Assembly (NCBI GenBank): GCA_016867235.1
Contig: VGJY01000013.1
Location: 1-41,083 of the forward strand
Direction of reading: 5' to 3'
Length of the DNA stretch: 41,083 nucleotides
Source of the DNA: Candidatus Tanganyikabacteria bacterium
GTDB taxonomy: Bacteria > Cyanobacteriota > Sericytochromatia > S15B-MN24 > VGJW01
A program made the position numbers and the translations under genes. The notes below the pieces were generated by a model that was not told the origin of the DNA, made no database searches, and saw only the letters and a program-made list of their open reading frames with translations. Below, in pieces: positions 1 through 41,083 of this stretch. Position 1 is the first letter of the stretch. Each line of letters begins with the position of its first letter.

Positions 1-2
1 GG

Positions 3-89
3 GCGTTGATCGCCGCGAGCTACGTGAACACCATCAACGCGGCGGCATCGACTGGCGGAGAGCCGCTCAGCGAGGTTCATGCGGCGTGA
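3..89 (+). CDS. 3' end of an unidentified protein (partial)
   Basis: An open frame runs from the left edge to a TGA at 87-89. It encodes 28 residues beginning ALIAASYVNTINAA and ending EVHAA. The composition looks like real protein and the frame ends just before the converging permease gene, which is why I call it a gene end. Too little is present to name a family. It converges on the peptide-transporter operon with only 23 bases between the stop codons, and I see no hairpin terminator in that gap. Confidence 0.45.
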   Translation, partial: ALIAASYVNTINAAASTGGEPLSEVHAA

Positions 90-112
90 CCGTCATTTTG
101 AGAGTTACACCC

Positions 113-1063
113 TTACGAATACTGAATCCGCGGATCGAGCGCCGAGTACGCGATGTCCGCGAGCAGGTTGCAGACGATCACCAGCGTCGCCGAGATGGTG
201 AGGATGGCCATCAGCACCGGGAAGTCGGCCTTGCCGAGGGAGTCGAAGAAGAGCCGCCCGATGCCCGGCCACGCGAAGATCGTCTCGGTCATGATGGCGC
301 CGCCGAACAGCCCGGGCAAGGCGAGGGCCACGATCGTGACGATCGGGATGAGCGCGTTGCGGAAGGCATGGCGGACGATCACCACGCGCTCGGCCAGGCC
401 CTTGGCCCGGGCCGTGCGGACGAACTCCTGGCGGATGACCTCGAGCATGGAGCTGCGCATGTAGCGGCTCCAGCCCGCGATGTGCACGATGGAGAGCATC
501 GCGACCGGCAGCACCATGTGCCAGAGCAGGTCGAGCAAGCTCTGGTTGCCGACCGAGTACATGCCGCCCGCGGGGAACCAGTGGAGCGTAGCTGCAAAGA
601 CCAGCAGCAGCATCACGCCGAACCAGAACACGGGGAGGCTGTAGCCGATGAAGGCGAAGGTGGTGACCAGGAAGTCGAACGCGCTGTACTGCTTGAGGGC
701 CGAGATCACGCCCAGCGTGACGCCGATAGACAGCGAGACCACGAGCGCCGAGCCCATCAGGATGAAGGTGTTGGGCAGGCGCTCGAGGATCATCTCGGCC
801 ACCGGGCGGCCGGTGAAGAGCGAGTTGCCCAGGTTGCCCGTGAGCAGCGAGCCGAGCCAGAAGAAGTACTGCACGTACACGGGCTTGTCGAGGCCCATGA
901 TGACTTTGATCTTCTCGAGATCCTCGGGCCGCACGCGCGGGTTCTGGGTGTAGGCCGCGAGCGGCCCGCCCGGCATGAGCTGCATCAGGCAGAACAGGAT
1001 CAGCGTGACCCCCAGCAGCAACGGGATGCTGGTGATCAGCCGGCGGATGACGTACTGACCCAT
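113..1063 (-). CDS. Peptide/dipeptide ABC transporter permease, OppB/DppB type
   Basis: Inner-membrane permease of a peptide-type ABC importer, 316 residues, the usual OppB/DppB length. The N-terminus carries a membrane helix at about 10-30 followed by the family motif PGGP, and several more helices follow. The cytoplasmic EAA loop that docks on the ATPases is at about 214-240 (RTARAKGLAE...HAFRNALIP). The family motif WPGIG is at 265-269 and the chain ends with DPRI near 310. The start is ATG, with GGAG eight bases upstream and only four bases after the stop of binding protein B, so it is the last gene of the operon. The partner permease OppC/DppC, normally next, is missing; a convergent unrelated gene follows. 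Family assignment is secure, substrate unknown. Confidence 0.93.
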   Translation of the reverse strand: MGQYVIRRLITSIPLLLGVTLILFCLMQLMPGGPLAAYTQNPRVRPEDLEKIKVIMGLDKPVYVQYFFWLGSLLTGNLGNSLFTGRPVAEMILERLPNTFILMGSALVVSLSIGVTLGVISALKQYSAFDFLVTTFAFIGYSLPVFWFGVMLLLVFAATLHWFPAGGMYSVGNQSLLDLLWHMVLPVAMLSIVHIAGWSRYMRSSMLEVIRQEFVRTARAKGLAERVVIVRHAFRNALIPIVTIVALALPGLFGGAIMTETIFAWPGIGRLFFDSLGKADFPVLMAILTISATLVIVCNLLADIAYSALDPRIQYS

Positions 1064-1067
1064 ATCG

Positions 1068-2708
1068 CTACTCCACGTACCATTCCTGGCAGTTCCAGAG
1101 GTTGCCCGAGTTGGTCGGGTTGGGGCGGAAGCCCTTCACCCGGTTGTTGACCGCATCCAGCGTGGTCCAGTACAGCATCGGGACCATCGGCATCTCCTCG
1201 GCCATGATGGCCTGGATGCGCCTGTAGATCTCCGCCCGCTTGGCCCGATCCACCACGCGAGTGCCCTCCTCGGTCAGTTGGTCCACCTCGGCGTTGCGGA
1301 ACCGCGTGTAGTTCTGGCCGCCGGGGGGGATCTGCTTCGAGTTCCAGAGCGTGATGTTGTTGGGATCGGGGCTGGTGGTCCAGGCGTACAGGCCCAGGTC
1401 GTACTTCCCCGAATGGAGGAGGCCGTCGGGCTTGCCGAAGAGCTTGGGGCCCGGCACGTTGTCGATCCTCAGCTCGATGCCGACCGCCTTGAGGTACTGG
1501 ATGAGCACCTGTTCGGTCAGTTCCCGCGGCTTGCGGCCCGTCGTGGACGAGATGGTCAGCGACAACCGCTTGCCGTCCTTCATGCGGATCCCGTCGCCGC
1601 CGGGTTTCCAGCCGGCCGCGTCGAGGAGTTGCCTGGCTTTCTCCGGATCGAACTGGTTGAGCTTCTCGACCTCGGGATTGTATGCGTACGACAGCGGGAA
1701 CTGATCGCTGTGCGCGACCTTGTAGAGGCCCTTGTAGATCTTCTTGGAGATCTCCTCCTTGTTGATCGCCAGGCCGATCGCCTTGCGAACCGCCTTTTCG
1801 GCCAGCAGGGGATTCTCGTTGTTGAAGTCGATATGCTCGTAGGTAAGAGAGGCGGTCTCGTTGACGGTGACGTCGCCCAGGGCCTTGAGTTGCTCGTACT
1901 GGGTGATCGCGGCGCTCTGGTAGATGTCGATGTCGCCGCTCTTGAGTTGCACGAAGGCCGTATTCTCGTCCGGTACGACCTTTAAGATCAGGCCGGCAAT
2001 CTTCGGCTTGGTCCCGAAGTAGTCGGGATTGGCCTCGTAGCTGATGTGATCGCCCGCGACCCACTCCTTGAACTTGAAAGGCCCTGACCCGATCGGCGCG
2101 CGGTTCCACGCGCTATGGTTGAACTTGCTGTCCCCGGGCTTGTCCTCGGTCTTGACGTCGGCCTCCAGCACATGCTTTGGCAGGATCACGCCGAACAGGT
2201 TGAGGTATGGCGCATAGACTTCCCTGAACTTGACCACCGCGGTCTGGGCGTCGGGCGTCTCGACCGCGCTGATCTTGTCCCAGCCGTCGCGACTCGTGAC
2301 GCGGACCGTGGGGTTCAGGTAGGTCTCCCACGTGAATTTCACGTCGGCCGACGTGACGGGCTTGCCGTCGTGCCACTTAGCCGGCTTGAGCTTGTAGGTC
2401 ACCGTCATGGCCTTGCCGGCCAGGACCACGCCCTTGTTCTCGACGGTGGGCACTTCCGCGGCCAGATCCGGAATGTACTCCATCTTGTCGTTGACGATGA
2501 TCAGGCCGCTCATCATCGGCGTCGTCGCGTCGCGGGACGCCACCATGTCCGAGATGAGCGTGTTGAGGGCGTCGGGCTCCTGCTGGCTCTGGAAGACGAT
2601 CGTGGCGCCGCCGGTCTGGCCACCGGGCGCGGTGTCCTTCTTGGAGGGTTCGCAGGCCGCCAGCAAGCTGATGGCGAGCAGGATGGAAGCCAGGTGCTTG
2701 CGCACCAT
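1068..2708 (-). CDS. Peptide-type ABC transporter substrate-binding lipoprotein B (SBP family 5)
   Basis: Extracytoplasmic binding protein of family 5 (OppA/DppA type), 546 residues. The start ATG at 2708-2706 overlaps the stop of binding protein A by one base (TGATG), which suggests translational coupling. An open frame continues far upstream, but the signal peptide MVRKHLASILLAISLLAAC fixes this start. The lipobox LLAAC places the lipidated cysteine at residue 19. Family features include PDLAAEVPTVE, KWHDGKPVTSADVKFTWE and GPFKFKEWVAGD. It is clearly a tandem duplicate of its upstream neighbour: blocks such as PDENTAFVQLKSGDIDIYQS are identical. Two copies feeding one permease may widen ligand range. 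Ligand unknown: peptides, oligosaccharides or opines are all possible in this family. Confidence 0.92.
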   Translation of the reverse strand: MVRKHLASILLAISLLAACEPSKKDTAPGGQTGGATIVFQSQQEPDALNTLISDMVASRDATTPMMSGLIIVNDKMEYIPDLAAEVPTVENKGVVLAGKAMTVTYKLKPAKWHDGKPVTSADVKFTWETYLNPTVRVTSRDGWDKISAVETPDAQTAVVKFREVYAPYLNLFGVILPKHVLEADVKTEDKPGDSKFNHSAWNRAPIGSGPFKFKEWVAGDHISYEANPDYFGTKPKIAGLILKVVPDENTAFVQLKSGDIDIYQSAAITQYEQLKALGDVTVNETASLTYEHIDFNNENPLLAEKAVRKAIGLAINKEEISKKIYKGLYKVAHSDQFPLSYAYNPEVEKLNQFDPEKARQLLDAAGWKPGGDGIRMKDGKRLSLTISSTTGRKPRELTEQVLIQYLKAVGIELRIDNVPGPKLFGKPDGLLHSGKYDLGLYAWTTSPDPNNITLWNSKQIPPGGQNYTRFRNAEVDQLTEEGTRVVDRAKRAEIYRRIQAIMAEEMPMVPMLYWTTLDAVNNRVKGFRPNPTNSGNLWNCQEWYVE

Positions 2709-4366
2709 CAGATCGCCTTCCACTGCTGGCAATTCCAGAGGTTGCCGGCGGAGGTCGGGTTGGCCTTGAAGCCGTCGACGCGGTTGCTGACCGCATCGAG
2801 GGTGGTCCAGTACAGCAGCGGCAGCATCGGCAGGTCCTCGGCGAGGATCTCCTGTATGCGCTTGTAGATCTCGCCGCGCTTGGCCGTGTCGACGGTCATC
2901 GTGCCCTGCTCGGTCAGCTTGTCGACCTCGGGGTTGCTGTAGCGCACGTAGTTCTGGCCGTTGGGCGGCTTCTGCTGCGAGTGCCAGAGGAACTTGTTGT
3001 TGGGGTCGGGGTTGGCGACCCACGCGTACAGGGCGATGTCGTACTTGCCTTCGTACAGCAAGCCGTCGGGCTTCCCGAAGAGCTTGGGCCCGGGCACGTT
3101 GTTGATCTTCAGCTCGATGCCGATGGCCTTGAGATACGAGGCGATGACCTGCTCGGTGAGCTCCCGCGGCTTGCGCCCCGTGGTGGTCGTGATCTCGAAC
3201 GACAGGCGTTTGCCGTCCTTGGACACCCGGATGCCGTCGGAACCTGCCTTGTAGCCCGCTTCTTCGAGCAACTGCTTCGCCTTCTCGGGGTCGAAGCGGT
3301 TCATCTCCTCGACCTTGGGGTTGTAGTACGTCGCGTTGGACTTGGCCTGGTCGCTGTAGGCCGGCTTGTACAGCCCCTTGTAGATCTTCTCCGAGATCTC
3401 CTCCCGGTTGATCGCCGAGGCGATGGCCTTGCGGATCGCCTTGTCCGCGAGCAGCGGATTCTCGAGGTTGAAGTCCAGGTGCTCGTACGTCAGCGACGGC
3501 GTCTCGTGCACCTTCACGTCGGTGAGGGTCTTGAGCTGGTCGTACTGCGTCAGCGCGGCGCTCTGGTAAATGTCGATGTCGCCGCTCTTGAGCTGCACGA
3601 AGGCCGTGTTCTCGTCGGGCACGATCTTCATGATCATCCCGGCCAGCGCCGGCTTGTCGCCGTGGTAGTCGGGGTTGGGGTCGTAGGTGATGCGGTCGCC
3701 GGCGACCCACTCCTTGAACTTGTACGGCCCGGAGCCGACCGGCGCGCGGTTCCAGTTGGACTGGTTGAAGTGGCTGTCACCCGGCTTGTCGAGTTTCTTG
3801 ACGTCGGCTTCCAGCAGGTGCCGCGGCAGGATCGCGCCGAAGAGCAGGATGTAGGGCGCGTAGATCTCCTTGAAGTGGATGATCGCCGTCTGCGGATCGG
3901 GCGTGTCGACCTTGGAGATCTTGTCGTAGCCGTCGCGCGTGGTGGCCTTGACCGTGGGGTTGTTCCAGACCTCCCAGGTGAACTTGACGTCGTCCGACGT
4001 GAGCGGCTTTTCGTCATGCCACTTGGCCTTCTTGAGCTTGTAGGTGACGGTCATGGTCTTTCCGGTCACCTTGACGCCGCCATTTTCGGGCGTGGGCACG
4101 TCGACCGCGAGGTCGGGGACGTAGTTCATGTTTTCGTCGATCGTCACCAGGGCGCTCATGACGGGCGTCGTGGCGTTGACCGTGGCCATCATGCTGGACA
4201 CGACGCTATTGAGGGCCTCGGGCTCCTGCTGCTGCTGCCAGACCACCATGGTCGCGGCGGTGCCGGCGGCCGGGGCTTTCTTGTCGCCCGTGGCGCCGGG
4301 CTTGGAAGGCTCGCAGCCCACGAGCAGGGCGAAGGCGAGCGCGGATGCGAAAAGGCGACGTCTCAA
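2708..4366 (-). CDS. Peptide-type ABC transporter substrate-binding lipoprotein A (SBP family 5)
   Basis: Second family 5 binding protein, 552 residues. The start is TTG at 4366-4364 with GGAG about ten bases upstream, 16 bases after the stop of the OppF-type ATPase gene. The signal peptide ends in the lipobox LLVGC, with the lipidated cysteine at residue 18, and a short low-complexity linker follows. The mature domain has the family's length and motifs (KWHDEKPLTSDDVKFTWE, GPYKFKEWVAGDR, NPDYHGDKP). It matches binding protein B along its whole length, including the C-terminal LYWTTLDAV and GNLWNCQ stretches, so the pair arose by tandem duplication. It carries no catalytic function. It probably delivers ligand to the single OppB-type permease two genes downstream, or to a permease encoded elsewhere. 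Confidence 0.92.
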   Translation of the reverse strand: MRRRLFASALAFALLVGCEPSKPGATGDKKAPAAGTAATMVVWQQQQEPEALNSVVSSMMATVNATTPVMSALVTIDENMNYVPDLAVDVPTPENGGVKVTGKTMTVTYKLKKAKWHDEKPLTSDDVKFTWEVWNNPTVKATTRDGYDKISKVDTPDPQTAIIHFKEIYAPYILLFGAILPRHLLEADVKKLDKPGDSHFNQSNWNRAPVGSGPYKFKEWVAGDRITYDPNPDYHGDKPALAGMIMKIVPDENTAFVQLKSGDIDIYQSAALTQYDQLKTLTDVKVHETPSLTYEHLDFNLENPLLADKAIRKAIASAINREEISEKIYKGLYKPAYSDQAKSNATYYNPKVEEMNRFDPEKAKQLLEEAGYKAGSDGIRVSKDGKRLSFEITTTTGRKPRELTEQVIASYLKAIGIELKINNVPGPKLFGKPDGLLYEGKYDIALYAWVANPDPNNKFLWHSQQKPPNGQNYVRYSNPEVDKLTEQGTMTVDTAKRGEIYKRIQEILAEDLPMLPLLYWTTLDAVSNRVDGFKANPTSAGNLWNCQQWKAI

Positions 4367-4382
4367 GATGCGTATCTCCGAA

Positions 4383-5435
4383 CTAGTGGGCCTGGGCGAC
4401 GATCTTCTCGGCTTCGCCGAGCACGGGGTGCAGGTGGCACGCGGCCAGGTGCCCGCCGCCGATGTCTCCGAATGGCGGATCGCTGGTCTTGCACTGCTCC
4501 ATCACGAACGGGCAGCGGGTGTGGAACCGGCAGCCCGCCGGCGGGTTGACCGGGCTCGGCAGGTCGCCCTGGAGGATGATCCGCTCGCGCTTGACGGTGG
4601 GATCGGGCTCGGGCACGGCCGAGAGCAAGGCCTGTGTGTAGGGGTGCTTGGGGTTCGAGTAGAGATCGTCCGACTCCGCCAGTTCGACGATCTTGCCCAG
4701 GTACATGACCGCCACGCGATCGCTGATGTGCTGCACGGTGGCGAGGTTGTGGGCGATGAACAGATAGGTGAGGTTGAACTCGGCCTGCAGGTCGCCCAGC
4801 AAGTTCAGCACCTGCGCCTGCACCGACACGTCGAGCGCCGAGACCGGCTCGTCGGCGATGATGAACTTCGGGTTCATCGCCAGGGCCCGGGCGATGCCGA
4901 TGCGCTGGCGCTGGCCGCCGGAGAATTCATGGGGGTAGCGCCCGATGTAGGTCGGCGACAGGCCCACGCGCTCCAGCAGTTCCTGCACGCGAGCGACGAC
5001 CGCCCTGCCCTCCATGAGCTTGTGGACGCGCAAGGGCTCGGCGATCGAGTCGCCGATGGTCATGCGCGGATCGAGCGAGGCATACGGGTTCTGGAAGACG
5101 ATCTGCATCTCCCGGCGCATGAGCCGCATGTCGTGAGGTTGCAGCTTGAGGACATCCTTGCCTTCGAAGAGCACCTCGCCCGCCGTGGGCTCCTCGAGCC
5201 GCAGGATCTGCTTGCCGGCGGTGGACTTACCGCAGCCCGATTCGCCCACCAGGCCGAGGGTCTCGCCCCGCCGCACGTCGAAGCTGATGCCGTCGACGGC
5301 CTTGACCGCGCCTACCTGCTTCTGGATCAGGATGCCGCGGGTGATGGGGTAGTGCTTGACCAGGTTGCGGACGGTGAGCAGGGAATCGCCGGCCGACCGG
5401 GGTTCGGCCTGAGGCACGGTGGTCTGTACGGTCAC
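4383..5435 (-). CDS. Peptide-type ABC transporter ATP-binding protein, OppF/DppF type
   Basis: Cytoplasmic ATPase of the importer, 350 residues. The start is GTG at 5435-5433, whose last bases form the TGA of the upstream ATPase gene (GTGA, 4-base overlap). The frame is open further upstream, but that part is unrelated low-quality sequence. Walker A GESGCGKS lies at about 64-71, Q-loop [11 protein letters not shown] follows, the ABC signature is SGGQRQR near 172-178 and Walker B is IIADEP near 192-197. The C-terminal oligopeptide-transporter extension contains CRFHTRCPF, the cysteine-rich motif typical of OppD/OppF. The presence of an N-terminal VKHYPI segment and [10 protein letters not shown] fits the OppF/DppF side of the pair. 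It should form a heterodimer with the neighbouring ATPase. Confidence 0.92.
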
Positions 5436-6433
5436 TTCGCGACGGCCTCCTGAACCTGGTCTAGCTGGCCGGTGGCTACCCAGCACCGCACCATGTGCTG
5501 GGCGGCGATGGACTCGAGCAGGGGCATCTGCCTGCACCTCTCGACGTACTCGGGGCAACGCGGGGCGAAGGAGCAGCCGGGGGGCAGGTGCGCGAGACTG
5601 GGCGGCTGGCCGACGATCGGCTCAAGGCGCTCCTGCTTCTGGCCCATGCGGGGGATGGACTTGAGCAGGCCCTTGGTATACGGGTGCTTCGGGCTGGCGA
5701 AAACCGTCTTGATGTCGGTGTACTCGACCACCTTGCCCGCGTACATGACCGCCACGTAGTCGCACATCTCGGCAACGACGCCCAGATCGTGCGTGATGAG
5801 GACGACCGAGGCGTTGCGCTCGGTGCGGATCTTGCGCATCAGGTCGAGGATCTGCGCCTGGATGGTCACGTCCAGGGCGGTCGTGGGCTCGTCGGCGATG
5901 AGCAGTTCGGGCTCGCAGGACAGGGCCATCGCGATGATGACGCGCTGGCGCATGCCGCCCGAGAACTGGTGCGGGTAGTCGTCGATGCGCCTGGCGGCCT
6001 CCGGGATGCCCACGGCCTCGAGCGACTCGATGGCCTTCTTGCGGGCCGTCTGCTTGTCGACCTTCTGGTGGAGGATGATGGCCTCCATGATCTGGTCCCC
6101 GACCGTGAGGACCGGATTGAGGCTGGTCATGGGGTCTTGCGAGATCAGGGCGATGCGATTGCCGCGAATCTGGCGCATCTCCGACTCGGAGAGCTTCAAG
6201 AGGTCTTGCCCCTTGAACAGGATCTGCCCGCCGATCGTCTTTCCTTGCGGTCCCGCCACGAGCCGCATGATGGACAGCGAGGTGATCGACTTGCCGCAGC
6301 CCGACTCTCCGACGATGCCCAGCACCTGCCCCTGGTGCACCTCGAAGTCCACGCCGTCGACGGCCTTCACGACGCCTTCATCGGTGTAGAAATAGGTCTG
6401 AAGCCCCGAAACTTTCAGCAGTGCCTCTGCCAC
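5432..6433 (-). CDS. Peptide-type ABC transporter ATP-binding protein, OppD/DppD type
   Basis: First gene of the importer operon, 333 residues. I chose the GTG at 6433-6431 because CAGGAGAG lies a proper distance upstream and the protein then begins [12 protein letters not shown], as expected for OppD. Walker A GESGCGKS is at 42-49, followed by [16 protein letters not shown], the signature SGGMRQR and Walker [13 protein letters not shown]. The C-terminus carries the oligopeptide extension [14 protein letters not shown]. It overlaps the next ATPase gene by four bases. The 59 bases between this start and the divergent lipoprotein gene must hold the operon promoter; it contains GTTAAC at 6465-6470, but I cannot identify a convincing -35/-10 pair. 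Confidence 0.92.
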
Positions 6434-6492
6434 ACGTCTCTCCTGTAATCTGGAATCGCCAAAAGTTAACACGAGCACCGAGGTTCCGCTAG

Positions 6493-7551
6493 TTGAGCCC
6501 GGTTGCGGGCGCTCGGGGTAAGAAACCTCGGAAGGGGGCTTACCACCTGCGTCCGATCCGTACGGCACTTCCGGCGCTGGCCGCCGGCCTGGCGGCCGGC
6601 ATGGCGCTCGCCGCCTGCGAGCCGGGCCGGGTGATCGCCTCCCGGACAGGCGTGGGAGCTTCCTCCCCGGGGCCGAACCCTTTCGCTGCCACGCTCCGAA
6701 CCCCGGCGCCCACCGCCACTCCCTCTATCGGCGCCTCGCCGGCCCCGGTCGCCACCCCGGAAACCAAGTCCTCGCCGACCCCGACGCCGGTGCCGACCGC
6801 CACGCCGCTCGCGCTGGGGCCGGTGAGGGAGCCCGGGATGTTCATCTCCTTCGGTCCGGCGGCGGATCCCGACGCCGTCAGGCGGGTAGCGATCTCGGCC
6901 CTCGGGGCGTCGGCGATCGATCCGGGTCAGGAGGTGACCTTGCAGGCCGCCGGCTACACGGCCCTCGACCGGGCCGCGAAGGCGGTCTGGTCCTGGACCC
7001 AGACCGGGGGCGGCACGAGCTGGCCCTCCGAACCGAAGAACCCGCTCCGCGGCTCCTTCTGCTGCCGGGCCGGCGACAAGATCATCTGGACCACCGAGCG
7101 AGGGCGGGCGCGGAGCGGAACCGTCACCGTCGCGGCCGCGGCCGGCAACGGCGCCTCCGCGAGTTTCCCGGTGGTGATCCGCAACGTGCCGCCCGTCTTC
7201 CACTCGGCCACCGCGAGCCCCTTGCTCGCGGGAGACAAGGCCGGCACCGCGCTCACGGTGGCCAAGGGTACGCCCGTACTGCTCGAACTCCGCTTCCACG
7301 ACGACAACGGCGCCCTGGAAGAAGTGGCCGGCTCCGACCCCTGGCAGGTCGACGTGCAGACCCTGGCCGCCTACTCCTGGCAGGGCTCGTGGGCCTGGAG
7401 TGCCGGGGCCTTCCAGACGGCTTCGCCCCTGGTCGTGGACGCGTCGGCCAGCGTCACGTTCGGATCCGTCGGGACGGCGACCATGACCTGGACGTTCCGG
7501 GACGGCGAGTCCAACCGCCTGGTCCGGACCTGGGAGATCACGATCAAGTGA
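6493..7551 (+). CDS. Predicted secreted lipoprotein with Thr/Pro-rich linker, unknown function
   Basis: A 352-residue protein of unknown family. A basic N-terminus and hydrophobic stretch end in the lipobox ALAAC, so it should be exported and lipid-anchored. A Pro/Thr/Ala linker (for example TPTPVPTATP) spans about residues 70-110. The rest is a beta-rich region with repeated Trp-containing strands (KAVWSWTQTGGG, SWQGSWAWSAGAF, TMTWTFRDGES) that resembles an Ig-like or PKD-like fold, though I see no diagnostic motif. The start is uncertain: TTG at 6493 lacks a good ribosome site, whereas a CTG at 6547 sits about eight bases after GGAAGGGGG and gives a more compact signal peptide. It ends in a GTGA/ATG junction with the protease gene, so the two are probably co-transcribed. 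Confidence 0.75.
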   Translation: MSPVAGARGKKPRKGAYHLRPIRTALPALAAGLAAGMALAACEPGRVIASRTGVGASSPGPNPFAATLRTPAPTATPSIGASPAPVATPETKSSPTPTPVPTATPLALGPVREPGMFISFGPAADPDAVRRVAISALGASAIDPGQEVTLQAAGYTALDRAAKAVWSWTQTGGGTSWPSEPKNPLRGSFCCRAGDKIIWTTERGRARSGTVTVAAAAGNGASASFPVVIRNVPPVFHSATASPLLAGDKAGTALTVAKGTPVLLELRFHDDNGALEEVAGSDPWQVDVQTLAAYSWQGSWAWSAGAFQTASPLVVDASASVTFGSVGTATMTWTFRDGESNRLVRTWEITIK

Positions 7552-7556
7552 GAGCC

Positions 7557-9182
7557 ATGGTCGTCAGGTCGGCACTCGCCCTCGCCCTCGCGGGCTGCTC
7601 CGGCCAGGCCGTGCCCGTGTCGCGCGTGGCCGCAACGCCGGCCGCACCGCCGGCCGCACCGCCCGGGACGCACCGGATTTCGCTCGAAGTGGCCTGGCCG
7701 ATCAAGGCGCGCGCCGCGCAACTGCTGGATCCGACCCTCATCACCGCGGCCGCCGTGCGGGTGACCGGCCTGACAGTGAATGGCAGCATCGACGCCACGG
7801 CGAGCCTGCGCGCCGGCGCGTCCGACAAGCTGGAGATGACGGTGCCCGAGGCGCCGAACCTGGTCTTCGCCGTCACCGGCCTGGATCGCTCCGGCAGGAA
7901 GGTCCCCTACGCCGAGATCGCCGGCGTGGCGTCGGTACCGGCGGATGCCGGCGTGCGCATCGCGTGGGACACGACGCCCGCGGCTCGCGTGCTCCAGGCA
8001 TTGCAGGCGTCGGGTTCGGCACTGGCCGCCGGCCTGGATCGCCTCGCGCTGCAGAACTTTTGCAACCGCCTGGTCTACGGGACCGGTGACGGCAGCACCG
8101 CCAGCGCCTTCGTGACCCACCCGGCGCTCGTGGACTCTGCGGGCCTGGCCGGCACCATCGCGGCCCTCGGCGGCCTGCCTTCGACCGCCACCGGTTTCAA
8201 GGTCGCGGGCGCCCGCATCGGCGGCACACTTTCCGGGCTGATCGGGGGGCAGGTGGCCACGGTCAGCGCCGACGATCCCTCGTCGCTCCCGGTGACGACC
8301 GACGCCGCGGGGAACTTCACCATCCCGGACGTCCTACCCGGGGGAGCGACGACCGTGACCGCCCTCAATCCCTTCTATGCCGCCACCTGGTCGGCCGTGC
8401 CGGCGCTCGGGGCCGGCCAGACCGCCACGGTGAAGCTGGCCCTGAAGGGCAACTTCCTCATGCACGAGCCCAGCTTCGCCCTGGCCAACGGCGAATGCGG
8501 GCTCACCGGCTACCAGGTGGCCAAGTTCACCCAGTCGCCGGTGCGGGTCCTGCTGATCCGGCCGACGGGCGCCCGCGCCTCGTCATTCGGGTACAACGCC
8601 GGCGACGAAGCGGCGGTCGCCGAGGCCCTCGCCACCCTGGGACCCGAGTTCGGCGACCTCTTCGCGTTCGACCTGACGAGCGTCGGCGATGACGACGCCA
8701 ACCTGCCCACCCTGATCCGGCGGTCGGACGTGTTCATCAGCTTCCTGCGCAAGTTCGAGCCGGGCGGCTGCGGCTTCGGGGTCGCGGCAGGCTGCGCCTA
8801 CTACTACCCGGGCCGGACCGGCTACAACTTCTGCAACAACCTCACCGGCACCAAGCTGGTCGGCCTGTCGTACCAGGTGGGCATCCGCCTCACCACGGCC
8901 GATCCCGACGGGCGGCCGCGATCGCCGCGCTGGCGCGCCACGACCGCCCTCCACGAACTCACCCACGCCCTGGGTCTGGGGCACAGCGGCGATCCGCTCG
9001 ACGTGATGCTCTCGACCGCCCTGGATCGGCTGCCGACCACGTACTCCGCCTCCGACCTGCGCACGGCGCGGCTCCACTACAGCCTGCCCACCAACTACAC
9101 GCGGGATCACACGGCCTACGACCTGGTGCCGGTGGCCCAGAACCCTGGCACCTTCAGCTACGACCCGACCGAGCTGGAATAG
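7557..9182 (+). CDS. Secreted metzincin-type zinc metalloprotease lipoprotein
   Basis: Predicted lipid-anchored protease, 541 residues. A short signal peptide ends in the lipobox LALAGC. A GTG nine bases upstream, overlapping the previous stop, is an alternative start. Around residues 215-285 is a carboxypeptidase-regulatory-like beta-sandwich (TTDAAGNFTIPDVLPGG). The C-terminal domain carries HELTHALGLGH at 466-476, the full HExxHxxGxxH metzincin zinc site with three histidines and the catalytic glutamate. A candidate Met-turn methionine follows at about 484 (DVMLST). Spacing between zinc site and Met-turn is short, as in matrixin-like families. Several cysteines (CGFGVAAGC, FCNN) lie just before. 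Substrate unknown; co-transcription with the preceding lipoprotein suggests a surface role. Confidence 0.85.
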   Translation: MVVRSALALALAGCSGQAVPVSRVAATPAAPPAAPPGTHRISLEVAWPIKARAAQLLDPTLITAAAVRVTGLTVNGSIDATASLRAGASDKLEMTVPEAPNLVFAVTGLDRSGRKVPYAEIAGVASVPADAGVRIAWDTTPAARVLQALQASGSALAAGLDRLALQNFCNRLVYGTGDGSTASAFVTHPALVDSAGLAGTIAALGGLPSTATGFKVAGARIGGTLSGLIGGQVATVSADDPSSLPVTTDAAGNFTIPDVLPGGATTVTALNPFYAATWSAVPALGAGQTATVKLALKGNFLMHEPSFALANGECGLTGYQVAKFTQSPVRVLLIRPTGARASSFGYNAGDEAAVAEALATLGPEFGDLFAFDLTSVGDDDANLPTLIRRSDVFISFLRKFEPGGCGFGVAAGCAYYYPGRTGYNFCNNLTGTKLVGLSYQVGIRLTTADPDGRPRSPRWRATTALHELTHALGLGHSGDPLDVMLSTALDRLPTTYSASDLRTARLHYSLPTNYTRDHTAYDLVPVAQNPGTFSYDPTELE

Positions 9183-9398
9183 GGGCCGGCGATCCAGGGC
9201 CAAGACGTCGGTGGTGGGCCTCCGGACCAGGCGTGCGGCCCGCTCACCCGCCCGCTGGCATGCGCGCCGTCCGGATAGACGGTCGAAAGGGCATGCAGTC
9301 CATTGTCTTGCACCAGGCGCTCGTAGCTCGCGGGGGGACGGACCCCGAACGTCGAAACCGGGAAGATCTTCCCGAGCCGCTGGCGCTCGCCGACGCCG

Positions 9399-11702
9399 TC
9401 AGTCGATGTCGCGGAGGTACTTGTAGATCGTGCCGCCCTCGCCCACGGCCCAGCCGACCGAGAGATCCGGGGCGAAGCCGACGTCGAGCAGGCGCGGCCC
9501 GCACGAAGCCTGGTTCGCCACCCGGCCCCGGACGAAGGCGCTGTCGGCGACCCGCGACAGGATCACCCCGCAGGACCCCACGGCGGAGAACGAATCGCCG
9601 CGCGCCCGCACGGCGTGGAAGTCCGCGTCGCCGCTGCTCTGGCTGTACGAGTTGTACGGCAGCCAGGTGGTGCCGCCGTCCGTGGACGTGACCACGATCC
9701 CCGCGCGGCCGTGCCCGGGGCTCCCCTGGCCGGAGCCGGCCACCAGGATGCGCGCCGCGGCCGCGAGCACCGGATGCCGCGCCGCGGCCGGGATCTCCAG
9801 GGGCGGCGTCGCGAGTTTCTTCCAGGTCGCCCCGTCGTCGGCGGACGAGTACACGCTGGCGGTGCTGGTGCCGTAGAGCACCCGGCCCGGGGAGGCCACC
9901 AGCGTCAAGTTGAGGAGTCCCGTGTCGAGGCCTGCGCCGGCCGGGGTCGCCACCACCAGATCGTTGAGGCTCGCTCGCTTGACGCCGGCGCCTTCGGCGG
10001 CCGGCCGCACAACGAAAGCGGTCTTGTCGCCGCCGTCGACCACCAGGGCGGTCCCGGCCAGGGCGGCCGTAAGCAGCGACCAGCTCGCGCCCTTGTCGGG
10101 CGTCCCGTAGATACCGCTCGGGGTGACGACCACACCGCCGGGCGCGCCGATCGCGATGCCGTCCACGCCGTCCGTGAGGCCCGCGGAGGTCGTGGCCCAG
10201 CTGGTACCGTCGAGCGTGCGGAGCAGCGTGCCGCCGGGACCGGCGGCATAGGCGAAGGTCTCGCTGATGACGTTGACGTGCCGCAAGTCGGTCGTGACCG
10301 GGGAAGTCTGGGGGAACCAGTGCGTCCGCTCCACCGCGATCGTCCCCAGGTCCCGCGTCTTGCCGGCCTCCAGCGCCACGGTGTCGCTGTAGTGGGTGAT
10401 CGTGCCCTTGGAGATCTTCAGCGACGCGGTGCCGGCTGGCACCTGCGCCAGGGAGAAGGCGCCGCTGGCGTCGGTCGTGGTCTGGGCTGCGCCCGCGACC
10501 ACCAGGCGGTCGGTGAGCGGCAAGCGCGTCTCGGCATCGATGAGCTTGCCCGCAAGCGCCGCCGTACCGGGCGTGGCCACCGGCGCGGGCGCGGCCACCG
10601 GCGCGGGCGTGGAGGCAGGCGTGGGCGACGCCCCGGAAGGGCTCGGCTCGGCCGGGGCGGACGCTTGTGCCGGCTCTGCGGTACCGGCCTGCTCGCGCCT
10701 CACCCGCACCTCGGCCACCCTGGTCTGGAAAGCGGCGACGTCGACCTGGCTCGCCGCGTCCGCGACGGCGGCCGTGAGCGAGACACCGCTCTGGACCTTC
10801 ACTTCGGCCAGCCGGGCCATGATGGCCTCGCCGGCCGCCGTGAATGCATCGAGTCCCCGGGTGGCCCTGGCGATCAGGTCCGCGGCGCTGGACGCGAGCG
10901 CGCGCGCCGCGCCGGTCGCCTCCGATAGCGCCTTGCCGGCGTCGGCGACCCGGGCGAGCGCGTCCGAACCGTCCAGCGCCGCGGCCGCCCGCGTGGTGAC
11001 CGTCGCGTCCCGCAAGCCCACGGTGCCGGCGAGCTGAGCGGTCTTGAACTTGCGAAAGCCCGTGGCGACGTCGAAGTCAGCGCGCACGCCGGCCAGCAGC
11101 GCGTCCGAGAGGGCCAGCGCCGTCGTCCCGAACGTGAGGTCGACGTTCTTCACCCCCGCGCCCCCCGCCAGCGACAGCGGGGCGCAGAGATAGCCGGTGA
11201 CCCGCCCGCCGACCAGCACGGTCGCCTGGATGACCACGGCCCGCGAGCCGGCAGGTGGCAGGTAGCGCACCTCGAAGCGCCCGTCGGCACCGCCGGCCCG
11301 CCGCTTGAGCAAGACCCCGCTCGCGAGATCGACGGCCTCGACGACCAGGACGGGCGTATCCGCCTGCACGCTGCGCGCCAGGACGCGGTATGGATCCGCG
11401 GCGGTGAGGGGATCGCCCGCGGTCAGCGGGATCACATTGGCCAGAGGCTCCACCGCCGTGAGCGGGATGACGTTGGCGAGGGGCTCCACGGCCGTCAACG
11501 GGTTCGAGTTGGTCAGGGGACTGGTCGGCAATCGCGAGTAGCTGCCGCTGCGGGCCCCGTCGAACCAGGCAGTCCCGCCGGTCGTGACGCCGTCCGACGA
11601 CGTCCCGGCGTTTGTCCTGGAGTGCCAGTACAGCAGCGGCGGCAGGAGAGCGCAGCCTGTCGCGCCGGCACACAGCGCGGCCGCCGATAACAGTGCCCGC
11701 AT
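9399..11702 (-). CDS. Predicted lipoprotein with Ycf48/BNR-like beta-propeller
   Basis: A 767-residue secreted protein. The ATG at 11702 gives the signal peptide MRALLSAAALCAGATGC with lipidated Cys17; the open frame upstream of it overlaps the ATPase gene and looks non-coding. Layout: a repeat segment with NPLTAVEPLANVIPLTAVEP at about 55-95; a beta domain; a long Ala-rich, probably helical region; a Pro/Ala linker; a carboxypeptidase-regulatory-like domain (TTDASGAFSLAQVPAG); and a C-terminal propeller of sialidase/Ycf48-like repeats (SSADDGATWKKL, TSTDGGTTWLPY, GWAVGEGGTIYKY). Ycf48-like propellers commonly act as structural or assembly modules. It lies 52 bases after the ATPase gene on the same strand, so the two may share a transcript. 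Function unknown. Confidence 0.8.
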   Translation of the reverse strand: MRALLSAAALCAGATGCALLPPLLYWHSRTNAGTSSDGVTTGGTAWFDGARSGSYSRLPTSPLTNSNPLTAVEPLANVIPLTAVEPLANVIPLTAGDPLTAADPYRVLARSVQADTPVLVVEAVDLASGVLLKRRAGGADGRFEVRYLPPAGSRAVVIQATVLVGGRVTGYLCAPLSLAGGAGVKNVDLTFGTTALALSDALLAGVRADFDVATGFRKFKTAQLAGTVGLRDATVTTRAAAALDGSDALARVADAGKALSEATGAARALASSAADLIARATRGLDAFTAAGEAIMARLAEVKVQSGVSLTAAVADAASQVDVAAFQTRVAEVRVRREQAGTAEPAQASAPAEPSPSGASPTPASTPAPVAAPAPVATPGTAALAGKLIDAETRLPLTDRLVVAGAAQTTTDASGAFSLAQVPAGTASLKISKGTITHYSDTVALEAGKTRDLGTIAVERTHWFPQTSPVTTDLRHVNVISETFAYAAGPGGTLLRTLDGTSWATTSAGLTDGVDGIAIGAPGGVVVTPSGIYGTPDKGASWSLLTAALAGTALVVDGGDKTAFVVRPAAEGAGVKRASLNDLVVATPAGAGLDTGLLNLTLVASPGRVLYGTSTASVYSSADDGATWKKLATPPLEIPAAARHPVLAAAARILVAGSGQGSPGHGRAGIVVTSTDGGTTWLPYNSYSQSSGDADFHAVRARGDSFSAVGSCGVILSRVADSAFVRGRVANQASCGPRLLDVGFAPDLSVGWAVGEGGTIYKYLRDID
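11422..11529. repeat. 36-base tandem repeat inside the Ycf48-like lipoprotein gene
   Basis: Units begin at about 11422, 11458 and 11494, exactly 36 bases apart, with the third more diverged. Each encodes about 12 residues of the type IPLTAVEPLANV. A partial half-unit precedes them at about 11404. The period is a multiple of three, so copy-number change would keep the frame. It lies just after the lipidated N-terminus, where a flexible or adhesive stalk would be expected. Confidence 0.85.
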
Positions 11703-11754
11703 CGCTGGCGGCTTCGGCCTCACGACGGCCACCCCCGGGGACCCGGTGTGCGAC

Positions 11755-14214
11755 TCATCCGCGCACGCGGCCGAGCGCGGCCAGCTCGCGCCCCAACTTT
11801 TCGGCCAGCGGCGCGTCTCCCGCGCTCTCGGCGAGCGATCGCGCCGTATCGAGGGCCTCGCGAGCGGCCGCGGCGTCTCCCCGCTGCAGGAGCGCTCGCC
11901 CGCGCGTCGCGTGGATGGACGCGGCGTGCTCGCCATGCCCGCTGGCCCGCATCAACGCGAGGCACTCGTCGACGGCCGCCAGTGCGTAGGCCTCGTTGCC
12001 GCGCCGCAACGCGAGGTCCGCCAGGCTTCCCAGGTCCGCGATGGCCGTGTCGGTGTCTTCCAGCTGGCGGGCGATCTTGAGCGCCTCCTCGAAGTGGCGC
12101 GCCGCGAGTTCCAGGCGCTCCGGCGTCGAAGCCGGGTCGCCGAGCAGCAGGTCTCCCAGGTTGGTGAGGCTCTGGGAGATCGAGCGCCGGTCGGCGAGCC
12201 GGCGAAAGAGCGCCAGCGCCTTGGTGTGGTGCACCTGGGCGGCGTCCCGGTTCCCGAGCGCGGCATGGGTGATGCCCAGATTGCTGTGGCTGCGGGCGAT
12301 GCCCTCGACGTCGCCGGCCGCCTCCCGCAGGGCGAGAGCGCCCTCGTGGACACTGAGGGCCTCCGCGAAGCGGCCGCTCCGGAACAGGCAGATCCCCGCC
12401 ACGCTCGACGCGAATGCCGCGTCGGCCGACCGCCCGAGGCCTTCGAGGGTGGCGCGTGCCGCGTGGGCCCGCGCCGCCGCCCCCCGCAGATCTCCCATCA
12501 GGCGGAGGATGTTGGCGGCGCCCGCTTCGGCCAGTGCCGCCTCTGCCGGTTCGGCGGCCGCAAGCGAGATCGCCCGCTCGAAGCTGGAGAGCGCTCCGGA
12601 AAGCTCGCCCTTGCGGTAGAGCACCTCGCCCCGTTCTCGCAGGCTGGCCGCGGTTTCCGGCGTGAAAAAGGCGCGGGCATCCAGGTGGGAGAGGGCCGGG
12701 CCGTACTGGCCCACGGCGCGGGCGGTGCCCGCGAGCCGGAGCAGGATCTCCGCACGGTCCGGCAAGTCGGGGGTCCCGGCCGGAGCCCGGTCCAGCCAGA
12801 CCAGCGCCGCCGCGAAGTGCTCGCCGGCATCGGAAATCGCGCAGGCGGAGCGCGCTTGGCAACCTGCGAGCCAGGAATAGTACGCTGTCCGGCCCGCGGC
12901 GCCGGCTTCCGCGAAGTGCCAGGCCAGGCGCCCCGCGGCGCGCGGCCCAAGGCGGCGCTCGAGAGCACGCCCCACGAGCAGGTGCAACTCGGCGCGCCGT
13001 TCGCGGGGGATGGCCGCCTCTGCGCACTCGTGGACCAGGGTCTGCGCGAACTCCACCTGCAGGTCGGGCCGCACGAGCCAGAAACGTGCCGAGCCGAAGG
13101 CGGCGACCTCCGGGGAGATGTCCCGTCCCGCCGCCTCGGCGACCACCTGGAGGTCGAAGACGCGGCCGGCGATTGCGGCGAGATCCAGGACGGCGCGGGA
13201 GGCGGGCGCCAGCGTGTCCAGCCTGGCACCCACCGCGGCCCGGATGGAATCCGGAAGCGGCGATCCGCCCGGCCGTTCGAGGGCGGCCGCCAGGAGTTGC
13301 GTCAGGAAGAACGGGTTGCCCTCGGCACGGGCGATCGCGCCGGAGATGAGGTCGTCGCCGCTATCCGGCAGCAGCGCCGTGGCGAGCACCCGCGCCTCGG
13401 CGGGCGGCAGCGGGCGGAGTGCGATGCTGGTCAGATCGATCGGCGAATCGATGCCGGGCAGGGGATCGAGCGAGCCGGTCCGGAACTGCCCGATCGCCAT
13501 GATCGCGACCTCCTGCACCTGTCCCAGGTGCCAGCAGAGCGCGTCGAGCCACTCGAGCGAGGCGGCGTCCGCCTGCTGGATGTCCCCCAGGCCGATCACG
13601 ACCGGCCGCGACGCTGCCAGAGCGGTCAGGTGGTCGGCGAAGGCCTCCCAGGCCCCGCGGCGCAATGCCCTGGCCTCGAGGGCGACCAACCGCGGGTTGC
13701 GGGGCGCCAGGCCGCACAGGTAGCCGAACAGGTCGGCCTCGCGGCTACCGGCTTCGTCGCCGGGGAGCGCGCGCTCCAGATGGCCGCGCAATTCGGCCGC
13801 ACCCCACGTCGGGTCGATGTCCAGCAGGTCGCAGACCAGTTCGCGCAAGAGGTTCGTCCCGCCCTCGCGCCCACCGCCGGCCAGGCGGGCCGTCACGACT
13901 CGCGCCCCGGCTTCGGCGACATGCCCGAGGAAGCGCCTCGACAGCGCGGACTTGCCGACGCCCGGATCCCCCGAGATCAGGGCGAACTGGGGCCTTCCGG
14001 CAGAGGCCCTCGCGAAGATCCGGCGCAGGGATTCCCACTCGGCCTCCCGGCCGACGAAGATCTCCGGACCGCCGCCGGCCGGCGGAGCGATCGCCGTGGG
14101 CTCGAGCGGCGCCGGAGGGGCCGGTGCGGCAGCCTTGGCGCTCAGGCTGGAACCGCACCAGGTGCAGAAGTTGGCACCGGCCGGCACCTGGGCGCCGCAA
14201 GCGGAGCACTCCAT
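11755..14214 (-). CDS. Zinc-ribbon, AAA-type ATPase and TPR-repeat protein (STAND-like)
   Basis: An 819-residue cytoplasmic protein. An N-terminal zinc ribbon uses C3/C6 and C17/C20, then a Pro/Ala linker. The AAA/STAND ATPase starts at FVGREAEW (about 53-60) with P-loop GDPGVGKS at 82-89. The Walker B region reads VVIGLGDIQQAD at 204-214: one of the two usual acidic residues is Gly. The C-terminal half, from about 430, is TPR-like helical repeats (for example SHSNLGITHAALGNRDAAQ, SLTNLGDLLLG). The layout is that of the ATPase/TPR part of adenylate-cyclase-linked or transcriptional regulators such as MalT relatives, but no cyclase or DNA-binding domain is present. It is divergent from uvrA and upstream of the Ycf48-like gene. 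Role likely signalling or scaffold; partner unknown. Confidence 0.85.
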   Translation of the reverse strand: MECSACGAQVPAGANFCTWCGSSLSAKAAAPAPPAPLEPTAIAPPAGGGPEIFVGREAEWESLRRIFARASAGRPQFALISGDPGVGKSALSRRFLGHVAEAGARVVTARLAGGGREGGTNLLRELVCDLLDIDPTWGAAELRGHLERALPGDEAGSREADLFGYLCGLAPRNPRLVALEARALRRGAWEAFADHLTALAASRPVVIGLGDIQQADAASLEWLDALCWHLGQVQEVAIMAIGQFRTGSLDPLPGIDSPIDLTSIALRPLPPAEARVLATALLPDSGDDLISGAIARAEGNPFFLTQLLAAALERPGGSPLPDSIRAAVGARLDTLAPASRAVLDLAAIAGRVFDLQVVAEAAGRDISPEVAAFGSARFWLVRPDLQVEFAQTLVHECAEAAIPRERRAELHLLVGRALERRLGPRAAGRLAWHFAEAGAAGRTAYYSWLAGCQARSACAISDAGEHFAAALVWLDRAPAGTPDLPDRAEILLRLAGTARAVGQYGPALSHLDARAFFTPETAASLRERGEVLYRKGELSGALSSFERAISLAAAEPAEAALAEAGAANILRLMGDLRGAAARAHAARATLEGLGRSADAAFASSVAGICLFRSGRFAEALSVHEGALALREAAGDVEGIARSHSNLGITHAALGNRDAAQVHHTKALALFRRLADRRSISQSLTNLGDLLLGDPASTPERLELAARHFEEALKIARQLEDTDTAIADLGSLADLALRRGNEAYALAAVDECLALMRASGHGEHAASIHATRGRALLQRGDAAAAREALDTARSLAESAGDAPLAEKLGRELAALGRVRG

Positions 14215-14244
14215 CAGGCTCGCCCCGGAAATCGCTCTTGCTCG

Positions 14245-14261
14245 AACATATAATCTATGTT
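14245..14261. promoter_or_regulatory. uvrA promoter region: TATAAT within an inverted repeat
   Basis: AACATA and TATGTT form a perfect inverted repeat around a five-base centre (14245-14250 and 14256-14261), with CGAAC at the left edge. The sequence TATAAT at 14249-14254, a perfect sigma-70 -10 element on the + strand, lies inside it, so a bound repressor would block uvrA transcription. No good -35 is seen at the expected distance. The arrangement resembles an SOS-type operator, but the half-site spacing differs from the known LexA boxes I can compare it with. Confidence 0.4.
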
Positions 14262-14313
14262 ACAGATCTGATACCCGCTTTCCCTCCCCAGTATGCCCTG
14301 TATCATGCCGCCA

Positions 14314-17220
<2,907 letters not shown>

Positions 17221-17221
17221 C

Positions 17222-17497
17222 ATGGCCGTCATCCTCGGCGAAATCATCGGCCTGCTCGCTGTCGTGATGGTCCTGGGCATCCCGCTGTCGTTCTCGCCGC
17301 TGGGCAAGGCCCTGGCCGAACGCATCCGCGCCGGCACGGTACCGGGCGACGCGGAGCGCCGCCTGCACGACCTGGAAGCCGAGGTCGCCCAGTTGCGCGA
17401 GATCGTGGTCATGAGCGAGGCGGCCAAGCGGCCGGCCGCGAAACTCTCGGAGCCCGACTCCCAGCCCGCCGCGAGACCCGCCCGGGAGTTGCAGTAG
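17222..17497 (+). CDS. Small single-pass membrane protein with coiled coil
   Basis: A 91-residue protein starting with ATG at 17222, one base after the uvrA stop; a longer open frame runs through the end of uvrA but is not the gene. An N-terminal transmembrane helix (GEIIGLLAVVMVLGIPLSF) is followed by a short linker and an amphipathic, coiled-coil-like helix (ERRLHDLEAEVAQLREIVV), then a Pro/Ala-rich tail. The layout resembles small envelope proteins of phage-shock or unknown families, but no family can be named. Its tight linkage implies translation with uvrA. Function unknown. Confidence 0.65.
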   Translation: MAVILGEIIGLLAVVMVLGIPLSFSPLGKALAERIRAGTVPGDAERRLHDLEAEVAQLREIVVMSEAAKRPAAKLSEPDSQPAARPARELQ

Positions 17498-17616
17498 CGC
17501 GATGACGGCCGGCCGTGAACGCCGGGAGTGCTTGGCGCCCGTTCCTTAACTGTTCGTTTCCCCAACCCCAGCGTTCCCTTTACCGCTTTACCCAACGAAA
17601 ACCCGAGATCTCCGGC

Positions 17617-18663
17617 ATGGCAAACGAGCCAATCCGGGTGAGGGATCCCGGACAGGTGGTGGCGCGTCCTCGGCGCGATGGTGCCGGTCCTCCGAAGGGG
17701 GACCCGCCCGGGGGCCAGAGTCCGCCTGCGCCCAAGCTGGCCAAGGACGAGCTCGAGCTCTCCAGCGCGGCCCAGCAGCGCTTGCTCGAGAAGGCGACGG
17801 GCGCGACGGCCGCCGGCGTGGCGCTCGAGGCGGTGCCGCTCGACGCCGAGGTGGAACTCCCGGTCATTTCGGCCGATCAGCTCAACGACCTGGTCGACGG
17901 CGAGCCGGCGGCGAGCATGGCCCCCAACCCGGGCATGGGCCAGGGCAACGAGATCCTCAAGGATTTCAAGGTCGTCGGCTACGCCATCGACACCGATGCG
18001 TGGAACCGGATGGGGCGGCCCGAGGGATTCATCCCGATCGCCTACCTGGCGACCCACCTGGACGTCGGCAAGCTAGGGGCGGAGATCCGCATCAAGTCCA
18101 GGTTCAAGGAAAACGGCGACCAGAAGGTCTCCCTGGGCGTCAAGAACATCACCTGGGAAGGCCAGAAGGTCGAGAAACTCGCCAAGGAATGGGCGATAAA
18201 GTGGGCCAAGGAGCACCCGGAGCAGGCGATTCCCGCCGGCATCGTGATCGTGGCCGGCGGACTGGTCGGCGCGTACTACTACTCGAAGAAGACCGGCCCG
18301 GTGGAATTCAGCGCCGGCTCCATCAAGCTCGTGAAGTACAAGGGCTTCGAGGCCAAGCTGAAACCGAAGGCCGAAATCGACGTCGACCCCTGGTCGCTCA
18401 AGGTCAACGGCCTGGAAGGCCAGGTGTCGTACAAGTTTCCGGACGATCGCCAGCGCATCGAGGCCGGGGCGCGCTACAACTTCGAGGAAGAGCGCTGGCG
18501 CTTCGAGGCCCACTATGGCATCGAACTCGGGAAGAAGGGCGACACGGTCGGCCCCACGGGCTATGCCGGCGTCGGCGTCTGGGCGGAGCAGGTCGACCGC
18601 CGTCTCGGCCGCGACGAGGACTGGGACTACGGAGCCGGCGTCTACCTGGGCCTGAGGTTCTAG
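17617..18663 (+). CDS. Unknown protein with outer-membrane-like beta-strand C-terminus
   Basis: A 348-residue protein if it starts at MANEPIRV (ATG at 17617); an open frame reaches back to 17515 without a better start. Residues 1-60 are polar, Pro/Gly-rich and disordered. A middle domain (about 100-185) alternates beta strands. A hydrophobic stretch AIPAGIVIVAGGLVGAYYY at about 208-226 may be a membrane helix. The last 110 residues form alternating beta strands (FEAKLKPKAEIDV, GQVSYKFPDD, EAGARYNFEEERWRFEAHYGIEL) and end in YLGLRF, a C-terminal Phe pattern seen in beta-barrel outer-membrane proteins. There is no N-terminal signal peptide, which conflicts with a simple outer-membrane location. 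Family not recognised. Confidence 0.75.
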   Translation: MANEPIRVRDPGQVVARPRRDGAGPPKGDPPGGQSPPAPKLAKDELELSSAAQQRLLEKATGATAAGVALEAVPLDAEVELPVISADQLNDLVDGEPAASMAPNPGMGQGNEILKDFKVVGYAIDTDAWNRMGRPEGFIPIAYLATHLDVGKLGAEIRIKSRFKENGDQKVSLGVKNITWEGQKVEKLAKEWAIKWAKEHPEQAIPAGIVIVAGGLVGAYYYSKKTGPVEFSAGSIKLVKYKGFEAKLKPKAEIDVDPWSLKVNGLEGQVSYKFPDDRQRIEAGARYNFEEERWRFEAHYGIELGKKGDTVGPTGYAGVGVWAEQVDRRLGRDEDWDYGAGVYLGLRF

Positions 18664-18685
18664 GACTCCTGTAACCTGTTAGGCG

Positions 18686-19462
18686 ATGCTGGACGTGTCG
18701 CCTCTGGCCTGGCGCGTGACGCTGCGCAACATCCGGGTCTACAGCAAGTCCTGGGTGTCGAGCGTCATGCCCAACCTCTTCGAGCCGATCTTCTACCTGC
18801 TGGCCATGGGACTGGGTCTGGGCGGCTACATCGCCACGTCGGGTTCCTGGCGCGAAGACGTCTCGTACGTCTCGTTCATCGGCACGGGCCTCATCGCACA
18901 GGCCGCGCTGTTCTCGCCGACGTTCGAGCTGATCTACGGCGGCTACACTCGACTGGCGCACCAGAAGACCTACGACGCCATTCTGGCCACGCCCTGCTCG
19001 GTGGCCGATCTGACGATGGGCGAGATCCTGTGGGGGGCGCTGCGAAGCGCCTGGTACGGGATGCTGATCGTCGCGGTGATCGCGGCCTTCGGACTGGTGA
19101 AGAGCTGGTGGGTCCTCGCGCTGCCGATTCCGCTCTTCATCGCCGGGATTTTCTTCTCGGCGGTGGCCCTGTGCTTCGTGGCCACCGCCAACAGCTACGA
19201 CTACTTCAACTTCTACCTGTCGCTCATCCTCTTCCCGATGTTCCTGTTCTCGGGCATCTTCTTCCCGCTCACCGCCCTCCCCGGCTGGGCGCAGCACGTC
19301 GCCTGGTGGTTGCCGCTGACCCACCTGGTCGAGATATGCCGCGGCGTGGCCCTCGACAAGCTGAGCCGGGATCTGGTCCCGCACGGACTCTGGTTCGTCG
19401 CCTTCTCGATCCCGGTCGTGCTCCTGGCGATCTTTCTGATGCGCCGCCGCCTCGTGACGTGA
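18686..19462 (+). CDS. ABC-2 type transporter permease (NodJ-like)
   Basis: Integral membrane protein of 258 residues with about six helices, the size and pattern of ABC-2 exporters such as NodJ/DrrB. The N-terminus reads SPLAWRVTLRNIRVYSKSW and is followed by the first helix near LFEPIFYLLAMGLGLGG. A later helix region contains FLFSGIFFPLTALPGWAQ and LPLTHLVEICRG, the characteristic ABC-2 C-terminal motif. Such permeases need a cytoplasmic ATPase; none lies beside it, so its partner must be encoded elsewhere. The stop overlaps the next gene's GTG start by four bases (GTGA), so it is translationally coupled to the PfkB kinase. Substrate unknown; lipids, polysaccharides or drugs are possible. 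Confidence 0.9.
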   Translation: MLDVSPLAWRVTLRNIRVYSKSWVSSVMPNLFEPIFYLLAMGLGLGGYIATSGSWREDVSYVSFIGTGLIAQAALFSPTFELIYGGYTRLAHQKTYDAILATPCSVADLTMGEILWGALRSAWYGMLIVAVIAAFGLVKSWWVLALPIPLFIAGIFFSAVALCFVATANSYDYFNFYLSLILFPMFLFSGIFFPLTALPGWAQHVAWWLPLTHLVEICRGVALDKLSRDLVPHGLWFVAFSIPVVLLAIFLMRRRLVT

Positions 19463-20385
19463 TCCTCGCGGTCTGCGCCAACACCTCGCTGGATCGGACG
19501 GCGGTGATCCCGGGGTTCGCCGCCGGAAAGCTCCACCGCGTGGGCCGCGTCCACGTGCAGGCGGGCGGCAAGGGCGTGAACGTGGCGCGCTGCCTCAATG
19601 CCCTGGGCCTGCCCGTCCTTACGGTCGGCTTCGCCGGCGGCGAGATGGGTCGCTGGATTGCCCAGGCCATGCGCCGCGAGGGCCTCTCGGCCGACCTGAT
19701 CCAGATCGCGGGCGAGAGCCGCAGTTGCTTCGCGATTCTCGACACCAGGGGGCTCAAGGTCACTGAAGTGGACGAGGAAGGCCCCGAGGTCTCGCTGGCC
19801 GAGGTCGGGAAGCTCACGGCCCTGCTCGCCAGGCACGCGCCCCGCGCCCGCATGGCCGTGCTCTCCGGCTCGTTGCCGCCCGGTTGCCCGCCCGACACCT
19901 ACCGCAGGTGGGTGGAGGTCGCCCGCAAGGCCGGCGCCACGCCCGTCGTGGACGCCGCCGGCCCGGCGCTCAACGAAGCCCTCGCCGCTCGCCCGTACCT
20001 GGTCAAGCCCAACGAAGCGGAAGCGGAAGAGTTGCTGGGGTACCGCCTGGACAACAACACGGCCATCTCCCGGGCCCTGGACTTCCTCGCCGCGAAGGCC
20101 GACGTCGTCGCCCTCACGCTGGGCGCCCGCGGGGCGGCAATCGCGGCAGGTGACAGGCGCTGGCGCGTCAACCCGCCGGCCATCAAGGCGATCAACACGG
20201 TGGGCTGCGGGGACGCCTTCCTGGCGGGGTTCGTGGCCGGCCTCGTCCGCAACCTGCCGCTCGAGGCCGCCTCGCGGCTGGCGGTGGCGGCCGGCAGCGC
20301 CAACGCCACGGCCGTCGGCGCCGGCACGGTCCCGGCCCAGACCATCGACAAGCTGGAAGCCGAGGTGCGGCTCACCGCCCTCTAG
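19459..20385 (+). CDS. PfkB-family hexose-phosphate kinase (1-phosphofructokinase/LacC type)
   Basis: Cytoplasmic sugar-phosphate kinase of the ribokinase/PfkB family, 308 residues, the normal length. The GTG start at 19459 overlaps the previous stop; the protein then begins VILAVCANTSLDRT, a typical FruK/LacC N-terminus. The PfkB signature 1 region is VQAGGKGVNVARCLNALG. Substrate-loop residues SGSLPPGCPPDTY follow. The ATP-binding anion hole is NTVGCGDAFLAGF, with the catalytic Asp at about 252; Cys replaces the usual Ala in GAGD, as in many FruK/LacC proteins. It may phosphorylate fructose-1-phosphate or tagatose-6-phosphate. Coupling to an exporter permease rather than a PTS gene is unusual, so the physiological substrate is uncertain. 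Confidence 0.9.
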   Translation: MILAVCANTSLDRTAVIPGFAAGKLHRVGRVHVQAGGKGVNVARCLNALGLPVLTVGFAGGEMGRWIAQAMRREGLSADLIQIAGESRSCFAILDTRGLKVTEVDEEGPEVSLAEVGKLTALLARHAPRARMAVLSGSLPPGCPPDTYRRWVEVARKAGATPVVDAAGPALNEALAARPYLVKPNEAEAEELLGYRLDNNTAISRALDFLAAKADVVALTLGARGAAIAAGDRRWRVNPPAIKAINTVGCGDAFLAGFVAGLVRNLPLEAASRLAVAAGSANATAVGAGTVPAQTIDKLEAEVRLTAL

Positions 20386-20441
20386 GCCGCCGGGCGTTTG
20401 AGAGCGGCTTCGGGAGGGGATATTGCCGACTGGAGACCGCG

Positions 20442-21659
20442 GTGGAAGACGCCACGCTGGTAGGACGCGCCGTGACTTGCCCGCTGTGCAAGTCCGGGTT
20501 CACTTACTGCCGGCCGAAATCGGGCACCTACAAGCTACTGGGCCGCGACAGCGACTACTGCCCGTACTACGAAGGCCGCAACCCGCTGTTCTATCACGTG
20601 TGGGTCTGCCCGAACTGCCAGTTCGCGGCCTACAAGGAGCATTTCGGGCAAGTCGAACCGGGCAAGGTACATGCCCTCAAGGAGACGCTCACCGCCCTGG
20701 TCACCGCCAGAGCCGACTTCTCCCGGCCCGAGCGGACCATGTTCGTGGCGCTGCAGGCCTACCAGGTGGCGCTCGTCTGCTACCAGGCGCGCGCCTATCC
20801 GCCGGAGATGATCGGCCAGGTCGCGCTCAGGCTGGCCTGGATCTGCCGGTATGGCGGGCAGGCCAAGCGCGAACTGGACTTCCTCGACCAGGCCAGGCAA
20901 CACCTCACCGAAGCCTACGACAAGGGCATTCGCACCAAGGGCTTCATCGACTTCCAGGGCCTCACCTACATGGTCGGCGAGCTCAACCTCCGCACGGGCC
21001 ACCTGGCCAAGGCGACCGCCTGCTTCGCGACGCTGATGCGCACCAAGGGCCTCACCGATCCGATGCGGGTCGCGGGCGCCGCGCGGCAGGATGCCGCCGA
21101 GGCGGCCGAGACCGTGGGCAAGCGGCTCGAGTCGGTGGACGTACTGGAACCCCTGGGATCCGCGGGCCTGGGCATCCTCGCTCAGCGCTCCCGCATCCGG
21201 CGCGTGCCCAAGGGAGAGATCCTCTACGAGGACGGCGAGCCCGGCGGCTCGCTGATCGTGGTGGTCAAGGGCTGCTGCTCGCTATATCGCTCGGGCCCCG
21301 GCTCCCGGCTGGAGACGGTCATGGAGGCCGGCGACTCCTGCTCGGAGCAGACGCTCTTCACCGGCGAACCGCGCGTGGGCACGCTCGTGGCCGGTCCCCC
21401 CGACAATCGCGAGGGGCCGGAGACCGTGGTCGCCGAGATCGAGCGCGCCGACCTCCACGCGGTGCTCCGGCTCTTCCCCAAGGCGGCCGAGGGCATCACG
21501 GCCCGCCTGAACCTGGCTTTGGAAGAGGCGGCGGCCCGCGAGTGGGTGCGCGCCGCCAGGGAGGCCGAGGCGGCGCCGCGGCGCCAGGAGCGGTCGATCA
21601 TCCTCGATGCCGTCAGCTCGCTCTTTGGCAACTTCGCCGGCGCCGGAGTGGACGATTAG
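20442..21659 (+). CDS. DUF2225 and cyclic-nucleotide-binding domain protein
   Basis: A 405-residue cytoplasmic protein. The start is GTG at 20442, with GGAG six bases upstream. The N-terminal half matches DUF2225: zinc-type cysteine pairs C13/C16 and C56/C59, the RDSDYCPYYEGRNPLFY block, and a helical, TPR-like region (about 80-220, for example YMVGELNLRTGHLAKATACF). The C-terminal part (about 235-345) is a cNMP-binding beta roll: PKGEILYEDGEPGGSLIVVV, then GDSCSEQTLFTGEPRVGTL. The phosphate-binding cassette lacks the canonical RxA arginine pattern that I can recognise, so nucleotide binding is not assured. No DNA-binding domain follows. The stop abuts the glycosidase GTG start, making an operon likely. 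Possible signal-sensing role, inferred. Confidence 0.85.
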   Translation: MEDATLVGRAVTCPLCKSGFTYCRPKSGTYKLLGRDSDYCPYYEGRNPLFYHVWVCPNCQFAAYKEHFGQVEPGKVHALKETLTALVTARADFSRPERTMFVALQAYQVALVCYQARAYPPEMIGQVALRLAWICRYGGQAKRELDFLDQARQHLTEAYDKGIRTKGFIDFQGLTYMVGELNLRTGHLAKATACFATLMRTKGLTDPMRVAGAARQDAAEAAETVGKRLESVDVLEPLGSAGLGILAQRSRIRRVPKGEILYEDGEPGGSLIVVVKGCCSLYRSGPGSRLETVMEAGDSCSEQTLFTGEPRVGTLVAGPPDNREGPETVVAEIERADLHAVLRLFPKAAEGITARLNLALEEAAAREWVRAAREAEAAPRRQERSIILDAVSSLFGNFAGAGVDD

Positions 21660-22838
21660 GTGAGCCAACCCTTCCCGCCGGGATTCCTCTGGGGCGTCGC
21701 GACCTCGGCCATGCAGGTGGAGGGCCATCTGCAGCACTCCAACTGGCACGACGAGCTGAAGCACTGGCGCATGGAGCACCCGGCCGGCCGGGGCTGCGAC
21801 TTCCTGAACCGCTACGAGAGCGACCTGGACCTGGTCAGGGGCATGGGGCTGGGCGCGTTCCGGTTCTCGCTCGAATGGGGCCGCATCGAACCGGAACCGG
21901 GGCGCTTCGACGACGAGGCACTCGCGCACTACCAGCGCATCATCGACGCCTGCCACGCACGCGGCATCGAACCGATCCTCACGCTCTGGCACTTCTCCTA
22001 TCCCCGCTGGATCGACCGCGAGCTGCCGGGAGGGTGGACGAATCCCGAGATCGTCGAGATCTTCGGCCGCTTCGCCCGAAAGGCAGGCGAACGCCTGCGC
22101 GGCGTCAAATGGTGGATCACGCAGAACGAGCCCAATGCCTTCGTGCTCAACACGTGGCTCTTCGCGGCGTACCCGCCCGCGCCCGCGCCCCTGCTGCAGG
22201 CCGGCCGCTGCCCGGCGGTGGCGGCGAACGTGGTCGCCGCCCATCAGGTCGCCTACGACATCCTCAAGGCGCAGGACAGGTCCCGGATGATCTCGGCCAA
22301 CGTCTTCCACTTCCAGCCGCGGGGCCTCGGCTGGCCCAACACCCTCGAGTTCTTCGCCCGCCTCGAGAGCTTCGACTACATCTCCATCGATTACTACTTC
22401 GCCCACCTGCCCTGGGAATGGCCGTACCTGGCGTTCCAGTGGGCCTGGCCGGTCCACCCGCCGGGCATCGCCGACTCGGTGCTGGCCTACTGGCGGCGCT
22501 TCCGCAAGCCGGTCCTCATCGGCGAAAACGGCCTGTGCCAGCACGGCGACCGGCCGCGCCGCGACGGCTGGACGCGGGATCGCTACCTGGTCCACCACGT
22601 GCACCACCTGGAGCGCGCCGCGCAAGCCGGGGCGGACCTGGTGGGCTACATGCACTGGAGCTTGCTGGACAACTGGGAGTTCGGCAGCTACACGCCGCGC
22701 TTCGGCCTCTACCAGGTGGACTTCACCCGGCCGGACCTGCCCCGCACACCGACCGCGGCCGTCGAGGCCTACCAGGAGATCGCAGGCGAAGGGTATGCCG
22801 CGGCGCCCCTGTTGGCGCGCTTCGGCGTCCGAAGGTGA
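21660..22838 (+). CDS. Glycoside hydrolase family 1 (beta-glucosidase-like)
   Basis: A 392-residue cytoplasmic glycosidase; no signal peptide. GTG at 21660 directly follows the stop of the previous gene. The family N-terminus is FLWGVATSAMQVEG, with the sugar-binding Gln. WHFSYPRW supplies a subsite His/Trp. The acid/base glutamate is E157 in TQNEPN, and the nucleophile is E289 in IGENG, so both catalytic residues are present. MHWSLLDNWEF near the C-terminus is the aglycone/hydroxyl-binding Trp motif. At 392 residues it is shorter than typical GH1 enzymes (about 450), with trimmed loops. It hydrolyses beta-glucosides, beta-galactosides or related glycosides; specificity cannot be read here. 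Confidence 0.93.
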   Translation: MSQPFPPGFLWGVATSAMQVEGHLQHSNWHDELKHWRMEHPAGRGCDFLNRYESDLDLVRGMGLGAFRFSLEWGRIEPEPGRFDDEALAHYQRIIDACHARGIEPILTLWHFSYPRWIDRELPGGWTNPEIVEIFGRFARKAGERLRGVKWWITQNEPNAFVLNTWLFAAYPPAPAPLLQAGRCPAVAANVVAAHQVAYDILKAQDRSRMISANVFHFQPRGLGWPNTLEFFARLESFDYISIDYYFAHLPWEWPYLAFQWAWPVHPPGIADSVLAYWRRFRKPVLIGENGLCQHGDRPRRDGWTRDRYLVHHVHHLERAAQAGADLVGYMHWSLLDNWEFGSYTPRFGLYQVDFTRPDLPRTPTAAVEAYQEIAGEGYAAAPLLARFGVRR

Positions 22839-22860
22839 GCGGGCGGCGTGATTGAAACCC

Positions 22861-22890
22861 GTGACAGACCGGAAGCGTCCAGGGTACAAA
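22861..22890 (+). promoter_or_regulatory. Sigma-70-like promoter upstream of the predicted envelope protein
   Basis: GTGACA at 22861-22866 matches five of six -35 consensus bases, and TACAAA at 22885-22890 matches four of six -10 bases. The spacer is 18 bases. Transcription would begin near 22897, just before the ribosome site AGGAGG of the next gene. This suggests the genes from 22918 to 24522 form a separate transcription unit from the glycosidase. Confidence 0.45.
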
Positions 22891-22905
22891 TGGGCGAAAC
22901 GACCC

Positions 22906-22911
22906 AGGAGG
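22906..22911 (+). promoter_or_regulatory. Strong ribosome binding site AGGAGG deciding the start at 22918
   Basis: AGGAGG is fully complementary to the anti-Shine-Dalgarno core and lies six bases before ATG 22918. It rules out the earlier in-frame start near 22852. Confidence 0.85.
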
Positions 22912-22917
22912 CTTGCC

Positions 22918-23457
22918 ATGGACGCCCGCATCATCCGTCATAGTGCCGCGCTCGCCGGCGCGGGACTGCTGTTTGCCGCTTGCCCCGGCCTGACGCCGCC
23001 CGCGCATGCCGAGGTCATCCACCTCAAGAACGGTACGCAGGTCAAGGGCAAGATCACCAAGCAGGACGAGGAGAATTTCGAGGTCCTGACCGCCCAGGGG
23101 CCCGTGAAGATTTCCAAGCTCAAGGTGCAACTCGTGGACCTGGCCAACCCGGCGATCGCGGCGGGCCTGGGCGTCGGCTTCCCCGGCGCCGGCCAGGCGT
23201 ACGTGGGCCGCTGGGACAAGGCGGTGTTCTACTTCTCGATCACGGCCGTGACGCTCGGCGCGGCTTTCGTGGTTGGCATGGTCGGCGTCAACGGCGGCCT
23301 GACCGTGTCCGATCCCAACAAGCTCACGCTGCCGGTATCCATAGGCGTGAGCACCGCCGGCATTCCGCTGCTGCTGGGGGCATACGACGCCTACCTCGAA
23401 GCGGTGAGGCAAAATGAGGCTCCCAAGTTCAAGATCGATTACGGCGAGAGCCTGTAG
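22918..23457 (+). CDS. Predicted envelope protein with LSm-like start and membrane helices
   Basis: A 179-residue protein with an N-terminal signal sequence. It ends either at the lipobox-like LFAAC or at the signal-peptidase site AHA just before EVIHLKNG. The next 50 residues form short strands (VIHLKNGTQVKGKITKQDE, GPVKISKLKVQLVD) typical of small beta-barrel domains seen in envelope proteins. Then comes GFPGAGQAYVGRWDKAVFYF, the glycine-rich motif and helix of DUF5683-like membrane proteins, and two further hydrophobic stretches (VTLGAAFVVGMVGV, IPLLLGAYDAYL). Family known only by shape; function unknown. Its end overlaps the next lipoprotein gene by 44 bases, so the two are tightly coupled. 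Confidence 0.75.
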   Translation: MDARIIRHSAALAGAGLLFAACPGLTPPAHAEVIHLKNGTQVKGKITKQDEENFEVLTAQGPVKISKLKVQLVDLANPAIAAGLGVGFPGAGQAYVGRWDKAVFYFSITAVTLGAAFVVGMVGVNGGLTVSDPNKLTLPVSIGVSTAGIPLLLGAYDAYLEAVRQNEAPKFKIDYGESL

Positions 23458-24034
23458 AGCGGGCGCCGCCTTCGCCGTGGGAGCCTGCCTGACGGGCTGC
23501 CCCGCCGGCATCATCCTGGGCGGCTCGTTTCTGAGCAGCTTCGTCGCCCGCGACCGCATCACCATAAAGGGCGAGGTCGATCTGGCCGGCCAGCGAGGCA
23601 ACTTCCGGGTCGGCGCGATGAGGTACTTCGAAGGGAGCGAAGCTTCCGCCGGCTACAAACTGGCCGACGTGGACGGCGTGGATTTCGGCGGCGCACAGAA
23701 TTTCTCGATCCTGTTCACCGGTCCCGCCACCGACTCGGAGCCGGCATCGGGAAGCTACACGCTGACCCTGCAATCCGGCCGGTCGATGGCGCACTGGCTC
23801 CTGATCGCCTGGAACGATCTCAACAAGAACGGCAAGATGGAATGGGAAGAGATGCGGGCTCCCGAGACCTTCCAGATCACCAAGGCCGGCGGCAACTTCT
23901 TCGGCTTCCGGGCATCCGGCTCGGTCCTGGCGCCCCTGGCCACCACGGGCGTCGTGGCCTTTGCCGAGGCCGACAAGGTGAAGTCTTACAAGTTCGTCTT
24001 TCCTCGGGTCGAAGACTTCCCGACCACCCAGTGA
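23414..24034 (+). CDS. Secreted lipoprotein with a calcium-binding loop motif
   Basis: A 206-residue protein. The ATG at 23414 lies inside the end of the preceding gene (44-base overlap). The signal peptide ends in the lipobox CLTGC with lipidated Cys29. The mature part is beta-rich. At 135-146 is DLNKNGKMEWEE, which places Asp, Asn, Asn, Lys, Glu and Glu at the six positions of an EF-hand/dockerin-like loop, so a calcium site is plausible. Such single loops often stabilise secreted beta domains (IAWNDLNKNG). No named family is recognised. It is followed by the cupin gene with a one-base overlap (TGATG). Confidence 0.72.
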   Translation: MRLPSSRSITARACRAGAAFAVGACLTGCPAGIILGGSFLSSFVARDRITIKGEVDLAGQRGNFRVGAMRYFEGSEASAGYKLADVDGVDFGGAQNFSILFTGPATDSEPASGSYTLTLQSGRSMAHWLLIAWNDLNKNGKMEWEEMRAPETFQITKAGGNFFGFRASGSVLAPLATTGVVAFAEADKVKSYKFVFPRVEDFPTTQ

Positions 24035-24522
24035 TGACGGGACATCACGCCGGGCTCAAGCTCCTCGACGACGCGCTGATGGACCAACTGCGCGACCAGG
24101 CGCGCGCGTCGCCGCGGCGGCGGGCGGTGCATCGGTTCCACGAGCACGAGGAACCGGTCCAGCGCATGCTCAACGCCCTCGAACCCGACAGCTACGTGCG
24201 GCCCCACAAGCACGAAGATCCCGACAAGTTCGAGGCGTTCGTCGTCCTGCGCGGCCGCGCGGCGGTCGTGCTGTTCGACCCGGACGGGAAGGTGGCCGCC
24301 ACCGTGGTCATCGCCGCCCGCGGCACCACCCGCGGCGTCGAGATCCCGCCGCGCGCCTTCCATTGCCTGGTGGCCGTCGAAGCCGGAACGGTGCTCTTCG
24401 AGCTCAGCCAGGGTCCTTACGACGGCGCCACCCACAAACGCTGGGCGCCGTGGGCACCCGAGGAAGGCACGCCCGAGGGGGCGGCCTACCTGGCGGATCT
24501 GCGTGTGAAGCTCGGGTTGTAG
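24034..24522 (+). CDS. WbuC-type cupin metalloprotein
   Basis: A 162-residue cupin, full length for the WbuC family, which is often found in cell-surface polysaccharide clusters. The ATG overlaps the previous stop by one base. The motif order fits the family: LKLLDDALMDQL, SPRRRAVHRFHEH, PVQRMLNAL, YVRPHKHEDPDKFEAFVVLRG (cupin motif 1 with its metal histidines and glutamate), PPRAFHCLVAV (motif 2 histidine), and the terminal GPYDG...WAPWAPEEG. The reaction is not established for the family; sugar-modifying or metal-dependent roles have been suggested. No O-antigen genes lie beside it here, so its context differs from the classic one. Confidence 0.85.
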   Translation: MTGHHAGLKLLDDALMDQLRDQARASPRRRAVHRFHEHEEPVQRMLNALEPDSYVRPHKHEDPDKFEAFVVLRGRAAVVLFDPDGKVAATVVIAARGTTRGVEIPPRAFHCLVAVEAGTVLFELSQGPYDGATHKRWAPWAPEEGTPEGAAYLADLRVKLGL

Positions 24523-24532
24523 CCAGGCAAAC

Positions 24533-24811
24533 CTAGCCTGACGCCTTGAAGACCTGATCCAGGATCGCGTCGGCGAACTCCCGGTAGTGCTCTTCGACCA
24601 CGGGCATGTCGGTCGTCTGGCGGCTCGACGGGTAGAGCATGATGACGACCTTCTGGCCGCCGTCGACCTGGAAGCTCCAGGTCAGCATTTGCTGGCGGTG
24701 GCGGTGGCTGAACGTGATGATGCCGCAGAAGGCATCCGCATCATGCCGTTCGACGATGACGTCCTTGATTTCCACGCCTCGTGCCTTTCCCTTCAACCCC
24801 GCGAGCCTCAA
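24533..24811 (-). CDS. Small hypothetical protein at the end of the Mce operon
   Basis: A protein of about 92 residues. I place the start at TTG 24811-24809 because GGAGGT lies three bases upstream; the open frame extends further back but would overlap the mlaD end. Visible segments are EIKDVIVERHDADAFCGI, a run of alternating strands (MLTWSFQVDGGQKVVIMLYP) and a C-terminal helix (EEHYREFADAILDQVF). No family recognised. The gene is 37 bases after mlaD on the same strand and converges with the cupin gene ten bases away, so it is the last gene of the minus-strand operon. It may be cytoplasmic; no signal peptide or membrane helix is seen. Confidence 0.6.
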   Translation of the reverse strand: MRLAGLKGKARGVEIKDVIVERHDADAFCGIITFSHRHRQQMLTWSFQVDGGQKVVIMLYPSSRQTTDMPVVEEHYREFADAILDQVFKASG

Positions 24812-24848
24812 GGTACCTCCGGGCTGCCGGACCGGAAACGGCCGATTG

Positions 24849-25853
24849 TCAGGGCGACACGCGGATCCGCACGCCCTCCTCCAGCAGGATGCGGCGGATG
24901 TTGGCATCGGAGACGAAGTTCCCCAGCCGATCCAGCGTGGGCTGAGTCGCGTCGAGGGTCGCGGTCAGCCGATCCGACAGCCGATCGAGGCGGTCGAGAG
25001 AAGCCGGCAAGCGACCCAGCAACAGATCCGCCCGCGCCAGGGCCCGGCCGCCGGAACCCGCGACCTGCGTGTCGAGCGCCGCGACCAGCTTATCGGTGCG
25101 GGTCGCCAGGCCGTTGGCGCGCACGGCCAGGGCGTCGGCGCGCCCGACCAATTCATCCACCCTGCCTACCAGCCGATCCATGGCCGGAAGCGACGCTTCG
25201 AGGCCGGTCAACAGCCGCTCGGCCTTCGGCGCGATCGCTTCGGCAGTCTCCAGCAGGTTGAGGGCCTTCGGGCCGCCTGCTGCCAGGAGGGCGTCGAGGC
25301 GGTCGGCAAAGCGGTAGACGCGAGCCAGGTTGGCGTCCGAAAGCGCTCCCGCCGCGGCGCCGACCAGTCGCGCCAGGTCGTCGGGGTCCACTTTCTCGAG
25401 CACCGGCGCCAGGCGCGTGAGGATCTGGTCGGCCTCGACGGTCGTGCTCGTCCGGGTGATGGTCGCGCCGCTGTCCAGCGGCGCATCGGCGGTGCCGCCG
25501 ACCAGGTCCACGACCTTCTCGCCCAGGAGGCTGCGCGCCCGGATGACCGCCCCGACGTCGGCCCGGAGATCGGCGTCCCGCGCGACGTCGAGCAGAACGA
25601 TCGCCTTGCCCCCCTTGACGCTCAGCTTCTCGACCCGGCCGACGGGCACGCCGGCCACGACGACGGGCGCGTCGGCCACCAGGCCGGTGGCGTCCGCGAA
25701 GACCGCCGTCACGTGCATGCCATGACCCAGGCGCCAGCCGCCGAGCATCAGGAACAGCCCGACCAGGAGGGCGGCGCTGCCGACAAGGAACGCCCCGAGG
25801 GCGATGTCCTGCCACCGTTCGCGGCGCCTTGGAGCGGAGAGGCTGGAAGACAC
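24849..25853 (-). CDS. Mce/MlaD-family lipid-transport substrate-binding protein
   Basis: A 334-residue protein anchored by an N-terminal helix (GAFLVGSAALLVGLFLMLGG, about 20-39). The Mce/MlaD domain follows at about 45-115, with GLVADAPVVVAGVPVGRVEKL and RSLLGEKVVDL as diagnostic blocks. From about 140 onward it is a long helical region of repeated Leu/Ala heptads (VGRVDELVGRADALAVRANG) that should form the coiled-coil/tube extension of longer Mce proteins. It would sit in the periplasm and carry lipids between membranes with the MlaEF inner-membrane complex. Its ATG lies just after the MlaF stop. Longer than MlaD of E. coli, like Mce proteins of other diderms. Confidence 0.92.
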   Translation of the reverse strand: MSSSLSAPRRRERWQDIALGAFLVGSAALLVGLFLMLGGWRLGHGMHVTAVFADATGLVADAPVVVAGVPVGRVEKLSVKGGKAIVLLDVARDADLRADVGAVIRARSLLGEKVVDLVGGTADAPLDSGATITRTSTTVEADQILTRLAPVLEKVDPDDLARLVGAAAGALSDANLARVYRFADRLDALLAAGGPKALNLLETAEAIAPKAERLLTGLEASLPAMDRLVGRVDELVGRADALAVRANGLATRTDKLVAALDTQVAGSGGRALARADLLLGRLPASLDRLDRLSDRLTATLDATQPTLDRLGNFVSDANIRRILLEEGVRIRVSP

Positions 25854-25857
25854 GGGA

Positions 25858-26595
25858 CTACCTCGTTGCCTTGTCTAGTCGCGAGAAGAACTGCCGGATG
25901 ACGGGCTCCCGCGACGCAAGTATCTCGCGCCTGTGGCCCATCGCGAGCATGCGGCCTTCGTGCAGCATGCCCACCCGGTCGGCGATGCGCACGGTACTCT
26001 CGAGATCGTGGCTGATCACCAGGAACGTCCTCCCGCCACCCCGCATTTCCAGGATCAGCTGGTCGATGGCGTCGGCCATGACCGGATCGAGGCCGCTCGT
26101 GGGTTCGTCGAAGATCACCAGTTCGGGATCCAGGGCGATCGCCCGGGCTATACCCACGCGCTTGCGCATGCCGCCCGAGAGCTCCGCGGGCATCAGCGGC
26201 GCGGCGTCCGGCAGGCCCACGCGATCGAGCTTCTCCCGCACGATGCGCCGGATCTCGGTCTCCGGGAGCGCCAGGTGGCGCCGGATCGGGAACGCGACGT
26301 TCTCGCCCACGGAGAGGGAATCGAACAGCGCTCCGTCCTGGAAGCACATCCCCACCTTCTCGCGGACCTTGTACAGCTCGCGCTCGGACAGGGCCGAAAG
26401 TTCGACGTCGTTCAGAAACACCGCGCCGCTATCCGGCCGCAGGAGCCCGATGCACAGCTTGGCGAACACCGATTTGCCCGTGCCCGAGGGCCCGAGTATC
26501 ACGGTCGTCATGCCGCGCTCGATGCGGGTGGAGACGTCGGCGATGACCGGCGCGCCGCGATCGAACGACTTGGTCAGGCGCTCGGTGCGGATCAC
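25858..26595 (-). CDS. MlaF-family ATPase of the Mce lipid transporter
   Basis: A 245-residue ABC ATPase. The GTG start at 26595-26593 overlaps the upstream permease stop by four bases (GTGA). Walker A is GPSGTGKS, the signature ELSGGMRKRVGIARAI, and Walker B LVIFDEPTSGLDPV; GMRKR after the signature and the loop FQDGALFDSLSVGENV are characteristic of the MlaF/Ttg2A group. H-loop VISHDLEST is present. It powers lipid movement by the MlaE permeases at the inner membrane. It lies between the mlaE and mlaD genes, as in other Mla operons. Confidence 0.95.
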   Translation of the reverse strand: MIRTERLTKSFDRGAPVIADVSTRIERGMTTVILGPSGTGKSVFAKLCIGLLRPDSGAVFLNDVELSALSERELYKVREKVGMCFQDGALFDSLSVGENVAFPIRRHLALPETEIRRIVREKLDRVGLPDAAPLMPAELSGGMRKRVGIARAIALDPELVIFDEPTSGLDPVMADAIDQLILEMRGGGRTFLVISHDLESTVRIADRVGMLHEGRMLAMGHRREILASREPVIRQFFSRLDKATR

Positions 26596-27302
26596 CGGTA
26601 GAACGCCTCCGAGAGCAGGTAGTTGGCGACGACGATCGCCAAGGTGGTCCGGACCATCCCGCGCGTGATGGCCAGGGACACTCCCCGGGGGCCGCCGGCC
26701 GCCCGGTACCCCTGGTAGGCCGAGATCAACCCCGCAAGCCCCCCGAACACCACGACCTTGAGCATTCCGCACAGCAGGTCCCGGACACCCGTGAACCGCG
26801 TGAGATCGGCCATGTAGGTCGAGGACGCCACGCCGAGCGCGCCGACCGCCGTGACGTACGACGCCAATATCGCGGCGACGTCGGCGAACACCAGCAGCGG
26901 CGGGGCCGCCAGGACCAGGGCGAGTACCCGCGGGCCCAGCAGGTGGCGGAAGGGATCGACGCCCATGACCTCGAGGGCGGCTACCTGCTCCGACGCGCGC
27001 ATGGTGGCGATCGCCGCGGTCAGCGCGGTACCGGGCTTGGCGGCGATCATCGCTCCGGTCAGGAGGGGGGCCAGCTCGCGCAGGGCGACCAGGCCGGCGT
27101 ACGAGCCGATCATGGCCTGCGTGCCCAGCGAGAGGAAGGCGTGATGGCCCATGAGCGTGGCGATGCTGCCGATCATCGCGGCGACCAGGAGGACCGGGGC
27201 CAGGGTCTCGAGACAGGTGCGCCGGAACTGGCGCCAGGTCTCCGGGGCCTCCGGCGGCGCGGCGGGCGAGAGCAGGCGCAAGGCAAACGCCGCGAGGGTC
27301 AT
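26592..27302 (-). CDS. MlaE-family permease, second copy
   Basis: A 236-residue inner-membrane permease. Start ATG at 27302-27300 overlaps the previous stop by four bases (ATGA). Diagnostic MlaE segments are SYAGLVALRELAPLLTGAMIAAKPGTALTA's core (LRELAPLLTGAMIA), MRASEQVAALEVMGVDPF, and PRVLALVLAAPPLLVFAD. The helix-loop-helix MGVDP contacts the ATPase. The usual Arg of the GR motif is replaced by KPG. Together with the adjacent MlaE-like protein it could form a heterodimer instead of the standard homodimer. The frame is open far upstream but the upstream gene supplies the true boundary. Confidence 0.92.
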   Translation of the reverse strand: MTLAAFALRLLSPAAPPEAPETWRQFRRTCLETLAPVLLVAAMIGSIATLMGHHAFLSLGTQAMIGSYAGLVALRELAPLLTGAMIAAKPGTALTAAIATMRASEQVAALEVMGVDPFRHLLGPRVLALVLAAPPLLVFADVAAILASYVTAVGALGVASSTYMADLTRFTGVRDLLCGMLKVVVFGGLAGLISAYQGYRAAGGPRGVSLAITRGMVRTTLAIVVANYLLSEAFYR

Positions 27303-27973
27303 GACTGCACCCGCAACAGCACCGTGGTCAGGGCCGCCTCGGCGGCCGCGACCACCACGATGCTCTGCACGATCGCCGCATTGACCGCCCGGCCCACGCC
27401 TTCGGCCCCGCCGCGGGCGCGCATGCCGTGGAAGCACGACAGCAGACCGCACAGGAAACCGAAGATCCCGGCCTTCCAGATGGCCTCGGCTACGGCCGCG
27501 GGCGAGATCTGCGCCGCGAGGCCGGCCAGGAATGGACCGGCCGAGGCACCGTGGACGAACACCGCGCCCAGGTAGCCGCTGCCGAGCGCCGCCACGGCGC
27601 CCAGGCCGGCGGCGATGGGCGCCACGACGGTCAGGGCGACGACCCGCGGAACGACCAGGAAGCGTACGGGATCCACGCCCATCGCCCGCAGGGCGGCCTC
27701 TTCCTCGGTCACCTGCATCGCCCCGAGTTCGCCGGCGAAAGCGGTGCCTATCTGCGCGGCGAGCATGAGGGCCGACATCGTGGGGGCCATGTCGCGAACG
27801 GTGACCTGCGCCAGCATGCCCGACAGCAGCCGATCCGCGCCGAACATCTGGAGCACCCACACCCCCTGGAGCGCCGCGATGCCGCCGATGGTCGCCATCA
27901 TGACCACGACCGGGAGCAACGCCTGGGGCGAACCGGCCAGGCGCAGCGCCCGCAAGGTCTCCCGCCACTCCAC
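27299..27973 (-). CDS. MlaE-family permease, first copy
   Basis: A 224-residue permease starting at GTG 27973-27971, preceded by GGAGG about nine bases upstream and two bases after the glcE-like stop. MlaE features: TVRDMAPTMSALMLAAQIGTA, ELGAMQVTEEEAALRAMG, VDPVRFLVVPRVVAL. The GAMQV-EEEAALRAMG segment is the conserved coupling helix. It differs substantially from the next permease, so this is an old duplication. A pair of different permeases is consistent with a heterodimeric MlaE core. The immediate upstream gene encodes a GlcE-like oxidoreductase, an unusual partner. Confidence 0.92.
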   Translation of the reverse strand: MEWRETLRALRLAGSPQALLPVVVMMATIGGIAALQGVWVLQMFGADRLLSGMLAQVTVRDMAPTMSALMLAAQIGTAFAGELGAMQVTEEEAALRAMGVDPVRFLVVPRVVALTVVAPIAAGLGAVAALGSGYLGAVFVHGASAGPFLAGLAAQISPAAVAEAIWKAGIFGFLCGLLSCFHGMRARGGAEGVGRAVNAAIVQSIVVVAAAEAALTTVLLRVQS

Positions 27974-27975
27974 GG

Positions 27976-29085
27976 TCAGATCCTCCCCGGGCCCCGCCCC
28001 GGGGCCAGGATCCCGTCCGGGTCGAACACGCCCTTCATCCGGCGCGCCAGCTCCCACTCGGGCCGCGGCGGCCCGAAGACGTCCTCTCCGGCGGGGCCGC
28101 GCTCCACGACGAGCCAGCCGCCAACCGCCGACACGGCCGCCCGCCAGGCGGCGATCGAGGCGTCAGGGCCGCCCTCGCCCGCCAGCGGCACCACCCGGGC
28201 GATCCCGGCGCCCAGGTGGGCGTGGACGCGCTCGAACGGCAAGGTCCCGAGCAGGGAGACCAGCCGGTCGGGCAACGCGCCGATGCGCACGACGAGCGGC
28301 TCCGCAAAGGCCGGGGCCGGCGGCTCGGCCTGCCACTCGGTTCCCGGATGGCTCTCGCGCTCCCCCGCGAACCGGGCGATCTGGGAAGCGACGTCTTCCC
28401 GGTAGCCCTCGCAGCCCACCTCGACGACCAGGTCCCCCGCCCCGTGCAGGTCGCACCAGGCTGCGCCGGCCGCCAGGGCCGCCTGCCGGACCTCCTCGAC
28501 CTCGGAGAGGTTCGTGCGGGGCATACGAGCCACCGCGATCTCCTCGGGGAGCGGCGCTACCTTGAACGACACCTCGGTGAGAACGCCGAGCGAGCCGCGG
28601 CTCCCGCAGAACAGCTTGCACAGGTCGTAGCCGGTGACGTTCTTGACCACCTTGCCGCCCGCCCGCAGTACCTTCGCGGTCCCGGCCACCGCCTGGAAGC
28701 CTACGAGCCAGTCGCGGGGCGTTCCGCAAGTCGACCGGCGCTTGCCGGCCGTCGCCGCCGCCACGACGCCGCCGGCCGTGGCGCCGGGCGGCGCTTCGAG
28801 CGGCAGCCGTTGCCCGAAGCCGGCGAGGAACTCCTGGATCGCCGCAAGCTCCGTCCCGGCGCCGACAGTGAGCACCAGGTCGGCAGGCGAGTAGTCGCCG
28901 ACCGGTCCGGCCATGCGCGAGGTCTCGACCACCAGGTCGCAACGCCGGGGCGGGTTGCCGATGTGCGCTTCCGTGCCGCCGCCGACCGCCAGGACACCCT
29001 GGCCGCCGCGCATCGCCTCGTGCAGGACGAACGAGAGTTCCTCGGCGCCGCTCGGCGCCAGAGTGTGGACCGCCTCCAGGTTCAT
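27976..29085 (-). CDS. GlcE-like FAD-binding oxidase subunit
   Basis: A 369-residue cytoplasmic protein with the FAD-binding PCMH fold typical of glycolate oxidase subunit E. The ATG at 29085-29083 overlaps the GlcD stop by four bases. Motifs: GVLAVGGGTEAHIG, ADLVLTVGAGTELAAIQEFL, PPGATAGGVVAAATAGKRR and GGKVVKNVTGYDLCKLFCGS, all characteristic of GlcE. The C-terminal DVFGPPRPEWELARRMKGVF and FDPDGILAPGR match the family end. With GlcD it would oxidise glycolate or another 2-hydroxy acid. The third subunit GlcF (iron-sulphur) is absent from this operon, so electrons may pass elsewhere. Confidence 0.93.
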   Translation of the reverse strand: MNLEAVHTLAPSGAEELSFVLHEAMRGGQGVLAVGGGTEAHIGNPPRRCDLVVETSRMAGPVGDYSPADLVLTVGAGTELAAIQEFLAGFGQRLPLEAPPGATAGGVVAAATAGKRRSTCGTPRDWLVGFQAVAGTAKVLRAGGKVVKNVTGYDLCKLFCGSRGSLGVLTEVSFKVAPLPEEIAVARMPRTNLSEVEEVRQAALAAGAAWCDLHGAGDLVVEVGCEGYREDVASQIARFAGERESHPGTEWQAEPPAPAFAEPLVVRIGALPDRLVSLLGTLPFERVHAHLGAGIARVVPLAGEGGPDASIAAWRAAVSAVGGWLVVERGPAGEDVFGPPRPEWELARRMKGVFDPDGILAPGRGPGRI

Positions 29086-30503
29086 ACCGGCGCCGCCCGG
29101 CGGTGCAGCAACCCGACCTCGATGCAGGACCGCTGCGGCAGGATCTTGCCCGGGTTCATCCGGCCCGCCGGATCCCACGCAGCCCGGACGGCCTCCTGCG
29201 CCGCCAGATCGTCCGGTGAGAACATGAGCGCCATCTGGCCGATCTTCTCGATGCCTATGCCGTGCTCGCCGCTCAGCGTGCCGCCCAGGCGCACGCACAG
29301 CGTCAGGATCTCGGCACCCGCCGCCAGTACGCGGTCCACCTCGTCGGCGTCGCGATCGTCGAAGAGGGCCACCGGGTGCAGATTGCCGTCGCCGGCGTGG
29401 AAGACGTTGGCGATGCGGATGCGATAGCGGGCGGCGATCTCGGCGATGGCGCGCAGCACCTCCGGCAGGCGCGTCGGCGGGATAACGCCGTCCTGGGTGC
29501 AATGCGCCGGCGCATACCGCCCCAGCGCGCCGATGGCCTTCTTGCGACTCTTCCACAGCGTCTGCCGCTCGGCTTCGTCGCGGGCGACGCGCACTTCCCT
29601 GGCGCCCGCGCCCCGCAGCACCGAGACGCACAGGTCGGCGACGCGCGGCAGTGCCGGTGCCGCGCCGTCGATCTCGACGATGAGCACGGCGGCCGCGTCG
29701 AGGGGGAAGCCGAAGCCGAACGCCGCCTCGACGGCCTGGATCACCGTGTGGTCCATCATCTCGAGCGCCGCCGGCACCACGCCGGCGCGGATAACGCTCG
29801 CCACCGCCGCCGAGGCCGCGTCCACCGAATCGAACACGCCCAGCATCGTGCGGACGCCTTCGGGAAGGGGAATCAGCCGCACGATCGCCTCGGTCACGAT
29901 CCCGAAGGTTCCCTCGCTCCCGACGAAGGTCCCGACCAGATCCAGGCCCGGCATGTCCTCGACCGTGCCGCCAAGCGCGAGTACCTCTCCGTCGCCGCGC
30001 ACCACCGTGACGCCGAGCACGTGGTTCACCGTGACGCCGTACTTGAGCGTATGGGGCCCGCCGGAATTCTCCGCGACGTTGCCGCCGATGGTGCACGCGA
30101 ACTGGCTGGAGGGATCGGGCGCGTAACACAGCCCGGATGCCTTGACGGCCTCCGACAGCTTCGCGTTTACCACCCCGGGCTGGACGGTCGCCCGGCGATT
30201 GGCGACGTCGACCGCGAGGATGCGCTTCATGCGCGCCGTGCCGACCAGCACGCCGCCCGTGACGGCCATCCCGCCACCCGACAGCCCGGTTCCCGCACCG
30301 CGCGGCACTATCGGCATGCCGTGGCGCGACGCGATGCGGCAGATTTCCGCGACCTCGCCGGTGGACTCGGGAAGCACCACGACGTCGGGCCGCCCCTTGG
30401 CGACCGTGAACGCGTCGCAATCGTAGGCCAGCAGGTCGGCCGGTGCGTGCAGAACCCGCTCGCGGCCGAGCAACGCAAGGAACTCAGGCGTCGCGGGGTG
30501 CAT
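29082..30503 (-). CDS. GlcD-like FAD-binding 2-hydroxyacid oxidase subunit
   Basis: A 473-residue FAD enzyme of the GlcD/D-lactate dehydrogenase family. ATG at 30503 overlaps the upstream membrane-protein gene by 20 bases; a GTG two codons earlier is also possible. FAD-binding segments: IVPRGAGTGLSGGGMAVTGG, CTIGGNVAENSGGPHTLKYG, VGSEGTFGIVTEA. Substrate/FAD domain motifs: VFHAGDGNLHP and SGEHGIGIEKI, with their conserved histidines. Likely reaction: oxidation of glycolate or D-lactate to the 2-oxo acid, with FAD. Related FAD enzymes act on other 2-hydroxy acids, so the substrate is not certain. It is co-transcribed with GlcE and the Mce transporter, which is not the standard glc context. Confidence 0.94.
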   Translation of the reverse strand: MHPATPEFLALLGRERVLHAPADLLAYDCDAFTVAKGRPDVVVLPESTGEVAEICRIASRHGMPIVPRGAGTGLSGGGMAVTGGVLVGTARMKRILAVDVANRRATVQPGVVNAKLSEAVKASGLCYAPDPSSQFACTIGGNVAENSGGPHTLKYGVTVNHVLGVTVVRGDGEVLALGGTVEDMPGLDLVGTFVGSEGTFGIVTEAIVRLIPLPEGVRTMLGVFDSVDAASAAVASVIRAGVVPAALEMMDHTVIQAVEAAFGFGFPLDAAAVLIVEIDGAAPALPRVADLCVSVLRGAGAREVRVARDEAERQTLWKSRKKAIGALGRYAPAHCTQDGVIPPTRLPEVLRAIAEIAARYRIRIANVFHAGDGNLHPVALFDDRDADEVDRVLAAGAEILTLCVRLGGTLSGEHGIGIEKIGQMALMFSPDDLAAQEAVRAAWDPAGRMNPGKILPQRSCIEVGLLHRRAAPV

Positions 30504-31221
30504 CGGCACGCTGCGGCGCCTGCGCGCCCTCGAGGACGGCCACGCCCAGGATGACGCCCCAGAGGCTCCAGAGCGCATTGAACGATGCCAGGCCGGCGAC
30601 GCCGATGCCGACCAGCCAGAGGCCGATGAGCGTGCCGCCGAAGCGCGCCGCGCCGCTCGCCCGCTCGGGATCCCCGGTGCTGCGGCGAAGGATGGCGGAA
30701 AGCACCCTTCCGGCGTCGAGGGGCGCGCCCGGGAGGAGGTTGAGCACCGCAAGCGACGAGTTGACGATGGCGAGCATGTCCAGCACGGCCCGGGTCGGCA
30801 GGAAATTGGGTATCTGCGGCTGCAAGCCGAACGAGAGCCCCAGGCATATCATCGCGAGGCCCATGTAGATGGCCGGCCCGCAGAAGGCCGAGACAATCTC
30901 GGCGCGGATGGCGGCGGGATCCGTCGAGCCGTCATCGGTGAATTGCCAGCCGCCGCAGGGGCCGATGACGACACGGTCGGGCAAGCGGGCTCCCAGCAGG
31001 CGGGCCGCGGCCACCGCAAGGACCTCGTGGATCAGGATGGAGCCCACGACCAGGAACGTGGCGCCGACGGCCATGTACCGGTAGGTGACGTCGGGAAAGC
31101 CCACGTGGGAGCGAGGGAAGTTCCAGGTGAGCGACCACCACAGGAAGACCGTCCAGAGAGCGAACAACGGCGGCACCGCCAGTGGAATGCCACCCAAGCG
31201 CCCGATTTCCCAGCCTCTCAT
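30484..31221 (-). CDS. Site-2-protease (M50)-like membrane protein with degenerate active site
   Basis: A 245-residue membrane protein with about five or six hydrophobic segments. The N-terminus GWEIGRLGGIPLAVPPLFALW is typical of M50/S2P proteins. The zinc motif should read HExxH; here it is IHEVLAVAAA, with the second His replaced by Ala. The other zinc-ligand motif is largely kept: NLLPGAPLDAGRVL, with the Asp, while GG has become AG. It is therefore probably not an active zinc protease, though it retains the fold. It is the first gene of the minus-strand operon and overlaps glcD by 20 bases. Possible role: membrane scaffold or regulator, inferred. Confidence 0.85.
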   Translation of the reverse strand: MRGWEIGRLGGIPLAVPPLFALWTVFLWWSLTWNFPRSHVGFPDVTYRYMAVGATFLVVGSILIHEVLAVAAARLLGARLPDRVVIGPCGGWQFTDDGSTDPAAIRAEIVSAFCGPAIYMGLAMICLGLSFGLQPQIPNFLPTRAVLDMLAIVNSSLAVLNLLPGAPLDAGRVLSAILRRSTGDPERASGAARFGGTLIGLWLVGIGVAGLASFNALWSLWGVILGVAVLEGAQAPQRADAPRDA

Positions 31222-31270
31222 CCGCCCTCAGGCTACCACGCCGGGTTCACCTACCCGCAATTCACCGAAG

Positions 31271-31299
31271 TGGCAACCGGTCGCCGGATCCTTTAGAAT
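31271..31299 (+). promoter_or_regulatory. Candidate promoter of the riboflavin operon
   Basis: TAGAAT at 31294-31299 resembles a -10 element, with TGGCAA 17 bases upstream (31271-31276) as a weak -35. On the other strand the same TGGCAA reads TTGCCA, a good -35 for the divergent operon, followed after 17 bases by TAGGTG, a poor -10. The two promoters would overlap. I see no FMN riboswitch fold in the 108-base gap. Confidence 0.35.
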
Positions 31300-31329
31300 G
31301 TGGATACAGCGCTCCTTTTCAGGTATCAG

Positions 31330-31989
31330 TTGTTCACCGGTCTTGTTGAGGCCGTCGGCACGCTCGAGTCCCGCAGCGGCGGACGGTTGGTAATTCTTGC
31401 CGCCTTCTCGGCCGATCTCGCCATCGGCGAGTCGATCGCGATCGCCGGCGTCTGCCTCACGGTCGTGTCCCGCACCGCGACCACCTTCACCGTGGACGTG
31501 TCCCCCACCACGCTGGGCCTGACCACGGCTGGAAAATGGAAGCGGGGCACCCGCGTCAACCTCGAGCGCGCCCTCGCCCTGGGCGAACGCCTGGGCGGGC
31601 ACATCGTGACCGGCCACGTCGACGGCGTCGGGCGCCTGGCGGCGCGAGAGGCGCTGGGCAACAGCACCAAGCTGTGGTTCGAGATGCCCTCCGACCTGGC
31701 GCGGGCGAGCCTGCCGCTCGGCTCCATCTCGATCGACGGCGTGTCACTCACGCTCAACGAAGTGGAGATGGACCGCTGCTCGGTGACCATCATTCCCGAG
31801 ACCGCCCGCAAGACCACCCTGGGCGATCTGGCCGTCGGGACGCCGGTCAACCTCGAGACCGACGTCATCGGCAAGTACGTCAAGCGGTTGCTGGGCCCGC
31901 ACCTCGCAGCCGTCGCTTCCCAAAACGACCCGGGCGCCGAGGGCCTCACGTGGGCCAAGCTCGCCGAGAGCGGCTTCCTGACGGTCTGA
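31330..31989 (+). CDS. ribE: Riboflavin synthase, alpha subunit
   Basis: A 219-residue enzyme that makes riboflavin from two molecules of 6,7-dimethyl-8-ribityllumazine, the last biosynthetic step. The start is TTG at 31330 so the chain begins with the family's (M)FTGLVEAVG. It contains two lumazine-binding repeats: one from residue 1 (FTGLVE, SIAIAGVCLTVVS), the second from about 98 (GGHIVTGHVDGVG, SISIDGVSLTLNE). All family blocks are present and the length is normal. It is the first gene of ribE-ribBA-ribH; ribD is not beside it. Confidence 0.95.
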   Translation: MFTGLVEAVGTLESRSGGRLVILAAFSADLAIGESIAIAGVCLTVVSRTATTFTVDVSPTTLGLTTAGKWKRGTRVNLERALALGERLGGHIVTGHVDGVGRLAAREALGNSTKLWFEMPSDLARASLPLGSISIDGVSLTLNEVEMDRCSVTIIPETARKTTLGDLAVGTPVNLETDVIGKYVKRLLGPHLAAVASQNDPGAEGLTWAKLAESGFLTV

Positions 31990-32009
31990 TTGCACGATAA
32001 GGACCCGCA

Positions 32010-33227
32010 ATGTCCCCCCTCACGGAACTGGCTGAAATCCCCACCGTCCTGGCCGCCCTCCGCGCCGGGCAAATCATCGTGGTCGTCGACGACGAGGACC
32101 GGGAGAACGAAGGCGATCTCATCGTGGCGGCCGAACACGCCACGCCCGAGACGATCAACTTCATGGCCACCCACGGCCGCGGCCTCGTCTGCCTCGCGAT
32201 GACGGCCGAACGGGGCAAGGAACTGGGCCTCGAGCTCATGGTGCCGGCGCCCCGCGACCACAACGGCACCGCCTTCACGGTGTCCGTGGACGCCGTCGAG
32301 GGCGCGACCACCGGAATCTCGGCAAGCGACCGGGCTCGGACGGTGCAGGTCTGCATCGATCCGCTCGCCCGGCCCGAGAGCCTACGGCGGCCCGGCCACA
32401 TCTTCCCGCTGATCGCCAAGCAGGGGGGCGTGCTGTCGAGAGCCGGCCACACCGAGGCGGCCGTCGATCTCGCTCGTCTGGCCGGTTGCTACCCGGCGGG
32501 CGTGATCTGCGAGGTCCTCAAGCCCGACGGCGAGATGGCGCGGTTGCCGGATCTCGTCGAATTCGCCAACGAGCATGGTTTGCTCGTCACGTCGGTCGCG
32601 AAGGTCATCGCCCATCGCATCGGCAGCGAACGCTTCGTCGTGCGCAGGCAATCGGCCAACTTGCCCACCCGGTTCGGCGAGTTCACGATCGTCGGCTACG
32701 AGAACGTCATGACCGGGACCGAGCACGTCGCCCTGGTCAAGGGCGATCCGTCGCAACCCGGCGTGCTGGTGCGCATGCATTCCGAGTGCCTCACCGGCGA
32801 TGCCCTGGGTTCGCTGCGCTGCGACTGCGGCCAGCAGCGCGATCGGGCGCTGGAGGCCATCGCCCAGGCCGACCACGGCGTCTTCGTCTACCTGCGCGGC
32901 CTCTGCGCCGGGGAAGGGCGCGGCATCGGCCTGCTGAACAAGATCCATGCGTACAATCTGCAGGATCAGGGCCTGGATACCGTCGAGGCCAACCAGCGGC
33001 TCGGCTTCCCGCCGGATCTGCGGGACTACGGCCAGGGAGCGCAGATACTCGTCGATCTGGGCATCACCTCGATGCGGCTCCTGACCAACAACCCCCGCAA
33101 GGTCGTGGCTCTCGAGGGCTACGGCCTGGAAGTCGCCGATCGGGTGCCGATCAAGGCCGAGCGAAACAGCTACAACGCGCACTACCTGGAAGTCAAAGCC
33201 GAGAAGCTGGGGCACCTGCTGTCATGA
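32010..33227 (+). CDS. ribBA: Bifunctional DHBP synthase/GTP cyclohydrolase II (RibBA)
   Basis: A 405-residue fusion catalysing the two entry steps of riboflavin synthesis. The N-terminal DHBP synthase domain (about 1-205) converts ribulose 5-phosphate to 3,4-dihydroxy-2-butanone 4-phosphate; its acidic metal site is [10 protein letters not shown] and the second site [16 protein letters not shown]. The C-terminal GTP cyclohydrolase II domain has its zinc cysteines in [20 protein letters not shown] and the catalytic [11 protein letters not shown] segment. Both look complete. The ATG follows ribE by 20 bases, and its end overlaps ribH by four bases (ATGA). Confidence 0.97.
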
Positions 33228-33694
33228 CCAAGACCTACTCGGCCGACCTGTCGGCCAAGGGTAAGCGCTTCGGCATCGTCGCGGCGCGCTTCAACTCGTT
33301 CATCGTGGAGCGCCTCATCGGCGGGGCGGTCGACGCGCTCAGGCGGCACGGCGCGGCCGAGGACGACATCTCGGTCGTCTGGGTGCCCGGCGCTTTCGAG
33401 ATTCCGGTGGTCGCCCGCATGCTTGCCCGGGCGGAATCGCCGTTTCATGCGGTGATCTGCCTGGGCTGCGTGATCCGGGGAGACACACCCCACTTCGACT
33501 ACGTGGCGGGAGAGTGCGCCCGGGGCGTCGCCGAGGTCGCCCGAGCTAGCGAGATGCCGGTCATCTTCGGCGTCGTGACGACCGATTCGCTCGAGCAGGC
33601 AATCGAGCGTGCCGGCGCAAAGGCCGGCAACAAGGGCTGGGACGCGGCCATGGCGGCCGTCGAGATGGCCAATCTGCTGCCCTCGCTGCCCTGA
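33224..33694 (+). CDS. ribH: 6,7-dimethyl-8-ribityllumazine synthase
   Basis: A 156-residue lumazine synthase that condenses the RibBA product DHBP with the pyrimidine intermediate. Start ATG overlaps the ribBA stop by four bases. Family motifs are [49 protein letters not shown] (with the catalytic His) and [24 protein letters not shown]. Normal length, expected to assemble into pentamers or 60-subunit shells. It is the last gene of the operon. Confidence 0.97.
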
Positions 33695-33774
33695 GCGGGC
33701 GAGGGAACAAAGTTAGATAGCCCGGTTGAGGGGTAGATCCTACTCTAGCCTGCTGCCCTAGAGGACCTCGCCGT

Positions 33775-34638
33775 ATGCCGATCTCGTCCCGGAATATCCG
33801 CTCCGCTCTGCGAGTGGCTCTCCCGCTAGCGGTAGCGGTGGCCGCCGTCTCGGTGATGAGCGGCTGCCCGACACCGACCCCGACGACGCCGGTGGACACA
33901 TCCGGCGACTCCGGGCCGGCCGCGACGGGTACGCCGACGCCCAGGCCCACCGTAACCGCCAGGCCCGCCGGCACCGGCACGCCCACCCCGGAAGCCGTGC
34001 TCACGCCGCGCACGACCTTTACGTCGGCGCCGCAGGCGACGCTCGCCCCTTCGGGGTTCTTCGCCGAAGCCACCCCGACGCCGCCGCCCAAGACGCCTCC
34101 CCCCTTCGAGAACATCGGCATCGAATTGTTCCAGGGGGCCACCAGCAGCTCGCCGTTCGCCAACAACGCGTTCCGCATCCGCAACGACGACAGCTCCGCC
34201 GACACGCCCGACTTGCCGACCAGGCGCACCTACACGGCGTTCCAGATGAAGGGCTTCAAGACCGAGCGCGAGGGGTTCCTGCCCGGCAAGTACGCCACCG
34301 ACAGCGTGAAAGTCGTCTGGACCATCAGCGCGGCCAAGGTCGAGCACACCAATGTCGCCCTGAACACCCTGCCCACGCTCAAGGTGTTCTTCCGCGAGGG
34401 CGGAGTCGCCACGGATACGGTGCGAAACGCCAGCACGGTTAGCGTCGAGACGGCCACCGTGAGCTCGGGCGTCCTCCTGACCCTGACGGCGACGGTGTCC
34501 ATCTCGACGGATTCGACCGCGGTGGGCACGCCGGCCACGGACAGCGCGGCGATCCTCGCGTCCAACGAAGGGAAAGCCGAGTTCGTGGTCGAGACGCTCG
34601 ATAGACGGCGTAACCGGCCGGTGAGGTTGGTGCCATGA
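33775..34638 (+). CDS. Secreted lipoprotein with Thr/Pro linker, unknown
   Basis: A 287-residue protein. GAGG ten bases upstream supports ATG 33775. The signal peptide ends in the lipobox VMSGC near residue 31. A long Thr/Pro/Ala linker follows (GTPTPRPTVTARPAGTGTP) to about residue 105. The C-terminal 180 residues form alternating strands rich in Val, Thr and Ser (KVVWTISAAKVEHTN, TLKVFFREGGVATD, LLTLTATVSISTDS), suggesting an adhesion-like beta sandwich. No named family. It overlaps the next gene's upstream ATG by four bases and is likely co-transcribed with the NHL-repeat lipoprotein. Confidence 0.75.
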   Translation: MPISSRNIRSALRVALPLAVAVAAVSVMSGCPTPTPTTPVDTSGDSGPAATGTPTPRPTVTARPAGTGTPTPEAVLTPRTTFTSAPQATLAPSGFFAEATPTPPPKTPPPFENIGIELFQGATSSSPFANNAFRIRNDDSSADTPDLPTRRTYTAFQMKGFKTEREGFLPGKYATDSVKVVWTISAAKVEHTNVALNTLPTLKVFFREGGVATDTVRNASTVSVETATVSSGVLLTLTATVSISTDSTAVGTPATDSAAILASNEGKAEFVVETLDRRRNRPVRLVP

Positions 34639-34652
34639 GCCAGGTGATCGCG

Positions 34653-37613
34653 ATGAAGAAACTACTTTCCGGGCGCCACCTCGCACAGGCCGTCGTGGCC
34701 GCGGGCCTGGCCCTGCTCGTCGGTTGCCACCTGCCGGTGCCGGGCCGCGGCTCCGCGGTCGCCAGCCGGGCGAACCTGCCCGACGTGGTCCCCGCCGCGT
34801 TCGACCGCTCCGTCGAGACGAAAGGCGAGGGGATCATCCTCGAGATCGAGAAGGGGGCTCCGTTGGGGAGCGCGGATCGTGCGGTGGCGCCACCGGAAAC
34901 GGCGGACGCCGGGGCGCCGCAGCTTCCCGAGGCGCTGGTGGGCAAGCCGTACGGCGGCGTCACGGTCGCCATCAAGTGGCCGCAGATCAAGACCGGCCCG
35001 TACCGCACGCAGGTCATCCCCGCGTCGGCCAAGTCCATCCGCATCCGGGTCGTCGGCAGCGACGGCACCGATCGCCTGGCCGTCATGTTCTTCCGCGACG
35101 AGTCGTCGAGCAACTCGCTGGTGCAGCGCCAGACCTTCTTCCTGCCGGTCGAACCCGGCCTGCTGGTCGAGGCCCGCGCATACGAGGCGACCCGGGCCGG
35201 CCTGACCGAGGTGGCGGCCGACAAGCGCGCCAAGTTCAACCCCGCGGCCTTCAAGCACTACGACATGGCGAGCTATCGGGTCCTGGCGGAGGGCTTCGCC
35301 TTCAACCAGCAGATCGTCCTCCTCAAGGAGACCCGCATCAAGGTCGATCTCGACACCAGCCAGCTCGTGGCGGGCATCGGCGGCCAGCCGGGCATCTCGG
35401 CAGGCGGCGACCCGTACTTCAACAATTTCGTCAGCCGCGCCAGGTTCGCCGAGCTGTGGTCGCCGGCCTTCGTCCACTTCGATCCCTACGCCAGGCGGCT
35501 CTTCTGGGTCGAGTTCCCCGTTTTCAAGACGGTGCCCGATCCCAAGGAGCGCGACATCGTCCGGATGCTGACGCCGGCTGGCGTCACCGGCACCGAGAAT
35601 CCCGGAGTGCTGGTCTGGTCGGTCGGCGGCGACCGCATCATCGAGCGCAACGGCGACAACAACCCGCCCGATTGCGCGGAAATCAAGAACGTCACCAGCC
35701 TGTCGTGGTCCGGCCGGGGTGGCGGCTCGCTCTACATCGCGCAGACCGGCAATTCGGGCTTCCTTAGCAGCGTGCGCAAGCTGTCTCCGGCCAGCGGCGC
35801 CGGCCGGATGGGCTCCATCACGGAGTTCCGTGCCGACAGCAGCACCAGCCGGAACTTCCCGAACGTTTCGGCGGCGATCGATCCTGGATTGAACAGCGGC
35901 GACGACGTCTTCACGGTCGACACGATCGGCAAGCGCGCGATGATCAGCCGGAGCGAGTCGCCATTCCCCATCCTCCTGGGTGGCGGCACGGTGTCGGTGG
36001 AGGCGACGAGCAGCACGTCGACCGAGGCGGCGCTGCTGACTGATCCGCGCGCGATCGCCGGCAAGAGCAAGGACGATTTCGCGATCATCAACGGCAACAC
36101 GGTCGTGCGCGCCGTGGGGACCCTCGCCCGGATCAAGGCCGGGGGCGGCACGAATCCGGCCAACAATACCGTGGGCGTGGCCAACGTTCCCGCGAGTGCC
36201 GTAGCACTGGGCACCCTGATCGACATCGAGTACGATCCCGTGAACCTATCGTCCGGCGGGCCCGTGGCGTACGTCGCAGCCAGCGATGCCGTCTGGCGGT
36301 TGCAACTTGGCGCCGCGCTGACCGCCGACGCGACCGCCACCCTGATCGCCTCCTACTCGGCGGCGATCGGCGTCCGATCCATCGCGACCGATCCCGACGG
36401 CAACGCGGTCTACGTCCTCAAGTCCAGCGGCAAGATCGACAAGATATCGAGCGCGGCGGGCACACCGGCCCTGGCCGAGTTGCCGATCACCGCGTTCAGC
36501 AACTCGACGGCCATCGCGGCGGGAAGCGGCACCGGCGGGGACACGATCTTCGTCGCCAGCCTGGCGCCGGGCTCCGCGGCCCAGATCATCTCGTCGTTCC
36601 GGGAAGACGCGACCAGCCAGACAAGCGTCACAACGCTCTTCGGCCAGGTCGACCGAAACGAACTGTCGGTCGGCGACTGCACGGATTTCGTGGGCCAACT
36701 CAACGTCGGCGGCAACCCCGTCTCCGCCGCCACGTTCCGGATCACCGGCTCGGGCGGCGAGGATCCGGAGGGTGCCGCCAACCTCACCAAGCCTTCCTGG
36801 CTGGCGAGCGACAAGTTCGGCTACCTCTACATCTCCGACACCGGCAACAACCGGATCCGGCGCGTGCACTTCAACGACAACCACGCACCGGACAACATCG
36901 TGTCGCTGGTGACGGCCAAGAACCTCGATTCAAAGCCTGCGCGGCTGGACGCCCCGCAGGGTGTGGACGCCGACGAGTACGGCAACGCCTTCATCTGCGA
37001 CACCAATACCCACCAGATCGTGGTCTGGCGCCCGTGCGACAAGCCATTCACGTACGACCGGGGCCTGCTGAACATCGCCGGCACCGGCAAGAACGGCCTC
37101 AACTTCGACAACATCAACGCTCGCCTGGTGCAGCTCAACGGGCCGAAAGCCGTGCGCGTTGAGCAGAACCCCAAGGGGAACCCGAGCCGGCGGCGCGTGT
37201 ACTTCATCGACCAGGGCAAGCGCATCCGCATGCTCACACCCCGCAACCTGGGTACTACCCAGCCGGCCCTGGCCAGCCGCACGGCAGGCAGCGTGTGCCC
37301 GTCGAACGACGATTACTTCGACTACATCATCTCGACGATTGCCGGCGCGGGGAGCGAGAACCCCGATCTCAACGTCAACGCGGCCAACGTCGCCCTCGAG
37401 GCCCCGGTGGACCTCGCGGTGGACAGCGCCGGGTACGTGTATGTGGCGGACGGCTCCAAGGTCCGCCGCATCGACCCCATAGTCGGCTCGATCTCCACGA
37501 TCTACCGGGCGCCGAACGCCCTGACTAGCATCTCGATCGACGCGGCGACCAAGGAGCTCTACTTCACGATGCAGAACTCGGTGTCGATCAGGAAGGTGTT
37601 CCTGGGTGAGTGA
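34653..37613 (+). CDS. Large lipoprotein with NHL-type beta-propeller repeats
   Basis: A 986-residue secreted protein. I choose ATG 34653 because AGGTGA lies five bases upstream and MKKLLSGRHL starts a compact signal peptide ending in the lipobox LLVGC; an ATG at 34635 in the same frame overlaps the previous stop and is an alternative. After an unclassified region (about 30-250) the protein is dominated by propeller-like repeats: SDKFGYLYISDTGNNRIRRV, DADEYGNAFICDTNTHQIVV, DSAGYVYVADGSKVRRID. These are NHL repeats, usually protein- or ligand-binding. Several copies have Gly-Tyr/Phe-Val-Asp strands. Probably a surface-exposed binding protein; ligand unknown. Confidence 0.85.
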   Translation: MKKLLSGRHLAQAVVAAGLALLVGCHLPVPGRGSAVASRANLPDVVPAAFDRSVETKGEGIILEIEKGAPLGSADRAVAPPETADAGAPQLPEALVGKPYGGVTVAIKWPQIKTGPYRTQVIPASAKSIRIRVVGSDGTDRLAVMFFRDESSSNSLVQRQTFFLPVEPGLLVEARAYEATRAGLTEVAADKRAKFNPAAFKHYDMASYRVLAEGFAFNQQIVLLKETRIKVDLDTSQLVAGIGGQPGISAGGDPYFNNFVSRARFAELWSPAFVHFDPYARRLFWVEFPVFKTVPDPKERDIVRMLTPAGVTGTENPGVLVWSVGGDRIIERNGDNNPPDCAEIKNVTSLSWSGRGGGSLYIAQTGNSGFLSSVRKLSPASGAGRMGSITEFRADSSTSRNFPNVSAAIDPGLNSGDDVFTVDTIGKRAMISRSESPFPILLGGGTVSVEATSSTSTEAALLTDPRAIAGKSKDDFAIINGNTVVRAVGTLARIKAGGGTNPANNTVGVANVPASAVALGTLIDIEYDPVNLSSGGPVAYVAASDAVWRLQLGAALTADATATLIASYSAAIGVRSIATDPDGNAVYVLKSSGKIDKISSAAGTPALAELPITAFSNSTAIAAGSGTGGDTIFVASLAPGSAAQIISSFREDATSQTSVTTLFGQVDRNELSVGDCTDFVGQLNVGGNPVSAATFRITGSGGEDPEGAANLTKPSWLASDKFGYLYISDTGNNRIRRVHFNDNHAPDNIVSLVTAKNLDSKPARLDAPQGVDADEYGNAFICDTNTHQIVVWRPCDKPFTYDRGLLNIAGTGKNGLNFDNINARLVQLNGPKAVRVEQNPKGNPSRRRVYFIDQGKRIRMLTPRNLGTTQPALASRTAGSVCPSNDDYFDYIISTIAGAGSENPDLNVNAANVALEAPVDLAVDSAGYVYVADGSKVRRIDPIVGSISTIYRAPNALTSISIDAATKELYFTMQNSVSIRKVFLGE

Positions 37614-37625
37614 GGCGGCGCCTCG

Positions 37626-38069
37626 TCACTCTTCCTCTTCTTCGTCGTCGAAGTAGACCTCGGCGAGGGAATCTCCGAACAGGCTTGTCACCCGCCCGCC
37701 CGCGAAGGACTCCTCGTGCGCGGCCGGCGGGCGCTCCAGCACGGGCGTGTCGGCGGGGATCAGGCGAATGGTGCGGTTGCGGTTGACCAGGTCGAAGACG
37801 GTCTGCCCGCCATCCACGCCGAGGCGCATGTACTCGAAGTTGTTGACATTGAGGTACAGGCGGCGATTGGCGATGATCGTGCTGCTGCTGTAGTTGGCCA
37901 CGACGCTGGTGACATAGCCGTCTCCCGACGTCCGGACGCGCTCGTCGTACATGTCGACGTACCGCACCAGACCCAGATCCCGCAGCACCCGCACGATGTC
38001 GCGCCGGTTGAGCAGGATCCCCTCCTCGACGATGCACTGCAACTGAGATTCGTGATCCCGATCCTGCAT
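37626..38069 (-). CDS. Small acidic-tailed hypothetical protein
   Basis: A 147-residue cytoplasmic protein of unknown family. ATG at 38069 follows GGAGAGG at a short spacing. An N-terminal helix region (IVEEGILLNRRDIVRVLRDL) precedes beta-like stretches (GDGYVTSVVANYSSSTIIA, RRLYLNVNNFEYMRLG, TVFDLVNRNRTIRLI). The C-terminus ends in FDDEEEEE, a strongly acidic tail. No cysteines beyond one near the start and no signal peptide. It converges with the NHL lipoprotein gene 13 bases away and is divergent from the subtilisin gene across a 163-base region. Confidence 0.65.
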   Translation of the reverse strand: MQDRDHESQLQCIVEEGILLNRRDIVRVLRDLGLVRYVDMYDERVRTSGDGYVTSVVANYSSSTIIANRRLYLNVNNFEYMRLGVDGGQTVFDLVNRNRTIRLIPADTPVLERPPAAHEESFAGGRVTSLFGDSLAEVYFDDEEEEE

Positions 38070-38167
38070 TTTCCTCTCCTGTAGGCCAGACGGGGATCAT
38101 AGCACCCGGCGGAACCCGACTTCCCGCCAAATGGTCAATCCAGCCGCTAAGTTTGGTGAACGTCCCC

Positions 38168-38196
38168 TTGCAAATAACCCTCTCTTAACTTAGAGT
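38168..38196 (+). promoter_or_regulatory. Candidate promoter of the subtilisin gene
   Basis: TTGCAA at 38168-38173 (five of six -35 bases) is followed after 17 bases by TAGAGT at 38191-38196 (four of six -10 bases). An imperfect inverted repeat (ATAACCCTCT ... AGAGTTAT) covers the -10 and could be a regulator site. The region is AT-rich against the surrounding GC-rich DNA. Confidence 0.45.
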
Positions 38197-38220
38197 TATC
38201 CTGTTGTTTAAGTTTTTACC

Positions 38221-38226
38221 GGAGGG
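38221..38226 (+). promoter_or_regulatory. Ribosome binding site GGAGGG choosing ATG 38233
   Basis: GGAGGG abuts the first ATG (38227) but is six bases before the second (38233), which is therefore the better start. It removes two residues from the longer reading. Confidence 0.7.
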
Positions 38227-38232
38227 ATGCGA

Positions 38233-39507
38233 ATGAAGAACCGGCTAGGAATCGCCCTCATCGCGGCGTCGCTCGCGGGTTGCGGCGTCATGCCCCGCTC
38301 GGGCCCGCAGGCCGCGACCGGCGATACCCTGGGTGCGCAAGGCGCCCGGCCGGATGCCCTGGTGCCCGGCGAGATCATCGTCGGCGCCAGGCCACAGGAT
38401 GGCCGCCTGGCCCTGGGCGGCATCGCCCTCCTGGGTGGAGAGTTGCAAGCGACTTTCACGCTCACCAATACGCACTACGTCGTGAAGGTGCCGCGTGGCA
38501 CCACGACCGACCAGGCGCTCGCCAAGGCGCGGAGCCTGCCCGGAGTGGCCTACGCCGTGCCTAACCGCGTATTCAAGGTGAGCCTTCCCGCGCCCGACCA
38601 GACCGCCTCCGACGCCCTGGAAGCGCTCGAGGCCCTCAACGACCCGTTCTTCGGGCAACAGTGGGCCTTCAAGCGGACCGGTACGCCCGCCAACTGGGAG
38701 CGCATCGACGCGACCCGGACCCTGGTGGCCGTGGCCGACACGGGCGTCGACGACCGGCATCCCGATTTCGGGGGCCGGGTCCGGCGCGGGAAGAACTTCG
38801 CCAACGGCACCGACGACACGATGGACCGCTACGGTCACGGCACGCACGTCGCCGGCATCACCGCCGCGACCGGCAACAACGGCATCGGCATGGCCGGCGT
38901 GGTCTGGAATGCGCCGATCCTCGCGATCAAGGTCCTGGGCGACAACGGGTCGGGCACGACCCAGGGAGTGGCCGAAGGCATGAAGTACGCCGCCGACCAG
39001 GGCGCGAAGGTGCTCAACATGAGCCTCGGCTCGGACACCAGCGAAATCGACCCGGTCATGCACGACGCCCTCCAGTACTGCCTCAACCGTGGAACGATCG
39101 TGATCTGCGCCGCCGGCAACAGCAGCGGCGCGATCGGCTCGCCGGCCAACGACCCGCTGGCCGTAGCCGTCACGAGCACGAGCAACTATCCGATCATCGG
39201 CGAGAAGATCAGCTACTTCTCGAGCCGCGGTCCCAATTCCTGGGTGGCGGCACCCGGCGACGGCATCATGAGCACCCTCCCGTCCGGCGGCAGCAACATG
39301 GGCACCAACTACGGCAAGGCCAGCGGCACGTCGATGGCGTGCCCGTTCGTGGCCGGCACCGCCACCGCGATGCGGGCCCTGCACCCCGACTGGTCGGCGG
39401 ATCAGGTCCGCGCCAAGCTCAAGGACTCCGTGGACGATCTGGGCGCCAAGGGCCGCGACAACAACTACGGCTGGGGCCGGGTCAACCTCGCCAGAGCCGC
39501 CAACTGA
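38233..39507 (+). CDS. Subtilisin-like serine protease (S8) lipoprotein
   Basis: A 424-residue secreted protease. The signal peptide MKNRLGIALIAASLAGC contains the lipobox SLAGC. Residues about 35-120 resemble an I9-type propeptide (GEIIVGARPQDGRLALGG, VVKVPRGTTTDQALAKARSL). The S8 triad is intact: Asp169 in VAVADTGVD, His202 in RYGHGTHVAG and Ser367 in SGTSMACPF, with an oxyanion-region Asn in ICAAGNSS. Lipid anchoring would hold the enzyme at the envelope surface. Substrate unknown. A strong hairpin terminator follows at 39527. Confidence 0.95.
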   Translation: MKNRLGIALIAASLAGCGVMPRSGPQAATGDTLGAQGARPDALVPGEIIVGARPQDGRLALGGIALLGGELQATFTLTNTHYVVKVPRGTTTDQALAKARSLPGVAYAVPNRVFKVSLPAPDQTASDALEALEALNDPFFGQQWAFKRTGTPANWERIDATRTLVAVADTGVDDRHPDFGGRVRRGKNFANGTDDTMDRYGHGTHVAGITAATGNNGIGMAGVVWNAPILAIKVLGDNGSGTTQGVAEGMKYAADQGAKVLNMSLGSDTSEIDPVMHDALQYCLNRGTIVICAAGNSSGAIGSPANDPLAVAVTSTSNYPIIGEKISYFSSRGPNSWVAAPGDGIMSTLPSGGSNMGTNYGKASGTSMACPFVAGTATAMRALHPDWSADQVRAKLKDSVDDLGAKGRDNNYGWGRVNLARAAN

Positions 39508-39526
39508 CGGCTGCCAACAATGGCAA

Positions 39527-39558
39527 GAGGCCCGGGCGGTGTGGATCGCCCGGGCCTC
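39527..39558. terminator. Bidirectional hairpin terminator between converging genes
   Basis: GAGGCCCGGGCG and CGCCCGGGCCTC form a perfect 12-base stem with an eight-base loop, between the stops of the subtilisin gene (+) and the small lipoprotein gene (-). There is no strong T-run on either side, so its effect on termination is likely but not certain. Confidence 0.7.
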
Positions 39559-39596
39559 GAAGCAGGTTGGGGGTTGGGGGGTTTGGGGATGAAAAC

Positions 39597-40169
39597 CTAG
39601 TACGGCAGGGAACCGCCGCCGGTGCCGCCGGCGCCGGGGGTCGTCGCCCCGGGCAGCGTGGAGCCCGACGGATAGCCGCCGCCCATCGCGGGCGTCGTGC
39701 CGGCCGAAGAATTGCTGGTCGCGTAGACCGTGACGTCATCGGAGGTCTTGGTCGCCTTGACCTCGATGGTCTTGTTCTCGCCGGGGCCCAGGTCGACCGT
39801 CTGGGTCTGCGTCTCGACCGAGGAGCCGCCCTTCGAGAAGGTGATGGTGAGGGTCGCCGAAACCTGCTTCGGGTTCGGGTTGGTCACCGCGATGGTCGCC
39901 TTGACCTTCTTGAACCAGAACAGGAAGCCGCCCGACTTGCCCTTGTCCTGCACCGTGGCCGTCACCGGCTGCTCGGGCTGCGGGGTGGGCGCGACCGGCG
40001 TGGTGGGCATTCCGGCGCCCGGATCGGTCGGCGTCGTCGGCAGCGTGGGCTCGGTAATCGCGCCGGTGTCGGAGCCGGGATCCACGCCCATGTCGTTGCG
40101 CGACCCACAGCCAGCCAGAAGCAGCGTGACGGCGATAACGCTCGCTGCGGCTACTTTCCGGTTGAACAT
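39597..40169 (-). CDS. Small secreted lipoprotein A (paralogue pair), unknown
   Basis: A 190-residue lipoprotein. GGGAGGG lies about eight bases before ATG 40169. The signal peptide ends in the lipobox LLAGC at residue 21. A Thr/Pro linker (about 35-70) precedes a 75-residue beta domain with FLFWFKKVKATIAVTNPNP, then TFSKGG and TQTVDLGPGENKTIEVKATK. A Gly/Pro-rich tail follows. The domain is shared with the lipoprotein at 40366-40914, in the same order with the same key positions: a F/W-rich start, VTNP, FxKGG, the TQT segment, then LG. No known family; probably an extracellular beta sandwich. A 14-base palindrome lies about 115 bases upstream. Confidence 0.78.
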   Translation of the reverse strand: MFNRKVAAASVIAVTLLLAGCGSRNDMGVDPGSDTGAITEPTLPTTPTDPGAGMPTTPVAPTPQPEQPVTATVQDKGKSGGFLFWFKKVKATIAVTNPNPKQVSATLTITFSKGGSSVETQTQTVDLGPGENKTIEVKATKTSDDVTVYATSNSSAGTTPAMGGGYPSGSTLPGATTPGAGGTGGGSLPY

Positions 40170-40283
40170 TGCGGATTACCCTCCCTTGAACCTCTTACTC
40201 AATATGCTTAACAGTATTTGGACAGCTGGCCTCGGGATCTTGCGCATCCGAGTTAAAGGTACTCCGAAGGTAGGTTTAAGCTT

Positions 40284-40297
40284 TGGGAGCGCTCCCA
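40284..40297. promoter_or_regulatory. Perfect 14-base palindrome TGGGAGCGCTCCCA, CelR/CebR-like operator
   Basis: TGGGAGCGCTCCCA is identical to the operator bound by the LacI-family regulators CelR (Thermobifida) and CebR (Streptomyces), which control cellulose and cellobiose genes. It lies between the terminator of the downstream lipoprotein gene and the start of lipoprotein A (-), so it most likely belongs to that promoter. A second hairpin, CCAGCC-CCGA-GGCTGG at 40295-40310, overlaps it. A LacI gene is not seen in this window, so the match alone is not proof. Confidence 0.4.
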
Positions 40298-40320
40298 GCC
40301 CCGAGGCTGGCCCATGAAAG

Positions 40321-40346
40321 CGGCCCGGACCGTGCGGTCCGGGCCG
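40321..40346 (-). terminator. Strong hairpin terminator of small lipoprotein B
   Basis: CGGCCCGGACC and GGTCCGGGCCG form a perfect 11-base stem around a four-base loop (GTGC on the + strand), 20 bases after the lipoprotein B stop. In the minus-strand direction it is followed by CTTTC, a short weak T-rich tail. Confidence 0.75.
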
Positions 40347-40365
40347 AGGAGATCTGGCTTGCGGC

Positions 40366-40914
40366 CTAGCGGCCGTAACTCAGGTTGGTCCCGGGAGCGG
40401 CGGCGGCGCCCGGTGCCGGGGCCGGGGCGGCGACCGGCGGATTGGTCGTCACTCCCAGGGTGGCGGCGTCGGGATTGCTCTTCTTCGCCTCGAAGTGCAG
40501 CGTCTGGGTCTGGTTGGTGCCCAGCGTCACCTCCCGCGTCTGGTCGTCGCCGGTGGGCGTGCCGCCCTTGGTGAAGGAGACCTTGACGGTGCCCGAGAGG
40601 GTCAAAGCCGTCGGGTTGGTGACCATGACGTCGACCGCCGGCTTGTCCCACCAGCCGAAGAGCACGCCCTTCTTGAATGCCTGCTGCGAGACCTGGAGTT
40701 CCGGCGTGGGCGTCGGCACGACCGGCGTGGGCGCGGGCGTCGGCGCGACGGATGCCGTGGCGGCGGGCGTCGGCGTGGGCTTGGCCGCCGGAGGCGGCGT
40801 CACGTTCGGGTCGCCGTCGGGGCCGACCCGCGTGCCGCAACCGGCCGAAAGGCTGACGAAGAGCGCCCCTGCCACCATGATGGCTGGGATGAAGGGGATG
40901 TGCTTTCCGCTCAT
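40366..40914 (-). CDS. Small secreted lipoprotein B (paralogue pair), unknown
   Basis: A 182-residue lipoprotein. The signal peptide ends in the lipobox LSAGC at residue 26. A Thr/Pro linker (TPTPAATASVAPTPAPTP) runs to about residue 75, then the domain shared with lipoprotein A: QAFKKGVLFGWWDKPAVDVM, VTNPTALTLSGTVKVSFTKGG, TLGTNQTQTLHFEAKKS. A Pro/Ala tail ends the protein. The two genes are tandem but separated by a terminator and an operator-like palindrome, so each is probably separately controlled. The start ATG at 40914 lacks an obvious ribosome site (only GAGGA, 12 bases upstream). Confidence 0.75.
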   Translation of the reverse strand: MSGKHIPFIPAIMVAGALFVSLSAGCGTRVGPDGDPNVTPPPAAKPTPTPAATASVAPTPAPTPVVPTPTPELQVSQQAFKKGVLFGWWDKPAVDVMVTNPTALTLSGTVKVSFTKGGTPTGDDQTREVTLGTNQTQTLHFEAKKSNPDAATLGVTTNPPVAAPAPAPGAAAAPGTNLSYGR

Positions 40915-41083
40915 CGCTCGTCGGTCCTCTCTCTCGATCCTCTAGCTGCCTTCGCTATTTAGTACTTTCTGGCATCGAACGCCCCGATCCTTGCGAGGTT
41001 TTGGTTAAGGACCGCCGAAGGGAGAGGAAAGGATCGGCTAAATCTTGTGCGCACCCCGGCCGGGTATAACTCTCTCGTGGCGG

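Follow-up and report, generated by a model that had tools for sequence, protein, structure and literature searches.

Two FxLYD-like lipoproteins of a cyanobacterial relative belong to an order-specific Ig-fold family, one clade of which may serve an MCE lipid transporter

The window, meaning the whole 41,083-nucleotide stretch analyzed, is the complete contig C13 of a genome totaling 6.12 Mb in 514 contigs and carries two minus-strand genes, A and B, at exactly the positions originally predicted (Table 1). Both encode the same order of parts: a lipobox (LAGC in A, SAGC in B), a Thr/Pro linker of about 45 residues, a common domain, and a low-complexity tail. Lipoboxes were also found, by eye and by a simple pattern, in most family members, and the products are presumably lipidated. 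Whole-protein blastp aligned A with B at 35% identity over 164 columns (E 3e-23), a value obtained with the low-complexity filter off and to which the linkers contribute. The domains alone gave a BLOSUM62 local score of 117, compared with 29.7 +/- 5.7 for 5000 shuffles of B, the highest of which reached 64 (z 15.3), with 27 of 82 aligned columns identical. Each motif named beforehand, namely the F/W-rich start, VTNP, FxKGG, QT, and LG, was present, and the length expected for the domain, about 75 residues, had to be raised to about 85 on the basis of the profile. We conclude that A and B share a real domain in a common architecture.

Table 1. Coordinates of genes A and B, their parts, the flanking hairpins, and the mla-type operon of the window
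Feature	Position	Strand	Basis or remark
Gene A, lipoprotein, 190 aa	39597..40169	-	ORF; lipobox LAGC read from sequence; family member
A signal peptide and lipobox cysteine, residues 1-21	40107..40169	-	Sequence; weak signal-region matches only (LptM)
A Thr/Pro-rich linker, residues 22-68	39966..40106	-	Sequence
A FxLYD-like Ig domain	39711..39965	-	Profile E 2.7e-31 (profile includes A); AF2 pLDDT 85; fold matches
A Gly/Pro tail, terminal residue Tyr (39600-39602)	39600..39710	-	Tail survey
Gene B, lipoprotein, 182 aa	40366..40914	-	ORF; blastp to A
B signal peptide and lipobox cysteine (SAGC), residues 1-26	40837..40914	-	Sequence
B FxLYD-like Ig domain	40438..40698	-	Profile E 4.3e-25 (profile includes B); AF2 pLDDT 77; fold matches
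B Ala/Pro tail, ends YGR, not aromatic-terminal	40369..40437	-	Tail survey
11-bp GC hairpin downstream of B, upstream of A, no T-run	40321..40346	-	96-nt stretch z -1.6, not significant; not among the terminator scan results
12-bp GC hairpin between convergent A and subtilase gene ends	39527..39558	.	89-nt stretch z -5.2
mlaE permease 1	27299..28057	-	PF02405 5.1e-55; homolog directly follows A-type gene in six relatives
mlaE permease 2, start provisional	26592..27335	-	PF02405 3.9e-59
mlaF-type ABC ATPase, start provisional	25858..26655	-	PF00005 1.6e-29
mlaD, MCE domain, 334 aa	24849..25853	-	PF02470 3.3e-15, PF11887 3.3e-9

Expression of A and B as one operon is doubtful. The genes are separated by 196 nt and a GC hairpin, and although the terminator scan found no terminator there, the hairpin is a possible one, such that A and B may not share a transcript. 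A promoter scan of 37500-41083 gave no sigma-70-like candidate, and no tRNA was found in the window. Two plus-strand genes lie on the other side of A. One (38227-39507) converges on A across a strong GC hairpin and encodes a subtilase whose start is lipobox-like and whose prodomain is of the fervidolysin type. The other (34635-37613) encodes an NHL-repeat protein of 992 aa that begins like a lipoprotein; in a relative (G005:C86), a homolog lies two genes away from a lipoprotein of the family.

When A alone was used as the query, matches at E <= 0.001 were found in 10 of 59 related genomes, and these were the ten genomes of the same order (G000 to G009). A profile, A1, was built from 27 rows, with L022 (a fragment carrying an unknown base), the near-copies L013 and L020, and the nonfamily sequences L009 and L035 omitted; a local 28-row version that retains L022 was used for the lipobox and tail, gene-context, and G007/G008 operon readings. 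Profile A1 detected 53 places in the order, with 1 to 10 in each of the ten genomes, and two copies in one of eight other genomes of the class, and the family was absent from all others of 292 sampled genomes of the phylum, which was the furthest reach of the search. Scores within these 11 genomes are partly circular, as many profile rows were drawn from them, but the absence elsewhere is not. A scan of GTDB-based contigs with three close rows returned three loci, all in metagenome bins ("Cyanobacteria bacterium NC_groundwater_1444...", "bacterium isolate DBS2-1.bin124", and "bacterium isolate BP5.bin90"). Among 54 aligned domains, the Asn of VTNP was invariant, followed by an Asp before the last strand (48/54), the Phe of FxKGG (47/54), the Val before TN (46/54), and the turn Gly of FxKGG and the Leu of LG (44/54 each). 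One protein, G008:C500 (L085 7783-8733), carries two domain copies in a row, and at one of its two domain places the search reported that a stop codon interrupts the open frame. We conclude that, within the sampled phylum, the family is found almost exclusively in one order of uncultured cyanobacterial relatives.

The original prediction recognized no known family, and indeed neither A nor B gave a match above the cutoff to any characterized family in Pfam or NCBIfam. In Pfam, the subthreshold matches of A were mostly Ig-like and B had none. The statement was nevertheless too strong, as the family grades into FxLYD (NF038353). The NCBIfam FxLYD model matched 11 of the 27 profile domains (best E 4.8e-8), with A at 12.8 bits as a whole protein and 15.1 as a domain, below the cutoff of 23 bits, and B unmatched. 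Over the ten genomes, the cutoff was passed by two family members, G008:C219 (32.2 bits) and G007:C57 (24.1 bits), as well as at G008:C413, a place that the family profile does not list; the neighbor of G008:C219 scored 22.6 bits and reached 23 only together with its frame neighbors. Moreover, hhalign aligned profile A1 with ten cutoff-passing FxLYD regions at a probability of 86.1% (E 5e-6) over 51 columns and in the right register. Passage of the cutoff by some members and alignment of the profiles together place the family as a branch near FxLYD.

Like FxLYD, the domain is an Ig-like segment of roughly 70 residues with an Asn after the second strand, a turn Gly, L-x-PG, and an aromatic or hydrophobic strand. 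Unlike FxLYD, the family carries VTNP, has FxKGG where FxLYD has xLYDxxG, adds a hydrophobic loop, GxLLWKK, ahead of the second strand, and often has a Tyr-ended tail. Scattered Pfam matches across the 27 domains were strongest for CARDB (PF07705), which was not listed for A or B and matched seven domains at E<=1 (best 3.5e-5), and for LEA_2, which matched three (best 6.4e-5). The best PDB sequence match of the profile, a glucanotransferase Ig-like domain (5x7g, E 5e-4), was taken as a fold-level match only. A search of open-license literature found no paper mentioning FxLYD. We conclude, as judged from sequence, that the family is a new lineage-specific sister or sub-branch of FxLYD rather than a member of FxLYD as curated, and that its motifs, the rule for its tails, and its genomic association set it apart.

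The original prediction had proposed structure prediction as a check for an Ig-like sandwich, and one was found for both proteins. An AF2 model of A built from seven sequences was a six-stranded beta-sandwich (pLDDT 85.3, pTM 0.72), and that of B was similar (pLDDT 77.3, pTM 0.64). For both models the best fold match was the DUF1425 structure 3o0l, which Foldseek returned for A at E 1.1e-3 and TM 0.67 and which VIA-align superimposed at Z 9.5 for A (rmsd 2.2, 84 aligned) and Z 9.8 for B (rmsd 2.1, 86 aligned). Escherichia coli YcfL, annotated as a DUF1425 protein, is encoded next to lpoB and has a lipobox in its sequence. The next-best structures followed closely and were Ig-like domains of GH2 enzymes and transglutaminases, with many Ig-like chains at Z 8-9; the luminal domain of TMEM106B (8b7d) matched A at Z 7.8 (rmsd 2.5, 91 aligned). 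Because unrelated Ig domains scored just below DUF1425, the likeness to YcfL is one of fold only. Consistent with that interpretation, A and B had no DUF1425 match at E<=1 in Pfam, DUF1425 was not among the 25 families listed of the 51 matched by the 27 domains, and hhalign with E. coli YcfL gave 0.1%, in what is a weak, single-sequence comparison. None of the titles listed by a literature search on YcfL and DUF1425 concerned function. We conclude that an Ig-like beta-sandwich is well supported by the predicted models, and that the fold gives a structural class and says nothing of function.

The loop before the second strand was modeled at low confidence (block means of 63 in A and 54 in B) and is hydrophobic or aromatic at two positions in 91 to 92% of domains. 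In the alignment, the same loop carries two cysteines in G001 and G004. Its conservation makes this hydrophobic loop a plausible contact site.

A tree of 54 domains and 87 columns, from which the weakest place (G009:C22) was left out and in which many forks are weak, separated the two genes of the window. A fell in an 11-row clade (94/89), whereas B paired with the gene upstream of the A counterpart in G002 (100/97) inside another clade of 21 rows (99/98). In G001 and G004, the partner gene upstream is instead a more recent A-type copy. The tree rejects an origin of B by recent tandem duplication of A, and the idea that the pair forms an adaptive unit of two diverged tandem copies is not supported. 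A separate set of family genes occurs in G000, G001, G002, G005, and G006 at a locus that also encodes a small GTPase (Arf/Ras matches), a DUF4388 protein, and a kinase-TPR protein, as identified by Pfam in the G000 copies; the start of the GTPase presumably resembles MglA. At G000:C18 (L036 9443-10625), a tandem pair of tailless family lipoproteins lies beside these genes.

The A clade contains every one of the six family genes that adjoin mlaE. MlaE was found in all ten genomes of the order, and a tandem mlaE pair was found in nine (G000, G001, G002, G003, G004, G006, G007, G008, and G009). In six of the nine operons (G001, G002, G003, G004, G006, and G009), a gene of the A clade lies immediately 5' of mlaE-mlaE-mlaF-mlaD on the same strand, with 15 to 132 nt between its stop codon and the furthest possible mlaE start. 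These six cases span two families, and the genes further upstream differ between the two. The genes are not adjacent in G000, G007, or G008. In G007 and G008, no family domain was found within the 16 kb read around the operon, and the gene upstream is a long open reading frame that we take to resemble a CHASE2-cyclase. G005 has A-clade genes and no tandem mlaE operon, and most of the order's 53 copies lie away from mla. The operon of the window is on the same contig and strand as A at a distance of 11.5 kb. An FAD-oxidase gene (29082-30752) and a gene at 32010-33227 lie between A and mla in the window and beyond mla in G002, and their switched position fits separation of A from mla by local rearrangement. 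Models for MlaA and MlaC matched none of the ten genomes but did match in the E. coli and Caulobacter controls. No paper joining Sericytochromatia with MlaE was found, nor, among open-license papers, one that joined MCE, lipid transport, permease, Ig-like, and lipoprotein. We conclude that a conserved position directly before the mlaE-mlaE-mlaF-mlaD operon is shared by six members of the A clade.

The tails were surveyed in 53 family open reading frames. In 35 of them, the domain is followed by 9 or more residues, and the other 18 are classed as tailless. An aromatic residue ends 27 of the 35 tails (25 Tyr and 2 Phe), compared with 3.0 expected from the composition of those tails. A terminal Tyr or Phe was found in none of the 18 tailless frames, in 49 of 541 other called genes, and in 5 of 37 other lipobox-like genes, the latter having been picked by a simple pattern and including one fragment of a family gene. 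The associated P value of 5e-26 is too small, as the rows are related, but several separate branches show the preference. Four tailed members (G008:C321, the second copy of G007:C1, G008:C43, and G007:C32) have tails ending in Pro or Glu. A literature search combining C-terminal tyrosine with outer-membrane lipoproteins listed no title on such a tail. We conclude that family tails preferentially end in an aromatic residue.

Our tentative reading, which we regard as a serious possibility more than as a probable account, is that A and B are order-specific envelope lipoproteins and that the branch of A is an accessory of an MCE lipid transporter. An A-type protein would be anchored by its lipid at one membrane and reach into the periplasm on its linker, where the sandwich and the conserved hydrophobic loop (GG-F-L-F-W in A) might hold or dock the MCE complex, perhaps through MlaD or MlaE, or its lipid cargo. 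In so doing, the branch of A might do work done by MlaA and MlaC in Proteobacteria. The folds of MlaA and MlaC differ from the Ig-like fold of the family, and the possible common role would be that of an envelope component working with MlaFED. B and the remaining paralogs, one set of which lies beside the Ras/Arf-type GTPase and kinase locus, would use this module in other assemblies of the envelope. The most economical account is one FxLYD-like Ig module used for several envelope assemblies, with the clade of A serving the MCE transporter. Against an accessory role, the linkage may be one ancestral event retained by chance, A is not adjacent to the operon in the window, the G007 and G008 operons have no family gene nearby, G005 has A-clade genes but no such operon, most copies in the order lie elsewhere, and the Veillonella system described below functions with no lipoprotein of this kind.

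The original prediction of an adaptable surface module corresponds to an alternative in which these are general-purpose surface or adhesion lipoproteins, an Ig domain on a flexible stalk showing its binding face outside the cell and paralogs diversifying the targets. We consider this alternative unlikely. The number of paralogs per genome, the low-complexity stalk and tail, and the Ig-like fold all agree with it, but the core of the domain is conserved, not hypervariable, domains are single rather than arrayed (apart from the two-domain G008:C500), and one clade is tied to lipid-transport synteny. Linkage of the A clade to the MCE operon is the best signal from genomic context, and the surface module was not supported.

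A second alternative is that the adjacency is neutral, such that A-type genes precede mlaE by descent and are unrelated to lipid transport. Absence of the gene at two of nine operons, its displacement in the window, and the location of other clades elsewhere would fit neutrality, yet adjacency with short same-strand gaps has been kept across two families while the genes further upstream differ, and we judge neutrality to be unlikely.

A more specific form of the accessory reading, which we consider quite unlikely as a whole, is that A-type proteins are a previously unrecognized MCE transporter component in a diderm lineage without MlaA and MlaC. Here, the Ig loop would dock the MlaD helical tube or take lipid, and the Tyr tail would engage outer-membrane machinery, with nonhomologous parts closing the gap between the membranes. 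As described in PMC10665443, the MlaEFD-only system of Veillonella is likewise an MCE core without MlaA and MlaC, but its MlaD has a C-terminal beta-barrel and bridges the envelope itself, with no lipoprotein involved. By comparison, the operons described here carry a pair of mlaE genes, sequence inspection of the 334-aa MlaD showed no evident region for a barrel, and, in six relatives, a lipoprotein gene stands in front. PMC12436622 reports another MCE system believed to span both membranes.

The tails suggest a further alternative. PDZ domains and the BAM machinery recognize C-terminal aromatic ends. That the free aromatic end is the working part, read by a periplasmic receptor (a PDZ-type protease or sensor, or an outer-membrane assembly machine) with the lipoproteins as envelope-state reporters or tethers and the Ig domain as a spacer, is improbable, since the excess of aromatic ends, their absence from tailless frames, and their rarity in other lipobox-like genes are offset by the YGR end of B, the retention of the domain in tailless members, and the inflation of significance by related rows.

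The accessory reading of A bears on the diderm envelope more widely. According to PMC10665443, MlaABC is totally absent in diderm Terrabacteria, with which the lack of MlaA and MlaC matches in the ten genomes agrees, and the authors ask whether missing Mla components have been replaced by nonhomologous proteins. A-type proteins, members of a domain family that for A and B falls outside Pfam and NCBIfam cutoffs, are a testable candidate for such a replacement of the Mla lipoprotein and chaperone in diderms outside Proteobacteria. Moreover, the conserved C-terminal tyrosine on low-complexity tails offers another, independent way to approach how envelope proteins are targeted in these uncultured lineages.
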